From positions 930,001 to 994,000 of the forward strand of contig NZ_CP090641.1 in the NCBI RefSeq assembly GCF_029633825.1: a stretch of DNA of 64,000 nucleotides. The letters run 5' to 3'. The notes under the pieces are model-generated. The model made no database searches, had not been told where the DNA came from, and saw nothing but the letters and a program-made list of their open reading frames with translations. The stretch is from Burkholderia contaminans. GTDB taxonomy: Bacteria; Pseudomonadota; Gammaproteobacteria; Burkholderiales; Burkholderiaceae. The translations under genes were made by a program, and so were the position numbers. Positions 1-64,000 of this stretch are shown here, piece after piece. Positions within the stretch are counted from its first letter, which is position 1. Each line of letters opens with the position of its first letter.

Positions 1-2882
1 AGCGAAGCGAAGCTCGCGAGCCGGCGCTCCGCACCTTCGCCGAGCACGATCGTCGCGGCTGCGCTGACGAGCGGATGCGCGGTCAGCGCAGCGTCGATCT
101 CGGCCAGCTCGATCCGGTAGCCACGGATCTTCACCTGATCGTCCTGCCGCCCGAGGAATTCGAGCGAACCGTCGGCGCGCACGCGGCCAAGATCGCCGGT
201 GCGATACAGCCTGCGCCCGTCGCGATGACGGATGAAGCGTTCGGCCGTGCGCTCGGGATCGTTCGCGTAACCCGTTGCGAGCCCGACACCGCCGATATGA
301 ATCTCGCCGCGCACGCCGGGCGGGCACGGCCGGCCGAGTGCGTCGAGCACTTCCATCGTCTGCCCGGTCAGCGCGCGACCATAGGGAATGCTGGCAAGCT
401 GCGTGTCCGCTGAACGAATCGGATGCTCGATCGACCAGATCGACGCCTCGGTCGCGCCGCCCAGGCTGAACAGCGCGCTGTCGGGCCAGCGCCGCCACCA
501 GCGCGCGGGCAGCGTCACCGGAATCCAGTCGCCCGACCACAGCGCGCGGCGCGGGCCCGGCACGTCGAGCGCCGGTTCGCCTTCGAGGTAATCGATCAGC
601 ATCTGCCCTTGCGCGGGCACCGAGTTCCACAGCGTCACGCGATGGCGCACCATCAGCTCGGCCCAGTGCGACGGATCGTTGCCGCGCGACGGATCCGGCA
701 GCACGATGCACGCGCCGCGCGCGGTTGCGCCGAAGAAGTCGTAGACGGACAGGTCGAAGCTGAGCTCGGCCACGCCGAGCACGACGTCGCCGTCACCGAC
801 TTCGTGGCGCGCATTGATGTCGGCGAGCGTGTTGCACACGGCCGCGTGGCTCAGCATCACGCCCTTCGGTTCGCCGGTGGAGCCCGACGTGTAGATCACG
901 TAGGCGAGCGCGTCGCCGTCGATCTCGCGCGCCGCGCGCGGCGGCCATTGCGTGTCGATCGGCAACGTGTCGATATCGATGCGCGCGCACCCATCATGTT
1001 CGAAGTCGAGCGCCTGCACGCTGACGACCGCACGCACGCGCGCGTTGCGCAGGATCGCCTGTTGCCGTAGCGCCGGCTGGCGGCTGTCGACCGGCACGTA
1101 CGCGGCACCCGCCTGCACGATCGCGAGCACGGCCGCGAGCTGGTGCGCGCACTTCGGCATCAGCACCGCGACCGTGTCGCCCACGCCGACGCCGGCCTGC
1201 TCGAGTGCAGACCGCAGCGCCGCCGCGTGCTGCGCGACATCGCGATACGTGCGCGCCCCCTGCGCATCGATCACCACCGGCGCATCGGGCGTACGCAATG
1301 CCTGCGCGGCGAAGCCGGCCGCGATATGCGTATCCGCATCCGGATGGATCTCGGCGGCGGGCGCGGTGGACGGCAGCACGACGTCACCCTCGCGCGACCA
1401 CCATTCGGCGTCAGCCGCGAGCCGTTCCAGCAGCGCGACGTACGCGTCGAACATCGCCGCGGGCATGCCGTCCGGAAACAGGTCGTCGCGCACATCCCAG
1501 CCGATTTCCAGCCCGCCGAACTGGTCGGTCACCTGGCAGTCGAGCCAGACCTGCGGCGTCTGGCTGATCATGTAGAGAGGCGGCTCGGCGCGGCCCGCGT
1601 GCTCGCCGAGCAGGCGGCCCACGCTGCCGATACCGCTCGTGAACACCACCGGCATCAGCGCCGCCTCCTTGCCGCGCCGCCGCGCGAGTTCGCGCATCAC
1701 GTCGACACCGGTAAACGCGCGATGATCGAGGTCCTCGAACATCCGCACGCCGATCGTGCGCGCACGCTCGACGAAATCGCGCCCCTGCGTCGCGTCGACA
1801 GCAAGCAGACTCAATGCGGTGAAATCGCCGAGCACCGCGTCGATGCGCGGATGCACGGGCGGGCGGTTCAGCACCGTCAGGTTCAGGCAGAACGCGGGCG
1901 ACTGGCTCCAGCGGCCCACAACTTCGGCGAACGCGGCCAGCGCGACGCTTGCCGCGCTCAGCCCGAAGCGGCTTGCGTGTCCGCTCAACGCGGCCCATTG
2001 CGCGCGATCGAGCCGCGCATGCCGGTGCGTGAAGCGCGGCCGTGCATCAGACTGCATCGCGGGTACCACCGGCAGATCGGGCCGCGCCGGCAGATCGTCG
2101 ATGCGATCAAGCCACCACGCCTTGTCACGCGCATGATCGGCCCGCGTGCCCGCATGGGCTTCATTGACGACGTAATCGCGGAACGTCGCATCGAGCGGCG
2201 CGGGCTGCCATTGCGGATCGTCGTAACGGCGCCGCCATTCGGCGAGCAGCAATTGCAGGCTCGGGTAGTCGATCAACGTGAAATCGACGGACAGGTGCAG
2301 CACCGCGCCGTCCGTCCCGAGGCTCACTTCGGGCTGCAACACCGGCCAGCGGTCGAGCGCATGCACCGCATGATCGAGGCGCTCGCGCACGCGCTTCACG
2401 TGCGCGTGGAATGCGGTCGCATCGGCCTCGCGCAGATCGTGCACCGTGAGCGGCTGCCACGGCACGTCGGACAGCACGCGCTGCCATGCGTTGTCCTCGA
2501 CGATCGCGCGCAGCATCGGATGCCGCGCGACGCACGCGTTCCACGCCGCCTCGAAGCGCACGCAGTCGAGATTCGCGGGCTCACCGTATTCGACATACAG
2601 ATGGCACGCATTGCCGCCGAACTCGAACGATTCGTGCCGGCCGAGCACATACGCGGCCTGCACCGGCGTCAACGCGAACCGCTCATGGCGCCGCGCCGGA
2701 TCGCTGCGCCACGCGCCGTCCTGCAGAAAGCGGATGAACGCATCGCGTTCGGCCTTGATGCGCGCGGCCAGGTCCGCATCGAGTGCGCCGGCCGGCGCGC
2801 GATAGCGCAACTGTCCGCCGTCGTCGCACCACAGTTCGATCTGGCGTTCGCGGCAGAGATCGAGCACGTCATCGAAGCTCAC
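1..2882 (-). CDS. pchF: Pyochelin synthetase PchF, N-terminal 960 residues (cut by window edge)
   Basis: A reading frame stays open on the minus strand from a GTG at 2880-2882 to base 1. It encodes the second pyochelin NRPS, which activates and cyclises the second cysteine onto the salicyl-thiazolinyl chain. Visible in order: an N-terminal docking segment (residues 1-50, with IELWCDDGG); a cyclisation domain with the DxxxxDxxS motif as DFTLIDYPS near residue 195; and an adenylation domain with YTSGSTGEPKGV near 664, LGGATEASIWS and RGYRIELAEI near 920. The methyltransferase insert, carrier and thioesterase domains of the roughly 1800-residue P. aeruginosa enzyme would lie beyond the window. 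The GTG start overlaps the pchE stop by four bases (GTGA), so the two genes are probably translationally coupled. Confidence 0.93.
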   Translation of the reverse strand, partial: MSFDDVLDLCRERQIELWCDDGGQLRYRAPAGALDADLAARIKAERDAFIRFLQDGAWRSDPARRHERFALTPVQAAYVLGRHESFEFGGNACHLYVEYGEPANLDCVRFEAAWNACVARHPMLRAIVEDNAWQRVLSDVPWQPLTVHDLREADATAFHAHVKRVRERLDHAVHALDRWPVLQPEVSLGTDGAVLHLSVDFTLIDYPSLQLLLAEWRRRYDDPQWQPAPLDATFRDYVVNEAHAGTRADHARDKAWWLDRIDDLPARPDLPVVPAMQSDARPRFTHRHARLDRAQWAALSGHASRFGLSAASVALAAFAEVVGRWSQSPAFCLNLTVLNRPPVHPRIDAVLGDFTALSLLAVDATQGRDFVERARTIGVRMFEDLDHRAFTGVDVMRELARRRGKEAALMPVVFTSGIGSVGRLLGEHAGRAEPPLYMISQTPQVWLDCQVTDQFGGLEIGWDVRDDLFPDGMPAAMFDAYVALLERLAADAEWWSREGDVVLPSTAPAAEIHPDADTHIAAGFAAQALRTPDAPVVIDAQGARTYRDVAQHAAALRSALEQAGVGVGDTVAVLMPKCAHQLAAVLAIVQAGAAYVPVDSRQPALRQQAILRNARVRAVVSVQALDFEHDGCARIDIDTLPIDTQWPPRAAREIDGDALAYVIYTSGSTGEPKGVMLSHAAVCNTLADINARHEVGDGDVVLGVAELSFDLSVYDFFGATARGACIVLPDPSRGNDPSHWAELMVRHRVTLWNSVPAQGQMLIDYLEGEPALDVPGPRRALWSGDWIPVTLPARWWRRWPDSALFSLGGATEASIWSIEHPIRSADTQLASIPYGRALTGQTMEVLDALGRPCPPGVRGEIHIGGVGLATGYANDPERTAERFIRHRDGRRLYRTGDLGRVRADGSLEFLGRQDDQVKIRGYRIELAEIDAALTAHPLVSAAATIVLGEGAERRLASFAS

Positions 2883-5800
2883 AGCACGCCCTCCTCGATC
2901 GTCGCAACCGGCGCGTCGCCTTCGGCCGGCGCGGCCTCGTCGAGCCGCGCGGCAAGACCCGCGAGCGTCGGCTGCCGGTAGAACGTCGCCATCCCGACCC
3001 GCACGCCGAGCCGCTCGCGCAGTTGCGCGAGCAGGCGCGTCGCGAGCAGGCTGTCGCCGCCGAGCGCGAAGAACGTCGCGTCGCGCGCATTCGCCGGGCG
3101 GCCGAGTGCGTGCTCCCAGCACGCGAGCAGCGTCGCCTGCCGGTCGTCGGCCGGCACGAACGCATCGTGTGCGGCCGGTGCGTCGCCGAGCGCTCGCGCG
3201 AGCGCGTCTCCCACCGCTCGCCGATCGATCTTGCCATTCGCGTTGAGCGGCCAGCGTGCGATGCACCACAGCGCATCGGGACGCATCGCGTCAGGTAACC
3301 GGTCATGCAGCCAGTCGGCCAGCGCCGCTTGCGCGACCGGCTCGCCAACATGGCGCGCGTCGATACAGGCAACGGCAGTCGAGCGCCAGCTCCGTGACGC
3401 TTCCAGCGCAAAGCCGCATGCGTGTGCCGCCGACGCCAGCGCATCGTGTGCAAACGGCCGCGGCAACGACGCATCGCCCGTCACGCCCGCAACGAGTTCG
3501 CGCAGCGGCGAATCGCGCAGCACGTCGGCGAACAGCAAGCGGCCATGCTGTGCCAGCAACGCTGCCGCGATTCTGAACGTATCGCGCGGATCGTCACGCA
3601 GGTGCGCCGCGGCGAAGCTGATCACGCAATCGAACCGGCCGAGATGGCGAACGGGCAGCAGGCCGTCCTGCATCGTCTGCAACGTCGGCATCGTTTGTGT
3701 GAAGTACGCCTGCGCGTTGTGCAGCAGACCCGGCGACGCGTCGAACAGCGTCACGTCGAAGCGCGGATCGTCGAGCACGCCGAGCCCCGCATCGAACCAT
3801 TGCCCGGCGCGCGCGTCGAGCACCGCGACGCGCAACGGTTCAGTGCATACGGCGGCCTGGGCCTGCAGCGCATCACCAAACTCGCGCAGCACGCGTGCGC
3901 CATCCGGCAGGCGTGCCGCGAACGCCAGCGGTGCGATCCTCGGATCGAGCGGGACTCGCCGCGCGGCGCCTTCCCGGTCCGCGGCGAGCGCACGCAGCGC
4001 TCCGGCCAGGTCGTCGAGATCGGCGGCATGCCAGCCGAGCAGATCGAGCGCGCCGTCGATCGACATCGATACGTGCTCCTTTGCATGCCGATGCGCACGC
4101 AACGACGGCGGCAAGGCCGCATCGCCGTCGAGCAGCCGATCGGCGACTGCACGCGCGACGGCCGCTTCCGCGTGCACCGTATCGGCAACGTCCGCGTCCG
4201 CGAGCGCAGGCGATGGCAGCGTTGCATCCGATGCGCGATCGACCGGCACGAATGCCGCGGCAATGCGCGCAGCCTCGCCGCCGACCACGCTCGCACACGC
4301 ACCGTCGATCAGCGGATGCGCGGCCAGCGCGGCCTCGATCTCGCCCAGTTCGATCCGGTGCCCGCGCACCTTCACCTGGCGATCCTCGCGCCCCAGGAAC
4401 TCGAGCGTACCGTCGGGCCAGTAGCGGCCCCTGTCGCCCGTGCGATACCAGCGGCCCGACGCTTGCTGCACGAAGCGCTGCGCAGTCAGCTCGGGATCGT
4501 TCCGGTAGCCGCGTGCGAGGCTGTCGCCACCGATCAGCAGTTCGCCCGGCACATAGTCGGGTACATCGCGGCCGTCAGCGTCCACGACACGATAGGCCTG
4601 CCCCGGCAACGGCCGGCCATACGGAATCGAACGCCAGTGCGGCGGCACGTCGCGCACCGTCTGTACGTTCGACCAGATGCCGGCCTCGGTCGCGCCGCCG
4701 AGCGCATGGAACACGCATGCGTCGCCACATCGTTCGCGCAAGCGCGCCGGAAGATCGAGTGCGATCCAGTCGCCGGACAGCAGCGCCGCGCGCACGCTGC
4801 GGCACGCGTCGGCCGCGGCCGGCACCGCCAGCGCCATCTCCAGCAGCGCGGGCGCGGAATTCCACAGCGTTACGCGATGCTGCGCGATCAGCTCGATCCA
4901 GCGCGCCGCGTCGCGCGCGTCATCCTGGGTCGGCAACACAAGCTCGGCACCGGCACCGAGCACGCCGAACAGGTCATACACCGACAGGTCGAAATCGAGC
5001 GCCGATACCGCGAGCAGCCGGTCCTGCGCACTCAGGCCGAGCAGCGCATCGATCGCATCGATCGTGTTGAGTGCCGCCGCATGCGTCATCTCGACACCCT
5101 TCGGCACGCCCGTCGAACCGGACGTGTAGATCACGTACGCGGTAGCCTGCGGCGCCACTGCGAGCGGCGCGGCCAGCGGTTCGTGCCGCATCAACGCCGC
5201 GACGCCGAAATGCGGCAATGCTGCATCGGCGAGCGTCGCGTCGCCGATCGTGGCCTCTACACCGGCCGCGCGTTCGATCAACGCCTTGCGCGCGGCCGGC
5301 TGCGCGATATCGAGTGGTACGTAGCACGCGCCGGCGGCCAGCACACCGAACACCGCGGCTACCTGGGCAGGCCCGCGCGGCAGACTGATCTCGACAGCGT
5401 CGCCGTGCCCGATGCCGGCCGCACGCAAGCCGCCCGCGATCGCAAGCGCCTGCGCGGCCAGTTCGCCGCGCGTCACCGCTTGCTCGCCGTACCGCAACGA
5501 AACGGCCGCCGGCTCACGCGCGGCCAATGCGAAGAAGTCGGCATGCAGCGTGCGCGGCCGCCCGGGCGCGGGCACCGCGTTGAGCGCATCGCGTACGCGA
5601 CGCTGCGCGGACGGCAGCTCGACGACGATCGGCAGCCGCCAGTCGCGATCGCACAGCGCCTGCACGAGCGCGACATACGCGCCGAACATCGCGTCGATCA
5701 TCCCGTCGGGAAACAGGCCGTCGACGCTGTCCCACGCGAGCAGCGCGCCGTCCGGCACACGGTAGAGCTGATGGTCGAGCCACACCTGCGGCGTCTGCGA

Positions 5801-7258
5801 AATCATGTCGTGCAGATTGCCGAACACGCGCGCGAATGCGTCGGGCACGAACGGTGCGTCGCCGAGATTGCACGAGAACACGACAGGCGCCGCGCGCGGC
5901 GTGCCTTGCCGGCGCGCATCGCGCAGCACGTCGAGCGCCGGATACGCGGCCTGCGCGATCGCACCGTGCAGCCGATTCTGGAACGCGCGCACCGTATCGG
6001 CCGCGCTCGCGTCGGCGCGCAGGTCGCATTCGACGAGCAGCAGCGTCGTGAAATCGGCGATCACGCGGCCGAGATCGGGCGCATCACCGTGCCGGTCGAA
6101 CAGCGGCACGTTGAGCAGGAACGTGTGACGGCCACTCCAGCGCGCGAGCACCGCGGCGAACGCCGCGCCGAACACTGACGACAACGTGACGCCATGCTGC
6201 GCGGCCCGCGCCTGCAGGCGCGCGAGTTCGGCCGTGCTCAGCGTATGCGCGATGCGGCTGAAACGCGGCGCACGGATCGTTTCCGGCGCACGGGCGAGCG
6301 GCAGCGCCGGCCCTTCCGGCAGCGTGGCGAGCCGCGCCTGCCACGCGTCGCGCGCCGCGGCCCGCGCATCGCTCGTTTCGGCCGCGCGACGCGCGAGCCA
6401 GGCCGGGAACCACGTCGACGGCGCGTCGGGCAATGCCGACGGCTCGGCATACGCGGCACCGATCTCCTGCATCAGCAACCGCACGCTGTCCACGTCGGCC
6501 GCGAGCAGGTCGACGCTCAGCCATACGCGGTCCTCGCCGCCGGGCATCTGCACGAGCCCCATCATGAAGACCTGCGCGTGCTCGACGTCGAGACATTCGT
6601 GCGACCGGCGCGCGCGCAGCGACACCCATTCGGTTTCCGCATCGACGGCCGTCCTGCCGCGCCAGTCCGCATGCGCGAACACCGGCGCGTCCGGCGCCGC
6701 GACGATCTGCTGGCGGCCCCCAGTGAAGCGCGCACGCAGCATCGGATGGCGCTCGCGCACGAGCCGGCATGCCGCATCGAGACGAACGGGATCGATCGCG
6801 CGGCTACGAAATTCGAGGAACGCGTGACAGCTCACGTTGCCGAGCACTTCGCCATCGCCGCGGCCAAGCCAGTACGCCTGCTGCACCGCGGACAAGTCGA
6901 ACGGCGCATGCACGTCGACCTCGACGACCTCGGCCGCGTCGACGTCAGGCGCCGCGGGGGCGACGCGCGGCGCATTCGCAAGGAGTTCGGCCCACGCGCC
7001 GAGCGTCGGCGTGCGCGCGAGCGCATCGAACGTCAGCGCGTAGCCAAGGCGGTTCACGCGCGTCTGCAGATACATCAGCCGGATCGAATCGAGGCCGCAG
7101 CTCAGCAGGTCCTCGTCATCGTCGAGCGACGCGATTTCGTCGACGGGCTCGTCGAGCAGCTCGGCGATCATCGCGACGAGCTGCGAGCGAAAGGCTATGG
7201 GAGAAAAACGGGAAGGGTCGGAATGATCGATGCTGGAATCGACAGAGGTCTGGCTCAT
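2879..7258 (-). CDS. pchE: Pyochelin synthetase PchE
   Basis: NRPS of 1459 residues that joins salicylate to the first cysteine and forms the first thiazoline ring. Domains in order: aryl carrier protein (about 20-95, phosphopantetheine serine in CGLDSIRL); cyclisation domain (about 110-540, DLLAADVDS fits DxxxxDxxS); adenylation domain (YTSGSTGVPKGV, LGGATEAGIWS, VRGHRIELGEIEAAL); an inserted methyltransferase-like region (about 1010-1300) whose SAM-binding loop is degenerate, as in the embedded epimerase of P. aeruginosa PchE; adenylation motif NANGKIDR; and a C-terminal carrier (FFALGGDSLLATRL). The ATG at 7256-7258 is chosen over a GTG two codons earlier because AAGG lies seven bases ahead of it. 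A Fur-like palindrome sits 55 bases upstream. Confidence 0.95.
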   Translation of the reverse strand: MSQTSVDSSIDHSDPSRFSPIAFRSQLVAMIAELLDEPVDEIASLDDDEDLLSCGLDSIRLMYLQTRVNRLGYALTFDALARTPTLGAWAELLANAPRVAPAAPDVDAAEVVEVDVHAPFDLSAVQQAYWLGRGDGEVLGNVSCHAFLEFRSRAIDPVRLDAACRLVRERHPMLRARFTGGRQQIVAAPDAPVFAHADWRGRTAVDAETEWVSLRARRSHECLDVEHAQVFMMGLVQMPGGEDRVWLSVDLLAADVDSVRLLMQEIGAAYAEPSALPDAPSTWFPAWLARRAAETSDARAAARDAWQARLATLPEGPALPLARAPETIRAPRFSRIAHTLSTAELARLQARAAQHGVTLSSVFGAAFAAVLARWSGRHTFLLNVPLFDRHGDAPDLGRVIADFTTLLLVECDLRADASAADTVRAFQNRLHGAIAQAAYPALDVLRDARRQGTPRAAPVVFSCNLGDAPFVPDAFARVFGNLHDMISQTPQVWLDHQLYRVPDGALLAWDSVDGLFPDGMIDAMFGAYVALVQALCDRDWRLPIVVELPSAQRRVRDALNAVPAPGRPRTLHADFFALAAREPAAVSLRYGEQAVTRGELAAQALAIAGGLRAAGIGHGDAVEISLPRGPAQVAAVFGVLAAGACYVPLDIAQPAARKALIERAAGVEATIGDATLADAALPHFGVAALMRHEPLAAPLAVAPQATAYVIYTSGSTGVPKGVEMTHAAALNTIDAIDALLGLSAQDRLLAVSALDFDLSVYDLFGVLGAGAELVLPTQDDARDAARWIELIAQHRVTLWNSAPALLEMALAVPAAADACRSVRAALLSGDWIALDLPARLRERCGDACVFHALGGATEAGIWSNVQTVRDVPPHWRSIPYGRPLPGQAYRVVDADGRDVPDYVPGELLIGGDSLARGYRNDPELTAQRFVQQASGRWYRTGDRGRYWPDGTLEFLGREDRQVKVRGHRIELGEIEAALAAHPLIDGACASVVGGEAARIAAAFVPVDRASDATLPSPALADADVADTVHAEAAVARAVADRLLDGDAALPPSLRAHRHAKEHVSMSIDGALDLLGWHAADLDDLAGALRALAADREGAARRVPLDPRIAPLAFAARLPDGARVLREFGDALQAQAAVCTEPLRVAVLDARAGQWFDAGLGVLDDPRFDVTLFDASPGLLHNAQAYFTQTMPTLQTMQDGLLPVRHLGRFDCVISFAAAHLRDDPRDTFRIAAALLAQHGRLLFADVLRDSPLRELVAGVTGDASLPRPFAHDALASAAHACGFALEASRSWRSTAVACIDARHVGEPVAQAALADWLHDRLPDAMRPDALWCIARWPLNANGKIDRRAVGDALARALGDAPAAHDAFVPADDRQATLLACWEHALGRPANARDATFFALGGDSLLATRLLAQLRERLGVRVGMATFYRQPTLAGLAARLDEAAPAEGDAPVATIEEGVL

Positions 7259-7312
7259 GGGCACGCCTTGTATGGGTCGTTCGATGGCGGATCCGCGCGG
7301 CGGCGGCCACCC

Positions 7313-7337
7313 GTGAATGAGAATCTATCTCATTCAC
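7313..7337. promoter_or_regulatory. Fur box upstream of pchE
   Basis: A perfect inverted repeat: GTGAATGAGA, five bases, TCTCATTCAC. The core AATGAGA...TCTCATT fits the Fur recognition pattern. It lies between the pchE start and the pchR 3' end, so iron-replete Fur should repress pchEF from here, separately from pchR. Confidence 0.85.
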
Positions 7338-7359
7338 ACCCATGAGCCCGGTCGATTGC

Positions 7360-7391
7360 TTTAGGCTGCCGGTCAGTTGTTTTAGATTGCC
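7360..7391. promoter_or_regulatory. Candidate PchR half-sites ahead of pchE
   Basis: Direct repeats TTTAGGCTGCC (7360-7370) and TTTAGATTGCC (7381-7391) recur at exactly 21 bases, two helical turns, which is the geometry of AraC-family sites. They lie just upstream of the Fur box in the pchE direction; the second overlaps the last codons of pchR. The element ATTGCCGCG (7386-7394) recurs at 8436-8444 in the pchR-pchD gap. Assignment to PchR is inference. Confidence 0.45.
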
Positions 7392-8323
7392 GCGCGCGCC
7401 ATCTCGACGTCGTCGATCGCGTTCGACGACGCACGAATATCGCTCGGCGAAATGCCGTAGCGCTTGCGGAACGCGATCGAAAAATGGGCCGGGCTGTAGC
7501 CGACGCGGTACGCCACGGTCGACACGTTCGCGTCCTCCGCGCACAGCATCGCGTGCGCGGTCCGCAGCCGGTATTCCTGCAGATACGCGTACACGCTCGT
7601 GCCGAACACCTTGCGAAAACCGGCCGTCAGCTTGCGCGAATTCATCCCCACCCTGCCGGCGAGCGCATCGAGTGTGGGCGGCTGCTGGAGCTCGCGCGTC
7701 AGGATGTCGCTCGCCGCATACACGCGCTCGACGTCCGACGACGTGACGCGCACGTCGGCCGGCGCGAACTGCCGCTGCGTCGCCAGCAGTTGCGCGCTCA
7801 ACGCCGTCAGTTCGAATGCCTTGGCCTTCAGGTAGTACTCGCGAACCGCGCCTTCGAACGGGCACGTCGCGATCTGCACCGCGAGCGCCTGCAGCGCCTT
7901 CGACGCCGGGCAACTGACGATGCGCGGGTCGCCGCCCGTCGGCGCGAGCATCTTCTCCGGCAACAGGCTCAGGTTGCGGTCGAGCGCGTCGAGGCCGAGC
8001 TGCACGATCGTGTAGCGCAGCGGCATGTCGCGATCGTAGATCTGGTGCGTCGTGAATTCGCCGTCGTTGGCGATCACGCACAGGCCCGGCCCCTTGATGC
8101 ACTGCTCGGGCTGGCCCGGCACGCGGCAGCGCAACTGCCCGCTCTGCACGAGGACGAGCTTCAGCCCTTTTTCGAGCGGCTCCTCGTACCAGTCGCGGCT
8201 ATCCGAGCACAGCGTGCCGCTCATGAGTTTCATGCCCGCGTCGATGTGCACCACGCCCGGATGATTGCCGGGCACGAGCACCGGCGGGTGACGTCGTGAC
8301 GAAGCGAAGGAGGTCGAGCTCAT
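7382..8323 (-). CDS. pchR: AraC-family pyochelin regulator PchR
   Basis: Transcription factor of 313 residues that binds ferripyochelin and activates the pyochelin synthesis and uptake genes. The C-terminal third holds two AraC helix-turn-helix units (SRKLTAGFRKVFG; VSTVAYRVGYSPAHFSIAFRK), closely matching P. aeruginosa PchR as remembered. The frame stays open a further 59 codons upstream to 8500, but that stretch contains the Fur-box-like site, and the homologue begins near this ATG (MSSTSFAS), so 8323 is chosen. No good Shine-Dalgarno precedes it (ACCTCC is the wrong strand sense). It is divergent from pchD and lies upstream of pchE on the same strand. Confidence 0.92.
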   Translation of the reverse strand: MSSTSFASSRRHPPVLVPGNHPGVVHIDAGMKLMSGTLCSDSRDWYEEPLEKGLKLVLVQSGQLRCRVPGQPEQCIKGPGLCVIANDGEFTTHQIYDRDMPLRYTIVQLGLDALDRNLSLLPEKMLAPTGGDPRIVSCPASKALQALAVQIATCPFEGAVREYYLKAKAFELTALSAQLLATQRQFAPADVRVTSSDVERVYAASDILTRELQQPPTLDALAGRVGMNSRKLTAGFRKVFGTSVYAYLQEYRLRTAHAMLCAEDANVSTVAYRVGYSPAHFSIAFRKRYGISPSDIRASSNAIDDVEMARAAI

Positions 8324-8437
8324 CGGAGGTCCGTTGGTTAGGCGGCACGCGCGGCCCGGCGCGCGCCGGCGGCAACCGGCCGATTGTCCGGCCGGGCCGG
8401 GCGGGCGCCGCGCGACAGGCGCCCGATCGAATGAAAT

Positions 8438-8473
8438 TGCCGCGATATCGAAAGAAACGACGTTATCGCGGCA
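8438..8473. promoter_or_regulatory. Inverted repeat in the pchR-pchD control region, possible PchR site
   Basis: TGCCGCGATA (8438-8447) and TATCGCGGCA (8464-8473) form perfect 10-base arms separated by 16 bases. The left arm shares ATTGCCGCG with the repeat ahead of pchE. It sits next to the Fur-like site, where an activator for pchDCBA would be expected. Confidence 0.4.
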
Positions 8474-8481
8474 CTTGTTAC

Positions 8482-8502
8482 AAATGATAATACCTCTCAT
8501 TT
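8482..8502. promoter_or_regulatory. Fur box between pchR and pchD
   Basis: AAATGATAATA followed by CCTCTCATTT is an imperfect palindrome (7 of 10 arm positions match) resembling the Fur consensus. It is about 40 bases upstream of pchD and 160 upstream of pchR, so it could control both. Confidence 0.75.
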
Positions 8503-8540
8503 ACATTTTCTGACAACTTGCCGGAACCCAAGGTCAGCGC

Positions 8541-10193
8541 ATGCAAACCTCCCTTCCCTCCGTGGCGCCTGCCTTCCCGGCCGACGCGCCCGACTGGCCC
8601 GACGACTTCGCACGCCGCTACCGCGACGCAGGCTATTGGCAAGACACGACTTTCTTCGATGCGCTCGACGCGCAGGCGCAACGCGATCCCGATGCGCTCG
8701 CCGTCGTCGACGGCACCTGCCGGCTCAGCTATCGCGACCTGCTGGCGCGCATCCGCCAACTGGCGGGCGGCCTCGCGCGTCTCGGCCTAACGCGCGGCGA
8801 CGCGGTCGTCGTCCACCTGCCGAACGGCGCACGCTTCATCGAGACCTGCTTCGCGCTGTTCCAGCTCGGCGTGCGGCCGGTGCTCGCCCTTCCCGCTCAC
8901 CGGCACTACGAGATCGGCGCGTTCTGCCGCTTCGCCGGTGCGCGTGCGTATCTTGGCGCGGCGCAACTCGGCGAATTCGACTGCCGGCCGCTCGCGGTCG
9001 CGTTGCAGGCCGATTGCCCGACGCTCGAGCACATCGTGATGGCCGGCAACGAGCACGCGTTCACGCCGCTCGATGCGCTGTACGATGGCCCGCCGCTGCA
9101 CGAATGCGCCGCGCGCGCCGACGACATCGCATGCTTCCAGTTGTCGGGCGGCACCACCGGCACGCCGAAGCTGATCCCGCGCCGCCATTGCGAATACCTG
9201 TACAACGTGCGCGCGTGCAGCGCCGCGAGCGGCTTCGACGCCGACACCGTATATCTCGCCGCGCTGCCGATGGCGCACAACTTCACGCTGTGCTGCCCCG
9301 GCACGATCGGCGCGCTGCTCGCGGGCGGCCGCGTCATCACGACCGGGCGGCCCGAGCCCGAACAGAGCTTCGCGCTGATCACGCAGGAGCGCGTCACGCA
9401 TACCGCGCTCGTGCCGCCGCTCGCGCTGCTGTGGCTCGATGAACAGCCGCAACGGCTGGCCGACCTGTCGAGCCTGCGCGTGCTGCAGGTCGGCGGCGCG
9501 CGACTGATGGACCACGCGGCCACACGCGTGACGCCCGTGCTCGGCTGCCGGCTGCAGCAGGTGTTCGGCATGGCCGAAGGGCTCATCTGCTGCACGCGGC
9601 TCGACGATTCGCCTGAACGGATTGCGCAGACACAAGGCCGCCCAGTGTCGGACGGCGACGAAGTACGCATCGTCGACGATGCCGGCGAACCGGTCGCACC
9701 CGGCGAAATCGGCGAACTGCAGGTGCGCGGCCCGTACACGATCCGCGGCTACTACCGGCTCGCCGAGCAGAACGCGACCGCGTTCACGGCCGACGGCTTC
9801 TATCGCAGCGGCGACCGCGTGCGGCGCACCGCGGATGGCGACCTCGTCGTCGAAGGCCGCGACAAGGACCAGATCAATCGTGGCGGCGAGAAGGTCTCCG
9901 CCGAGGAAGTGGAGAACCTGTTGCTCGCGCATCCGCAAGTGCACGACGCGGCGGTGGTCGCGATGCCCGACCCGCTGCTCGGCGAGCGCACGTGCGCGTT
10001 CGTCGTCGCCCGCGCACCCGCGCCGTCCCGGCTGGTGCTGAAACGCTACCTGCGCGACTGCGGGCTCGCGGCGTTCAAGATTCCCGATCGCATCGAGTTC
10101 ATGCCGCGCTTCCCGGAAACCGGCATCGGCAAGACCAGCAAGAAATCGCTGCGCGACCTGCTGCGCCGCCAGTTGCAGGCAGCGGCCGCATGA
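8541..10193 (+). CDS. pchD: Salicylate-AMP ligase PchD
   Basis: Stand-alone adenylation enzyme of 550 residues that activates salicylate as salicyl-AMP and loads it onto the aryl carrier domain of PchE. Visible motifs: phosphate loop SGGTTGTPKLIPR (about residue 198), GMAEG, the hinge region GRDKDQINRGGEKVSAEEVE and a C-terminal lysine in GKTSKK. Length agrees with P. aeruginosa PchD (about 547) and the DhbE/EntE family. First gene of pchDCBA; its TGA overlaps the pchC ATG (ATGA). AAGGT seven bases ahead of the ATG is a moderate ribosome binding site. Confidence 0.95.
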   Translation: MQTSLPSVAPAFPADAPDWPDDFARRYRDAGYWQDTTFFDALDAQAQRDPDALAVVDGTCRLSYRDLLARIRQLAGGLARLGLTRGDAVVVHLPNGARFIETCFALFQLGVRPVLALPAHRHYEIGAFCRFAGARAYLGAAQLGEFDCRPLAVALQADCPTLEHIVMAGNEHAFTPLDALYDGPPLHECAARADDIACFQLSGGTTGTPKLIPRRHCEYLYNVRACSAASGFDADTVYLAALPMAHNFTLCCPGTIGALLAGGRVITTGRPEPEQSFALITQERVTHTALVPPLALLWLDEQPQRLADLSSLRVLQVGGARLMDHAATRVTPVLGCRLQQVFGMAEGLICCTRLDDSPERIAQTQGRPVSDGDEVRIVDDAGEPVAPGEIGELQVRGPYTIRGYYRLAEQNATAFTADGFYRSGDRVRRTADGDLVVEGRDKDQINRGGEKVSAEEVENLLLAHPQVHDAAVVAMPDPLLGERTCAFVVARAPAPSRLVLKRYLRDCGLAAFKIPDRIEFMPRFPETGIGKTSKKSLRDLLRRQLQAAAA

Positions 10194-10963
10194 GCGCACG
10201 CCCGACCGATTCGAACTGGATCCGCGAACTGCGCTTGTCGCCTTGCCCGCGCGCGCAGCTCGTCTGCTTCCCGCACGCCGGCGGCACCGCGAATTTCTTT
10301 CGCGGCTGGAGCCGCGCGCTGCCGTGGGACGTCGACCTGCTCGCGCTGCAGTATCCGGGCCGCGAGGAACGCTTCGGCGAGCCGTGCCTGACGTCGATCG
10401 ACGCACTCGCCGGCCCCGCCGCGGATGCACTGCAACGCTATGCCCACGCGCCGCTCGTGCTGTTCGGGCACAGCCTCGGCGCGGCGCTCGCGTACGAGGT
10501 GGCAGCGCGGCTCGAAGCGCGTGGCGCGGCGCCGCTCTACCTGGCCGTGTCCGCGCTGCCGCCGCCGCATCGCCAGCGCCCGTCGGACCTGCACCTGCAA
10601 TCCGACGACGCGCTCGTGGGCGATGTCGCGCGGCTGTCCGGCGAGCACGCCGCGCTGCTCGCCGATCCGGAAATGCGCGCGATCTACCTGCCGATGATCC
10701 GCAACGACTACCGCGCGATCGAGACGTATCGCCGCGACCGGCCGCCACGGCTCGATACGCCGCTCGGCGTGATGCTGCCGCTTACCGATTCCGAGCTCGA
10801 CAACGACGAGGCGCGCGCGTGGCAGGACGTCGCGTCGCGCCCGATCCGCATCGAGACGTTCAGCGGCGACCACTTCTACCTGCGCCACCAATACCCGGCG
10901 GTGATCGCGCATCTGGTCGAACGGATCGACCATTCCCTTCGTTACGGAAAGGAGTACACATGA
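10190..10963 (+). CDS. pchC: Type II editing thioesterase PchC
   Basis: External thioesterase of 257 residues. It removes wrongly loaded or stalled acyl groups from the carrier domains of PchE and PchF. Alpha/beta-hydrolase features: CFPHAGGTANFF near residue 24, nucleophile elbow GHSLGAALAYE near 95 and the catalytic histidine in SGDHFYL near 225. The ATG overlaps the pchD stop; a longer in-frame extension back to 9992 lies inside pchD and has no family counterpart. The TGA overlaps the pchB ATG. Confidence 0.93.
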   Translation: MSARPTDSNWIRELRLSPCPRAQLVCFPHAGGTANFFRGWSRALPWDVDLLALQYPGREERFGEPCLTSIDALAGPAADALQRYAHAPLVLFGHSLGAALAYEVAARLEARGAAPLYLAVSALPPPHRQRPSDLHLQSDDALVGDVARLSGEHAALLADPEMRAIYLPMIRNDYRAIETYRRDRPPRLDTPLGVMLPLTDSELDNDEARAWQDVASRPIRIETFSGDHFYLRHQYPAVIAHLVERIDHSLRYGKEYT

Positions 10964-11265
10964 AGACACCGGACGCCTGCACGGGGCTGCCCGACATTCG
11001 CGAAGCCATCGATCGCCTCGACGCCGACATCATCGATGCGCTAGGCCAGCGCATGCAGTACGTGAAGGCTGCGTCGCGCTTCAAGCCCGACGAAGCGAGC
11101 ATCGCCGCGCCGGAACGGGTGGCCGCGATGCTGCCCGACCGGCGCCGCTGGGCCGAACAGGCCGGCCTCGACGCCGACTACGTCGAGACGCTGTTCTCGG
11201 GCCTGATCGCGTGGTACATCGCGCAGCAAACGCAGTATTGGCGGCATCAGCGGGGGCTCGCATGA
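10960..11265 (+). CDS. pchB: Isochorismate pyruvate-lyase PchB
   Basis: Small all-helical AroQ-fold enzyme of 101 residues that cleaves isochorismate to salicylate and pyruvate. The family pattern is clear: IREAIDRLDADIIDALGQR with the arginine and acidic helix, then QYVKAASRFK, whose lysine belongs to the mobile active-site loop, and the helix pair ending SGLIAWYIAQQ. Length matches P. aeruginosa PchB (101). GGAAAGGAG lies seven bases before the ATG. Four-base overlaps join it to pchC and pchA. Confidence 0.95.
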   Translation: MKTPDACTGLPDIREAIDRLDADIIDALGQRMQYVKAASRFKPDEASIAAPERVAAMLPDRRRWAEQAGLDADYVETLFSGLIAWYIAQQTQYWRHQRGLA

Positions 11266-12701
11266 ACGCCGGCCTCCCGCTGCTGCACGACACGTTCGCC
11301 CGTGGCGCCCGCCGCGCCGCCGACACCGGCACGCCGACGCTCGCGTCGGTGTCGGTACCGCTACGCCCGCTCGACTTCTTCGACCTGATCGCCGCGTGGG
11401 ACGACGGCGCCACACCGTGGTTCTTCCACGAAGCCGGCGATGCGTCCGTCACGCTGTTCGGCTGGGACGGCGCGCTCGAGCTGACCGCCACCGGGGACAC
11501 GCGCTTCGCGCAGATCGATGCGCGCTGGCACACGCTCGTTCGCGATGCGGTGATGGCCGGCCCGCAGCCGCCGCGCCTCGTCGGCGGCTTCCGGTTCGAT
11601 TCGCATGGTCCACGCAGCACACACTGGGCGCCGTTTCCCGATGCAAGCATGACTGTGGCAAAGCTGCTGGTCGTGCGCGAAGGCGATGCGCACTGGGCCG
11701 TCTGCCAGCACGTCGTCGCCGCGCACGACGATCCGGCCGCCCTCGCGCATGCGTGCCTCGCACGCATCGAGTCGCTCGGCACGCTCGCTGCCGCCCATGA
11801 CGACGATGCGCCGCACCTGCTGCACACGCAGGCGCTGCAGGCGAGCGAATGGCAGCACGAAGTCCGGCGGGCGGTGGACGCGATCCGCGGCGGCAGGTTC
11901 GGCAAGGTCGTGCTCGCGCGCGACGTGCTCGACCAGTACGCGCGGCCCGTTGCCGTCGCGCCGCTGCTGCGCCGGCTACGCAAGCGCGACGCGCACGCGC
12001 ACCTGTTCGCGGTCCGTCGTGAAGGAGCCTGCTTCGTCGGCGCGACGCCGGAACGGCTCGCGCGTGTCGCGGCCGGCGACGTGCGCACGCATGCGCTGGC
12101 CGGGACGATCCGGCGCGGCGCCACGCCCGACGACGATCGCGCCCTCGGCGCGGCCTTGATGGATTCCGCGAAGGAACGGCTCGAACACGCGCTCGTCGTC
12201 GACGCGATCCGCGCGGCGCTGGCGCCGCTGTCGCGCATACTCGACGTGCCCGGGCAACCGTCGCTGCACCGGCTGCCGAGGCTGCAGCACCTGAGCACGC
12301 CGATCCGCGCGACGCTGAAGGCGGATGCGACGCTGCTGCAGGTCGTTGCGGCATTACATCCGACGCCCGCGGTGGCCGGCCATCCGCGCGCCGAAGCGCT
12401 CGACCACATCCGTGCGCATGAAGGCTTCGATCGCGGCTGGTACGCGGCGCCCGTCGGCTGGATCGACGCGCACGGCAACGGCGACTTCATCGTCGCGCTG
12501 CGCTCCGCGCTGGTCGAGGGCGGCGCCTGCCGGTTGTTCGCGGGCTGCGGCATCGTCGCCGATTCCGAGCCGGTCAACGAATATCAGGAGACCGAACTCA
12601 AGTTGTCGGGCATGCAGGCGGCGATCCGCGTGCGCGATGCGGCAGCGGAAGCCAACGCAAGTGGCGCGGCAAAGGTGTCGACTTCGTCGACGGTCGAGTA
12701 A
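11262..12701 (+). CDS. pchA: Isochorismate synthase PchA
   Basis: Chorismate-binding enzyme of 479 residues that converts chorismate to isochorismate, the first step towards salicylate. The conserved C-terminal core is visible: VDAIRGGRFGKVVLARD, AGTIRRGATPDDD, LRALQHL-type strand (RLQHLSTPIRA), HPTPAVAGHPR and FAGCGIVADSEP with a closing ETELK. The ATG at 11262 overlaps the pchB stop (ATGA) and gives the family length; an in-frame start at 11211 would lie inside pchB. Last gene of pchDCBA; it converges on dgdR with only 25 bases between stops and no obvious terminator. Confidence 0.95.
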   Translation: MNAGLPLLHDTFARGARRAADTGTPTLASVSVPLRPLDFFDLIAAWDDGATPWFFHEAGDASVTLFGWDGALELTATGDTRFAQIDARWHTLVRDAVMAGPQPPRLVGGFRFDSHGPRSTHWAPFPDASMTVAKLLVVREGDAHWAVCQHVVAAHDDPAALAHACLARIESLGTLAAAHDDDAPHLLHTQALQASEWQHEVRRAVDAIRGGRFGKVVLARDVLDQYARPVAVAPLLRRLRKRDAHAHLFAVRREGACFVGATPERLARVAAGDVRTHALAGTIRRGATPDDDRALGAALMDSAKERLEHALVVDAIRAALAPLSRILDVPGQPSLHRLPRLQHLSTPIRATLKADATLLQVVAALHPTPAVAGHPRAEALDHIRAHEGFDRGWYAAPVGWIDAHGNGDFIVALRSALVEGGACRLFAGCGIVADSEPVNEYQETELKLSGMQAAIRVRDAAAEANASGAAKVSTSSTVE

Positions 12702-12726
12702 TGCGTCGGCACAGCGGCCGTGCGCA

Positions 12727-14989
<2,263 letters not shown>

Positions 14990-15024
14990 CGAAACGCCAG
15001 GCATCACGCCGCGCGCGTCGAAAC

Positions 15025-16107
15025 CTAGTCGAGCCGACCGGCCCGAAACACGCTGCGCAATTCGTCATGATTGTGGACGTTGAGCCGGCGATAGATCTTG
15101 CGAACATGATCGACGACCGTGCTGTCGCGCAGCGCGAAGTCGCGCGCAATCTCGCTGTGCGAGCGGCCCAGCACGAGCTGCACGCAGAGTTCGCGCTGTC
15201 GCTCGGTCAGGCCGAACGCGAAGCCGAGCCGTTCGACCATCAGCCTGAGCGGCGGAAAGTGTTCGATATGGATCACGATCGCGGCATCGCGTTGCAACGC
15301 GGCCGCGTCGGTGCATCGATAGGCCTTGAAGCGGAAACGTCCCGCAGGGTTGCGACGCTCGAACGTCGCGGGTGGTGCCGGGTAGCCGCGCCAGATCCGG
15401 TCGAGGTTCGACCGGAGCGGCGCGAGCCAGTCCGGCAAGCGTTCGTGACGGTAGAACGCGAGCGGCTCGCCGGTCGCGAGCGCCAGCATCCGGATGCTGT
15501 TCGCGTTGTGCAGCAGGAGCCGGCCATCGTCGTCGACCACCATGGTCGCGGATTCGCTGCATTCCGATTCGCGCAGCGTGGGCTGCACGGGCTGCGACAG
15601 CGCATGCGCAAGATGCCGCGCCACGGGTTCGATGTCGCGATGGTTCTGCTCCGAGAACGGACGCGCGCCCGGTGCGCGCGACAGCAGCAGGCTGCCCCAG
15701 CCGCGCGTGCCGTCCGTCGCGGTCAGCTCGAGACAGTGGCGCATCGACACCGGCCGCCACAGATCCGCATACATGTCGCTCGCGAGCAATGCATCGTCGT
15801 AGTGCACGCTGTTGTCGAAACCGCGTCCGCGGCGCATCGCACCCGAAAACGTGATGCCCAGCACCTCCTGCCGGGACGTGTTGTGGATGTTCGCGAAATA
15901 CGTCGGCAAGAGCGTATAGACCACCTCGTTTTCGCTGCACACGTCCGACACGGCGTAGTGTTCGTCGGCATAGAAGAACATGCCCCAATCGGCACCGACG
16001 ATGTGCCGGGTCGCCTCAATCACCTGAGGAATGACGAGATGCGGCTCGACGGCAAGCGAACAGAGCCGACGAATATGACTCGCAAGCGCGACGTGTTTGT
16101 CAGACAT
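15025..16107 (-). CDS. LuxR-family (GerE-type) transcriptional regulator
   Basis: Protein of 360 residues with a C-terminal GerE helix-turn-helix (about 295-355: GLTERQRELCVQLVLGRSH, then IARDFALRDSTVVDHVRKIY). The N-terminal part (about 1-170) looks GAF- or PAS-like but has no recognisable autoinducer-binding signature, so it is not an obvious quorum-sensing receptor. GAGGAG lies eight bases ahead of the ATG at 16107; the frame extends upstream to 16362 without a better start. It converges on dgdA with 35 bases between. Target and signal are unknown. Confidence 0.8.
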   Translation of the reverse strand: MSDKHVALASHIRRLCSLAVEPHLVIPQVIEATRHIVGADWGMFFYADEHYAVSDVCSENEVVYTLLPTYFANIHNTSRQEVLGITFSGAMRRGRGFDNSVHYDDALLASDMYADLWRPVSMRHCLELTATDGTRGWGSLLLSRAPGARPFSEQNHRDIEPVARHLAHALSQPVQPTLRESECSESATMVVDDDGRLLLHNANSIRMLALATGEPLAFYRHERLPDWLAPLRSNLDRIWRGYPAPPATFERRNPAGRFRFKAYRCTDAAALQRDAAIVIHIEHFPPLRLMVERLGFAFGLTERQRELCVQLVLGRSHSEIARDFALRDSTVVDHVRKIYRRLNVHNHDELRSVFRAGRLD

Positions 16108-16575
16108 GAATGCGCTCCTCGAACATGCACCGGATTCGCGCGCGGGCCGCGACGACATGCTCGACTTCACACGTTCCGCGATGTCTGTCCAGTTTAGGCA
16201 TGCCACATGACAACGAGGGCAATTACCCCCTTTCAGGAGGGCGTTAAACCGGCAGGCGGGTTCTATCATTTCGCCATTCCGGCTGCATTCGCGTGACGAA
16301 CCCACTTCTGCGTTCGGCGTGGAGAATTTGTCCGGCGCGATGGCATGGCGGCGGAATGACACGATTCACGATGCGCGAGTCGAACGCGCACATGACGACT
16401 CGACATGCGCGACAGAAACCCGTTGCGAAGTGCATGCCGATGCGTCAATCGCCGGAACACCTTGGGAAATTGCCGGGGGGAAGATCGACGTGACGCATGC
16501 GGAACGTCGACATACGCGGACGACGCAGAATTCGCGTCGTGGTTGTTGCATCGCTTTTTCATGTGAGGTGCCACG
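16108..16575. other. Intergenic region between the LuxR-type regulator and the DUF4148 gene
   Basis: A 468-base divergent gap. Short frames on both strands lack family features, ribosome binding sites and typical codon use. It must hold the promoters of both flanking genes; I see no confident sigma70 pair, repeat or hairpin. Confidence 0.5.
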
Positions 16576-16848
16576 ATGAAGAGCATGGTCAAGGCAGCAC
16601 TGGCCGTCGTTTGTGTGTTGGGCGCATCCGGCCTCGCCCGCGCGCAGGACGATGGCGCAGCGGCAGCGTCGAGCAAGCCGTCCGACTCGGCGATCAGCGC
16701 AACGTCGATGGGCAGCATGCCCGGCGCCGGTTCGCAGGCGGGTGGACCGACCGGGCTCACGCGCGCGCAGGTCAAGGACGAATACCTGCGGATGCAGAGG
16801 TCGGGCGAACTCCAGCGTCTGAACCAGCTGTACGAAGGCGGCCAGTAG
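16576..16848 (+). CDS. DUF4148 family secreted protein
   Basis: Small exported protein of 90 residues. A signal peptide covers about residues 1-23 (MKSMVKAALAVVCVLG, cleavage near ARA-QD). The rest is low in complexity and ends in the DUF4148 pattern LTRAQVKDEYLRMQRSGEL. Function of the family is unknown; it is abundant in Burkholderia and often stress-responsive. GAGGTG nine bases ahead of the ATG serves as ribosome binding site. A second family member is at 56972. Confidence 0.8.
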   Translation: MKSMVKAALAVVCVLGASGLARAQDDGAAAASSKPSDSAISATSMGSMPGAGSQAGGPTGLTRAQVKDEYLRMQRSGELQRLNQLYEGGQ

Positions 16849-16986
16849 CAGTAGAAGTCCGGCTCGGCATGGTCGCTCGTGTATCGGGTGGGGGTAGCGA
16901 TGGCGCGACCATGCATGGTCAACGAACAGACGGCGAGCAGAAGCGCACGCGGCGTTCTTTCATGCCGGGCGCGACATGCTGAAAGA

Positions 16987-17007
16987 CACGGACCGCATCG
17001 GTCCGTG
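16987..17007. repeat. Perfect hairpin, possible transcription end
   Basis: CACGGACCG, CAT, CGGTCCGTG forms a 9-bp stem with a 3-base loop between the convergent DUF4148 and dehydrogenase genes. No U-run follows, so an intrinsic terminator is uncertain. Confidence 0.4.
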
Positions 17008-17138
17008 ATGCATGCACGTACGTGTATGCCATCGCGCTGCCGGCCCGTTTCAGACCGGCAGCATCCTGCATCACTCACGCAAACGAGCCTGCTTGATCCG
17101 GTCGCCGGCAAGCAGGCTCGCGCCCAGGTCGGCGAGCC

Positions 17139-17888
17139 TCAGCCCGCTTCCGCCGCCCACGCGACGGCATCGGCGCCGGCCGGAATGCGCATCGGGCTCG
17201 ACGGATCGGTCGCCGCGCGCCACACGGCTTCGGCGACGTCCTGCGCGTGGGTGATCGGCGCGGCTTCGTCGACGATGCGCGCAAAGACCGCCGCGGCAAA
17301 TTCCGCATAAGCCTCGTGCTCGAAGCCGTGCATGTGCGCGCGTGCGTTCTCGGCGAAACGCGTGTCGGGCGCACGGCCCGGCAGCACGAGATGCGCACGC
17401 ACGCCGAACGGCGCGAGTTCGAGCGCCACCGATTCGGTGTACGCATTGACCGCCGCCTTGCTGGCGCGATAGGCGGCGAGCAGCGGCAGCACCTTCAGCG
17501 TGACGCTCGACGTGACGTTCACGACCACGCCGGCTCCGCGCTGACGCAATTGCGGCAACACGGCCTGCGTGACCGCGATCGTGCCGAACGTGTTGGTCTC
17601 GAACAGGGCGCGCACCGTGTCGAGCGGCATGAGTTCGGCCGGTGCCGCCGCGCCGAAACCGGCATTGTTGACGAGTACGTCGATCGGGCCGGCGGCGTCG
17701 ATCGCCGCGCGGATGCTGTCGGGATTCGTGACATCGAGCGCCAGCACGCGCAGGTTCGCCGACGGCGGCAGCACGTCCTCGCGCGGCGTGCGCATCGTCG
17801 CGACGACCCGCCAGTCGCGGGCCAGGAAATAGCGGGCAATCTCGAGGCCGAAGCCGGAGGAACAGCCGGTGATCAATACGGTCTTCAT
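17139..17888 (-). CDS. Short-chain dehydrogenase/reductase
   Basis: Classical SDR of 249 residues. NAD(P)-binding motif TGCSSGFG (residues 7-14), NNAG near 79, a serine in VNVTSSV and the catalytic pair in YRASK near 154-158. Proline-glycine region LVLPGRAPDTRF suggests a standard substrate loop. The substrate cannot be read from the sequence. AGGAG precedes the ATG by nine bases. It is divergent from an AraC-type activator, which is therefore its likely regulator. Confidence 0.85.
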   Translation of the reverse strand: MKTVLITGCSSGFGLEIARYFLARDWRVVATMRTPREDVLPPSANLRVLALDVTNPDSIRAAIDAAGPIDVLVNNAGFGAAAPAELMPLDTVRALFETNTFGTIAVTQAVLPQLRQRGAGVVVNVTSSVTLKVLPLLAAYRASKAAVNAYTESVALELAPFGVRAHLVLPGRAPDTRFAENARAHMHGFEHEAYAEFAAAVFARIVDEAAPITHAQDVAEAVWRAATDPSSPMRIPAGADAVAWAAEAG

Positions 17889-17993
17889 GCGAACTCACTC
17901 CTGTGACGTGTTGAGCATGTGTTCGTACGATAGATGGCCGGATCCGTATTCGCTACAATCGACAATCCGATTTTCATTTGCGAGAGTCCGGCG

Positions 17994-18911
17994 ATGATCG
18001 ATCCGTTAGCCGAGGTCGTGACGCTGCTGCAGCCGAGCACGCGGTATTCCAAGCTCGTTCACGGCGCGAGCCCCTGGCGCATCAGCCGCACGGTCGCCGG
18101 CGAGCCGTTCTATTGCGTGGTCCTGGATGGCGGGTGCCGGGTCGCGATCGACGGGCATCCGCCGATCGACCTGCTGCCCGGCGATTTCGTGTTGATTCCG
18201 GCTGCCTACGGCGTCGCGATATCCAGCTTTGACCTCCCGCCGCCCGGCGTCGAAACCGCCGCGCCGGTCGCGCTCGACAACGGCGAATACCGGATCGGCG
18301 ACGCGAACCGCCCGGTCGACACACGCATGATGGCCGGCCATTGCAGCTTCAGTTCGCCCGACGCTGCGCTGCTGGTATCGCTGCTGCCGCAATACGTGCA
18401 CGTGCGCGGCGAACCGCGCCTGACCACGCTCGTGCAACTCGTGCGTGACGAATCGCGCGCGCAGCGGCCGGCGCGCGAACTCGTGCTGTCGCGCCTCGTG
18501 GAAGTGCTGCTGATCGAGGCACTGCGATTCTCGGCGGGCACGGACGCCTCGCGCGGCCTCGTGCGCGGGCTCGCCGACAGCCGGCTGGCCGCCGCGCTGC
18601 GCCGGATGCACGAACGCCCCGCCCATCCGTGGACGATCGTCGAGCTCGCGAAGGAAGCCGCGCTGTCGCGCTCGACCTTCTTCGAACGCTTCAGCCGCGC
18701 CGTCGGCCTCGCGCCGATGGAATACCTGCTCACGTGGCGCATGGCGCTCGCGAAGGATCTGCTCCGCCGCAACGAGGGCCGCATCGCCGAGATCGCGGGG
18801 CGCGTGGGCTACAGTTCCGCGAGCACATTCAGCGTCGCGTTCACGCGCCACGTCGGCCGGCCGCCCGCGCAATATGCACGCGACGAACAAGCGGCGGCGA
18901 ACGAAGCATGA
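17994..18911 (+). CDS. AraC-family regulator with cupin sensor
   Basis: Protein of 305 residues. The N-terminal 190 residues resemble the Cupin_6 sensor domain of AraC regulators that sit next to SDR or oxidoreductase genes (GHCSFSSPDAALLVSLLPQ). Two helix-turn-helix units occupy the C-terminus (ELAKEAALSRSTFFERFSRAVG; IAEIAGRVGYSSASTFSVAFTRHVG). The ATG at 17994 is preferred to one 20 codons earlier because conserved sequence begins there. It is divergent from the SDR gene, about 105 bases apart. Confidence 0.85.
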   Translation: MIDPLAEVVTLLQPSTRYSKLVHGASPWRISRTVAGEPFYCVVLDGGCRVAIDGHPPIDLLPGDFVLIPAAYGVAISSFDLPPPGVETAAPVALDNGEYRIGDANRPVDTRMMAGHCSFSSPDAALLVSLLPQYVHVRGEPRLTTLVQLVRDESRAQRPARELVLSRLVEVLLIEALRFSAGTDASRGLVRGLADSRLAAALRRMHERPAHPWTIVELAKEAALSRSTFFERFSRAVGLAPMEYLLTWRMALAKDLLRRNEGRIAEIAGRVGYSSASTFSVAFTRHVGRPPAQYARDEQAAANEA

Positions 18912-18984
18912 TGCGCACCCGCAACCACTGCCCCGCGACTTGCGTACACTATCCGTCACGCCACGACGACCCGCGACGCCTCCG

Positions 18985-19842
18985 ATGACGACACCCGCGA
19001 AGCCCATCGACACGACCGGCCATTGGCTCGTCGCACGGCGCGATGCGGAAACCGGCATCGAAAGCCTGCATGCGCATTTCAACGGCCATGCATACGATAC
19101 GCACGATCACGACGACATGCTGGTCGGCTTCACCGAACAGGGCGTACAGCAATTCCAGTGCCACCGGTCGGTGCATACGAGCGTGCCGGGCCGCGCGATC
19201 CTGATCGAGCCCGGCGCGCTGCACGATGGCCACGCGCCCGAAGCCGGCGGCTTCACCTACGGGATGCTGTACCTGCCGCAAGCGTGGGTCGAGCGCGCGG
19301 CGCGCCGGCTGGACCTGCCGGGCCTCGGTAGCGTCGAGGTGTCGTTCGGCCATACGCTCGTCGACGATCGTGGCCTCGTCGACGCAATCCGCCAGGCATT
19401 TCTCGCGATCCACGGCAACGAAGGAAAGCTCGCGCGCGACCAGACGCTCGACCGCTTGTTGATCCGGCTCGGCGGCGAACTGCGCGGGCCGCTCGTGCTG
19501 GAAAGCGCCGTCGTGCCACCCGCGATCGCGCGCGTGCGCGATCTGCTGCATGAACACATGGACGGCAACATCGGGCTCGACGAACTCGCGCACGTCGCGG
19601 GGATCGACCGGTTCCGGCTGACGCGGCTGTTCCAGCGTGCGTTCGGCACGTCGCCGCACGCGTACCTGGTGCGCTTGCGGCTGCGTGCCGCGCGCCGGTT
19701 GCTGGCGGCCGGCCGCACGCCCGCGCAGGCCGCTGCGGACGTCGGGTTCGCCGACCAGAGCCACCTCGGCCGCTGGTTCCGCCGCGCGTACCGGATCACG
19801 CCGGCCGCCTACCGGCAACTGTGCACAAACGTTCCAGACTGA
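18985..19842 (+). CDS. AraC-family regulator
   Basis: Protein of 285 residues. The N-terminal cupin-like sensor contains HDHDDMLVGF and PGRAILIEPGALHDGH; the C-terminal pair of helix-turn-helix motifs contains LDELAHVAGIDRFRLTRLFQ and AAADVGFADQSHLGRWFRRAYRI. It resembles regulators paired with amino-acid exporters or small metabolic genes. The ATG at 18985 is chosen because it gives the usual family length; the open frame runs into the preceding gene. It lies 73 bases after the first AraC gene and 44 before the DUF2000 gene, which may be its target. Confidence 0.82.
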   Translation: MTTPAKPIDTTGHWLVARRDAETGIESLHAHFNGHAYDTHDHDDMLVGFTEQGVQQFQCHRSVHTSVPGRAILIEPGALHDGHAPEAGGFTYGMLYLPQAWVERAARRLDLPGLGSVEVSFGHTLVDDRGLVDAIRQAFLAIHGNEGKLARDQTLDRLLIRLGGELRGPLVLESAVVPPAIARVRDLLHEHMDGNIGLDELAHVAGIDRFRLTRLFQRAFGTSPHAYLVRLRLRAARRLLAAGRTPAQAAADVGFADQSHLGRWFRRAYRITPAAYRQLCTNVPD

Positions 19843-19886
19843 TCGTGCGCGGCAGCCGATCATGAGCGTCTCTACAAGGAGCACTC

Positions 19887-20294
19887 ATGTTCGATACCAA
19901 GGTAGCGCTGATCGTGCGCGACGATCTCGCCGCGTGGCAAAAACTCAACGTCGTCGCGTTTCTCGCGACGGGCGTCGCGGCCGAAGCGCCCGAAGCGCTC
20001 GGCGAGCCTTACGAGGATGCGTCGGGACGCCGCTACGGCCGCATGCTGGGCCAGCCGATACTGGTGTTCGCGGCCGACCTGAACGGCCTGCAGGCCGCGC
20101 ACCGGCAGGCGCTGTCGCGGGAACTCACGATCGTGCCCTACGTGCACGCGATGTTTTCGACCGGGCACGACGCGGCCAACCGTGAAGTGTTTCGCGCTGG
20201 CGACGCGGAAAATCTCGACTTCGTCGGGCTGGCGCTGCGCGGGCCGAAGAAGGCGGTCGACAAGGCCGTGAAGGGGTTGGCGTTGCATGCGTGA
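19887..20294 (+). CDS. DUF2000 family protein
   Basis: Soluble protein of 135 residues matching the DUF2000 family (N-terminal KVALIVRDDLAAWQKLNVVAFL, TGVA, YGRMLGQPILVF). Function unknown; the fold is related to peptidyl-tRNA hydrolase II. ACAAGGAGCACTC ahead of the ATG is a good ribosome binding site. Its last 45 codons are duplicated, with 8 base differences in 137, at 21513-21649 on the far side of a HEPN-MNT islet, so this gene is the insertion point of that islet. Confidence 0.85.
   Translation: MFDTKVALIVRDDLAAWQKLNVVAFLATGVAAEAPEALGEPYEDASGRRYGRMLGQPILVFAADLNGLQAAHRQALSRELTIVPYVHAMFSTGHDAANREVFRAGDAENLDFVGLALRGPKKAVDKAVKGLALHA
20158..20294 (+). repeat. Left copy of the 137-base direct repeat flanking the HEPN-MNT islet
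   Basis: 3' end of the intact DUF2000 gene, starting CGACCGGGCACGACGCGG. It matches 21513-21649 at 129 of 137 positions. Seven of eight changes are silent or in the stop codon; one changes Glu to Asp. The distance between copies is 1355 bases. Confidence 0.9.
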
Positions 20295-20331
20295 ACCGGC
20301 ACGTCAAATCGACGATTCAACACGATAACGG

Positions 20332-20778
20332 CTATTGCGCGTGCAGCAACTCCGGCTTGTTCCCGTCCATCCACGCCTTTACATCAATCAGGAGCGCCGA
20401 CGCACTATCGAAACACTCGCGAACCGCCGACGCCTGAACCACATCCCCGGAGTAATCGGACAGATTGCGCTGCTTGCGCAGCGCGTCGAGTACGATCATG
20501 CGCTCAACCGGCAAGCCGATTGTCTGTGGAAGCGTCTGGATCGCCGTCTGGTGGTGCCCCGGCCGACTCGTCAATGTACGAAATCCGTTCGCGTGCAACG
20601 CCAGCATGGCGAGTTGCATGATCGCCTTATAAGCCGCATCAAAGCGGTTTTCGTTGCTCAATGCTGCGAGTTGCGCATCCGCCAAATTTCGTTCCGCTGC
20701 GGCCAGCAGGCGCATCGCTTGTTCTCGGTCCGGCCGGACCGCATCGAGACTAACGCCGAGCAAGTTCTGCAAGGTCAT
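20332..20778 (-). CDS. HEPN-domain protein, partner of an MNT nucleotidyltransferase
   Basis: Helical protein of 148 residues resembling HEPN proteins paired with minimal nucleotidyltransferases. Near residue 105 it carries RKQRNLSDYSGD, close to the HEPN RNase signature RX4-6H, but the histidine is replaced, so catalytic activity is doubtful. The start is the ATG at 20778; the frame begins four codons earlier at a TTG. It overlaps the MNT gene by 29 bases, indicating coupling. In the related HEPN/MNT toxin-antitoxin type HEPN is an RNase that MNT inhibits by AMPylation; whether that holds here is inference. Confidence 0.7.
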   Translation of the reverse strand: MTLQNLLGVSLDAVRPDREQAMRLLAAAERNLADAQLAALSNENRFDAAYKAIMQLAMLALHANGFRTLTSRPGHHQTAIQTLPQTIGLPVERMIVLDALRKQRNLSDYSGDVVQASAVRECFDSASALLIDVKAWMDGNKPELLHAQ

Positions 20779-21349
20779 GGTCGCTACCAATCAAGAAAAT
20801 CTTGGGTTTTCCAAGCACGTCCCGCAAAAAGGCATCCTGCCCGGCAACGCCGTCGCGAAACTCGTCCGGGGACAGCACCTTGGGATTGATATCCCGCCCC
20901 AATGTCGCCTGTGCGTCGTAAAGCAGCCGGACCACCGTTGCAAAACCAACCGAGCCGATCACCATCACATCGACGTCACTGTCCGCCGTCTCCTGACCAC
21001 GCGCGACGGAGCCGAACACGAACGCCACACTGATTTCCTCGGCGCAGGGCAACAACGCGTCGGACAGCACATCCCCCATACCCGAGGTCTTTCGCATGAT
21101 CGAAGCGAGTTCCTCGAAAATGGGACAACTTCGATTCGCGCGATAACGCACCTGATTGCCTTGCCGGTCCCGGCTCAGGATGCCGGCTTCGGCCAGCTTG
21201 CTCAGTTCCTTGTGCAGCGTACCGGGCGTCGTGCCCGTCAAACGGGCGATCTCGCGGACATGCAACGCCTGGTCGGGCCTCAACAGGAGCAGGCCCAACG
21301 CGCGGCGCCGATAGTCACTAAACAGGGTCGAGGCAATGGATCGTAGCAT
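20750..21349 (-). CDS. Winged-helix MNT nucleotidyltransferase
   Basis: Protein of 199 residues with two parts. The N-terminal winged helix (about 10-75, REIARLTGTTPGTLHKELSKL and a wing AGILSRDRQGNQVRYRAN) is a DNA-binding domain. The C-terminal minimal nucleotidyltransferase domain has GSVARGQETADSDVDVMVIG, matching GSxxxGxxxxxSDxDxxV with both metal-binding aspartates. This fusion suggests an enzyme that also represses its own operon; inverted repeats of GTAGC/GCTAC lie immediately upstream. First gene of the two-gene islet. Substrate unknown; AMP transfer to the HEPN partner is the family precedent. Confidence 0.75.
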   Translation of the reverse strand: MLRSIASTLFSDYRRRALGLLLLRPDQALHVREIARLTGTTPGTLHKELSKLAEAGILSRDRQGNQVRYRANRSCPIFEELASIMRKTSGMGDVLSDALLPCAEEISVAFVFGSVARGQETADSDVDVMVIGSVGFATVVRLLYDAQATLGRDINPKVLSPDEFRDGVAGQDAFLRDVLGKPKIFLIGSDHDLAELARR

Positions 21350-21355
21350 GATTGA

Positions 21356-21473
21356 CTACGATTGTAGCTCAAATGGCTACAAGGCATAGTCCGAGTCGCC
21401 GATTCTGCATCGACTTGAGTGGATTACCTGAATGTAGCCAATTTAACTACGATCGAAGCAAATCTAGCTACAT
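21356..21473. promoter_or_regulatory. Cluster of GTAGC/GCTAC inverted repeats upstream of the MNT gene
   Basis: Three overlapping palindromes: CTACGATTGTAG (21356-21367), TTGTAGC-N7-GCTACAA (21362-21382) and ATGTAGC-N28-GCTACAT (21432-21473). The first begins 7 bases from the MNT start codon. The region is AT-rich compared with its surroundings. They look like operators for the winged-helix domain of the MNT protein. Confidence 0.6.
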
Positions 21474-21512
21474 ACTTACTCCGCTCAGCAAGCAGCCCGC
21501 CATGTCACAGCG

Positions 21513-21649
21513 CGACCGGGCACGACGCGGCCAATCGTGACGTGTTTCGCGCCGGCGACGCGGAAAATCTCGACTTCGTCGGACTGGCGTTGCGCGGACC
21601 GAAGAAGGCGGTCGACAAGGCGGTGAAGGGGTTGGCGTTGCATGCGTAA
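21513..21649 (+). pseudogene. Truncated 3' copy of the DUF2000 gene
   Basis: Encodes the last 45 residues of DUF2000, from TGHDAANR to the terminal KGLALHA, with no 5' part. It differs from the intact gene by 8 bases and ends in TAA instead of TGA. The mostly silent differences show that both copies spent time as functional genes, so the duplicate came from a diverged relative rather than a recent local duplication. It marks the right boundary of the islet. Confidence 0.85.
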
Positions 21650-21679
21650 ACATTCGTCAAGCCGCCCCGGCGGGCAGCG

Positions 21680-22030
21680 TCAGCGATGCGCGAGCACGTT
21701 GACCAGCTTGCCGAACGGGTCACGCACATAGAACCGCCGCACGCCCCACGGCTCGTCGACCGGCCCGTATTCGACCGGGATCCCGGCCACATGTACGCGT
21801 GCGAGCGCTTCATCGACGTCGTCGACCTCGATCGACAGGTCGGGCGTCGGCGTGCCCGATCCGCCCTGCGACGCGAAGCTGATCTGCACGTCCATCCGCT
21901 CGGCATTGCCGTAGGTCGCGATCCAGCCGTGGTCCATCAGCAGGTCGAGGCCGAAGATCCGTTGATAGAAGCACTTCGCGTCGTCGACTGATCGGGTGTC
22001 GACATTGGCGACGATCCGTTTGACTTTCAT
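21680..22030 (-). CDS. VOC (glyoxalase/bleomycin-resistance fold) family protein
   Basis: Single VOC domain of 116 residues: RIVANVDTRSVDDAKCFYQ, then DLSIEVDDVDEALARVHVAGI and WGVRRFYVRDPFGKLVNVL. A conserved acidic residue near the end (E/D of the metal site) is not obvious, so enzymatic class is uncertain. Such proteins include glyoxalases, dioxygenases and antibiotic-binding proteins. Monocistronic, transcribed away from the EamA gene's start region on the same strand with about 66 bases between. Confidence 0.8.
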   Translation of the reverse strand: MKVKRIVANVDTRSVDDAKCFYQRIFGLDLLMDHGWIATYGNAERMDVQISFASQGGSGTPTPDLSIEVDDVDEALARVHVAGIPVEYGPVDEPWGVRRFYVRDPFGKLVNVLAHR

Positions 22031-22096
22031 CGGGTTCCTTCGCGGGGCATGACAGTACCGCGACGCTACACCGGAACCGCGCGCGCAACCAGGGCA

Positions 22097-23020
22097 TCAG
22101 CGGCCGGCCGCCTCCATGTTCGCCCGCCGCGCCCGCGCGGGCCGCTCCACGTACTTGCCGGCCAGCCATACGCCAACTGCGACGACGACGATGCCGAGAT
22201 ACGTCGTTACCTCGATGCGGTCGCCGAACATCCATGCGGCCCACATCAATGTCACGGGCGGCTCGAGATAGACGAGGGTCGCCACGCGCGTCGCGGGCAT
22301 GCGCTTGAGCAGCGCCCACAGCGACAGATAGGCGATGAAGGTCGAGAACACCGTCAGCCACACGACGGAAACCCACACGTTCGGCTGGGTCGGCACGTGC
22401 AGGTCGCCCGTGACGATCCCGCACACCGCGAACAGCACGAGGCTCACGCAGCCCTGCACGAACAGCGGCAGGAACAGCCCGTCCTCGTTGCTGCGCGCGG
22501 CCGTCAGCGCGCGGCGGCGCTGATAGATCGTCGCGATCGACAGCCCCAGCGCGGACACCAGCGGCAGCAGGTACATCACGAGCCCGACCGACCCGGCGGG
22601 CAGCGCATATTGCCCGCCGATCACGATGCCCACGCCGACGAACCCGACGACGAGCCCGGCCCACTGGCGCGCCCCGCTTCGCTCGCTGCCTTCCACCGCC
22701 GTAATCGCCGCCGTGATGAGCGGCTGCATCGCGGCGACGATCGCGGCGATGCCGGGCGGCAGGCCATGCTGAATCGCCACGTACACGCACGCCAGATAGA
22801 GAAACTGCGACAGGAAGCCGATCACCGCGTGATAGCGAAGCTTCTCCCACGTCAGGCGCCCGAGCTGCCGGTTGAGGACGATCGCGAGGCACAGCGTGAC
22901 GAGCAGGAACCGCCAGAACAGCAGGTTGAACGCACCGGCCGTCTCCGCGCCGAGCTTGGCGCCGATGAAGCCGGAACTCCACGACAACACGAAAACGAGC
23001 TGGAGCAGGAATAGCTGCAT
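22097..23020 (-). CDS. EamA-family (DMT superfamily) transporter
   Basis: Integral membrane protein of 307 residues with about ten hydrophobic segments in two homologous halves, the normal EamA architecture. Landmarks include SWSSGFIGAKLG near the N-terminus, PLITAAITAVEG near 100 and VYLEPPVTLMWAAWMFGD in the second half. These are drug/metabolite exporters; the substrate is unknown. The C-terminal tail is arginine-rich. It lies downstream of an unrecognised gene on the same strand, and a LysR regulator is divergent 523 bases away. Confidence 0.85.
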   Translation of the reverse strand: MQLFLLQLVFVLSWSSGFIGAKLGAETAGAFNLLFWRFLLVTLCLAIVLNRQLGRLTWEKLRYHAVIGFLSQFLYLACVYVAIQHGLPPGIAAIVAAMQPLITAAITAVEGSERSGARQWAGLVVGFVGVGIVIGGQYALPAGSVGLVMYLLPLVSALGLSIATIYQRRRALTAARSNEDGLFLPLFVQGCVSLVLFAVCGIVTGDLHVPTQPNVWVSVVWLTVFSTFIAYLSLWALLKRMPATRVATLVYLEPPVTLMWAAWMFGDRIEVTTYLGIVVVAVGVWLAGKYVERPARARRANMEAAGR

Positions 23021-23033
23021 GGGGCGACGGCTC

Positions 23034-23411
23034 TCAGAAAGTTGCCGGGGACAGGCGCGGGTCCGCCAGATCCCCGGGGCGAATCGGTTCGAGCCCGAGG
23101 CGGTGATACTGCAGTTCGGCGTCGTCCCGGAGCGCGCGCTGCAGCGCCAGCCGCTCGCTCAACTTGCCGATCGCTTCGCGCAACGAACCGTTGCCGTCGC
23201 GGTCCGCGCACAGCGCGGGGCTCCGCACGCCCAGCTCGTTCAGGTTGCGCATCAGCGAAAACACCTCGCGCCCGGCTTCCTTTCTCCTCGCGTCATCGTC
23301 GCTGCGCTTGAGCGTCGAATACTTTTCGTGATTCTCGACCGTCCATACCGACTCGGCCTTCAACTTCCTGTCCCGCACCAATGCATCTACAACGAAATCG
23401 TTGATCGACAT
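23034..23411 (-). CDS. Unrecognised soluble protein
   Basis: A 125-residue, charged, probably helical protein with no family I recognise. It begins MSINDFVVDALVRDRKLKAE, and GGGAACG lies seven bases before the ATG at 23411. The frame extends to 23504, but the extra sequence is arginine-rich and lacks a ribosome binding site. No signal peptide, cysteine cluster or membrane segment. It is 13 bases upstream of the EamA transporter on the same strand, so the two may be cotranscribed. Confidence 0.55.
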   Translation of the reverse strand: MSINDFVVDALVRDRKLKAESVWTVENHEKYSTLKRSDDDARRKEAGREVFSLMRNLNELGVRSPALCADRDGNGSLREAIGKLSERLALQRALRDDAELQYHRLGLEPIRPGDLADPRLSPATF

Positions 23412-23543
23412 GAATCGTTCCCCGGATACGTGCAACGCGCGACCGGCTGCCTGCCGTTGTCTGCCTGTTGACCGAGAATATGGGATGCTCAATAATTCCG
23501 TCAATCGACATTACCTGAATCACTGATTCGGAAAAACCAAATC

Positions 23544-24395
23544 ATGCCGCGCACCCTGGACGTCGACCTGCTGCGAACCTTCCATGCCGTCGCGAAACTC
23601 GGCCGCTTCAAGGATGCGGCCGCGCATGTGAATCGCAGCCCGTCGTCGGTCACGGCGCAGATTCAGAAGCTCGAGGAAATGGTTGCGCAGCGCTTGTTTA
23701 CGCGGAACAACCAGGCCGTCGAACTCACGCAGTATGGCCACAAGCTGCTGAGCGACACCACCGAGTTCCTGCTGAGCCACGACCGGCTCGTCGAATCGCT
23801 GTCGCCGCAGATGCTGACCGGCAAGCTGCGGCTCGGCATCCCCGATTCGTACGCCGCGCACTTCATGGCGGAATTCCTGCCGCGCTTCGCCGCCGACCGG
23901 CCGCTGCTGGAGCTGACGGTCGAAGCACGCTCCAGCGAAGAGCTGCAGTCGCTGTTCTCGCGCGGCCAGCTGGACATCACGATTGCCGTGGTGCCGAAAG
24001 CGATGCCGCACGGCGAGCTGCTCGGCAAGACCCATCCGGTGTGGGTCGCCGCGCGAACCTTCAAGTTCAATCCCGACGCGCCGCTGCCGATCGCCGTGCA
24101 ATTGCAGGGCTGCCCGTACCGCGATACCGCGCTGAACGCGCTCAAGAAAGCGAAGATCCCGCACCGGATGCTGCTCGAGAGCGCCAGTTCGCCGGCGGTC
24201 GAGGCGTGTATCGCGAACGGCCTCGCGGTCGGCCTCATCGAGCACGATCGCGTGTCCGGCAACCTGACGAGCCACGTCGCCGGGATCGTGCTGCCCGATC
24301 TCCCGCCGCACCTGATCACCATCCTGACGGACGACAGCAATCGCGCCGCGCTGCATCTGCGCGACGTACTGAAAAGCACGTTCAGGATCGGATGA
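23544..24395 (+). CDS. LysR-type transcriptional regulator
   Basis: Regulator of 283 residues. Winged helix at residues 5-65 (LRTFHAVAKLGRFKDAAAHVN, then SPSSVTAQIQKLEE), followed by a substrate-binding domain with GKLRLGIPDSYAAHFMAEFLPRF. It begins close to the divergent unrecognised/EamA gene pair and is the likely regulator of that pair. The 3' end converges on livF with a strong shared hairpin between. Confidence 0.88.
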   Translation: MPRTLDVDLLRTFHAVAKLGRFKDAAAHVNRSPSSVTAQIQKLEEMVAQRLFTRNNQAVELTQYGHKLLSDTTEFLLSHDRLVESLSPQMLTGKLRLGIPDSYAAHFMAEFLPRFAADRPLLELTVEARSSEELQSLFSRGQLDITIAVVPKAMPHGELLGKTHPVWVAARTFKFNPDAPLPIAVQLQGCPYRDTALNALKKAKIPHRMLLESASSPAVEACIANGLAVGLIEHDRVSGNLTSHVAGIVLPDLPPHLITILTDDSNRAALHLRDVLKSTFRIG

Positions 24396-24442
24396 AGACA
24401 AGGCCGGGAACCGGCCTCGCATGAGAAAGCAAAAGCGGAAGC

Positions 24443-24469
24443 GCCGCCGGCCCGTTGCGGGCCGGCGGC
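24443..24469. terminator. Bidirectional intrinsic terminator between LysR gene and livF
   Basis: GCCGCCGGCCC, loop GTTGC, GGGCCGGCGGC: a perfect 11-bp stem. TTTC follows on the plus strand and a CTTTTGCTTTC stretch on the minus strand, so it can end both convergent transcripts. Confidence 0.75.
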
Positions 24470-24477
24470 TTTCGGCA

Positions 24478-25178
<701 letters not shown>

Positions 25179-25179
<1 letters not shown>

Positions 25180-25952
25180 CACTCTTCCCCCAGATACGCC
25201 TTGATCACGCGCGGGTCGTTGCGGACCGCTTCCGGCGTGCCGATCACGATCGGCCGGCCGTGCTCCATCACGAGGATGCGGTCGGACACGCCCATCACGA
25301 GGCTCATGTCGTGTTCGATCAGCAGCACCGATACGCCGAACTCGCGGCGCAGCCTGTCGATCAGGTGCTGCAGCTCGATCTTCTCCTGCGGGTTGAGGCC
25401 GGCTGCCGGCTCGTCGAGCATCAGCAAGCGCGGCTCGGTGATCATGCAGCGCGCGATCTCCAGACGCCGCTGATGCCCGTACGACAACGTGCCCGCCGGC
25501 CGGTTGGCAACCGATGTCAGCCCCATCCGGTCGAGCCACACGGCCGCGCGTTCGAGCGCTTCCTTCTCGGCACGGCGATACGCGGGGGTCGAGAACAGGC
25601 CGGGCAGCAGCCCCGCCTTCACCTTGCGGTGCTGCGCGACGAGCAGGTTCTCGACGACGGTCAGCGACTTGAACAGGCGGATGTTCTGGAACGTCCGCAC
25701 GAGGCCCTTCAACGCGATCTTGTGGCTCGGCAGCCCGCCAATCGCGTGGCCGTCGAGGACGACGTCGCCGCCGGTCGGCTTGTAGAAGCCGCCGACGCAG
25801 TTGAACACCGTGGTCTTGCCCGCGCCGTTCGGCCCGATGATCGCGAACACTTCATCGCGACGCACGTCGAAATCGATCCCGTCCACCGCGAGCAACCCGC
25901 CGAAGCGCATCTGCAGCCCGGCGACCTTCAACAGTTCCGTATTCGCGCTCAT
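25179..25952 (-). CDS. livG: Branched-chain amino acid ABC transporter ATPase LivG
   Basis: ATP-binding subunit of 257 residues. Walker [10 protein letters not shown] near 42, signature [15 protein letters not shown] near 150, Walker [14 protein letters not shown] and H-loop LIEHDM. The alternative start 18 codons upstream lies in livM; the ATG at 25952 overlaps the livM stop (ATGA) and fits the family ([13 protein letters not shown]). Works with LivF. Confidence 0.93.
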
Positions 25953-27220
25953 TGCGGCAACTCCACGTGGGGACGGCTCGCGGGCAGCAGGCCCTGCGGA
26001 CGCCACATCATCATCAACACCATCACGAGACCGAAGATCAGCATCCGGTACTCGGCGAAGCCGCGCGCGACTTCCGGCAGCACGGTCAGCAGGATCGCCG
26101 CGAGAATCACGCCGAGCTGCGAACCCATCCCGCCGAGCACGACGATCGCGAGGATCAGCGCCGATTCGATGAAGGTGAACGACTCAGGATTCACGAGGCC
26201 CTGGCGCGCCGCGAAGAACGCGCCGCAGATACCCGCGAATGCCGCGCCGAGCGTGAACGCCGACAGCTTGATGCGCGTCGGGTTCAGGCCCAGCGAACGG
26301 CACGCGATCTCGTCGTCGCGCAGCGCTTCCCACGCACGGCCCATCGGCATGCGGATCAGGCGGCTCGTCACGAACAGCGTGAAGCCGACCAGCACGAGCG
26401 CGAGCAGGTACAGGAAGATCACCACGTGGTCGCCGCTGTATTCCAGCCCGATCAGTTCGTGGAAGGTTTTCGCGCCTTCGACGCTCGCGCTGCGCGCCAT
26501 CTCGTAGCCGAACACGGTCGGCTTCGGGATGCCCGAGATGCCGTCCGGGCCGCCCGTGAGGCTCGTCAGGTTGTTCGCGAGCAGGCGGATGATTTCGCCG
26601 AAGCCGAGCGTGACGATCGCGAGATAGTCGCCGCGCAGGCGCAGCACCGGGAAGCCGAGCAGGAAGCCGAACGTCGCGGCCGCGATCGCGGCGAGCGGCA
26701 GGCATTCCCAGAACGACAGCCCGAAGTACTGGTTCAGCATCGCGTACGTATAGCCGCCGACCGCGTAGAACCCGACATAGCCGAGATCCAGCAGCCCCGC
26801 GAAACCGACCACGATGTTCAGCCCGAGGCCGAGGATCACGTAGATCAGCGCGAGCGTCGCGACGTCCACTGCGCCGCGCGAGCCGAAGAACGGCCACACG
26901 AGCCCGACCGCGAGCAGCACCCAGACGATCACGCGCTGCTGCTGCGCGCCCATCGCGGGCAGGGCCGGCAGCTTCACCGACGATTTCGCGCGCACGAGCC
27001 ACGGCTTGAACAGCTGGAACAGGAACACGCCCGCGACCGCGATCCATACCGGCCGCCAGTGCGGCGTGAGCGCCACCTGGTAGCCTTCGAGCCTCAGCTG
27101 CAGCCCGAGCACCGGAATCGTGAGGATCGCCGTCAGGAACGCGGCGGCCACGGCATTTTTCAGCGCCTGGCCGATCGAAGCGTCGGCGGCCGGGCGGCGA
27201 ACGGAAATGACTTGACTCAT
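25949..27220 (-). CDS. livM: Branched-chain amino acid ABC transporter permease LivM
   Basis: Inner-membrane permease of 423 residues with about ten hydrophobic segments. The N-terminal 100 residues form the DUF3382 extension seen in proteobacterial LivM; the core starts around [20 protein letters not shown]. The EAA-like loop [18 protein letters not shown] near 320 is the contact to the ATPases. GGGAGACGCAG directly before the ATG at 27220 supports this start over a TTG five codons earlier. Confidence 0.92.
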
Positions 27221-27231
27221 CTGCGTCTCCC

Positions 27232-28158
<927 letters not shown>

Positions 28159-28283
28159 GTGCGGGAAGCTCCCGTTGGCGTTGTGTCGCATGCCGTCGCC
28201 GGATCACGGCGTGGCCGCGCGCAACGCACGGTGTCGTCTCGGGCCGCTCCTTGGCTGCGCACTGGGCCGATGCGCTGCCAATA

Positions 28284-28322
28284 CGCACCCGCCCCGTCCG
28301 GGTCTCGGACAGGGCGGGTGCG
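28284..28322. terminator. Strong hairpin between livK and livH
   Basis: Seventeen-base arms with one mismatch around a GGTCT loop. No U-run follows in the transcribed (minus) direction. At this position in solute-binding-protein operons such a structure typically stops or slows part of the transcription or protects the upstream mRNA, giving more binding protein than permease. Confidence 0.65.
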
Positions 28323-28339
28323 CGGGCGGGTACTCCGTC

Positions 28340-29455
28340 TTACTTGGCGGCGGTCTTCGTCGCGTCCTTGTGCCACGTGTACACGACGAACTTGAACGCC
28401 TTCAGGTCGCCCTGCGCGTCATACGCGACCTTGCCGATCGGCGTGTCGAACGTCGCCTTGTGCATGTACGCGGCGACCTTGGTCGGGTCGGTCGTCTTCG
28501 CTCCGGCGATCGAGTCGGCGATGATCTTCACCGCTGCGTACGACGGCATCTGGAACGGGCCGTTCGGGTCGCGCTTCTTGTCCGCGAACGCCTTCACGAG
28601 GCCCGCGTTGGCCGGATCGGCCGAGAAGTCGGCCGGCAGCGTGACGAGCATGCCTTCCGACGCCGGGCCGGCGATCGCCGTCACGTCCTTGTTGCCCACG
28701 CCTTCAGGCCCCATGAACGTGGCCTTCACGCCCTGCTCGCGCGCCTGGCGCATCAGCAGGCCCATTTCCGGGTGGTAGCCGCCGAAGTAGACGAAGTCGA
28801 CGCCTTGCGACTTCAGCTTCGTGATGATCGCCGAGTAGTCCGAATCGCCGGCGTTGATGCCTTCGAACAGGACGACCGGAATCTTCGCGGCTTCGAGGTC
28901 CTTCTTCACCGACGAGGCGATGCCCTGGCCGTACGACTGCTTGTCGTGCAGGACCGCGACCTTCTTCGGCTTCACGTTGTTGATGATGTAGTGCGCGGCG
29001 GCCGGCCCTTGCTGGTCGTCACGGCCGATCGTGCGGAAGATGAAGTGGCGCTTCTTGCCTTCCGTCAGCTGCGGCGCGGTGGCGGACGGCGTGACCATCA
29101 CGATGCCTTCGTTCTCGTAGATGTCCGACGCGGGAATCGTCGAACCCGAGCACACGTGGCCGATCACGTACTTGATCTTCTGGCTGACGATCTTGTTGGC
29201 GACGGCGACGGCCTGCTTCGGTTCGCATGCGTCGTCCATCATCACGACTTCAAACTTGTTGCCGCCCGCACCGCCTGCGGCGTTGACCTGCTCGATCGCG
29301 GTCAGCGCGCCGGCCTTCACCATGTCGCCGTATTGGGCGACCGAACCGCTCATCGGACCAGCGATGGCGATCTTCACGGTTTCCGCGTGCGCGGCGGCGG
29401 CGCCGGCGGCGAACAGCACGGCGGCGGAAATGGACGTAAGACGGGACAGCGTCAT
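28340..29455 (-). CDS. livK: Branched-chain amino acid-binding protein LivK/LivJ type
   Basis: Periplasmic binding protein of 371 residues. A signal peptide covers about 1-24 (cleavage near AHA-ET). The mature part begins with the type I fold VKIAIAGPMSGSVAQYGDM and contains SGSTIPASDIYENEGIVMVTPSATAP, the ligand site for the amino acid backbone, and later YFGGYHPEMGLLMRQARE. It delivers leucine, isoleucine or valine to LivHMGF. It is separated from livH by a strong hairpin, and its own promoter lies about 290 bases upstream. Confidence 0.93.
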   Translation of the reverse strand: MTLSRLTSISAAVLFAAGAAAAHAETVKIAIAGPMSGSVAQYGDMVKAGALTAIEQVNAAGGAGGNKFEVVMMDDACEPKQAVAVANKIVSQKIKYVIGHVCSGSTIPASDIYENEGIVMVTPSATAPQLTEGKKRHFIFRTIGRDDQQGPAAAHYIINNVKPKKVAVLHDKQSYGQGIASSVKKDLEAAKIPVVLFEGINAGDSDYSAIITKLKSQGVDFVYFGGYHPEMGLLMRQAREQGVKATFMGPEGVGNKDVTAIAGPASEGMLVTLPADFSADPANAGLVKAFADKKRDPNGPFQMPSYAAVKIIADSIAGAKTTDPTKVAAYMHKATFDTPIGKVAYDAQGDLKAFKFVVYTWHKDATKTAAK

Positions 29456-30268
29456 CTGGGAGCTCCTCGATGTTGTTTAGTCATACGGGCAAAGGCGGCA
29501 TGACTTGCGCAATCGAACAGCACCCGGGGCGAGGACATGGGACACGCCCGAGACACATAGAAGACGGAACTCCAGCGGAATGTTGCGTAGCGGGGCCCGG
29601 CTCTTGCAGTCCCCGAAGGGGACGTCTGGTTCGGAAAGACATCGTGATGCGTCTTGCATTGCGCAAGCGTTTCGCCTGCCCCGCTTGCCAAATCGCTTGT
29701 TCGGAGGGATGGTCCGACAGCCATTGGCAAGGCAGTCGAAATTATATGGGCGTTTTTAAATCGTCTGTCAAAAATGCCGGTCGACCGAGGGAAAACACGG
29801 AGGGTTTTGGGGGTGGCGGTGGCGATGGGGGCGCAACCTTGGGCGGGGCGAGAACGTTTGTCTGGGGTGCAATTGGGTTGCTATGGGGTGGGTCGGATTG
29901 GGCAGTTGCCTTGCTGCGCTTGGCTTTCGGCGATATCGGATTTCTTGCGATGCGTTTTCGGGTTACTAAGGGACTGATCGCCGAAAATCAATCGACTGAT
30001 GATTGTTTGGATTGGCACCAACTCGGGGCGGGCGGTCGGGGTGGTCAATCCTACTGTTTACAAACACCGACTAAACATTTGGAAGCTAATTGTTATTTTT
30101 ATGAAATAATACGAATCCGCTTCTGCAATCCAGCCAGCCTTCCTGTGAGTCGCGCACGCAGCGCCTCGCAGCCGCTTCAGGGCCGCTTCGACGCCCGTCC
30201 GTCGCCCAGCCGCCAGCCAGTGATCTGCCGTTTTTTTCTCATTGCATATCACCTGCTTCGGAACGCTG
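29456..30268. other. Intergenic region upstream of livK
   Basis: 813 bases without a credible gene. The part next to livK is its probable long leader and includes a CCCCTTCGGGG hairpin around 29613. Bases about 29800-29925 are strikingly G-rich on the plus strand, with several runs of three to five G. The far part (30040-30120) is AT-rich and may hold the promoter for the gene at 30269. Confidence 0.5.
29741..29771 (-). promoter_or_regulatory. Candidate sigma70 promoter of livK
   Basis: On the minus strand, TTGACA (29766-29771) and TATAAT (29741-29746) are both perfect but 19 bases apart; reading the -10 one base over (ATATAA) gives 18. It would give a leader of about 280 nucleotides before livK. 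Confidence 0.5.
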
Positions 30269-30892
30269 ATGAATCACCCTTTCTGCCTCTCTTCCGCCGC
30301 CGCGATCGCGTGTGCGCTTTCCGTTTCTGCCGCCAATGCTTCCGGGCGCGATTCGCTGACCGATCGGTCGGTGGGTGCCAATGTGTTTCGGTCGGAGCGC
30401 AGGGCTGCTGCTCGGGATGACGGGCATGCGGCGCGGATGAGTCGTCGCCAGGCGAAGTACGCCGCGCCGGTGGAACGCACGCCGTTTGCTACGCCGGATA
30501 CGCGTCCGCTGCGGGTGACGGGCGACGCGCTCGTAGTACCGCCGCATTCGGCCAAGCATGAGCCCGATTTCGGGTTGCCCGCGAATCGCGTTGCGCTTGG
30601 TGCGGGTGGGAATGATAGTTTTGGTCGCGCAGTGCCTGGCTATGAACAGCGCGCGGAGAACTGGAATGAATACCTGCGGGCCAATGGCTCGCGACTAGCT
30701 GGTGGCGGTGGTTCGTATGTACCGCAGCGCCCGTACGATGCCCCGCGCGGTCCACATGGCTCGCCGAATCCGTTCGATCCTTCGGTGCCGCAACCGGAAA
30801 CGCGGACGTTCTATGACAACGGCGCGGGGACGAAATGCAAGGCTACCGGTGGTGCGGGAACGTGGCGGTCGTCTTGCAATATCGGCTGGTGA
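30269..30892 (+). CDS. Secreted protein of unknown function
   Basis: Protein of 207 residues with a likely signal peptide (about 1-26, MNHPFCLSSAAAIACALSVS, cleavage near ANA-SG). The mature part is rich in Arg, Pro, Gly and Asn and looks disordered; it has two cysteines near the end (KCKATGG; SSCNIGW) that could form a disulfide. I recognise no family. The ATG at 30269 is chosen because the signal peptide starts there; an in-frame start nine codons earlier is possible. Transcribed alone, upstream of the toxin region. Confidence 0.6.
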   Translation: MNHPFCLSSAAAIACALSVSAANASGRDSLTDRSVGANVFRSERRAAARDDGHAARMSRRQAKYAAPVERTPFATPDTRPLRVTGDALVVPPHSAKHEPDFGLPANRVALGAGGNDSFGRAVPGYEQRAENWNEYLRANGSRLAGGGGSYVPQRPYDAPRGPHGSPNPFDPSVPQPETRTFYDNGAGTKCKATGGAGTWRSSCNIGW

Positions 30893-30977
30893 GGGGTGAC
30901 AGTGCGCGGCAGCGGCAATCCCACCACACGCGCTGCGCGATATCGCGCAGCGCGGCCGCATCCTGCGGCGTTGCCTC

Positions 30978-31199
30978 TTACATCTGCGTGATGATCAGCC
31001 TGCCTGGCTCAATCGTGATCTGCGCCTTGCGGCCCGGAACAAAACCCGCATCGTTGACCAGCCACATTCCACCGATCTTCATGTACGGATAAATCGTCTC
31101 TGGCCTGGGTTCCATCGTTTTCGGGGAACCCCACATTTCCTGGATCGTTACGAAACGTTCCGTCTTCGGCGGTCGTGCTTTATGATTCGGCTTAGCCAT
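30978..31199 (-). CDS. SymE-like type I toxin family protein
   Basis: Protein of 73 residues. The C-terminal half, IGGMWLVNDAGFVPGRKAQI followed by GRLIITQ, carries the SymE pattern (G-W-L...AGF..G..v.v...G.LII), an AbrB-like fold recruited as an SOS-linked toxin in E. coli. AAGGAG lies seven bases before the ATG at 31199. SymE homologues are often found beside rhs loci, as here. A regulatory antisense RNA would be expected over 31150-31260 on the plus strand, but I cannot prove one. Confidence 0.75.
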   Translation of the reverse strand: MAKPNHKARPPKTERFVTIQEMWGSPKTMEPRPETIYPYMKIGGMWLVNDAGFVPGRKAQITIEPGRLIITQM

Positions 31200-31812
31200 G
31201 GACAACTCCTTGAAAGTTGGCTGTGGTTAGCGGGTCGTGAGTGTTGGTAGCACTTGCGGCCCGCGCTCGTTTACCACGGTGCTTTAATGATTCGGAATCC
31301 TCCTTTACTGTTGGTTCGATACTAACGAATTCGACAGGATATCAGCGTGCGCAACGCATCCCGTCGTACATGCGACGGAAACGCGATCATCATTATTTTG
31401 ACGTTGCCTATTAGACCATCATCGACGCGTATTAAGCTGAACGTTAGCCATTCGGTATAGGCACGCGACTCCGTCAGCCCTCGGAGTCATTGTGTGTGTC
31501 GATACCGATTGGGGGAGCGAATCACGGCTAGCACGATCTTTCTCATGGCAAGATTGATCAAAACGTGACGATTTGAAACGGTTCGATCACGATCGTGACT
31601 ATCACCGGGCTTTGACGATCCTTCTGAAGCGTAGGAAATTAGTGCCCCATACCCGTAAGAGATCGGTTTCGGGCTAGTCGACGCGCAGTGGTACAGGAAA
31701 TTACCTACTCACGTTTAGCGTTTTTCCGCTATCTAGATCAAGTATGCTGAGCGTCTCCATAGCGCATTCGGGGAGCGATAGCTTGGATACTTTTCATAAC
31801 CCAGATAGATAC
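31200..31812. other. Low-GC non-coding stretch
   Basis: 613 bases of lower GC than the chromosome average with stops in all frames. A hairpin GACTCCG-N8-CGGAGTC occurs near 31470. Probably decayed inserted DNA; I see no gene, tRNA or integrase relic. Confidence 0.5.
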
Positions 31813-32028
31813 ATGTCCGACTTGCGTCAGATTCTTTCGCAAGGGCGCAAGCGAATAGCCTTGCTAGTCGGCGCAGGGGCTCCGCTCGCAATCCGAGTTA
31901 ACGCCGATGGGAATCGGTTAAATAACAGCAGAATCATAATCCTCAAAAGAGAACAGATTCCCTCGTTCCCCTTAGGATTGACGGGTCATGAAAAAGCATC
32001 ACCGCCGAGTCTACGGGGACCTTCCTAA
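31813..32028 (+). pseudogene. N-terminal remnant of a SIR2-like protein
   Basis: A short frame whose first 30 codons read MSDLRQILSQGRKRIALLVG followed by AGAPLAIRVNADG. This is the start seen in SIR2-domain NADase proteins of prokaryotic defence systems (GAG-type nucleotide loop). Similarity fades after about residue 35 and the frame stops at 71, so the rest is lost or frameshifted. Low confidence as to family; clear as a fragment. Confidence 0.45.
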
Positions 32029-32064
32029 AACTGAAAACTTCGCGTTTCAAAGTAGATCAGCGCC

Positions 32065-32265
32065 TCGGATCATAATGCAGCCTGTGGATCGTGTGCTCGC
32101 CACGAGATCGTCGCACTAATGCGGTTACCAAACTCGTCGTATGCGTGCGCGAACCAGCTGTTCGACATGTGCTCCTTGACGACCTCTCCGCGCCCCGTAC
32201 ACCAGATTGGCCCAACTCTTCAGCAGCGCACTACGAGTGCGCCAGTGTGTACCAATCGGCACGGA
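32065..32265 (-). pseudogene. Degenerate rhs fragment
   Basis: About 200 bases align with the body of the intact rhs gene at 34815-35015 in the same orientation, including ATAATGCAGCC, CGGTTACCAAACTCGTCGTA and CGCGCCCCGTAC blocks, with many substitutions and small indels. It encodes the segment corresponding to the region around residue 870-930 of the Rhs protein. It is a relic of an older rhs copy. Confidence 0.65.
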
Positions 32266-32313
32266 CGGTTTACGGCTACAACAAAGTTCCGCCTGTGCGT
32301 CTCTTGTTCACGG

Positions 32314-32719
32314 TCAACTTGGAGTTTGAACAACGAGGAGCCTCTTCGTACTGGATAGCGTTACGTTTGGATCAGCCAACGAAGCACACAGATCAGTGAG
32401 CATATCCATCCTAATAGCGAAGACCTTCGGCCCCACTATTTTCACGCGACCCGAATCTGGCCGGAACATAGCGATTTTCTCCTGCTCCACCTCATCCAAA
32501 CCTGACCACAAAGAATCTGATAAAGCGTCCCAGTTTCAACTGTTGTTCAGCGGTAGATCTAGCGGGCATGCGCTACGGATCGCATCATAAAACTGATCTG
32601 CGGATGCAATTCCTGTTGGCAAAAAAAATGACAAGCCAGTCACTAAGGCCGCGTTGTTCAGTGATGCGCTTCGCGTCGGTCGAATCGGTCACATAAAGTC
32701 CCGATCTATTCAGAATCAT
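32314..32719 (-). pseudogene. Broken barstar-family immunity gene
   Basis: From an ATG at 32719 the frame reads MILNRSGLYVTDSTDAKRI and GLSDWLVIF, then slips at a run of eight A (32621-32628 on the plus strand). Removing one base restores LPTGIASADQFYDAIRSACP, and after one TGA at 32536-32538 the same frame continues NWDALSDSLWSGLDEVEQE to a stop at 32314. The F-D-A-I-R...NWDAL-D-L pattern is that of barstar inhibitors of barnase-type RNases. With a frameshift and a stop it should be inactive: an orphan immunity gene of a lost toxin. Confidence 0.65.
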
Positions 32720-32824
32720 GAATCATCCGATCCGCACAAAAACACGACTTCCCGCACCACCCCACTTCCTCATGCACAACAGAATCCATCAACTTTGCCA
32801 TCTCAAAATAAATTATCTAAATAA

Positions 32825-33256
32825 TCAAATATCAAAAAACCATTCAATAAATTCATTGAATCCATTCCATCTAGACTTCATATTTCCACCCAAAAACTCC
32901 CTCAGCGAATCCCCCAACCCAACATCAAAAACCTCACCGGTTTCCTTGTTATAGAAATACCCCCGCTCCCCAGGAAACGAATCCAGCGGAATATATGGCT
33001 CTGGAATTTTAAGAGTATCGCGAACCATCTTCAATCTGCCATCATAGTCAGAATTATTCAAAAACCAGCAGATTTGATATATCTCCCCGTTGCGCGACGT
33101 GAAGGTTGGGCCATCCTCTACGTGCAAATAGAATTGCGAAAAATCCGACGAAACATCGACCCCTATCCTTATGAGGGCATCCCTATATGTCGGCTCAACA
33201 TCATCAAACCACCAATTTTTACCCTGACAAAATGAAACAATTTTGCTTGACAGCAT
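32825..33256 (-). CDS. SUKH (SMI1/KNR4)-family immunity protein
   Basis: Protein of 143 residues beginning MLSSKIVSFCQGKNWWFDDV. Its C-terminal half has the SUKH layout: IPLDSFPGERGYFYNKETGE, then GDSLREFLGG and FNEFIEWFFDI. SUKH proteins neutralise nuclease toxins in polymorphic-toxin loci, and this gene follows the rhs stop by one base (TGATATG). GGAGG six bases ahead of the ATG decides the start; the frame runs on to 33340 inside rhs. Low GC compared with the rhs core indicates that the toxin tip and immunity gene were acquired together. Confidence 0.8.
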   Translation of the reverse strand: MLSSKIVSFCQGKNWWFDDVEPTYRDALIRIGVDVSSDFSQFYLHVEDGPTFTSRNGEIYQICWFLNNSDYDGRLKMVRDTLKIPEPYIPLDSFPGERGYFYNKETGEVFDVGLGDSLREFLGGNMKSRWNGFNEFIEWFFDI

Positions 33257-33257
33257 A

Positions 33258-36200
33258 TCAACCTCCACATCGGACAGCAGCTTTTCTTCGTTCCGTTTCA
33301 GCGGCAGCACGCTGCCTCCAATACTCCTCACGGTCCGCATTGAATGTATCTCTATTCACCGGATTCACTGGGTGCGGATTGGGCAAATAAGGATGCAGCG
33401 CCTTGCTACCATAATACCGTTGATGGGTGTCCGCTGACAATTCAAACAAGGAACCCAGTCCATCTTGGTTTGAATGATGCAGGTTGAGCTGTGAATACAC
33501 TCCATTTTTCACAACAAATGGACTTTTTCCACTTGCAGCCAAATCGAGATTCGTTAATGTCCCGCTTCGCGTGTTTACCGGCAAATCCCAATCAATCGCT
33601 TGTTGATAAACAGTATGAGTACTCCCGGACGGAGCATTAAACACTGACGGAGTGAAGAATCCTGTCAACCCCCAGGGATCAATCCAAGAGATCGGGTTCG
33701 GCGCGTATTGATAGAGGTTAATTCCGCCCCGCAACGAGATCGGGTCAGGGTTAATGAAGCGGCCAATGTCGGGATCATAGAACCGGAACGTGTTGTAGTG
33801 CAGTCCCGTCTCGCGGTCCAGATATTGCCCCTGGGAACGCAGATTCTGCGGTCTCGGTAAGTAAGTAGGTGTCGACGCAGTTGGCTGAACCTCGCCCCAC
33901 TCCGGCACCGACCGCTGCGGAGCCCGCGCGATCCACTCCTCCTGCACCGCGTTGCCCCACACCTTGTAACGAGCCTGCCAGACCAACTCGCCATCGGCGT
34001 TAGTCAGTTCCTCCGGCAACCCCGACACATCGTTGTGGAAATAGTAGACCGCATCCCGCGCATTGTCGTCGTTAGCCGCCGCCTTGCCCTGGTCGATCCG
34101 CGCCAGCGGCACATAGCTGTTGGACTCATACAAGTACGTCAGCGCTTCCTCACCCTGACGGTCGTGATACGTCTCCTGCACGAGCCGCATGCCGTCCCAC
34201 AGGAAATCCGTACTCGCATACCCCCCATTGAGCTTCCGAATCCGCCGACCGAACGCGTCGTATTCGAAATGCGTCGTCCCGACACCCAGCCGGTCCTTCG
34301 TCACGACGGTCTTCAACTGATTCCAGTCGTCGTACTCAAGCACCAACTCTTTGGCCGGCCCGTGCCCGCTCAACTTGCGAACCAGCCGCCCATAGACGTC
34401 GTATTCGAAGCGCTTGTCCTCGAACATCTTGAGCCGGTTGTGCTCAACGAAGCCCCCCGGGTGATCGCTCGACACCAGGTTCGCCGCCGCGTCCCAGCGA
34501 AACACCTCCGACGGCAATCCCGGCCCGGCAGCCTGTTCAATGCGCCCCGTCGGGTCATATCGGTAGCTCGTCGTGCCATAGCGCAGATCCCGCTTCTGGA
34601 TCACGTCTCCCACAGCGTCGTATTGCCACTGCTTCGCAAGCAGTTCGTCCGCCGCCCTGCCTCGCTGCGCAACGTGCCGAGCACGACGGCCCACCGCGTC
34701 ATACCCGAAGTGACTGGTCAGCTTGCCTTGCGTCCGCAGGACTTCCCGATGCAGATCATCGCGCTCGATGTCCGCAACTGCGACACCATCAACGCAAATC
34801 TGGTGCACATGGCCCGAACCGTAATGCAGCCAGTCGATCGTGCGCTCACCTGAAATCGTGGTGCTGACGCGGTTGCCAAGCTCATCGTAGGTATGCGCAA
34901 GCCAGCCCGTCGGCGTGTATTCCTCGAGCACCTCACCACGCGCCCCGTACTTCAGGCTGACCCGATTCTTCAGCAAAGGACCACGAGCAGCCAGCGTGTA
35001 CAACTCGGCCGACGCGATTCGGCTCGCCTTGTCGTACAGGTACTCACATCGCTCATGCGTGGCTTGCTTCGCCGTCAGTCGCCCGATCGCATCGCGCTCG
35101 TATCGCGTCTCGATCTTTCCATCCCGCACGACCGTGCCCTGGCCGCACACGTCGTATTCGTACGTACGCTTGTGGCCATCGAGCCCGATCTGCGCAGCCA
35201 CCAAATCGCGACGGTCATACTGGAAGCGATACGACTCGCGGTTTTCGTTGGTCAGGCTCGCAAGCCGGAACGCATCGTCGTACCCGAATCGCACGACGCG
35301 ATTAGCCGCATCGGTACGCGAAAGCAGCAGCCCGCGCGGATTGATCTCATACCGCGTGCTGCGCTGATTCGCATCGACAACCTCGACGAGACGCCCAGCC
35401 ACGTCATACCGGAACGTCTGACGAGCACCATCGGCCGTCCCGATCCCCGTGACCCGCCCCATCGCATCCGTTTCGTACACGGTCGACTGCCCGGCCGCAT
35501 CGGTCACACGCGCGAGCGCACCACGTGCGTCATACGCAAACCGCGTAACCTTGCCGGAACAATCGGTATACGATGTCAACTGCGCACGACCATTCCACTC
35601 GAGGAACTTGTACCCACCCCGCGCATCGCGAATCGTATGCACGAGCCCACGCTCGTCCCGGTGATACTCGGTCGCAAAACCCGCCGGATCGCGCGTCATC
35701 GTCAGATTGCCGCGATCGTCGTAGCGGTAAATCCAGCGCGAATTCGCCGGATCGGTTTCCGCAACAGGCAGGTCGTAGTACCCGTTCCACTCGGTCCGCT
35801 CGACCTGCCCAAGCGCATCGATGCGCTGCGTCTGACGCCCGCGCTCGTCATATTCGAAGCGCGTCGTGTTCCCGGCAGGATCGGTCGTGCTCACCAACTG
35901 CCGCTTCGCGTTCCACTCTAACCGCCACACGTGGCCTTCGGCATCCGTATGGCTCGTCGGCTGCTGATCCTCGTTCCACGTCCAGCGCGTCACGCGACCG
36001 ATCTGGTCGGTAATCGTCACCGCACGCTGCGCGAGATCCGCGTCGAACGTGTACGCCTCGCCGTCGTCGGTCCAATGGCGCACGACACGCGCATCGCGAC
36101 CGACACCCTGCCACGCATAGAAACACTGCAGGCCGCCACGCAGCGTGTGCTGGACCATCAGCCCATGCTCGTATGCGAAGCGTCGCCCGACATGACCGCT

Positions 36201-37607
36201 ACGATCGGTAACGGCCACCAGTTCGCCGGCGTTGCTGTACGCGTACCGAACCAACGTGTCGGGTTGTTCGCCATCGACACCACGGGTCAGCTCGATCGCG
36301 CCAATACGTTGCGGATGCAACTTGTCGTACGACAGGGTCAGCAAGCGACCGGCGCTATCGTGCAACCTTACGGGCCGCACGACCTCGTCATGCGCTTCTC
36401 GCTCGACCTCGATCCAGTTACCGTTGCGATCCTCGAGACGCCAGAGCTTGAGCGCTTCACTATCCGCGTCGGTACGAGCACGACCGAAATCGCGATACAC
36501 ACCGTCGACCGTCTCGACCACATAGTGGCCACCCTCGGTGCAGATCAGGTAAATGCCTTCCGGCACGCTGAAATGGCTCTCGCCGGGCGGCACGGCCGGG
36601 AACACGATATCGCGCCCCTGCTCGTCCCAGTACGTGATCGACGCAACCTCGCCATGTTCACGCGCGAGCCGCAACTCGACGCTGATCGGCACGCTCCACC
36701 CCGTCCCGAACAGGCTGTCGGCACGATCATCGAGGCTGCTATAGAAACGCTTCCAGACGATCGGCAGCGGCCCGGGCAGGACGAAGTCGGTATCGTCCGT
36801 GCCATCGAGCACCTTGCTGCCGGTAATGACGTTGACCGGATGCCCCGCCGAGGGCCTCGCCAGACTGCCCAGCCAGGTTCCGAACGCACCCGCCGCGAAA
36901 TTCATCGCGATACACGGCGCCTTGCTCTTCAGAAAGTCGCCCCAACTCATCTTCCCGCGGCCGCACACCGCGAGCGCGATACCGAGCGCCGCCCCCAGCC
37001 ACCCGAGCCGCGTGGCCGACTTCACATCCCGTACCCGCTGCGTGCCGCCACCGATGAAGACGTTGTCCGAGCCTTCGGCAATCGTCCCGTCGCAGGTCGT
37101 CTTGTCGCCGACCCGCGCGGCCGGTTGATCGTTGATATAAACGCTGCCCGACCCGTCGGCTATCATCTGCGGCCCGGGATGATCGGTACACGCAACGGTA
37201 TCGAGATCGCCCGGCTTCGCCGCCCGTGAGGCCGGCTTGTTGTTGATGTAGACGTTCCCCGACCCGCTTGCGATCTTGCCTTTGATCACGGGCGGCACGA
37301 TCGAATTGGCGAGCGACTTCGCGCCCTCGTCGATGGCGTCGTTCATGCCGCTCGCTTCCATCAACGCGCCCGAGCCGACCGCCACGCCCACGCCGATCGC
37401 AATCACGAGCGGCGTCGCCAACCCGGCCGTGCCGATTTCGAGCGCAGCGAGGCCGGCGAAGATCAGCCCCTCCATCGCCTCTGCCACCAATGCACCGACG
37501 ATGGCGCCACCGACCACGGACCCGACCGTGCCGACAAGCTCCCCCATCAACGTCGTGTGCTGGATCGGATCTTCGAAGCGAGCGGCCGCGAAGTTCTCCG
37601 CGCTCAC
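33258..37607 (-). CDS. Rhs polymorphic toxin with PAAR-like region and LHH nuclease tip
   Basis: T6SS-type Rhs protein of 1449 residues. Order: prePAAR motif AARFEDPIQH (residues 8-17); hydrophobic helices (about 20-90), the usual EagR-binding segment; PAAR-like repeats (about 105-190); Rhs/YD repeats (about 270-1280); the core motif ending PISWIDPWGL (about 1305-1314), which fits the PxxxxDPxGL self-cleavage site; then a 135-residue toxin. The toxin contains SQLNLHHSNQDG and an HPYLPNPHP region, typical of LHH nucleases of the HNH/endonuclease VII fold. The GTG start at 37607 overlaps the chaperone stop (GTGA). Low-GC codon use is limited to the toxin tip. Confidence 0.9.
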   Translation of the reverse strand: MSAENFAAARFEDPIQHTTLMGELVGTVGSVVGGAIVGALVAEAMEGLIFAGLAALEIGTAGLATPLVIAIGVGVAVGSGALMEASGMNDAIDEGAKSLANSIVPPVIKGKIASGSGNVYINNKPASRAAKPGDLDTVACTDHPGPQMIADGSGSVYINDQPAARVGDKTTCDGTIAEGSDNVFIGGGTQRVRDVKSATRLGWLGAALGIALAVCGRGKMSWGDFLKSKAPCIAMNFAAGAFGTWLGSLARPSAGHPVNVITGSKVLDGTDDTDFVLPGPLPIVWKRFYSSLDDRADSLFGTGWSVPISVELRLAREHGEVASITYWDEQGRDIVFPAVPPGESHFSVPEGIYLICTEGGHYVVETVDGVYRDFGRARTDADSEALKLWRLEDRNGNWIEVEREAHDEVVRPVRLHDSAGRLLTLSYDKLHPQRIGAIELTRGVDGEQPDTLVRYAYSNAGELVAVTDRSGHVGRRFAYEHGLMVQHTLRGGLQCFYAWQGVGRDARVVRHWTDDGEAYTFDADLAQRAVTITDQIGRVTRWTWNEDQQPTSHTDAEGHVWRLEWNAKRQLVSTTDPAGNTTRFEYDERGRQTQRIDALGQVERTEWNGYYDLPVAETDPANSRWIYRYDDRGNLTMTRDPAGFATEYHRDERGLVHTIRDARGGYKFLEWNGRAQLTSYTDCSGKVTRFAYDARGALARVTDAAGQSTVYETDAMGRVTGIGTADGARQTFRYDVAGRLVEVVDANQRSTRYEINPRGLLLSRTDAANRVVRFGYDDAFRLASLTNENRESYRFQYDRRDLVAAQIGLDGHKRTYEYDVCGQGTVVRDGKIETRYERDAIGRLTAKQATHERCEYLYDKASRIASAELYTLAARGPLLKNRVSLKYGARGEVLEEYTPTGWLAHTYDELGNRVSTTISGERTIDWLHYGSGHVHQICVDGVAVADIERDDLHREVLRTQGKLTSHFGYDAVGRRARHVAQRGRAADELLAKQWQYDAVGDVIQKRDLRYGTTSYRYDPTGRIEQAAGPGLPSEVFRWDAAANLVSSDHPGGFVEHNRLKMFEDKRFEYDVYGRLVRKLSGHGPAKELVLEYDDWNQLKTVVTKDRLGVGTTHFEYDAFGRRIRKLNGGYASTDFLWDGMRLVQETYHDRQGEEALTYLYESNSYVPLARIDQGKAAANDDNARDAVYYFHNDVSGLPEELTNADGELVWQARYKVWGNAVQEEWIARAPQRSVPEWGEVQPTASTPTYLPRPQNLRSQGQYLDRETGLHYNTFRFYDPDIGRFINPDPISLRGGINLYQYAPNPISWIDPWGLTGFFTPSVFNAPSGSTHTVYQQAIDWDLPVNTRSGTLTNLDLAASGKSPFVVKNGVYSQLNLHHSNQDGLGSLFELSADTHQRYYGSKALHPYLPNPHPVNPVNRDTFNADREEYWRQRAAAETERRKAAVRCGG

Positions 37608-38062
37608 GACGCGTCACCCGGCCCGAGCAGGGACGGCCGCGCCGCGCGCGGCTGGAAACTGGCGAGCATGCGTTCGGCGATCGCCTGCTGTTCTTCGGTC
37701 AGCGGCGCCGCGCTGGTCAACGTCATCACCAGCACGCGGCCGGCGTCATCCGACGGAAACATCGTCTGCACCTGATGCCAGAGCCGGCCATCCCGCTCGA
37801 GCGTGGAATCGATCTGAACGCCCGCACGGGAGCCGACCGTCACCGGCCGCCGCGCCTTCTCGTTCAGCATCCTGGCATCGCGCGACGCGACTTCCCATTC
37901 GCGCGCGACGAACGCGTCGAGGTTCTCCCCGTCGCGCAACCGCCCGCGGGCGATCACGAGATTGAGGCCGCCGGGGCCGGCGTTCATCATCAGGATGTTG
38001 ACGGTCCGATCGAGCGCCGCGTCCGGCAGTTCGAAGGTGCCTTCGTGGATTGCGTAGTGCAT
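37604..38062 (-). CDS. EagR/DcrB-type chaperone (DUF1795)
   Basis: Protein of 152 residues with the DUF1795 pattern: starts MHYAIHEGTFELPDAALDRT, then VNILMMNAGPGGLNLVIARG and later QVQTMFPSDDAGRVLVMTLTS. These chaperones bind the N-terminal membrane helices and prePAAR part of the neighbouring Rhs effector and load it on VgrG. Position between vgrG and rhs, with a four-base overlap with rhs and 17 bases after vgrG, fits exactly. Confidence 0.88.
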   Translation of the reverse strand: MHYAIHEGTFELPDAALDRTVNILMMNAGPGGLNLVIARGRLRDGENLDAFVAREWEVASRDARMLNEKARRPVTVGSRAGVQIDSTLERDGRLWHQVQTMFPSDDAGRVLVMTLTSAAPLTEEQQAIAERMLASFQPRAARPSLLGPGDAS

Positions 38063-38079
38063 GGCTGGTTTCGTTCGAG

Positions 38080-40218
38080 TTATTTGTTGAGGTCGATACG
38101 CGTGCCGTTGATCATCACGCCGTCGTCGGTCATCAGGATCACGGAGCCCTTGTGCTCGAGCCGGATGCCTTCCGGCGCGAGCGAGATCGAGCTGTCCATC
38201 ACCTTCAGCAGGATGCCGCGCTCGGCCATGTGAACCTGCGTGCCGCCGCCGCCATCCTTGGCCGGCGTCGTCACCTCGACGGTGGTCGCGGTCGTACTGC
38301 GCTTCTGGGCGATCGTCTCGGTCAGGTTGCCCTGCGGAATCTGCTTCTCTTCGCTCCCCGTCGCCACCAGCACAGTGCGCAGCGGCCCCAGCACCTTGTG
38401 CGTCTCGTTGTTCTCGACGACGGTGTTCATGTCCTTCTGCGCGTGCATGAAGAATTCCTGCATGCCGTTCGTGTCGGTCATGCGGATCTCGTTCGACCCC
38501 TGCCCCTTGTGCGTCTGGCTCTTGATCCCCATCGTCTGGCCGGCCGCACCGTGGTACGGGTTGCCCTGTTCGCCGTTGAACACGCGGCCGACGATCACCG
38601 GGTTATCCGGGTCACCCTGGTTGAACGCAACCAGCACTTCCTGCTTGATCCGCGGAATCGCGGCCGCGCCCCAGCCGTCGCCCGCCCATGGTTGCGATAC
38701 ACGCACCCACATCGAATCGGAGCCATCCTTCTTGCCGCGCCGGTCCCAAGGGAAATGCACCTTCACGGCGCTGCCGTTCGTGTAGATTTCCTCGCCCTTC
38801 GGCCCGACGACGATCGCCGACTGCGTGCCGTGAATCACCGGCTTCGGCGTGCCGCGCGGCGCACGGTACGGAATCTTCTTCGGCAGCAGCGCGAAGCTGT
38901 TGCGGTACGGCAGCTTCGCGCTGTGCTGTGTGTAGTCGTTCACTGCCTCGTGACGCACGTGCAGGATCACGTATTCCTGGTTGTTCTCGAGCACCGGATG
39001 ATTCGCCACCGTGACGGCGCCGGCCGTCGTCATGCGCCACGCATAGCCGCCGCCGGTATAGCGGTGGGCCTGCGCCTCCTCGGCTTCCATCGCATAACGC
39101 GCATAGCGGTTGCCGTCGTCGCCGTGGTCGTACAGCGACTGGTGCTCGAACCGCTCGGTCGCGTCGAGCCGCGCATGCTTGAGGTTCTGCGGCCCGGCCT
39201 CCACCAGCATCAGCGGCGACGACGGATTCTGGTGGTTGAAGTCGCGGAACGTGACCTTGCCGACGCCAAAGCGCCGGCCTTCGTGCAGCTGGTCGATGCC
39301 GCTGTCCTCGCTCGCCTCGGTGGCCGCGAACGGCACCGTCGCCAGCCCGTCGATCGGACGGAACAGCAGGTTCGAATCGCCAATCACCAGGAAGTGCTTG
39401 TCCTTCTCGTAGCGGTGCGTCCAGACCAGCCCCTCCTGCTCCATCAGCCGCGCGCAGAAGTTGTAGTAGCTCTCCTGGTACATCACGACGTACTCGAGCG
39501 GCTTCTGGGCCGTGCGGATATCGAACACGAAGTCGGAGAAGCCGTGCTCCTGGAAGATCTCGGTGAGGATGTCCTGCGCGGTCTTGTTCTGGAAGATCCG
39601 GCAGTCGGTCGAGCGCGTCAGGAACCAGAACCACGGCACCGCCGTCAGGTGATATTGCGTGACGTTGCCGGGGTTGCCGGCGCGGTCGAACGACGCGACA
39701 TAGCCGTCGAAGTAACGGTCGTTGTCGGCGGCGCCCGATGCGACGACGCGTTCGAGCGTCGACAGGCGCGCCTGCTGGTCGAACCGGATCTTGACCTGCT
39801 GGCCGATCAGGTCCTCGGGGCGCAGGTCGTGACGATGCGACAGCAGGTCGAGATGAATCTCCGGCAACCGGTTGACGTGCTCGTCGACGACGGCGGCGCT
39901 GACCAGCAGCACGTCCGGGCCGAGCGGCGTATCGAGCGTCACGTAGCGGTTGAGCTGGGTCAGGCGGGCGGGGTTGGCGGCGCCGTTGATCGCCTCGGCG
40001 ATCGCGCCGGGCGTCTTGTCCATCAGCGAGAAGCCTGTCTGCGCGAGCTGCATCGCGCGCTGGACGGTGTCGACGTGCCCGGCCAGGCCCGCGAGCGGCC
40101 CGAGGCTGCCGGCGACACTCGATGCAACCGGGCCGGCGAGACCGCCGAGCGCGCTCAACGAGCCGAGCGCACTACCTCCCATTCCTGTGGGAATACCCCC
40201 GTTCGGAGCGAAACTCAT
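38080..40218 (-). CDS. T6SS spike protein VgrG
   Basis: Spike protein of 712 residues. Residues about 85-500 carry the gp27/gp5-like core (LTQLNRYVTLDTPLGPDVLL, WFWFLTRSTDCRIFQNKTAQ, PWAGDGWGAAAIPRIKQEV) and the C-terminus a DUF2345-type beta region (AERGILLKVMDSSISLAPEG). No extra effector domain follows. An unusual Gly/Ala-rich N-terminal extension of about 85 residues precedes the core. AAGGA six bases before the ATG at 40218 supports this start; the frame extends to 40482 without a family match. It carries the Rhs effector to the T6SS tube; no other T6SS genes are in the window. Confidence 0.9.
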   Translation of the reverse strand: MSFAPNGGIPTGMGGSALGSLSALGGLAGPVASSVAGSLGPLAGLAGHVDTVQRAMQLAQTGFSLMDKTPGAIAEAINGAANPARLTQLNRYVTLDTPLGPDVLLVSAAVVDEHVNRLPEIHLDLLSHRHDLRPEDLIGQQVKIRFDQQARLSTLERVVASGAADNDRYFDGYVASFDRAGNPGNVTQYHLTAVPWFWFLTRSTDCRIFQNKTAQDILTEIFQEHGFSDFVFDIRTAQKPLEYVVMYQESYYNFCARLMEQEGLVWTHRYEKDKHFLVIGDSNLLFRPIDGLATVPFAATEASEDSGIDQLHEGRRFGVGKVTFRDFNHQNPSSPLMLVEAGPQNLKHARLDATERFEHQSLYDHGDDGNRYARYAMEAEEAQAHRYTGGGYAWRMTTAGAVTVANHPVLENNQEYVILHVRHEAVNDYTQHSAKLPYRNSFALLPKKIPYRAPRGTPKPVIHGTQSAIVVGPKGEEIYTNGSAVKVHFPWDRRGKKDGSDSMWVRVSQPWAGDGWGAAAIPRIKQEVLVAFNQGDPDNPVIVGRVFNGEQGNPYHGAAGQTMGIKSQTHKGQGSNEIRMTDTNGMQEFFMHAQKDMNTVVENNETHKVLGPLRTVLVATGSEEKQIPQGNLTETIAQKRSTTATTVEVTTPAKDGGGGTQVHMAERGILLKVMDSSISLAPEGIRLEHKGSVILMTDDGVMINGTRIDLNK

Positions 40219-40607
40219 GCTTGTTCCTTCTTGTGTTCTCAGGTTCCTGGTGCCGGTTGACCGGCCCGAAGCCCCGATAATGTAGGACAAAATCCGGAAG
40301 CGTGAAAGACACCCGCAAACGTTTCCATTCCGGCCCCCGATAGCCCGAAAACCGGCCGGCGGCAGGGCCGCCCGGACGCGGCTCCCCACGCCGAAGCACC
40401 GCGCCAGCACGCGCGGAACACGACACAATCTGCATGAAACGTGTGACAGATCCGTACGGGGCGAGGCATCGCCCCCGGTCACGATGAAATAGTGCGAACG
40501 CTCGGGAAGGAAACGCGCGCTGGCTGGCGCTGCTGTGCCGCTATGCTCGATCGAGCATCGCGTTTGATCGCATGACGCACGACACTTTCAAAATCCTTTC
40601 ATACCAA
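40219..40607. other. Intergenic region upstream of vgrG
   Basis: 389 bases between vgrG and the 3' end of yfiB. An AT-richer patch around 40270-40300 (minus strand TTTTGTCCTACATTATC) could be a promoter for vgrG. No gene is credible here. Confidence 0.45.
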
Positions 40608-41123
40608 TCACCGCGGCGACACCACGATCGCCGCCCGCCGATTCTGCGCCCTTCCTCCCGGCGTCTTGTTGTCCCCGACCGGGTCGCGCTTCCCTTTCCC
40701 GACGATCGCGATGCGCTTTGCATCGAGCCCCACGTCGACCAGTTCAAGCGCGACGACCTCCGCCCGCCGCCTGGACAACTCGAGGTCATACTCGTCCACG
40801 CCTTCCTCGTCCGAATAGCCATAGACCCGTACCCCGTTGATCCCCGCCGAGTGGAGCGTGCGGCCGATCCTTTCGACGATCCGCCGCACATCGGGCTTGA
40901 GGTTGTAGCGATCGAAATCGAACAGGATCGGCCCGGTCGAGCCGAACTCGAAACCCTGCTGGGTTTCCTGGAAACCGGCCGACTTGAGCGCCGTGACCTG
41001 CGTCTGCGTCAATCCACGATGAAGCGGCGGCGGCGTCTTGCAGCCTCCCAGCAGCATGCATAAAAGCAGCGCGCTGCCGATGCACAAGCGCCCAAGCCCA
41101 ACCGGAAACGTGTTGTCCATCAT
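40608..41123 (-). CDS. yfiB: OmpA-family lipoprotein, YfiB-like
   Basis: Outer-membrane lipoprotein of 171 residues. A signal sequence ends in the lipobox LLGGC (cysteine near residue 25). The OmpA C-terminal domain (about 60-165) contains ILFDFDRYNLKPDV and YSDEEGVDEYDLELSRRRAE with the peptidoglycan-binding Asp and Arg. In the YfiBNR system the lipoprotein sequesters periplasmic YfiR and so releases the cyclase YfiN. AAGGGG precedes tandem ATGs at 41123 and 41120. Third gene of yfiR-yfiN-yfiB. Confidence 0.85.
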   Translation of the reverse strand: MMDNTFPVGLGRLCIGSALLLCMLLGGCKTPPPLHRGLTQTQVTALKSAGFQETQQGFEFGSTGPILFDFDRYNLKPDVRRIVERIGRTLHSAGINGVRVYGYSDEEGVDEYDLELSRRRAEVVALELVDVGLDAKRIAIVGKGKRDPVGDNKTPGGRAQNRRAAIVVSPR

Positions 41124-41205
41124 TGACCCCTTCGATTGCACCCGCATCGCGAGCGCTTTTTCAAGCGACTGCCGCGGCCTCGCCCGCAGCGTGAAACGAT
41201 GAACC

Positions 41206-42474
41206 TCAAGCCGCCCCCGCGACTCCTTCGGCCAGTTGCCACGAGCCTGGCCGGGCGCGCTTGGCGCGGTACATCGCGGCATCCGCCGCCCGCAGCAAGC
41301 CGCTCGCATCCGACGCGTGATCGGGATACAGCGCAATGCCGGCACTCATCATGGTGGCCACCACGCGGCCGTCGGACAGCTCGATCGACGGCGCCATGCC
41401 GGACAGGATCTCGTCAGCAATACGACATACGCTGTCCGCGTCGCGCACGGCCGGCAGCATGACCGCGAATTCGTCACCGCCCAGGCGCGCGACCAGGTCG
41501 GCCTCGCGCACCTGCGAGCGCAGCCGTGACGCGATGCCGATCAGCACCGCGTCGCCGGCTTCGTGGCCGAGGCAGTCGTTGATTTCCTTGAAGCGGTCGC
41601 AGTCGAGATACAGGATCGCGACCCGCTGCCCCGTCACGCGGGCCTCGCCGAGGGCGAGCGCGAGGCGCGACTCGAGCTGCACGCGGTTGGGCAGCCCCGT
41701 GAGCGCGTCGTGCGTCGCCTTGTGTTCGAGCGACGCGTTCTCGTCGCGCAGCGTGTTCTGCCAGTCCTCGAATTCGTCGAGCAGCGCGTTGAAGTCGTCG
41801 CCAAGCTGGTTGAGTTCGGCAATCGCCGCGGGCTCGACGCGCTGCGCGAACGCACGCTCGCGCCGCACCGCGTGGGCGACGCCGGCCAGCGCGCGCAACG
41901 GCGAAACGATGCTACGCAGCAGGCGCTTCGAGCTGATGTACGCCCCGATCACGCTGACGGCCAGGCAACCGAGAATGCCGCCCACGCCACCCAGCAGGAA
42001 TCCGAAGAACTGATGGCCGCGGCCGCGCACGACCACGTGGCCGACGATGATGCCGTCGTGCATCACCGGCGCGGTCACGGGCCCCGGCAGCGCGAGGTCG
42101 GCAACGACGCGCTCGAGCCGCGCGATCCCGCTGCCGGCAGGCAACTGCCACGTCGCGAACGGTTCGTCCTTGCTATCGGTGACCACCACCTGTGCGACAT
42201 CCTCGTCGCCGGCGATCAGCCCGATCGCCTCGGCCGCCGCGACGCGGTCGCCGAACACGAGCGCGGCCTCCACCGTATAACCGAGCGAGCGGGCCAGCAG
42301 GTTCAGGTTGTTGCCGGCATACGCACGCAATGCGATCACGGCCACCACGATCAACGACACGGCGGCCATCGTGACGGCGACGAATGCGAGGCGCAGGTGC
42401 GCGCGACGCAGCACGCTTTGCAGCGTCGGGCGCGGCACGCGCGACAGCGAAACCGGAGGCGTGGGTCGTGTCAT
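41206..42474 (-). CDS. yfiN: Membrane diguanylate cyclase, YfiN/TpbB-like
   Basis: Protein of 422 residues: one membrane helix near 28-50, a periplasmic sensor segment (about 51-150, CHASE8-like), a second helix near 155-180, HAMP, and a GGDEF domain. The active site is intact, RLGGDEFAV, and the product-inhibition site READ lies five residues before it. It makes c-di-GMP, which favours biofilm and sessile growth, and is held off by YfiR. Its ATG overlaps the yfiR stop (ATGA). Confidence 0.88.
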   Translation of the reverse strand: MTRPTPPVSLSRVPRPTLQSVLRRAHLRLAFVAVTMAAVSLIVVAVIALRAYAGNNLNLLARSLGYTVEAALVFGDRVAAAEAIGLIAGDEDVAQVVVTDSKDEPFATWQLPAGSGIARLERVVADLALPGPVTAPVMHDGIIVGHVVVRGRGHQFFGFLLGGVGGILGCLAVSVIGAYISSKRLLRSIVSPLRALAGVAHAVRRERAFAQRVEPAAIAELNQLGDDFNALLDEFEDWQNTLRDENASLEHKATHDALTGLPNRVQLESRLALALGEARVTGQRVAILYLDCDRFKEINDCLGHEAGDAVLIGIASRLRSQVREADLVARLGGDEFAVMLPAVRDADSVCRIADEILSGMAPSIELSDGRVVATMMSAGIALYPDHASDASGLLRAADAAMYRAKRARPGSWQLAEGVAGAA

Positions 42475-43175
42475 GGTGCCCCCGGCCGCCGCGCGAGATT
42501 GAGCACGTTCGGATGCACGCGCACGCCGCTGCGTGCCACCGCGTCGAGATTGATGTCGAACGACACGCGATCGCCGTCGACGTTGAGGCAGAACATGCCG
42601 CCTGCGGTGCAGGACGGATCGTGTTCCGAAATCGTCAGCACCGGATGGCCGGCCACCGCGCTTCTCACGCGGGCTCTCTCGTCTTCACTCAGGGTGCCGA
42701 GATAGACGATGTCGCAGGCGATGCCGAGCGCGGCATCGTCGAAGCGCACACGCTGCACGTCGAGCAGCGTCGAGCCGGCCTGCAGCGTGTCGGTCAGGCC
42801 GCGCGCGTAGTCGGGCCGGCCCGTGACGCACAGATGCAGGCGAACGGGTGTGGTCGGCCAGTGGGTGAAGCTGATGATGCCCAGCACGACCTGACGCACG
42901 GCCGTGTCGTGTGACGCAGCTTCGGAATCGGCGGGGGCAGGATTCGCGCCGGCAACCGTGCGCACCATGTCGACCGGATCGACAACCTCGGCGGAAGCCC
43001 CGGCGAGCACGGCCTGTGCAGTGCCCAGAACGCAAACGATTGCGGCCAGCGCGTGGCGCAGCGGAGCGGTTCGACCCGAGCAGCCGGGCACCGTTCGTGC
43101 GGCGATTGCCGCCGCGTCCGCTGGCGTCGCTGCAGTCGCGAGACTGGCAGCCGGCGCGCACACTTTCGCATCCAT
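42471..43175 (-). CDS. yfiR: YfiR-family periplasmic repressor (DUF4154)
   Basis: Periplasmic inhibitor of the YfiN cyclase. The C-terminal half has the family pattern: VVLGIISFTHWPTTPVRLHL, a conserved Cys in ACDIVYLG, and DPSCTAGGMFCLNVDGDR with the disulfide pair, then FDINLDAVARSGVRVH. A hydrophobic stretch (PLRHALAAIVCVLGTAQAVL) acts as the signal peptide. The start is uncertain: ATG 43175 gives 234 residues, a GTG at 43241 is longer and a GTG at 43091 would put the signal peptide at the N-terminus; none has a strong ribosome binding site. Confidence 0.82.
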   Translation of the reverse strand: MDAKVCAPAASLATAATPADAAAIAARTVPGCSGRTAPLRHALAAIVCVLGTAQAVLAGASAEVVDPVDMVRTVAGANPAPADSEAASHDTAVRQVVLGIISFTHWPTTPVRLHLCVTGRPDYARGLTDTLQAGSTLLDVQRVRFDDAALGIACDIVYLGTLSEDERARVRSAVAGHPVLTISEHDPSCTAGGMFCLNVDGDRVSFDINLDAVARSGVRVHPNVLNLARRPGAP

Positions 43176-43399
43176 GATGGCAACATCCGCTGGCGTCGCT
43201 CCGGCGCTGCCTCCCGCCTCCCTCCATGCGCGTGCAGGCACCGAATTACGCGCATGATGGCTTCATCTTAGGTAAAAATTCGCACCGCCAACCAGTGGGA
43301 AACACCCGCGAGAAGCAGTGGAAAGTATGCGGAATCGGCGCGTGTGCGGATGTGTCTTCCGGTGTCGAGCCGGTGCCGACGTCGGTGCCGGGAAATTGA

Positions 43400-43945
43400 T
43401 CAGTGGAATGGACGCATGGTCCGCGCAAACTTCATACGATCCTCGACGGATTTCGAAGCGTCGATCTCCGCGCGTTGTGCCGCATTCGAGTCACGAATCT
43501 GCGTTGCCCGGCAGCGACGAAATCGAACCGCACACGTTGCCCGCGGTCGCGAAGTTGCACAAACAAATTGCGTGATCGCGTATCCGAAGGTACGGGGCTC
43601 GTAGGTTCGAAAGTTATCCGGCTGGCCATCGATCGAGTTGACCTCGTCGGGCTGAACGCCGTAGCCGGTCGATCGACCGATCGCAGCGGTACGGCTTGCG
43701 CAATCGATCGACCATTGCGATATGACTTTCTCGGTCGGAAAGCCCACGCGTAGCGTTGACGCGGGCCTGTCGTAAACCAGCTTCACCAGGACGTCGGCGC
43801 GGACACCCTTGCGATCGAGCGATGACGACGAAAGGCTCACGGCGACGCCATCGTCCCGGGAAATCTCGACCCGGTCGTTGTCGTACTTGCTTGCAACAGC
43901 ATTCGATGCGACCAGAGCGACAACACACGCGACAGTCGCTTTCAT
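43400..43945 (-). CDS. Exported protein of unknown function
   Basis: Protein of 181 residues with a signal peptide (MKATVACVVALVASNAVA). The mature part starts with VEISRDDGVAVSLSSSSLDR and has four cysteines. I do not recognise the family; the layout (short strand-rich body, paired cysteines) is like small surface-adhesin-E-type proteins. An ATG three codons earlier (43954) is possible. No partner genes; it is divergent from the oxidoreductase at 44175. Confidence 0.6.
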   Translation of the reverse strand: MKATVACVVALVASNAVASKYDNDRVEISRDDGVAVSLSSSSLDRKGVRADVLVKLVYDRPASTLRVGFPTEKVISQWSIDCASRTAAIGRSTGYGVQPDEVNSIDGQPDNFRTYEPRTFGYAITQFVCATSRPRATCAVRFRRCRATQIRDSNAAQRAEIDASKSVEDRMKFARTMRPFH

Positions 43946-44174
43946 CGTGATCATGGGCAATGCGGAGCGGGCAAGTGGCCGGCACGCGCATGCTGATGCC
44001 CGCGCTGTCGCGACGATCACGAATCATCGCGCGCGGGCCACCCGCCATGCGCAGGCCGCGCGCGTCCTCTTGGTGCCCCACGCCGCCGCGAGTATGCTTG
44101 CAGTTCGAACGCTCTCCAACCCGGGCGCTGACGCCTCATCACGGGCGCGCGCCGCTCACCGTCACTCACCACTG

Positions 44175-45416
44175 ATGGATTTCGACGTCATCGTTCTCGG
44201 CGCAGGCATCGTCGGCGTCTCCGCAGCACTCCACCTGCAGGATCGCGGGCGCAAGGTCGCCCTCGTCGATCGCGGCGCGCCCGGCGAAGGCACGAGCTTC
44301 GGCAACGCGGGGCTGATCGAGCGCTCGTCGGTCGAACCGTATCCGTTCCCCCGCAGCCCGTTCACGCTGATGCGCTATGCGCTGAACCGCTCGACCGATC
44401 TCTACTGGCACAGCGCGTCGCTGCCCGCATTCGCGCCATGGCTTGCACGTTTCTGGTGGGAATCGGCGCCGCTGCGTCACGCGGCCGCATCGCGCGACAT
44501 GCTGCCGCTGATCGAGCGCTGCATCGTCGAGCACGACGCGCTGATCGCGCGGGCCGGCGCCGGCGAGCTCATCCGCGCGAACGGCTGGCTGGAAGCGTTC
44601 CGCACGCCGGCCGCGTTCGAACGCGGCGTGACCGAAGCCGGACTCACCGCGCGCCGCCACGGGCTCGGCATCACGCCGCTCGATGCCGCCGCGCTGCACG
44701 CGCACGAACCGAGCCTCGCGCCCGGCTTCTGCGGCGCGCTGCACTGGCTCGATCCGAAAAGCGTCGTCGACCCGTCCGCGCTCGTCAAAGCGTATGCGCA
44801 ACTCTTCGTGCAAGGCGGCGGCACGCTGCTGACGGGCGATGCCGCGAGCCTCGACGCGCTGTCGCCGGGCTGGCAGGTCAGGACGCAGGACGGCATGGCC
44901 GCCGCGCCGGCCGTGGTCGTCGCGCTCGGCCCGTGGTCCGACACGGTATTCGGCAAGTTCGGCTACACGATCCCGCTGCGCGAGAAGCGCGGCTATCACA
45001 TGCACTACGCACCTTCCACGCGCGGCGTGCCGTCGGCGCCGATCGTCGATCGCGAATACGGTTACGTGATCGCACCGATGAAACGCGGGCTGCGGCTGAC
45101 GACCGGCGTCGAAATCGCGCGGCGCGGCGTGCCGCCCACCGGCGTGCAGCTCGAACGCGCGGAACGCGTCGCGCGGCCCGTGTTCGGTTTCGGCGAGCGG
45201 CTCGACCCGCAACCCTGGCTCGGCTTCCGGCCGTGCACGCCCGACATGCGCCCGGTGATCGGCCCCGCGCCCGCGCATCGCGGGCTGTGGTTCGCGTTCG
45301 GGCACAACCATCACGGGCTGACGCTCGGCCCCGTCACCGGCCGCCTGCTGGCCGAGATGATGACCGGCGAAGCGCCGTTCACCGATCCGGCGCCGTATCG
45401 CGCGGATCGCTTCTGA
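44175..45416 (+). CDS. FAD-dependent D-amino-acid dehydrogenase/oxidoreductase (DadA-like)
   Basis: DAO-family flavoprotein of 413 residues. FAD-binding motif VLGAGIVGVSAALHL (residues 6-20), TSFGNAGLIERSS, a mid-protein strand VVVALGPWS and C-terminal GLWFAFGHNHHGLTLGP. Closest in layout to D-amino-acid dehydrogenases and related proline/sarcosine oxidases; the substrate is not fixed by sequence. The long frame upstream is non-coding; the ATG at 44175 begins directly with the FAD fold. It is convergent with the GntR gene through a shared hairpin. It has no visible link to the fucose operon. Confidence 0.82.
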   Translation: MDFDVIVLGAGIVGVSAALHLQDRGRKVALVDRGAPGEGTSFGNAGLIERSSVEPYPFPRSPFTLMRYALNRSTDLYWHSASLPAFAPWLARFWWESAPLRHAAASRDMLPLIERCIVEHDALIARAGAGELIRANGWLEAFRTPAAFERGVTEAGLTARRHGLGITPLDAAALHAHEPSLAPGFCGALHWLDPKSVVDPSALVKAYAQLFVQGGGTLLTGDAASLDALSPGWQVRTQDGMAAAPAVVVALGPWSDTVFGKFGYTIPLREKRGYHMHYAPSTRGVPSAPIVDREYGYVIAPMKRGLRLTTGVEIARRGVPPTGVQLERAERVARPVFGFGERLDPQPWLGFRPCTPDMRPVIGPAPAHRGLWFAFGHNHHGLTLGPVTGRLLAEMMTGEAPFTDPAPYRADRF

Positions 45417-45440
45417 CCGGGCAACAGGTATCGCTTCGAA

Positions 45441-45460
45441 GCGCGCTCAGTCGAGCGCGC
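45441..45460. terminator. Hairpin between convergent oxidoreductase and GntR genes
   Basis: GCGCGCTC, AGTC, GAGCGCGC: perfect 8-bp stem overlapping the GntR stop codon. A possible bidirectional transcription end, but without a U-run. Confidence 0.45.
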
Positions 45461-46214
45461 GCCCGAAGATGCGGATCACTTCGTCGAGATGCTCGGCCAT
45501 CGCGCGGCGCGCGGCGTCCGGGTCGCGTGCGCGGATCGCGTCGAGGATCGCGCGGTGTTCGAGCTCCGACCGGTGCGGCATGTCGTTCGGCATGTACAGC
45601 GACTGCAGCCGCTGGAACATCAGGTCGTACTTGTGCGCGAGCAGTTGCTTGATCATCAGCGCATACGCGGCGTTGTCGCTCGCCTCCGCGATGCGGATGT
45701 GAAACAGCCGGTCGCCCGGATGCGTGAGCGAGCCACTGAGGTTGTCTGCCTGGTTGCGCAGGAACGCCTCGTGGATCGCTTCGATCTGCTCGTCAGAGCC
45801 GTGCTTCGCGGCCAGCGACGCCGCTTCAGGCTCGATCAGCCGGCGCGCCTGCAGCAACGCGAACGGCGGGATTTCGGTGTCGAGGTCGAGTGCGATGCCG
45901 AGTTCGGGATCGATCTCGACGATCGTGAACGGCGCGGCCTTCTCCGCCGGCACTGGCGCAGGCTCGGGTGCGACGGCCGTTTCGGGATGGCGCACCTTCA
46001 CGCCGTCGCCGACCCGCACGCTCACGAGCCCGCTCACTTCGAGCGCGATCAGCGCCTCGCGCACCGAGGTGCGCGACACGCCGAACTGTTCGGCCAGTTC
46101 GCGCTCGGGCGGCAGGTAGCTGCCCGGCGGAAAATCGCCGGACTCGATCATCGCACTGAGCTTGTCGGCGATCTGCTGGTAGAGGCGGCGGTTCTGAATC
46201 GGCTGGATGGACAT
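45447..46214 (-). CDS. GntR-family regulator (FadR/FCD type) of the fucose operon
   Basis: Regulator of 255 residues. N-terminal winged helix (LYQQIADKLSAMIESGDFPP, then RELAEQFGVSRTSVREALIA) and a C-terminal FCD helical sensor (residues about 115-250) with HEAFLRNQ and HRAILDAIRARD metal/ligand helices. Position as the last gene of the nine-gene L-fucose operon indicates that it represses the operon until a pathway intermediate binds. An inverted repeat of 8-base arms lies immediately upstream. Confidence 0.88.
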   Translation of the reverse strand: MSIQPIQNRRLYQQIADKLSAMIESGDFPPGSYLPPERELAEQFGVSRTSVREALIALEVSGLVSVRVGDGVKVRHPETAVAPEPAPVPAEKAAPFTIVEIDPELGIALDLDTEIPPFALLQARRLIEPEAASLAAKHGSDEQIEAIHEAFLRNQADNLSGSLTHPGDRLFHIRIAEASDNAAYALMIKQLLAHKYDLMFQRLQSLYMPNDMPHRSELEHRAILDAIRARDPDAARRAMAEHLDEVIRIFGRALD

Positions 46215-46245
46215 ACGTTGATGCAGGTGAGCGGTTTCGTTCCGG

Positions 46246-46271
46246 ACGGTCTGACGAATCGAACAGACCGT
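46246..46271. promoter_or_regulatory. Inverted repeat ahead of the GntR gene
   Basis: ACGGTCTG-N10-CAGACCGT, perfect 8-base arms, between the lactonase stop (46283) and the GntR start (46214). It may be an operator for local autoregulation or an mRNA hairpin. TATAGAATAGG just upstream on the minus strand resembles a -10 element. Confidence 0.5.
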
Positions 46272-46282
46272 TCGCGCCTATT

Positions 46283-47173
46283 CTATATGCCGCGCGTCGC
46301 CGCGCCCGGCACCGCGTAGCAACGCGCGGCGGTGCCGCCCCACAGCGCGTTGCGCTCGGCGGCCGACAGCCGCGATTCGGCCCAGCGCTCGATGATCGAC
46401 GCCACTTCGTCATACGACGCGGCCAGCTGGCACACGGGCCAGTCCGACCCGAACATCAGCCGCTGCGGGCCGAACGCGTCGAGCGCCGCGTCGAGACACT
46501 GCTCGATGCGCCGGACGTCCTTCCCGCGCAGCCCGCGCTTCCAGTCGGCCTCGGTCACGAGCCCCGACAGCTTGCACACGACATGCGGCAGCGCGCCCAG
46601 CTCGCGCAACGCGGCGCGCCAGCGCGCGAACGCCGTGTCGTCGCGCTCGAAGTCGGCGAGTGCCGGCTTGCCGACGTGATCGAGCACGAGCCAGTGCGCG
46701 TCGTGCCGCGCACAAAACGCCCACACGTCCCGCATCTGGCGCTCGAACACGAGCACGTCGTACACGTAGCCGTTCGCCTGCAGCCAGGCGATGCCGCGGT
46801 TGAAGCCCGGCTCCGCGACGAACGCGCCGGCATCGGCTTCGTCCTGCACCTGGTGACGGAAGCCGCGCAGCTTCGGGCTGCGCCATTCGGCAATGCGATC
46901 CGCGAGTTGCGGCGCGGCGAGATCTTCCCAGCCGACCACCGCCGCGATGCGCGCATCGTCACGCGCGAGATCGAGCAGGAACGCCGTCTCGTCGCGCCCG
47001 GCGCGCGCCTGCACCGCGATCGACGCGCCGATCGCCTGCGCATGCATCAGCGGCCACAGCGCATCGGGCAGGTAGTCGTGCGCGAGCACCGTCATCCCGG
47101 CGTCGATCCACGGGTAATCGGCGGCGCGATAGCGCCAGAAGTGCTGATGGGAATCGATACGCACTGCGCCCAT
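46283..47173 (-). CDS. L-fuconolactonase (amidohydrolase family)
   Basis: Amidohydrolase-2 protein of 296 residues that opens L-fucono-lactone to L-fuconate, the second step of the non-phosphorylative pathway. Metal-site motifs: RIDSHQHFWRY near the N-terminus, DHVGKPA in the middle (LVLDHVGKPALADF) and the late aspartate in MFGSDWPVC. GAGGGCATC before the ATG at 47173 is a weak ribosome binding site; a start 14 codons upstream is possible. Confidence 0.85.
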   Translation of the reverse strand: MGAVRIDSHQHFWRYRAADYPWIDAGMTVLAHDYLPDALWPLMHAQAIGASIAVQARAGRDETAFLLDLARDDARIAAVVGWEDLAAPQLADRIAEWRSPKLRGFRHQVQDEADAGAFVAEPGFNRGIAWLQANGYVYDVLVFERQMRDVWAFCARHDAHWLVLDHVGKPALADFERDDTAFARWRAALRELGALPHVVCKLSGLVTEADWKRGLRGKDVRRIEQCLDAALDAFGPQRLMFGSDWPVCQLAASYDEVASIIERWAESRLSAAERNALWGGTAARCYAVPGAATRGI

Positions 47174-47233
47174 GATGCCCTCGTGTCCGGTCGCCGTGGC
47201 GGCGGCGCGCGCCACCGCCGCTCGACGCTACGT

Positions 47234-48175
47234 TCAGTCGTACAACACCGCCGCGATCTTCGGATCGTCGATATTGGTCTTGTCGTACCAGTAGAAACCG
47301 GTATCGATGACCTTCGGCAGCTTCTCGCCCTTGATCGCCTTCACGGCCGCCTCGACCGTCTTGTAGCCGATCCCGATCGGGTTCTGCGTGATCGCGCCGG
47401 CCATCAGCCCGCTGCGGATCGCGTCCTTCTGCTGCTTGCCGGAATCGTACCCGACGATCACGACCTTGCGCTTCATCTCTCGCACGCCGTTGACCACGCC
47501 GATCGCCGAGCCTTCGTTGGTGCCGAACAGCCCCTTGAGCTTCGGATACGCCTGCAGGATCGACTTCGTCACCTCGGTCGACTTCAACTGGTCGCCTTCG
47601 CCGTACTGCACGGTCACGACCTGCACCTTCGGGTGCGCCGACTTCATCCGTTCGAGAAAGCCGTCGCGGCGGTCGATGCCGGTGCGGCTCGTCTGGTCGT
47701 GCGCGACCACGGCCACCTCGCCTTCGTCGCCGATCAGCGCGGCGAGCTTGTCGGCGGCGAGCGACGCGGCGGCCTTGTTGTTGGTCGCGGCCGTCGTCAC
47801 CGGGATGTCGCTGTCCACGCCCGAGTCGAACGCGATCACCGGGATCTTCTCGGCCTGCGCCTTCTTCAGCAGCGGCAGCGCGGCCTTGCTGTCGAGCGCC
47901 GCGAAGCCGAGCGCGGCCGGCTTCTTCGCGATCGCGGCCGACAGCATGTCGATCTGCTTGTCGACCATCGCCTCGGTTTCCGGGCCTTCGAACGTCACTT
48001 TCACCTTGTAGTCCTTCGCGGCCTGCATCGCGCCCGTTTTCACGGCTTGCCAGAACTGATGCTGGAAGCCCTTCGAGATCAGCGGGATGTAGGTTTCCTG
48101 CGCCTGCGCGCCGGCCGTGACGCCGACGGCGAACGTCAGCCCGACGATCGCGTTCAACACCTTGCTCCTGATCAC
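47234..48175 (-). CDS. Sugar ABC transporter periplasmic binding protein (RbsB-like)
   Basis: Type I periplasmic binding protein of 313 residues. Signal peptide about 1-28 (NAIVGLTFAVGVTAGAQAQ). The ligand-fold motifs are SKGFQHQFWQAVKTGAMQAA and IPVIAFDSGVDSD, with GTNEGSAIGVVNG later. Expected to bind L-fucose (or a related 6-deoxy sugar) for the adjacent permease and ATPase. AGGAGA seven bases before the GTG at 48175 sets this start; upstream frame has no signal peptide. Confidence 0.85.
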   Translation of the reverse strand: MIRSKVLNAIVGLTFAVGVTAGAQAQETYIPLISKGFQHQFWQAVKTGAMQAAKDYKVKVTFEGPETEAMVDKQIDMLSAAIAKKPAALGFAALDSKAALPLLKKAQAEKIPVIAFDSGVDSDIPVTTAATNNKAAASLAADKLAALIGDEGEVAVVAHDQTSRTGIDRRDGFLERMKSAHPKVQVVTVQYGEGDQLKSTEVTKSILQAYPKLKGLFGTNEGSAIGVVNGVREMKRKVVIVGYDSGKQQKDAIRSGLMAGAITQNPIGIGYKTVEAAVKAIKGEKLPKVIDTGFYWYDKTNIDDPKIAAVLYD

Positions 48176-48272
48176 TTCACGTCTCCTTTTTTCGTATCGA
48201 CTCAACCGACTGGAACGACTGGGACGCCGGCCGGAACCGGCGATGAAGCACATGCCTGCGTCAGTGCATGCA

Positions 48273-49310
48273 TCAGCGGCGCCGCCGGCGCAGAATGTCG
48301 ACGTAGACGGCAAGAATGATGATCACGCCCGTCACGACCGTCTGCCATTCCTGCGCGACCGACATGATGCGCAGGCCGTTCGTCAGCACGCTCATGATGA
48401 ACGCGCCGATGATGGTGCCGACGATGCTGCCCGCGCCGCCCGACAGCGACGTGCCGCCGATCACGACGGCCGCGATCGCGTCGAGCTCGTAGCCTTGCCC
48501 GAGCGCGGGCTGCGCGGAATTCAGCCGCGACGCGATCAGCAGCCCGGCGATTCCGCACACCGCGCCGCTGAACGTGTAGACCGCGATCTTCCACGCATCG
48601 ACGTTCACGCCCGACAGCCGCAGCGCCTCCTCGTTGCTGCCGAGCGCGAACGTATAGCGGCCGAAGATCGTGCGGTTCAGCACGATCGACGCGCCGATTG
48701 CGACGAGGAACAGGATCAGCACCGCGTTCGGAATCGGCAGCGCGGGGACCAGGTTGCCGATCAACGAATCCTGCGCGATCGACGTGAAGCCCGGCGTGTC
48801 GTTGAAGTAGATCGGCCGCGTGCCCGAGATCACGAGCGACAGCCCCTTGAGCAGCATCATCATGCCGAGCGTCGCGATGAACGGCGGCACCTTCATCTTC
48901 GCGATCACGAAGCCCGACACGCTGCCCGACAGCGCGCCGAAGCACAGCGCGGCGAGGATCCCGAGCGGCAGCGGCATCCCCCATTTCGTCAGCACGACGC
49001 CGGCCATCACCGCGCAGAACGTCATCAGCGTGCCGACCGACAGGTCGATGCCCGACGTGATGATCACGTACGTACAGGCGACGGCCAGCACGCCGTTCAC
49101 GGCGGTGGCCTGCAGGATCGCGACGAGGTTGTCGACTTCGAGGAAGTTCGGCGACGCGAAGCTGAAGAACACGATCAGCAGCACGAGGCTCGCGAACGCG
49201 AGCAGCTTCTGGCGCGCGGCCGGGTTGAAGAAGCGCGACTTCAGGCTCGATGCGGCGGCCGGCGTGTCGCCGGAAGCAAGGGGCGGAACGGAGTGCGTAT
49301 CGTTGGACAT
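48273..49310 (-). CDS. Sugar ABC transporter permease (RbsC-like)
   Basis: Inner-membrane permease of 345 residues with about eight to ten hydrophobic segments. RbsC landmarks: FFSFASPNFLEVDNLVAILQ, YVIITSGIDLSVGTLM, GRYTFALGSNEEALRLSGV and VIGGTSLSGGAGSIVGTIIG. It forms the channel for the neighbouring binding protein and ATPase. The gene lies 19 bases after the ATPase stop. Substrate assignment to L-fucose comes from context. Confidence 0.88.
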   Translation of the reverse strand: MSNDTHSVPPLASGDTPAAASSLKSRFFNPAARQKLLAFASLVLLIVFFSFASPNFLEVDNLVAILQATAVNGVLAVACTYVIITSGIDLSVGTLMTFCAVMAGVVLTKWGMPLPLGILAALCFGALSGSVSGFVIAKMKVPPFIATLGMMMLLKGLSLVISGTRPIYFNDTPGFTSIAQDSLIGNLVPALPIPNAVLILFLVAIGASIVLNRTIFGRYTFALGSNEEALRLSGVNVDAWKIAVYTFSGAVCGIAGLLIASRLNSAQPALGQGYELDAIAAVVIGGTSLSGGAGSIVGTIIGAFIMSVLTNGLRIMSVAQEWQTVVTGVIIILAVYVDILRRRRR

Positions 49311-49328
49311 GATCGGTAAGCGTCGAAA

Positions 49329-50867
49329 TCAGGACAACACGGTCGACTCGCGCTGCGTCGCGAGCTGCATGATCTTTTCCTGCGTGGCGTCGGCGGCACG
49401 CAATTCGCCGGTCACGCGCCCTTCGCACATCACGAGAATCCGGTGGCTCATGCGCAGCACTTCGGGCAACTCCGACGAGATCATCACGATCGCCTTGCCG
49501 TCGGCGGCGAGCGCGTCGAGCAGCTTGTAGATCTCGCTTTTCGCGCCGACGTCGATGCCGCGCGTCGGCTCGTCGAAGAACAGGATGTCGCAGTCGCGCA
49601 GCAGCCACTTCGCGATCACGATCTTCTGCTGGTTGCCGCCCGACAGCAGCCGCGCCGGCTGCGCGACCGACGGCGTGCGGATCGCGAGCTGCCGCACGTA
49701 CGCCTGCGCGGTGTCGCGCAATTCACGCGCGTCGAGGAACACGCCGCGGCGCACGAAGCGGCGCATGCTCGACAGCGCGATGTTGTTCTGCACGTCCATC
49801 CCGACCGCGAGCCCGAAGTGCTTGCGATCCTCGGACAGGTAGCCGATGCCGTGCTTCACCGCGTCGGCCGGCGTGCGGATCGTCACCGGCTTGCCATGCA
49901 CGCGGATCTCGCCCGCATCGACCGGGTCCGCGCCGAACACCGCACGCGCGACCTCGGTGCGGCCCGCGCCCATCAACCCGGCGAAGCCGAGGATCTCGCC
50001 GCGCCGCAGCGTGAAGCCGACATCGCGGATCGCACGGCCGCGCGACAGCCCGCGCACTTCGAGCGCGACGTCGTTCGCGGACGTATCGGGCGGCGTGCGG
50101 AATTCGGTCGCGAGCTGGCGGCCGACCATCATCGCGATGATCGCGTCCATCGACGTGCCGGCCATCGGCACGGTCGCGACGTACTTGCCGTCGCGCATCA
50201 CGGTCACGCGATCGGCGATCTGGCGCAGCTCGTCCATCTTGTGCGAGATGTAGACGATGCCGACACCGTGCGCGCGCAGGTCGCCGATGATGCGGAACAG
50301 CTCGGCGATCTCCGCGTTGTTGAGCGCGGCGGTCGGCTCGTCCATGATCAGCACGCGCGAGTCGAACGACAGCGCCTTCGCGATCTCGACCATCTGCTGC
50401 TTCGCCACCGTGAGCCGGCCGACCGGCGTACGCGGGTCGAGATCGAGCCGCATCCGCGCGAAGATTGCGGCCGCGTCGCGGTTCAGCTTGTCCTCGTCGA
50501 CGAACACGCCGAAGCGCCCGCGCGGCTCGCGGCCGATGAAGATGTTCTGCGCGACGCTCAGGTGGTTCATCAGGTTCAGTTCCTGATGGATGATGCCGAT
50601 CCCGAGCGCCTGCGCGGCGCGCGGGTCGGCGATTTCCACCGCGCGGCCGTCCATCCGGATCTCGCCGTCGTCGCGCTGGTAGACGCCCGCCAGGATCTTC
50701 ATCAGCGTCGACTTGCCGGCGCCGTTCTCGCCCATCAGCGCATGCACTTCGCCGGCACGCAGGTCGAAATGGCAGTCGTCGAGCGCCTGCACGCCGGGGA
50801 AGCGCTTGCCGATGCCGGTCAATGCGATCAGCGGCGGTGCGGGGTTCGGTGTCAAGTCGGGTTGCAT
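49329..50867 (-). CDS. Sugar ABC transporter ATPase, two domains (RbsA-like)
   Basis: Protein of 512 residues with two ABC cassettes. First: Walker [11 protein letters not shown] near 45, IIHQELNLM, signature [13 protein letters not shown], Walker [11 protein letters not shown]. Second: degenerate Walker A region [12 protein letters not shown] and signature [17 protein letters not shown] with Walker [13 protein letters not shown]. The altered second nucleotide loop is normal for the RbsA/XylG/MglA class. It energises import of the sugar; 12 bases separate it from the upstream dehydrogenase gene. Confidence 0.9.
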
Positions 50868-50879
50868 GGCTCGCCGCCC

Positions 50880-51689
<810 letters not shown>

Positions 51690-51699
51690 TCAACGCGTG

Positions 51700-52977
51700 T
51701 CAGCCGCGGAACCGGTACTGCTCCAGCGATTCGGGCTTCATCTCGATCGAGAAACCGGGCGCCGTCGGCGGCATATACGCCGCGCCGCGCACGATGCACG
51801 GTTCGACGAAATGCTCGTGCAGGTGATCGACGTACTCCGTCACGCGCCCTTCCTTCGTGCCGGCAATGCAGATGTAATCGATCATCGACAGATGCTGCAC
51901 GTACTCGCACAACCCGACGCCGCCCGCATGCGGGCACACCGGCAGCCCGTACTTCGCGGCCATCAGCATCACCGCGAGAATCTCGTTCACGCCGCCGAGC
52001 CGGCACGCATCGATCTGCACCACGTCGATCGCACCGCGCGCGATGAACTGCTTGAACAGCACGCGGTTCTGGCACATCTCGCCGGTCGCGACCTGCACGG
52101 GCGCGATCGCGTCGCGGATCTTGCGATGCCCTTCGACGTCGTCGGGGCTGGTCGGCTCCTCGATGAACCACGGCCGCGCGAACGCCAGCTCGCGCACCCA
52201 GTCGATCGCCTCGTCCACTTCCCACACCTGGTTCGCGTCGATCATCAGCTTGCGGTCCGGGCCGATCACCTCGCGCGCGATCGTCACGCGGCGGATGTCG
52301 TCCTCCAGGTTCGCGCCGACCTTCAGCTTCACGTATTCGAAACCCTCTTCCACCGCATCGCGACACAGCCGCCGCAGCTTGTCGTCGCTGTAACCGAGCC
52401 AGCCGGCCGACGTCGTGTAGCACGGGTAGCCGTCGCGCTCGAGCAGCGCGATCCGGTCGGCCTTGGCCGGCGCCTGCCGGCGCAGCAGGTCGAGTGCTTC
52501 GTCCGGCGTCAGGCAGTCGGTCAGGTAGCGGAAGTCGATCGCGCGCACCAGTTCCTCGGGGCTCATGTCGGCCACGAGCCGCCACAGCGGCTTGCGTTCG
52601 GCTTTCGCCCACAGATCCCACACCGCGTTGACGACCGCGCCCGTCGCCAGGTGGATCGCGCCCTTGTCGGGGCCGATCCAGCGCAACTGGCTGTCCGACG
52701 TGACGTGCCGCCAGAAGCGGCCCATGTCTTCGCGGATCCAGTCGAGGTCGAGGCCGACGACGAGGTGACGCATCGCGTCGATCGCCGCGCAGCAGATTTC
52801 GTTGCCGCGCCCGATGGTGAACGTGAGCCCGTGACCTTCGAGCCCGTCATGATCGGTTTCGAGCACGACGTAGGCCGCCGAATAATCGGGGTCTGGATTC
52901 ATCGCATCGGAGCCGTCGAGCTGGCGCGAGGTCGGGAAGCGCACGTCGAGGACGCGCATCGATCGAATGATAGGCAT
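51700..52977 (-). CDS. L-fuconate dehydratase
   Basis: Enolase-superfamily enzyme of 425 residues that removes water from L-fuconate to give 2-keto-3-deoxy-L-fuconate. Catalytic features: YVKLKVGANLEDD with the base lysine pair (about residue 220), metal ligands in MIDANQVW, FIEEPTSPDD and VATGEMCQNR, and the catalytic histidine in PHAGGVGLCEY. Length and motifs agree with the characterised FucD group. The ATG at 52977 is the first in-frame ATG after the FAH gene and starts MPIIRSMRVLDVRFP, as in the family. Confidence 0.9.
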   Translation of the reverse strand: MPIIRSMRVLDVRFPTSRQLDGSDAMNPDPDYSAAYVVLETDHDGLEGHGLTFTIGRGNEICCAAIDAMRHLVVGLDLDWIREDMGRFWRHVTSDSQLRWIGPDKGAIHLATGAVVNAVWDLWAKAERKPLWRLVADMSPEELVRAIDFRYLTDCLTPDEALDLLRRQAPAKADRIALLERDGYPCYTTSAGWLGYSDDKLRRLCRDAVEEGFEYVKLKVGANLEDDIRRVTIAREVIGPDRKLMIDANQVWEVDEAIDWVRELAFARPWFIEEPTSPDDVEGHRKIRDAIAPVQVATGEMCQNRVLFKQFIARGAIDVVQIDACRLGGVNEILAVMLMAAKYGLPVCPHAGGVGLCEYVQHLSMIDYICIAGTKEGRVTEYVDHLHEHFVEPCIVRGAAYMPPTAPGFSIEMKPESLEQYRFRG

Positions 52978-53000
52978 GACGAACCGTCCGTAAAAGGAAA

Positions 53001-53843
53001 TCAGGCCTGGACGGTTCGCTGGCGTTGCTCGCCGAGCCCGTCGATGCCGAGCGTGATCACCTGTCCGGCGCGCAGGTAGACGGGCGGCTTCTGCCCGAGG
53101 CCGACACCCGGCGGCGTGCCGGTCGAGATCACGTCGCCCGGCTGCAGGCTCATGAAGCGGCTCAGGTAGCTGACCAGGTGCGGCACGCGAAACACCATCG
53201 TCGCGGTCGTGCCGTTCTGGTAGCGATGACCGTCCACTTCCAGCCACAGCCGCAGTGCATGCGGATCGGGCACTTCGTCGGCCGTCACGAGCCACGGGCC
53301 GAGCGGCCCGAACGTGTCGTGGCCCTTGCCTTTATCCCACGTACCGCCGCGCTCGAGCTGGTATTCGCGCTCCGACACGTCGTTCACGACGCAGTAGCCG
53401 GCGACGTGCGACAACGCGTCGGCCTCCGCGATATAGCGGCCGCCCTGGCCGATCACCACGCCGAGCTCGACTTCCCAGTCGGTTTTTTCCGAGCCGCGCG
53501 GAATCTCGACGTCGTCGTTCGGCCCGGAGATCGCGCTCGTCCACTTGCCGAACACGACGGGCTCCTTCGGCACCTCCATCCCCGATTCGGCCGCGTGGTC
53601 GGAATAGTTGAGACCGATGCAGATGAACTTGCCGACGCGGCCGACGCACGCGCCGAGCCGCGGCGTGCCTTCGACCAGCGGCAGCGACGACGGCGGAATG
53701 TCGCGCAGCCGCGCAAGCGACGCCGGCGCCAGCACATCGCCGGCGATGTCGTCGATCACGCCGGACAGGTCGCGAATATGGCCGTGCGCATCGAGCAGGC
53801 CCGGCTTTTCATGGTGTTTGTCGCCAAATCTCAGCAGTTTCAT
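53001..53843 (-). CDS. 2,4-diketo-3-deoxy-L-fuconate hydrolase (FAH family)
   Basis: Fumarylacetoacetase-fold protein of 280 residues. Motifs: FICIGLNYSDHAAESG, KWTSAISGPNDDVEIPRGSE, the metal-binding DWEVELGVVIG and CVVNDVSEREYQ, and TGTPPGVGLG near the end. In this pathway it splits 2,4-diketo-3-deoxyfuconate to pyruvate and L-lactate. The open frame continues through the upstream SDR gene in another frame; the ATG at 53843 gives the usual length. Confidence 0.87.
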   Translation of the reverse strand: MKLLRFGDKHHEKPGLLDAHGHIRDLSGVIDDIAGDVLAPASLARLRDIPPSSLPLVEGTPRLGACVGRVGKFICIGLNYSDHAAESGMEVPKEPVVFGKWTSAISGPNDDVEIPRGSEKTDWEVELGVVIGQGGRYIAEADALSHVAGYCVVNDVSEREYQLERGGTWDKGKGHDTFGPLGPWLVTADEVPDPHALRLWLEVDGHRYQNGTTATMVFRVPHLVSYLSRFMSLQPGDVISTGTPPGVGLGQKPPVYLRAGQVITLGIDGLGEQRQRTVQA

Positions 53844-53884
53844 GTCGTGTTGAACCGATACGGAAAGTGAATGGGAACGCGCGA

Positions 53885-54649
53885 TCAGTTCGACCAGCCG
53901 CCGTCGATCAGGTGGATCGCGCCGGTCGTGAACGATGCTTCGTCGGACGCGAGGTACAGCGCGAGCGCGGCCACTTCCTCCGCGCGGCCGATGCGGCCTA
54001 TCGGCTGGCGCGCGACGAACGCCTGGCGCACCTCGTCGGTCGACACGTGGCGCGTGCGCGCCTGGTCGGCAATCCGCTGCTCCAGCGACGGCGATTCGAT
54101 CGTGCCCGGGCAGATCGCGTTGCAGCGGATGCCCCGCTCGACGAAATCGGCGGCCACCGCCTTGGTCAGGCCGATCACGGCCGCCTTGGTCGTACCGTAG
54201 ACGAAGCGGTTCGGCACGCCCTTCACGCTCGACGCCGCCGACGCCATGTTGATGATCGACGCGCCGCCGGCTTCGAGCATCGCGGGCAGCAGCGCGCGGA
54301 TCAGCCGGTACATCGACGTGACGTTCAGATTCAGTGAGAACGCCCATGCCTCGTCGTCGCAGTCGAGGATCGAGCCGTGGTGCACGAAGCCCGCGCAGTT
54401 GAACAGCACGTCGAACGCGCGCGCGCTCGCGGCAAGCGCCGCGACGTCCTGCGCATCGGTCACGTCGAGCCGGCGCGTGGTCAGCCGGCCGCCCGCGCGC
54501 TCGGCGTCGGCCTCGAGCCGCACGAGCGCGGCTTCGTTGATGTCGGTCGCCAGTACGTCGGCGCCCTCGCTCGCGAAGCGCAGCGCGGTCGCGCGGCCGA
54601 TGCCCTGCCCGGCCGCCGTCACCAGCGCGCGTTTGCCCTGCAATCTCAT
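53885..54649 (-). CDS. 2-keto-3-deoxy-L-fuconate dehydrogenase (SDR)
   Basis: Short-chain dehydrogenase of 254 residues that oxidises 2-keto-3-deoxyfuconate at C4. NAD motif TAAGQGIG near 12, NCAGFVHHG near 85, NMASAAS, catalytic YGTTKAA near 150 and a C-terminal LIDGGWSN. First gene of the operon, about 60 bases downstream of a predicted promoter. GGGAG lies seven bases before the ATG at 54649. Confidence 0.87.
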   Translation of the reverse strand: MRLQGKRALVTAAGQGIGRATALRFASEGADVLATDINEAALVRLEADAERAGGRLTTRRLDVTDAQDVAALAASARAFDVLFNCAGFVHHGSILDCDDEAWAFSLNLNVTSMYRLIRALLPAMLEAGGASIINMASAASSVKGVPNRFVYGTTKAAVIGLTKAVAADFVERGIRCNAICPGTIESPSLEQRIADQARTRHVSTDEVRQAFVARQPIGRIGRAEEVAALALYLASDEASFTTGAIHLIDGGWSN

Positions 54650-54696
54650 GAGCAACTCCCGAAAAAGCCGGCCATCCGACGGCCGATTGGCACAAA

Positions 54697-54743
54697 GGAC
54701 TAAAGGTCCAACCAATCATAGGAAGTGACGCCGCGTTTGTCAC
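54697..54743 (-). promoter_or_regulatory. Promoter and operator-like palindrome of the L-fucose operon
   Basis: On the minus strand GTGACA (54738-54743) and TATGAT (54715-54720) are separated by 17 bases, a near-consensus sigma70 promoter. The palindrome GGAC-N5-GTCC (54697-54709) covers the expected transcription start, the right place for a GntR-type repressor. A second repeat set, GTCGAA-N6-TTCGAC-G-TTCGAC, lies upstream at 54786-54810. Confidence 0.65.
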
Positions 54744-55310
54744 GAATTCGGGATTCAGTATTTACCCGGGAGGGGAAATCGGGCTGTCGAACAAAGATTC
54801 GACGTTCGACGGCGCTCTGGAGCACGTGTCGGGATTCGGACAAATCCAATACCGGCGGGCCTTCCAGTCGGTTTTTTCGCGTACGCCCGACCCGACATCC
54901 CGCCAAACTGACAAAAAAGTCATGTTCACGTCAGGGTCTCAACGGGATGCGCGCGCCATCATGACGTACCGGACTGCGCTTCCGGTCCATCGCCACCCCG
55001 CCCGCGTTCGATCCCTGCGGGCACTCCGTCCCCCCGGCGATGGGCTCCGTGACTGGGCGAGCAGACACGGCGCGCAGGCCGATTTTCCGCCCCGGGCTTC
55101 GCGTCCGGGGCGTTTTTGTCTGTGGTTTCCAAGAAAATAAGCCTGGATTGTTTCTAAATCGGCAAAAGGTAATTTGAGCCAGACAGGATGTTTTTTCCGG
55201 TCACAGACGCTTACATTTAGCGCACCACTCATGGAAACCGCTACGGATTCGCCATCGGGTAGTGACATCCACTGCCATGACCGAACCGCACGAGCTTTAG
55301 GAAACGGCAA
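54744..55310. other. Intergenic region between the fucose operon and the DUF3331 gene
   Basis: 567 bases. The left part is upstream DNA of the fucose promoter. Around 54960-55117 lies a GC-rich stretch with several hairpin-capable segments ending in a strong plus-strand terminator, perhaps a small RNA. The right part (55140-55260) is lower in GC and holds the likely DUF3331 promoter. A minus-strand frame starting at 55268 is discussed as a finding. Confidence 0.5.
55088..55117 (+). terminator. Intrinsic terminator without an obvious upstream gene
   Basis: CGCCCCGG, nine-base loop, CCGGGGCG followed by TTTTT on the plus strand. The only plus-strand DNA upstream within 500 bases is intergenic, so the terminated transcript is probably a small RNA. 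Confidence 0.7.
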
Positions 55311-55601
55311 ATGAAGGCCTCCAAATCCCTGCCTGCGCTCGATCCCGCCGACGTTCACGTCGAAATCCTCGAACGTTCCGATACGCTACTCGTCGTCCGC
55401 TGGGTCGAGCCCGGCCGCTGTCACTACGGTGAACAGCGCTGGCGCCGCCGCTTCGCGCAACGCACCGGCACCTGCGCGCTGTCGCGCCAGGTGATCCACC
55501 GCGGCGACGAAGTCTTCCGCCCGGCCGAACGCCCGGCACCCGCGAACGCGGCCGCGATGATCTCCGCCGCTGAAGTGCTCGCGCTGGCCGGCGGCAGGTA
55601 A
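55311..55601 (+). CDS. DUF3331 family protein
   Basis: Protein of 96 residues with the DUF3331 pattern VVRWVEPGRCHYGEQRWRRR followed by TGTCALSRQVIHRGDEVFRP and NAAAMI. Two cysteines in a Cys-N17-Cys arrangement and many arginines suggest a small nucleic-acid or zinc-associated domain, but function is unknown. The family is nearly restricted to Burkholderia relatives. GGAAACGG precedes the ATG as a weak ribosome binding site. Confidence 0.75.
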   Translation: MKASKSLPALDPADVHVEILERSDTLLVVRWVEPGRCHYGEQRWRRRFAQRTGTCALSRQVIHRGDEVFRPAERPAPANAAAMISAAEVLALAGGR

Positions 55602-55770
55602 GTCCTCCCGGCCAAACACGGCACGGCGCGCGGCGCCACCCGATGCGCCGGCCCTAGAAGCGCCGGTCTAATTCCCCCGCTTGTCTGCCACGCCCGCGCG
55701 CACTATCGTTACACCACTCAATGTAATGATTACGCGCCGCGGCCGCCCGGTCGCGCCGATGGAGGCAGAC

Positions 55771-56757
55771 ATGCATGCATGGAGCGCGCGCCACGTCCCG
55801 GCGCAAGGCGGCAAGGTCGCGGTCGTGACCGGCGCCAACAGCGGGCTCGGCTGGCAGCTGGCGGAAACGCTGGCCGCGAAAGGCGCGACGGTCGTGATGG
55901 GCTGCCGCGACGCCGCCCGCGCCGCGCAGGCGGCCGATGCGATCCGCCGGCTCCATCCTGATGCCCGCGTCGAAGTCGATGCACTCGACCTCGCCGATCT
56001 CGCGTCGATCGCACGCTTCGCGGCCGACGTGGCCGAACGCCATGGGCGCGTCGATATCCTCTGCAACAACGCCGGCGTGATGTTCCTGCCGCTGCGCCAT
56101 ACGCACGACGGCTTCGAGATGCAGTTCGGCACCAACCACCTTGGCCATTTCGCACTGACCGGCCATCTGCTGCCCGCGTTGCGCGCCGCGCGCCGGGCGC
56201 GGGTCGTGACGATGTCGAGCGGCCTCAACCGCGGCGGCCGGATCCGCGTCGACGACCTGCGCGCCGAGCACCGCTACAACCGCTATCTCGCCTATTGCGA
56301 CAGCAAGCTCGCGAATCTCGTGTTCGCGATCGAGCTGCAGCGCCGTTTCGAGCGCGCGGCGTTCGCCGGGATCAGCGTGGCCGCGCACCCGGGCTACGCG
56401 GCGACCAACCTGCAGTTCGCGGGCCCGGCGATGGACAGCTCGCCCGCCCGTGCCGCGCTGATGCGCGCCGCGAACCGTTATCTCGCGCAGCCGGCCGACC
56501 AGGGCGCGCTGCCCGCGATTCATGCGGCAACCGCACCCGATCTCGCCGGGGGCGCCTACATCGGGCCGTCCGGCTGGTTCGAGTCGCGCGGGTTGCCGGC
56601 GCCCGCGAGCGTGCCACGCGCGGCACGCGACGTGGCCACGGCGGCGCTGCTGTGGGAAGCCTCGGAAGCCGCGACGGGCGTGCGCTTCCTCAGCTCGAGC
56701 ACGCCGGCCGGACGCTCGCCGGGCCGGCCGTTCGACATGGCGGCCGAGGTCCGCTGA
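55771..56757 (+). CDS. Short-chain dehydrogenase (retinol-dehydrogenase/oxidoreductase-like SDR)
   Basis: SDR of 328 residues: TGANSGLG near 20, NNAGVMFLP near 98, a serine in VVTMSSGLNRGG and YCDSKLAN near 180. The length, VM-FLP loop and GTNHLGHFALTGHLLPAL match the retinol dehydrogenase/protochlorophyllide reductase-like group, often annotated only as oxidoreductase. GGAGG six bases before the ATG at 55771 fixes the start over upstream in-frame ATGs. Substrate unknown; no operon partner. Confidence 0.8.
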   Translation: MHAWSARHVPAQGGKVAVVTGANSGLGWQLAETLAAKGATVVMGCRDAARAAQAADAIRRLHPDARVEVDALDLADLASIARFAADVAERHGRVDILCNNAGVMFLPLRHTHDGFEMQFGTNHLGHFALTGHLLPALRAARRARVVTMSSGLNRGGRIRVDDLRAEHRYNRYLAYCDSKLANLVFAIELQRRFERAAFAGISVAAHPGYAATNLQFAGPAMDSSPARAALMRAANRYLAQPADQGALPAIHAATAPDLAGGAYIGPSGWFESRGLPAPASVPRAARDVATAALLWEASEAATGVRFLSSSTPAGRSPGRPFDMAAEVR

Positions 56758-56971
56758 ACCGCGCATCGCCCTCCGCGATATCCACCAGACTTGTTGCACC
56801 AACCGAAAAGAAAGCTGGTTGAAAGACTAATTCGACGGACTACTGTTACCGCTCAGGAAACAATTTATCGTCAAAACCAGCGTTTACCCTGAACCTTCCG
56901 ATGACTAAGATTCGATCAATCGCTTAAGACATGGTGTCGAGAGCGAACTCAATAAAACACCGGAGGTCATC

Positions 56972-57268
56972 ATGAAATCGCTCGTTTCCGCAGTCGTTGC
57001 CGCTGCCGCCCTGTCCGCTTCGTTTGGCGCATTCGCCCAAAGCACCGTGACCCGCGCTCAAGTGCGCAACGAACTGGTTCAGCTCGAACAAGCCGGCTAC
57101 AAGCCGGGCGTGTCGAGCCCGTACTACCCGAACGACATCCAGAGCGCCGAAGCGCGTGTTCATGGTGCCGACACCAGCGGCTACGGCGCACAACCGGCTC
57201 CGGCCGTCCACTCGGGCGCTCCGGCTGCATCGTCGAACGCGCGCGACTCGATCTTCTTCGGCCAGTAA
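56972..57268 (+). CDS. DUF4148 family secreted protein
   Basis: Exported protein of 98 residues. Signal peptide about 1-23 (MKSLVSAVVAAAALSASFG, cleavage near AFA-QS), then the DUF4148 motif TVTRAQVRNELVQLEQAGYK at the mature N-terminus, followed by YYPNDIQSAEARV. CCGGAGGTC before the ATG is an excellent ribosome binding site. A strong terminator follows 48 bases downstream, so it is a monocistronic unit. The paralogue at 16576 has the motif at the opposite end. Confidence 0.85.
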   Translation: MKSLVSAVVAAAALSASFGAFAQSTVTRAQVRNELVQLEQAGYKPGVSSPYYPNDIQSAEARVHGADTSGYGAQPAPAVHSGAPAASSNARDSIFFGQ

Positions 57269-57315
57269 GCCGACGCGCCCTCGGCGGGCGTCGCGTGATG
57301 AAGCGCGAAAGTCAG

Positions 57316-57346
57316 GACGAGCCCCCTTGCGGGGCTCGTCTTTTTT
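57316..57346 (+). terminator. Intrinsic terminator of the DUF4148 gene
   Basis: GACGAGCCCC, CCTTGC region, GGGGCTCGTC, then six T: a perfect 10-bp stem with U-run. Confidence 0.9.
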
Positions 57347-57462
57347 GTGAAACGCATACCTCCGCCGCCCGGCAGCGGGTGGCTTCGCCCGGGCGCCTGG
57401 CGTCCGGGTGTTTTTTCATCTACGAGGTACGCGTGCGGGCACGATGAAGCGGGACGCCCCCG

Positions 57463-58659
57463 TCAGCGCGACGCTGTGGCGGCGGCAGCCGATCGCGACA
57501 GCACCCGCCATCGCGACAGCAACTCGTCGCGATCCACGTAGCAGCCCTGCAGGTGCCGGCGTCCGGTAGACGGATCGAACTCCGTACGCGCATGCATCAC
57601 GCGCCGGTTGTCGAACGCCCACATGTCGCCCGCCCGCAGCCGGCGCTGCACGCGAAAGCGCGGCTCGCGCGCCAGCGCGAGGAACCGCCGGTACGCACGA
57701 TAGACCGCCGCGACCGAGCCGGCCGGCGCATCGAGCGGCCCGCGCAGGAAATTCGCGACGCGCACTTCCGTCACATTGCCGCGCGCGTCGAGCCCGATCA
57801 CCGGCGCCGAGCAGCGGTAGTCGCTGTTCGCACTCTTGTTCCAGAACTCGAACGGCGTCGACGCGAGTTGTTCGAAATCCGCCGGATGTTCGCGCCGCAG
57901 CGCATCGGCGAGCGCGAAGCCGTCGAGGAAGATACTGTCGCCGCCGGTCGCGTCGTTCGCGAGGCAATGCAGGAACTGCACGCCCGGCTGCAACTCGCGG
58001 GTCGGCAAGTCGGTATGCGGCGGCAGGTTCAGTGATGTATACGCATTGCTGTCCGGGCGCGGCTTCGATTCGACGTCGAACAGCACGCCGAAATTGCTTT
58101 CGCGGATCAGGCCGACGCGGCGCGCGATCTCGTCGACGCGGCCGCGCTCGGCCGGCACGCCTTCGACGAGCGTCAGCCCCGTGCGCTGCAACGCGGCGAG
58201 CCATGCGAGCAAGGCGCGGTCGTCCTCCATCACGTCGCGCCACGCGAACACGCCAATGGCTGTCGCGTCGTCCCCCGCCCACACGTGCCGCCCGTGCGCG
58301 GCCTGGCGCTCCGCGCGCGACGCGTCGTCGTACGCATGCGCGCGCAACCAGCCCGGCGACCACGCGCTGCGATGGCCGTCGTTCCACTCGACATGCAGCG
58401 CGCCGTCGGTTTCGACGTGCACCGTCAGCGCAGCGAGATCCTCGCGCGCATCGGCGATCTCGAACACCTGCTCACGCGTGACGGCATGCACGCACGCCGA
58501 ACACGCGCAGTTGTCGCGCAGCCAGTCGAAATGAAACGGCGATCGTCGCGTGTCGCTCCATTCGACGTCCACCGCACCATCGCCAATCGTCGCCGCCGCA
58601 ATGGCTGCATCGCCCGAAAACGTCCGCCAGTCCTCGATACGGTGTTGCGCTGCCTGCAT
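57463..58659 (-). CDS. Gamma-butyrobetaine dioxygenase (TauD/BBOX family)
   Basis: Fe(II)/2-oxoglutarate dioxygenase of 398 residues that hydroxylates gamma-butyrobetaine to L-carnitine. The N-terminal zinc-type module has RDNCACSACVHA; the double-stranded helix core has the HxD iron ligands in PPHTDLPTRELQPG, a late histidine in RRVMHARTEF and the 2-oxoglutarate arginine nearby. GGGAGG six bases before the ATG at 58659 sets the start. Downstream-most gene of the carnitine set; it feeds carnitine to the dehydrogenase encoded upstream. Substrate is inferred from context and the Zn-module architecture. Confidence 0.82.
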   Translation of the reverse strand: MQAAQHRIEDWRTFSGDAAIAAATIGDGAVDVEWSDTRRSPFHFDWLRDNCACSACVHAVTREQVFEIADAREDLAALTVHVETDGALHVEWNDGHRSAWSPGWLRAHAYDDASRAERQAAHGRHVWAGDDATAIGVFAWRDVMEDDRALLAWLAALQRTGLTLVEGVPAERGRVDEIARRVGLIRESNFGVLFDVESKPRPDSNAYTSLNLPPHTDLPTRELQPGVQFLHCLANDATGGDSIFLDGFALADALRREHPADFEQLASTPFEFWNKSANSDYRCSAPVIGLDARGNVTEVRVANFLRGPLDAPAGSVAAVYRAYRRFLALAREPRFRVQRRLRAGDMWAFDNRRVMHARTEFDPSTGRRHLQGCYVDRDELLSRWRVLSRSAAAATASR

Positions 58660-58681
58660 CGTTGCCTCCCGGAAACGCCCG

Positions 58682-59638
58682 CTACGCGTGTGGTGCGAGC
58701 AGAAACCCGCCGACCGTCCGGTGCAGCCGCGCCGCCTGCGGGCTCGTTCCGAGCGCGCGCCAGCAGCCGTGCACCAGCCCCTCTCCCATCCAGTAGTGCG
58801 CGGCACCGCCGGCCGCGCGAATCCGTTCGACGTACACGCGCGCGTCGTCGCGCAGCGGATCGTGTTCCGCGCCGATCGCGAGCACCGGCGGCAAACCGTC
58901 GAAACGCGAAGCCGCGAGCGGCACCGATGCGCGCAGCAGCGGGTTGCCGCCTCCCAGCGCATCGAGCAAGCCGCCTTCCCAGTACAGCGCGCGATAGCGA
59001 TGGACGTCGTCGAGCGTCAGCATCGGCGCGTGCGCTTCCGTTTCGCGCGCGGGCGATTGCGGTTCGAACCCGAGCATCGGATAAACGAGCGCGATGCCGT
59101 CGACACCGCCTTCACCCGCATCGCGCAGCGCGGTGGCCACGCCCGCCGCGAGCATGCCGCCCGCGCTGTCGCCCGCGAGCGTCAGCGGATGCACGCACGG
59201 CCCGAACGGCCAGCGTGCGTCGCGCGCGGCGCGCGTGACCGCCGAGCAATCTTCGAGCGCGGCCGGCGCGCGATGCTCGGGCGCCAGCCGGTAGTCGACC
59301 GCGATCACGGCGAGCCCCGTGTCGGCCGCCAGTTGCGCGGTGATCAGCGCATGACTGTCGAGCGAGCCGACGACGAAGCCGCCGCCATGAAAGAACAGCA
59401 CCGTGCCGCGCGGCGTGTGCTGCGTGAACGTGTAGCGCCGCAGCGCGATCGCACGACCGTCGGCGGCCTGCCAGACGGCGTCCTGCTGCACGATGCCGGC
59501 CGGCAGCGCGGGCGGTGTCCATTCGGCCGCGAAGCGGTCGTACAGGCGGCGCTGTTCGGCGGGCGAGCGCGCCGCCGCGTCGGCCGGATACCACGCGTCG
59601 ACGGCCGCAACGAAGGCCGCGATTTCCGGTTCGAGCAT
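58682..59638 (-). CDS. Alpha/beta hydrolase (hormone-sensitive-lipase-type esterase)
   Basis: Esterase of 318 residues. Oxyanion motif HGGGFVVGS near 83, nucleophile GDSAGGMLAAG near 157, catalytic Asp in EHDPLRDD and His in VHGCW near the end. Members hydrolyse short-chain esters. Its place inside the carnitine gene set suggests that it frees carnitine from O-acylcarnitines, but this is inference. GGAGCG before the ATG at 59638 supports the start. Confidence 0.82.
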   Translation of the reverse strand: MLEPEIAAFVAAVDAWYPADAAARSPAEQRRLYDRFAAEWTPPALPAGIVQQDAVWQAADGRAIALRRYTFTQHTPRGTVLFFHGGGFVVGSLDSHALITAQLAADTGLAVIAVDYRLAPEHRAPAALEDCSAVTRAARDARWPFGPCVHPLTLAGDSAGGMLAAGVATALRDAGEGGVDGIALVYPMLGFEPQSPARETEAHAPMLTLDDVHRYRALYWEGGLLDALGGGNPLLRASVPLAASRFDGLPPVLAIGAEHDPLRDDARVYVERIRAAGGAAHYWMGEGLVHGCWRALGTSPQAARLHRTVGGFLLAPHA

Positions 59639-59671
59639 CGTGTGCGCTCCGAGGTCCAAGGTTCGCGCAGG

Positions 59672-60160
59672 TTATCGGCGCGGCGGCAGCCCGATCACGC
59701 GGCCCGCATACGCGGGCGCCGCGCAATCGCGCTGCAACGCATGCAGCTCGGCCACGCGTGCAGCCACGTCGTCGTCGAACGGCGCCGATTTCGCGCCGTC
59801 GCGCGTATCGACGTGCAGCAACATCTGCTCGCTCGCCGACACCGCATCGTCATGCCCGCCAGCGAACAGTTCGAGATACAGGTGCAGCCGCTTCGCATCA
59901 TGCGCGAGCACACGTGCGTCGACGCGCACCTGTGTCCCCTCCTTGATCTCGTGCAGGTAGTTCACGTGCGCTTCGAGCGTGTAGACCGAGCGGCCCCGCT
60001 CGCGACGCGCGGCGTCATCGAGGCCGACGCGATCCAGCAGTGCATCGGTCGCGAAGCTGAAGATCAGCAGATAGAACGCATCGCGCAGGTGGCCGTTGTA
60101 GTCGACCCATTCGGGCCGCACCACGTCGCGGTAAATCGTCAGCGGGGTATCGCCGGTCAT
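59672..60160 (-). CDS. Thioesterase of the carnitine pathway (betainyl-CoA thioesterase, CdhB-like)
   Basis: Hotdog-fold thioesterase of 162 residues: WVDYNGHLRDAFYLLIFSFA with the catalytic Asp, then YTLEAHVNYLHEIKEGTQVRV. In carnitine catabolism it hydrolyses betainyl-CoA, formed by the cleavage enzyme, to glycine betaine and CoA. It starts 12 bases after the dehydrogenase stop, in the same operon. Confidence 0.8.
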   Translation of the reverse strand: MTGDTPLTIYRDVVRPEWVDYNGHLRDAFYLLIFSFATDALLDRVGLDDAARRERGRSVYTLEAHVNYLHEIKEGTQVRVDARVLAHDAKRLHLYLELFAGGHDDAVSASEQMLLHVDTRDGAKSAPFDDDVAARVAELHALQRDCAAPAYAGRVIGLPPRR

Positions 60161-60172
60161 CGTCTCTTGTCC

Positions 60173-61138
60173 TCAGTCTTCGAATCGCATCCCGTGCCGC
60201 GCCTTCACGGCCGCGATCGACTTCAGCACCTCGGTGATGCACTCGTCGCGATAGCGCTCGAGTTCCTTGATGCTGCGCGTGCCCTGCTGTTCGGTCGTGC
60301 CTTCGACGACGCTGTCGATCAATGCATCGGTGAGCGTGGGCGCGACCAGCTTCGTCCACGGCAGTTCGAGCGCGGGGCCGAACTGCTGCATGAAGTGTCG
60401 CATGCCCGCGTCGCCGCCTGCGAGCGTGTAGGTCAGGAACGTGCCCATGAACGACCAGCGGATGCCCGCGCCGAAGCGGATCGCGTCGTCGATCTCGCCG
60501 GTCGTCGCGACGCCTTCGTTGACGAGGTGCAGCGCCTCGCGCCACAACGCTTCGAGCAGCCGGTCGGCGATGAAGCCCGGCACTTCCTTGCGCACGTGCA
60601 GCGGCCGCATGCCGAGCTTGCGATAGACCTCCATCGCGCCTTCGACCGCTTCCGGCGACGTGCGCGCGCCGCCGAGCACCTCGACGAGCGGCAGCAGGTA
60701 GACGGGATTGAACGGATGGCCGACCACGCAGCGCTCCGGATGCGTCGCCCGCGCGTAGAAATCCGTGGGCAGCAGCCCCGATGTCGAGGACGCGATGATC
60801 GCGTCGGGCTTCGCCGCGCGGCTGATCTGCTCGTGCAGCTCGAGCTTCAGCGCCTCGCGCTCGGGCGCGCTTTCCTGGATGAAATCCGCGTCGGCGACGC
60901 ATGCCTCGATCGTCGAGACGAAACGCAGCCGCGCGGGATCGGCGCCCGGCGCGAGACCGACGCGTTCGAGCGCGGGCCACGCATTCGCGACGTTCGCGCG
61001 CAGCCGCTCTTCCGCGCCCGGCGCCGGGTCCCATACGACCACGTCGAGACCGTGCGCGAGCGCGCGGGAAATCCATCCGCTGCCGATCACGCCGGTGCCG
61101 ATGGCGGCGAACGTCTTGATGTCGGTCTTCACAGCCAT
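60173..61138 (-). CDS. L-carnitine dehydrogenase (3-hydroxyacyl-CoA dehydrogenase-like)
   Basis: Dehydrogenase of 321 residues that oxidises L-carnitine to 3-dehydrocarnitine. NAD motif [11 protein letters not shown] (residues 11-21), [30 protein letters not shown] and [17 protein letters not shown], the 3-hydroxyacyl dehydrogenase signature. Length and motifs match bacterial CdhA. It is followed by the thioesterase and preceded by the cleavage enzyme, the standard set in Pseudomonas and Burkholderia. Confidence 0.88.
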
Positions 61139-61225
61139 GTCAACGCATCCTTCAAATCAGGGGAAATCGGTGGGCGGCCGCGCCTGTGCGCGCCGCCGCG
61201 TCGTATCAATCAGTCAGGGAAACAC

Positions 61226-62155
61226 TCACGCGAACTCGGCGATCGCACGGCGTTCGAGCGGACGCTCGCCGCGTGCGGGCAAGCCGAGCTTGCGGCGGCC
61301 TTCGGCCGGCGTCAGCACGCGGGCACCGAGGCGCTCGATGATCTCTCTCGCGCGCTCGACGAGCGTGCCGTTGGTCGCGTGCACGCCGCGATCGAGCCAG
61401 ATGTTGTCTTCGAGGCCGACGCGCACGTGGCCGCCGAGCAGCATCGCCTGCGCGACCATCGGCATCTGCATGCGGCCGATCCCGAAGCCGGCCCAGTGCG
61501 CGCCCGGCGGCAGGTTGTCGACCATCGCCTTCATCGTGCCCGTGTCGGCCGGTGCGCCCCACGGAATGCCGAGGCACAGCTGGAACAGCGGCGGATCGTC
61601 GAGCAACCCTTCCTTCAGCAACTGCTTCGCGAACCACAGATGGCCCGTGTCGAAAATCTCCAGCTCCGGCTTCACGCCGAGCTCCTGGATGCGCTTCGCG
61701 CCGGCGCGCAACTGCGCGGGCGTCGATACGTAGATGTAGTCGCCGTCACCGAAATTCAGCGTGCCGCAGTCGAGCGTGCAGATCTCGGGCAGCAGATCCT
61801 CGACGTGCGCGAGGCGCGTGAGGCCGCCAACGAGATCGGTGCCCTTGCCGAAACGCATCGGGTCCTCGCCCGGGCCGATCTCGAGATCGCCGCCCATGCC
61901 GGCCGTCAGGTTGATGATCACGTCGACGTCGGCCGAGCGGATGCGGTCGACCACTTCGCGGTACAGGTTCGGGTCGCGGCTGCCGCGCCCCGTCTGCGGA
62001 TCGCGCACGTGGCAGTGCGCCACCGTCGCGCCGGCCTTCGCGGCCTCGATCGCGGCCGCCGCGATCTCCTTCGGCGTGACCGGAATCGCCGGATGCTTGC
62101 CGACCGTATCGCCCGCGCCGGTGACGGCGCAGGTGATGATGACTTCGTGGTTCAT
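61226..62155 (-). CDS. Beta-keto acid cleavage enzyme (BKACE, 3-dehydrocarnitine:acetyl-CoA)
   Basis: DUF849/BKACE-family enzyme of 309 residues. Zinc site in VAHCHVRDP (HxH) with [11 protein letters not shown] at the N-terminus and [13 protein letters not shown] near the end. It swaps groups between 3-dehydrocarnitine and acetyl-CoA to give betainyl-CoA and acetoacetate. Its substrate follows from the adjacent carnitine dehydrogenase and thioesterase. The ATG at 62155 starts [13 protein letters not shown] as in the family; a start 26 codons upstream is not. Confidence 0.88.
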
Positions 62156-62243
62156 GCTGGTTGCCTCGCTTGAATCGGGTTGTGTCGCAATGCGGATTTC
62201 GTCAGGGCGCGCCGCGCGCAGCGCGCGGGCCATCGGCCATCCG

Positions 62244-63197
62244 TCACAGGCCGAGATACGCCTTCACGGCCGGCAGGCCATCCTTGCCGTCGAACGTCTT
62301 GACGCCCGCGAGCCACGGATCGAGCACCTGCGGGTTCTTCTTCAGGTACGCCTTCGCGGCATCGGCCGGCTTCGTCTTGTTCATCACCGACTGCATCAGC
62401 TGGTTCTCGAGCTGCGTCGAGAAGCGCAGGTTCGTGACGAGCTTGCCGGCGTTCGGGCAGCGTGAAATGAAGTCCGGCGCCGTGAGCGTGTACACGCGCG
62501 CTTCGCCGTAGTTCGGCCCGAACGACGCGTCGCCGCCGGAGAGATAGTTCATGCTCAGCTGGATGTTCATCGGGTGCGGTTCCCAGCCGAGGAAGACGAC
62601 CCACTTCTTCTCGCGGATCGCGCGCTCGACCGTCACCAGCATCCCGGCCTCGCTCGACTCGACGAGCTTGAAGCCGCCGAGCCCGTACTGGTTCGTGTCG
62701 ATCATCTTCTGGATCGTCGCGTTCGCGCTGCTGCCCGGCTCGATCCCGTAGATCTTGCCGTCGAGTTCCGCGCGGTGCTTCGCGATGTCCTCGAAGGTCT
62801 TCAGGCCGGCCTGGTATTCATAGCTCGGCACCGCGAGCGTCGCCTTCGCGCCCGACAGGTTCGGCGGCTCGACGACGTTGATCGACTTGCTGTCGAGGAA
62901 CGGCTGGAGCTGCTTCTGCTGCACGGGCCACCAGTAGCCGAGCGATATGTCGAGCTGCTTGCTCTTCAGGCCGGCGAACGAGATCGGCACCGACGCGATC
63001 GTCGTGGTCGGCTTGTAGCCGAGCGCCTCGAACACAGTCGACGCGAGCGCCGTGGTCGACGTGATGTCGGTCCAGCCGATATCCGCGAAACGCACGGTGC
63101 GGCAGGCCGCGGCCTCCGTTTCGGCCTGCGCCGCGTGTGTGAACGCGCCGGTCGCCAGCACGGCCGCGACAAGCGCGGCGATCTTCGTCGACTTCAT
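62244..63197 (-). CDS. Carnitine/betaine ABC transporter binding protein (CaiX/OpuAC-like)
   Basis: Periplasmic binding protein of 317 residues of the OpuAC/ProX type. Signal peptide about 1-25 (cleavage near AQA-ET). The aromatic ligand box is suggested by [15 protein letters not shown] and [12 protein letters not shown], with paired cysteines in AAACRTV and ISRCPN. It probably captures carnitine for a betaine-type ABC importer, whose membrane and ATPase genes are not next to it; P. aeruginosa CaiX also works with a core transporter encoded elsewhere. First gene of the carnitine set. Confidence 0.85.
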
Positions 63198-63547
63198 GGT
63201 TCGTTACCTCCCGGTTTGACTCGCGGCAGCCGGTGCGCGGGGTGTGCCCGGCCTGCATCGTGGGAGTAAAAGTAACGAGCCATATTGGCCGCGAGAAGAC
63301 CGGCGGCGACCTGTTCTTGACTATTTGCGACTATGAGTGGAAACCACTAGGTTTCCTGAGAGGCTTGATAGGCGGGGTTTTCATACGTTTTTCCGACGGA
63401 TTCGGCTTGTCCGCATGCGGCGCGATGCCTTCGATTCGTCCCGGGCAAAACGGCATGCCGGTTGTAGCTTTCGATTTGATAGGGATACACCCTTCGATTA
63501 GATGCGGATATCGCAATGCCGTCATGAAGGAGCATGCGGTGTGAGCG
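63198..63547. other. Intergenic region upstream of the carnitine genes
   Basis: About 350 bases. It must contain the promoter of the caiX-like gene. Short frames on both strands have no recognisable family. The stretch near 63280-63400 is AT-richer than its surroundings. The right part borders an IS110 remnant and may be insertion debris. Confidence 0.45.
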
Positions 63548-63766
63548 TCGTTCGGCTATCTGCCCGGCGTGGCCATGCGCCGCATCGCGAATCTGCACGC
63601 CGACGAAGCCAAGACCGATGCCCGCGACACCGCAGTCATCGCCGGCGCCGCTCGCTCGATGCCGCGTATCCTGCGCTCGCTTCGACTGGCCGACGAGCAA
63701 CTCGCGGAGCGCGGCTTCGCCGCCAATCTGCTCCAAGGTTCCATTCATACGATCAAGCGCCTGTAA
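63548..63766 (+). pseudogene. IS110-family transposase fragment
   Basis: Reads SFGYLPGVAMRRIANLHADE, AKTDARDTAVIAGAARSMP and LRSLRLADEQLAE, matching the N-terminal DEDD nuclease domain of IS110 transposases. It has lost its beginning, and after about 60 codons the sequence jumps to unrelated residues and stops. Non-functional; a remnant of an insertion or recombination event. Confidence 0.75.
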
Positions 63767-63897
63767 CAGCTGACCTGTCTCGTCTGAAGGTTGAATGCGG
63801 ACGCGGCTCGTCCAATGGAGCAGCAGTGATCGGCCGTGACATCGAGGCACGGCCGACCGTCTGCAAGATCATTGTTTCTACGGGAAAATCGCGTGGA

Positions 63898-64000
63898 TCA
63901 CAGAGAGGCCTTAAGCAGACGGCCCATTTCCGACGGGTTGCGCGTGACGGTGATGCCGCACGCTTCCATGATTTCCAGCTTCGCTTCGGCCGTATCCGCA
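63898..64000 (-). CDS. Succinyl-CoA ligase alpha subunit, C-terminal end (cut by window edge)
   Basis: Minus-strand frame of 33 visible codons ending at 63898: DTAEAKLEIMEACGITVTRN followed by PSEMGRLLKASL. This matches the C-terminus of SucD-type alpha subunits, which make the CoA-binding half of succinate (or malate) CoA ligases. Too little is visible to name the substrate. Confidence 0.6.
   Translation of the reverse strand, partial: ADTAEAKLEIMEACGITVTRNPSEMGRLLKASL

Follow-up and report, generated by a model that had tools for sequence, protein, structure and literature searches.

One interval within the window (the whole stretch of 64,000 nucleotides analysed here) preserves base-level footprints that bear on how small defence or toxin-antitoxin cassettes move when they carry no recombinase. 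These footprints are a common non-homologous junction, a displaced native gene end, two other arrangements with copied gene ends and the scars of loss, and they make a route by a single crossover testable. At the locus, a two-gene HEPN-MNT pair lies between the 3' end of an intact DUF2000 gene and a second copy of that end. This arrangement, described in an earlier note made from the sequence alone, was confirmed by repeat comparison within the window, which found 20158-20296 repeated at 21513-21651 (139 nt, 94% identity, 1355 apart). A window-wide repeat scan returned the DUF2000 tail repeat and two further repeats, at 73% and 70%. The features of the interval are listed below.

17034-17137, reverse strand: partial livF copy next to the SDR gene, covering 3' end and terminator (104 nt, 73%, E = 3.5e-12)
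19887-20294, forward strand: intact DUF2000 gene, the anchor gene (PF09391, E = 2.5e-44)
20158-20294, forward strand: the duplicated 3' end of the intact DUF2000 gene (repeat and tail comparison)
20295-20331, no strand: spacer from the DUF2000 stop to the HEPN stop (alignment of islets)
20332-20790, reverse strand: HEPN-fold protein, PADLOC PDC-M05B (E = 5e-72; model and fold match)
20750-21349, reverse strand: wHTH-MNT nucleotidyltransferase, PADLOC PDC-M05A (E = 1.3e-81; GSX10DXD)
21343-21472, no strand: presumed operators, two pairs of imperfect GTAGC..GCTAC palindromes (palindrome search)
21473-21512, no strand: spacer up to the insertion junction, which is common to five islets and the G022 and G043 scars (by eye)
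21513-21649, forward strand: duplicate of the DUF2000 tail, sited where DUF2000 natively adjoins VOC (repeat, alignments and tail comparison)
21680-22030, reverse strand: VOC/glyoxalase-like gene, right neighbour of DUF2000 at many empty sites (domain match and gene maps)
24478-25473, reverse strand: livF-like ABC ATPase gene, 5' limit approximate (gene maps of relatives)

The last gene is taken to be livF-like; it marks the right-hand limit of the variable interval and adjoins the pair in several of the relatives. An open frame of 76 codons (21419-21649) begins among the operators and runs in frame through the tail copy; that it encodes a conserved product is made less likely by amino acid changes in G049 and a frameshift in G055. 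Further right, the frame at 23034-23504 has in many relatives two matches about 1.6 kb apart, and no gap in others, for example G043, G001, G053 and G041.

Both products are recognised as a known type of pair, since the PDC-M05A and PDC-M05B models match adjacent, overlapping open reading frames in PADLOC. The smaller protein has a predicted HEPN fold, from model and fold match, and most of 29 aligned relatives start at an in-frame ATG near 20778. It gave no Pfam HEPN match of its own, and a weak match appeared in 2 of 30 relatives. The RX4HXY motif of type VII class I HEPN proteins occurs in none of the 30 aligned HEPN-type proteins; they conserve RKQR, one Asp without exception and one Tyr almost without exception. 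The larger protein has an N-terminal winged-helix-like part (domain search) and a single match, at residue 113, to the GSX10DXD motif of type VII class I MNT proteins. In the PDB, the search by sequence gave the MNT protein a single weak HTH hit, and the one hit of the HEPN profile was irrelevant. Four palindromes (21343-21359, 21362-21382, 21433-21452 and 21455-21472) lie over and upstream of the MNT start. The segment 21350-21512 holds six GTAGC-type half sites against a mean of 0.30 per 163-nt tile, and is one of only two tiles in 392 with three or more. We presume that the palindromes are operators and that the nucleotidyltransferase is both antitoxin and autoregulator; it would modify and restrain the HEPN protein and repress its own promoter. 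The pair is probably a toxin-antitoxin or abortive-defence module of PDC-M05 type, with presumed toxicity and modification. Passages of two publications describe PDC-M05 as a nucleotidyltransferase plus HEPN pair (PMC12988326) and report higher expression of PDC-M05A when B. cenocepacia K56-2 is infected by phage (PMC12584637).

We searched 65 genomes of the genus and fetched regions for 40 of the 64 others, giving 41 loci with the window. DNA matching the locus was present in 49/65 genomes and a DUF2000 protein match, weak in some, in 45/65. The MNT protein was matched in 19/65, closely in 12 (86% or more) and only distantly in the remaining seven (38% or less). Full islets occur in five of the 65 (the window, G049, G008, G056 and G055), and three more genomes retain islet scars that lack the pair: operators and tail in G022, operators and the first bases of the tail in G043, and in G006 a 36-nt HEPN piece with operators, without a tail. 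Elsewhere the pair stands beside livF with no copied end adjoining (G058, G031, G028, G029 and G047) or with copied pieces adjoining (G033 and G034); beyond all these, 26 of the 41 loci lack it. The pair and duplicate are therefore not, as they would be under simple vertical descent, present in all relatives; their occurrence is patchy. All 12 close relatives of the pair nonetheless lie beside livF or between DUF2000 and livF. Half sites of GTAGC type persist beside livF in 9 of 32 gaps, three in each of six gaps and one or two in the other three (one in G039, two in G036 and G019), the last being numbers that chance could produce by count alone. Carriage of the close relatives on plasmids or phages was considered and rejected: MNT relatives appeared in 16 plasmid records, each under 60% identity, and in one phage record at 28%.

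Several neighbouring arrangements were recorded on the way. In G047 (L040) the pair sits between an 86-nt remnant of a LysR 3' end and livF, in a locus without DUF2000. About 8.8 kb of other genes lies between DUF2000 and VOC in G033 (L038 3757-12536) and about 7.7 kb in G032 (L070 5149-12865); of eight ORFs scanned there, six gave matches, to AraC-type, Lnb_N and clostripain families in G033 and to HhH-GPD, Ada-type and Oxygenase-NA in G032. Many loci also contain repeats of about 105 nt, spaced some 707 apart, in and next to livF; these were set aside by judgement as paralogy of ABC genes.

Where the islet joined the chromosome can be read from its right-hand border. In alignments inspected by eye, the DUF2000 tail is entered at the same aligned base in the five islets and in the G022 and G043 scars, the first tail bases being changed in G055. 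Empty sites with a single 3' end, which the earlier note had proposed to look for, do exist, and they run from tail through a short spacer to VOC in the same order as at the second tail. Because of this continuity the second tail, rather than the intact gene's own end, occupies the native DUF2000-VOC position, and the simplest reading is that the insertion was anchored in the DUF2000 tail. The HEPN-side half of the 20295-20331 spacer resembles, by eye, the VOC-HEPN spacer of G034. A junction shared by five islets and two scars implies that the insertion is old, and most simply it would represent a single event. Identity of the pair to that of the window is 91-94%, similar to the 88-96% of VOC and the DUF2000 5' part.

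An old insertion must be reconciled with a tail copy that is still so similar to its parent gene. The duplicate had been attributed to a related strain or species, and a rival explanation follows from this: the copy and the islet would have been imported together, and recently, from a related species, in the manner of a target-restoring element but with no integrase. We compared the copies with 37 intact tails, leaving out G034, G047, G017 and G061, which lack a full gene. Identity of copy to own gene is 94.2% in the window, 94.9% in both G008 and G056, 88.1% in G022, 78.8% in G049 and 77.2% in G055. The own gene is the nearest of all 37 in four of the six (window, G008, G056 and G022; in the window the next best, G043, reaches 92.0%), and is not the nearest in G049 and G055. 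Homogenisation, not recent import, accounts for the identity, since four of six copies are nearest their own DUF2000 gene. A bias towards silent differences would also suit an import: these make up 7/8 differences in the window, 6/6 in G008, 2/4 in G056, 16/28 in G049, 13/29 in G055 and 6/12 in G022, where 0.31 is expected, with an excess above chance in the window, G008 and G049 (P = 0.003 for G049). The silent bias in the window indicates that until not long ago the copy worked as a 3' end. In the window, G008 and G049, neutral decay of a copy of the own gene would not by itself account for such a bias. Exchange of the islet region between species, seen in the G056 tract described below, is a further point on the side of import. 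Against it stand the junction common to seven genomes, which makes the insertion old, and the window copy's proximity to its own gene among the 37 tails. On these two grounds recent import was rejected as the source of the copy, the attribution to a related strain or species is not supported, and we consider this rival quite improbable.

Topology tests give a more detailed picture of the copies. A single clade of all six was rejected (AU p 0.003), as was the set of four joining G000, G008 and G056 with G022 (AU p 0.007). The set of three formed by G000, G008 and G056 was not rejected (AU p 0.146), although its three constituent pairs were (0.025, 0.004 and 0.042), and none of four tests forcing one copy together with the long-branch G049 and G055 copies led to rejection. 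No state private to a copy and its own gene was found in the six pairs, such shared private states being what would prove conversion. We infer that the copies have been refreshed from functional alleles of the same lineage, either within the genome or from conspecifics; a tail allele from another strain of the same lineage would be compatible with these data. The wider warning is that high identity between gene-end repeats can reflect later homogenisation, and so neither dates an insertion nor reveals its source.

The islet has also travelled with its flanks. G056 has a second AraC gene and DUF2000 5' parts that match G008 at 95-99% and G005 at 84-91%, and its pair is G008-like, while VOC and EamA are closer to G005/G037 (92-97%) than to G008 (88-92%). 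SDR and AraC1 are likewise 94-96% identical to G005/G037 against 87-90% to G049 or G000, G008 giving no value here. A foreign tract thus extends into the flanks of G056; its left end lies close to the second AraC gene and its right end ahead of VOC/EamA. The intact tail of G056 is nearer to G049 (94.2%) than to G008 (90.5%), so the imported tract is itself mosaic. In G055 the likeness to G008, G026 and G049 reaches early VOC and has its right end there, by eye. Trees were built from 40 rows (the window and 39 other loci, without G053), with rows under 85% coverage dropped, which kept 19 to 37 rows for host genes and 12 for the pair. In topologies taken without their support values, the DUF2000 5' and pair trees place G055 and G056 with G008, whereas the rpo-region tree does not. 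From the mosaic tracts and this disagreement between trees it follows that the islet was exchanged between species by recombination in the flanks. The earlier proposal that the islet moved by homologous recombination through its own DUF2000 tail therefore survives in part: tail anchoring remains the simplest account of the insertion and exchange through the flanks is supported by G056 and G055, but the argument about the donor does not hold.

Copied gene ends adjoin the pair in two other arrangements. The order in G033 is LysR, livF 3' end, pair, livF, the copied end measuring 243 nt by match to the window and 279 nt at 91% by self-match; its outer copy has a junction of LysR-livF type and its inner spacer resembles that of G031 by eye. 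The window islet at DUF2000 is the mirror image of this arrangement. In G034 the order is VOC, pair, livF 3' fragment, truncated DUF2000, VOC. The copied stretches are of unequal length (137 nt; 243-279 nt; about 115-150 nt of livF plus DUF2000 and VOC), and their breakpoints fall within genes, at bases that differ. Cargo of another kind between paired DUF2000 ends, which the earlier note had suggested looking for, was found in none of the 41 loci; the other copied ends are pieces of livF, DUF2000 and VOC. Such pieces also lie away from the pair, as a VOC piece in G031 and livF pieces beside SDR, which means that a copied gene end is not peculiar to the HEPN-MNT module. The former, 79-82 nt, lies left of the second AraC gene of G031 (L039, about 8961-9040). 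Through the copy at 17034-17137 the SDR-to-LysR block of the window is flanked by two livF ends, and similar livF-end copies occur in G018, G017, G006 and G030. It is possible that the window copy is an older footprint of the same kind as the islet.

These arrangements bear on two other rivals. The interval may have been duplicated in tandem in place, for example as DUF2000-HEPN-MNT, and then reduced by partial losses to one full gene, one pair and one tail, an end state identical to that of a single crossover. Deletions are indeed common in the interval, as the pair-less scars of G022, G043 and G006 and the half-site remnants in 9/32 gaps attest, and G034 still has two VOC genes and a truncated DUF2000. 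We regard this history as unlikely all the same: the window islet, G033 and G034 would each require two or more events, in none of the 41 loci does the interval hold a second close copy of the pair, and G033 suggests, by eye, different haplotypes for the native-neighbour and cargo-side copies. The second rival is a mobile element that placed the pair with a recombinase of its own and later lost the recombinase gene. The occurrence of the pair at several places in one interval and the plasmid records of its more distant MNT relatives (16, each under 60%) would fit such an element. The variable copied lengths and internal breakpoints would not, and a search of the whole window found no tRNA; nine ORFs scanned in G032, G033 and G034 gave no integrase match (two had no match of any kind), and all 12 close MNT relatives stay near livF. 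A vanished recombinase is accordingly a highly improbable explanation. Within the islet itself, the earlier statement that no integrase is present was borne out, its two genes matching PDC-M05A and PDC-M05B and no recombinase being matched in Pfam at E 0.01.

On balance, we lean towards the islet being an integrase-free insertion, anchored in the DUF2000 tail and made by one crossover, followed by homogenisation, flank exchange and loss. The islet would be a resident module of PDC-M05 type; where the relatives examined have the pair without tail copies, it most often stands beside livF. In some ancestor of a cepacia-complex subclade, the pair and its operators, together with the 3' end of a DUF2000 gene, may have formed a fragment whose two ends were joined, and this self-closed fragment would then have recombined once, through its tail, with the DUF2000 gene already present. 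Such an exchange would yield, from left to right, an intact gene, the cargo and a truncated second tail at the native VOC junction, with no need of an integrase. The circle and its single crossover, the donor arrangement and the direction of events are the conjectural parts of this route; in the loci examined, no DUF2000 gene followed directly by the pair, the postulated donor form, turned up apart from the islet itself. Later, both tails would have been homogenised with functional alleles of the same lineage, and the islet would have passed between species by ordinary flank recombination and been lost several times. A single crossover of a self-closed fragment would explain the window, G033 and G034 in one step each, G034 requiring a later loss on its left side. 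There is an experimental precedent in E. coli, where, according to passages of PMC3240628, DNA homologous at one end produced partial duplications of the anchor in 56/60 clones tested; these measured 109-950 bp in 14 sequenced clones and were ascribed to circularisation and a single crossover.

More speculatively, and with considerable doubt, host gene 3' ends may serve as reusable docking points at which self-closed toxin-antitoxin or defence fragments integrate by one crossover without an integrase. The copied tails would then act as built-in repeats through which a cassette is cut out without a scar and exchanged again and again. On this view the window, with its nested copies of livF and DUF2000 tails, would record two rounds, and small defence cassettes that lack mobility genes might move in this way generally.

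No title or abstract in the literature searched for earlier descriptions names the HEPN-MNT islet, and its closest parallels are each partial. Integrative elements that restore their target possess an integrase or site-specific recombinase, which the islet lacks, and place different cargo at the same attachment site, which none of the 41 loci displays. Hotspots turned over by recombination of flanking genes are alike in their variable interval between conserved flanks, the exchange of cargo with those flanks, the mosaic flanks (as in G056) and the absence of a visible mobility gene; that model involves double recombination at both flanks, whereas here the truncated anchor copies suggest one-sided events. 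Homology-facilitated illegitimate recombination, as presented in passages of PMC3240628, shares one homologous end, one non-homologous join and a partial anchor duplication, but was observed in a plasmid assay in E. coli, while the islet is reconstructed from natural genomes in which the copies were apparently homogenised later. Displaced effector-immunity modules of Vibrio type VI clusters, in the portions of PMC5361080 consulted, similarly have a conserved upstream anchor with an old 3' part pushed downstream; what is displaced there are immunity genes and effector ends whose alleles within one genome do not cluster, in contrast to a host gene tail that is nearest its own gene in 4/6 cases. 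The type VII HepT/MntA system, from passages of PMC7641770, likewise combines a HEPN fold with an adjacent GSX10DXD nucleotidyltransferase; its defining traits include a toxic HEPN protein that AMP transfer neutralises. The HepT motif RX4HXY is missing here, as it is for class II of that source, and RKQR, Asp and Tyr are conserved; the islet MNT protein differs from the MntA partner by its N-terminal winged-helix-like part. The nearest likeness in the proteins is to PDC-M05 as it appears in passages of PMC12584637 and PMC12988326, whose PADLOC models match both members of the pair.
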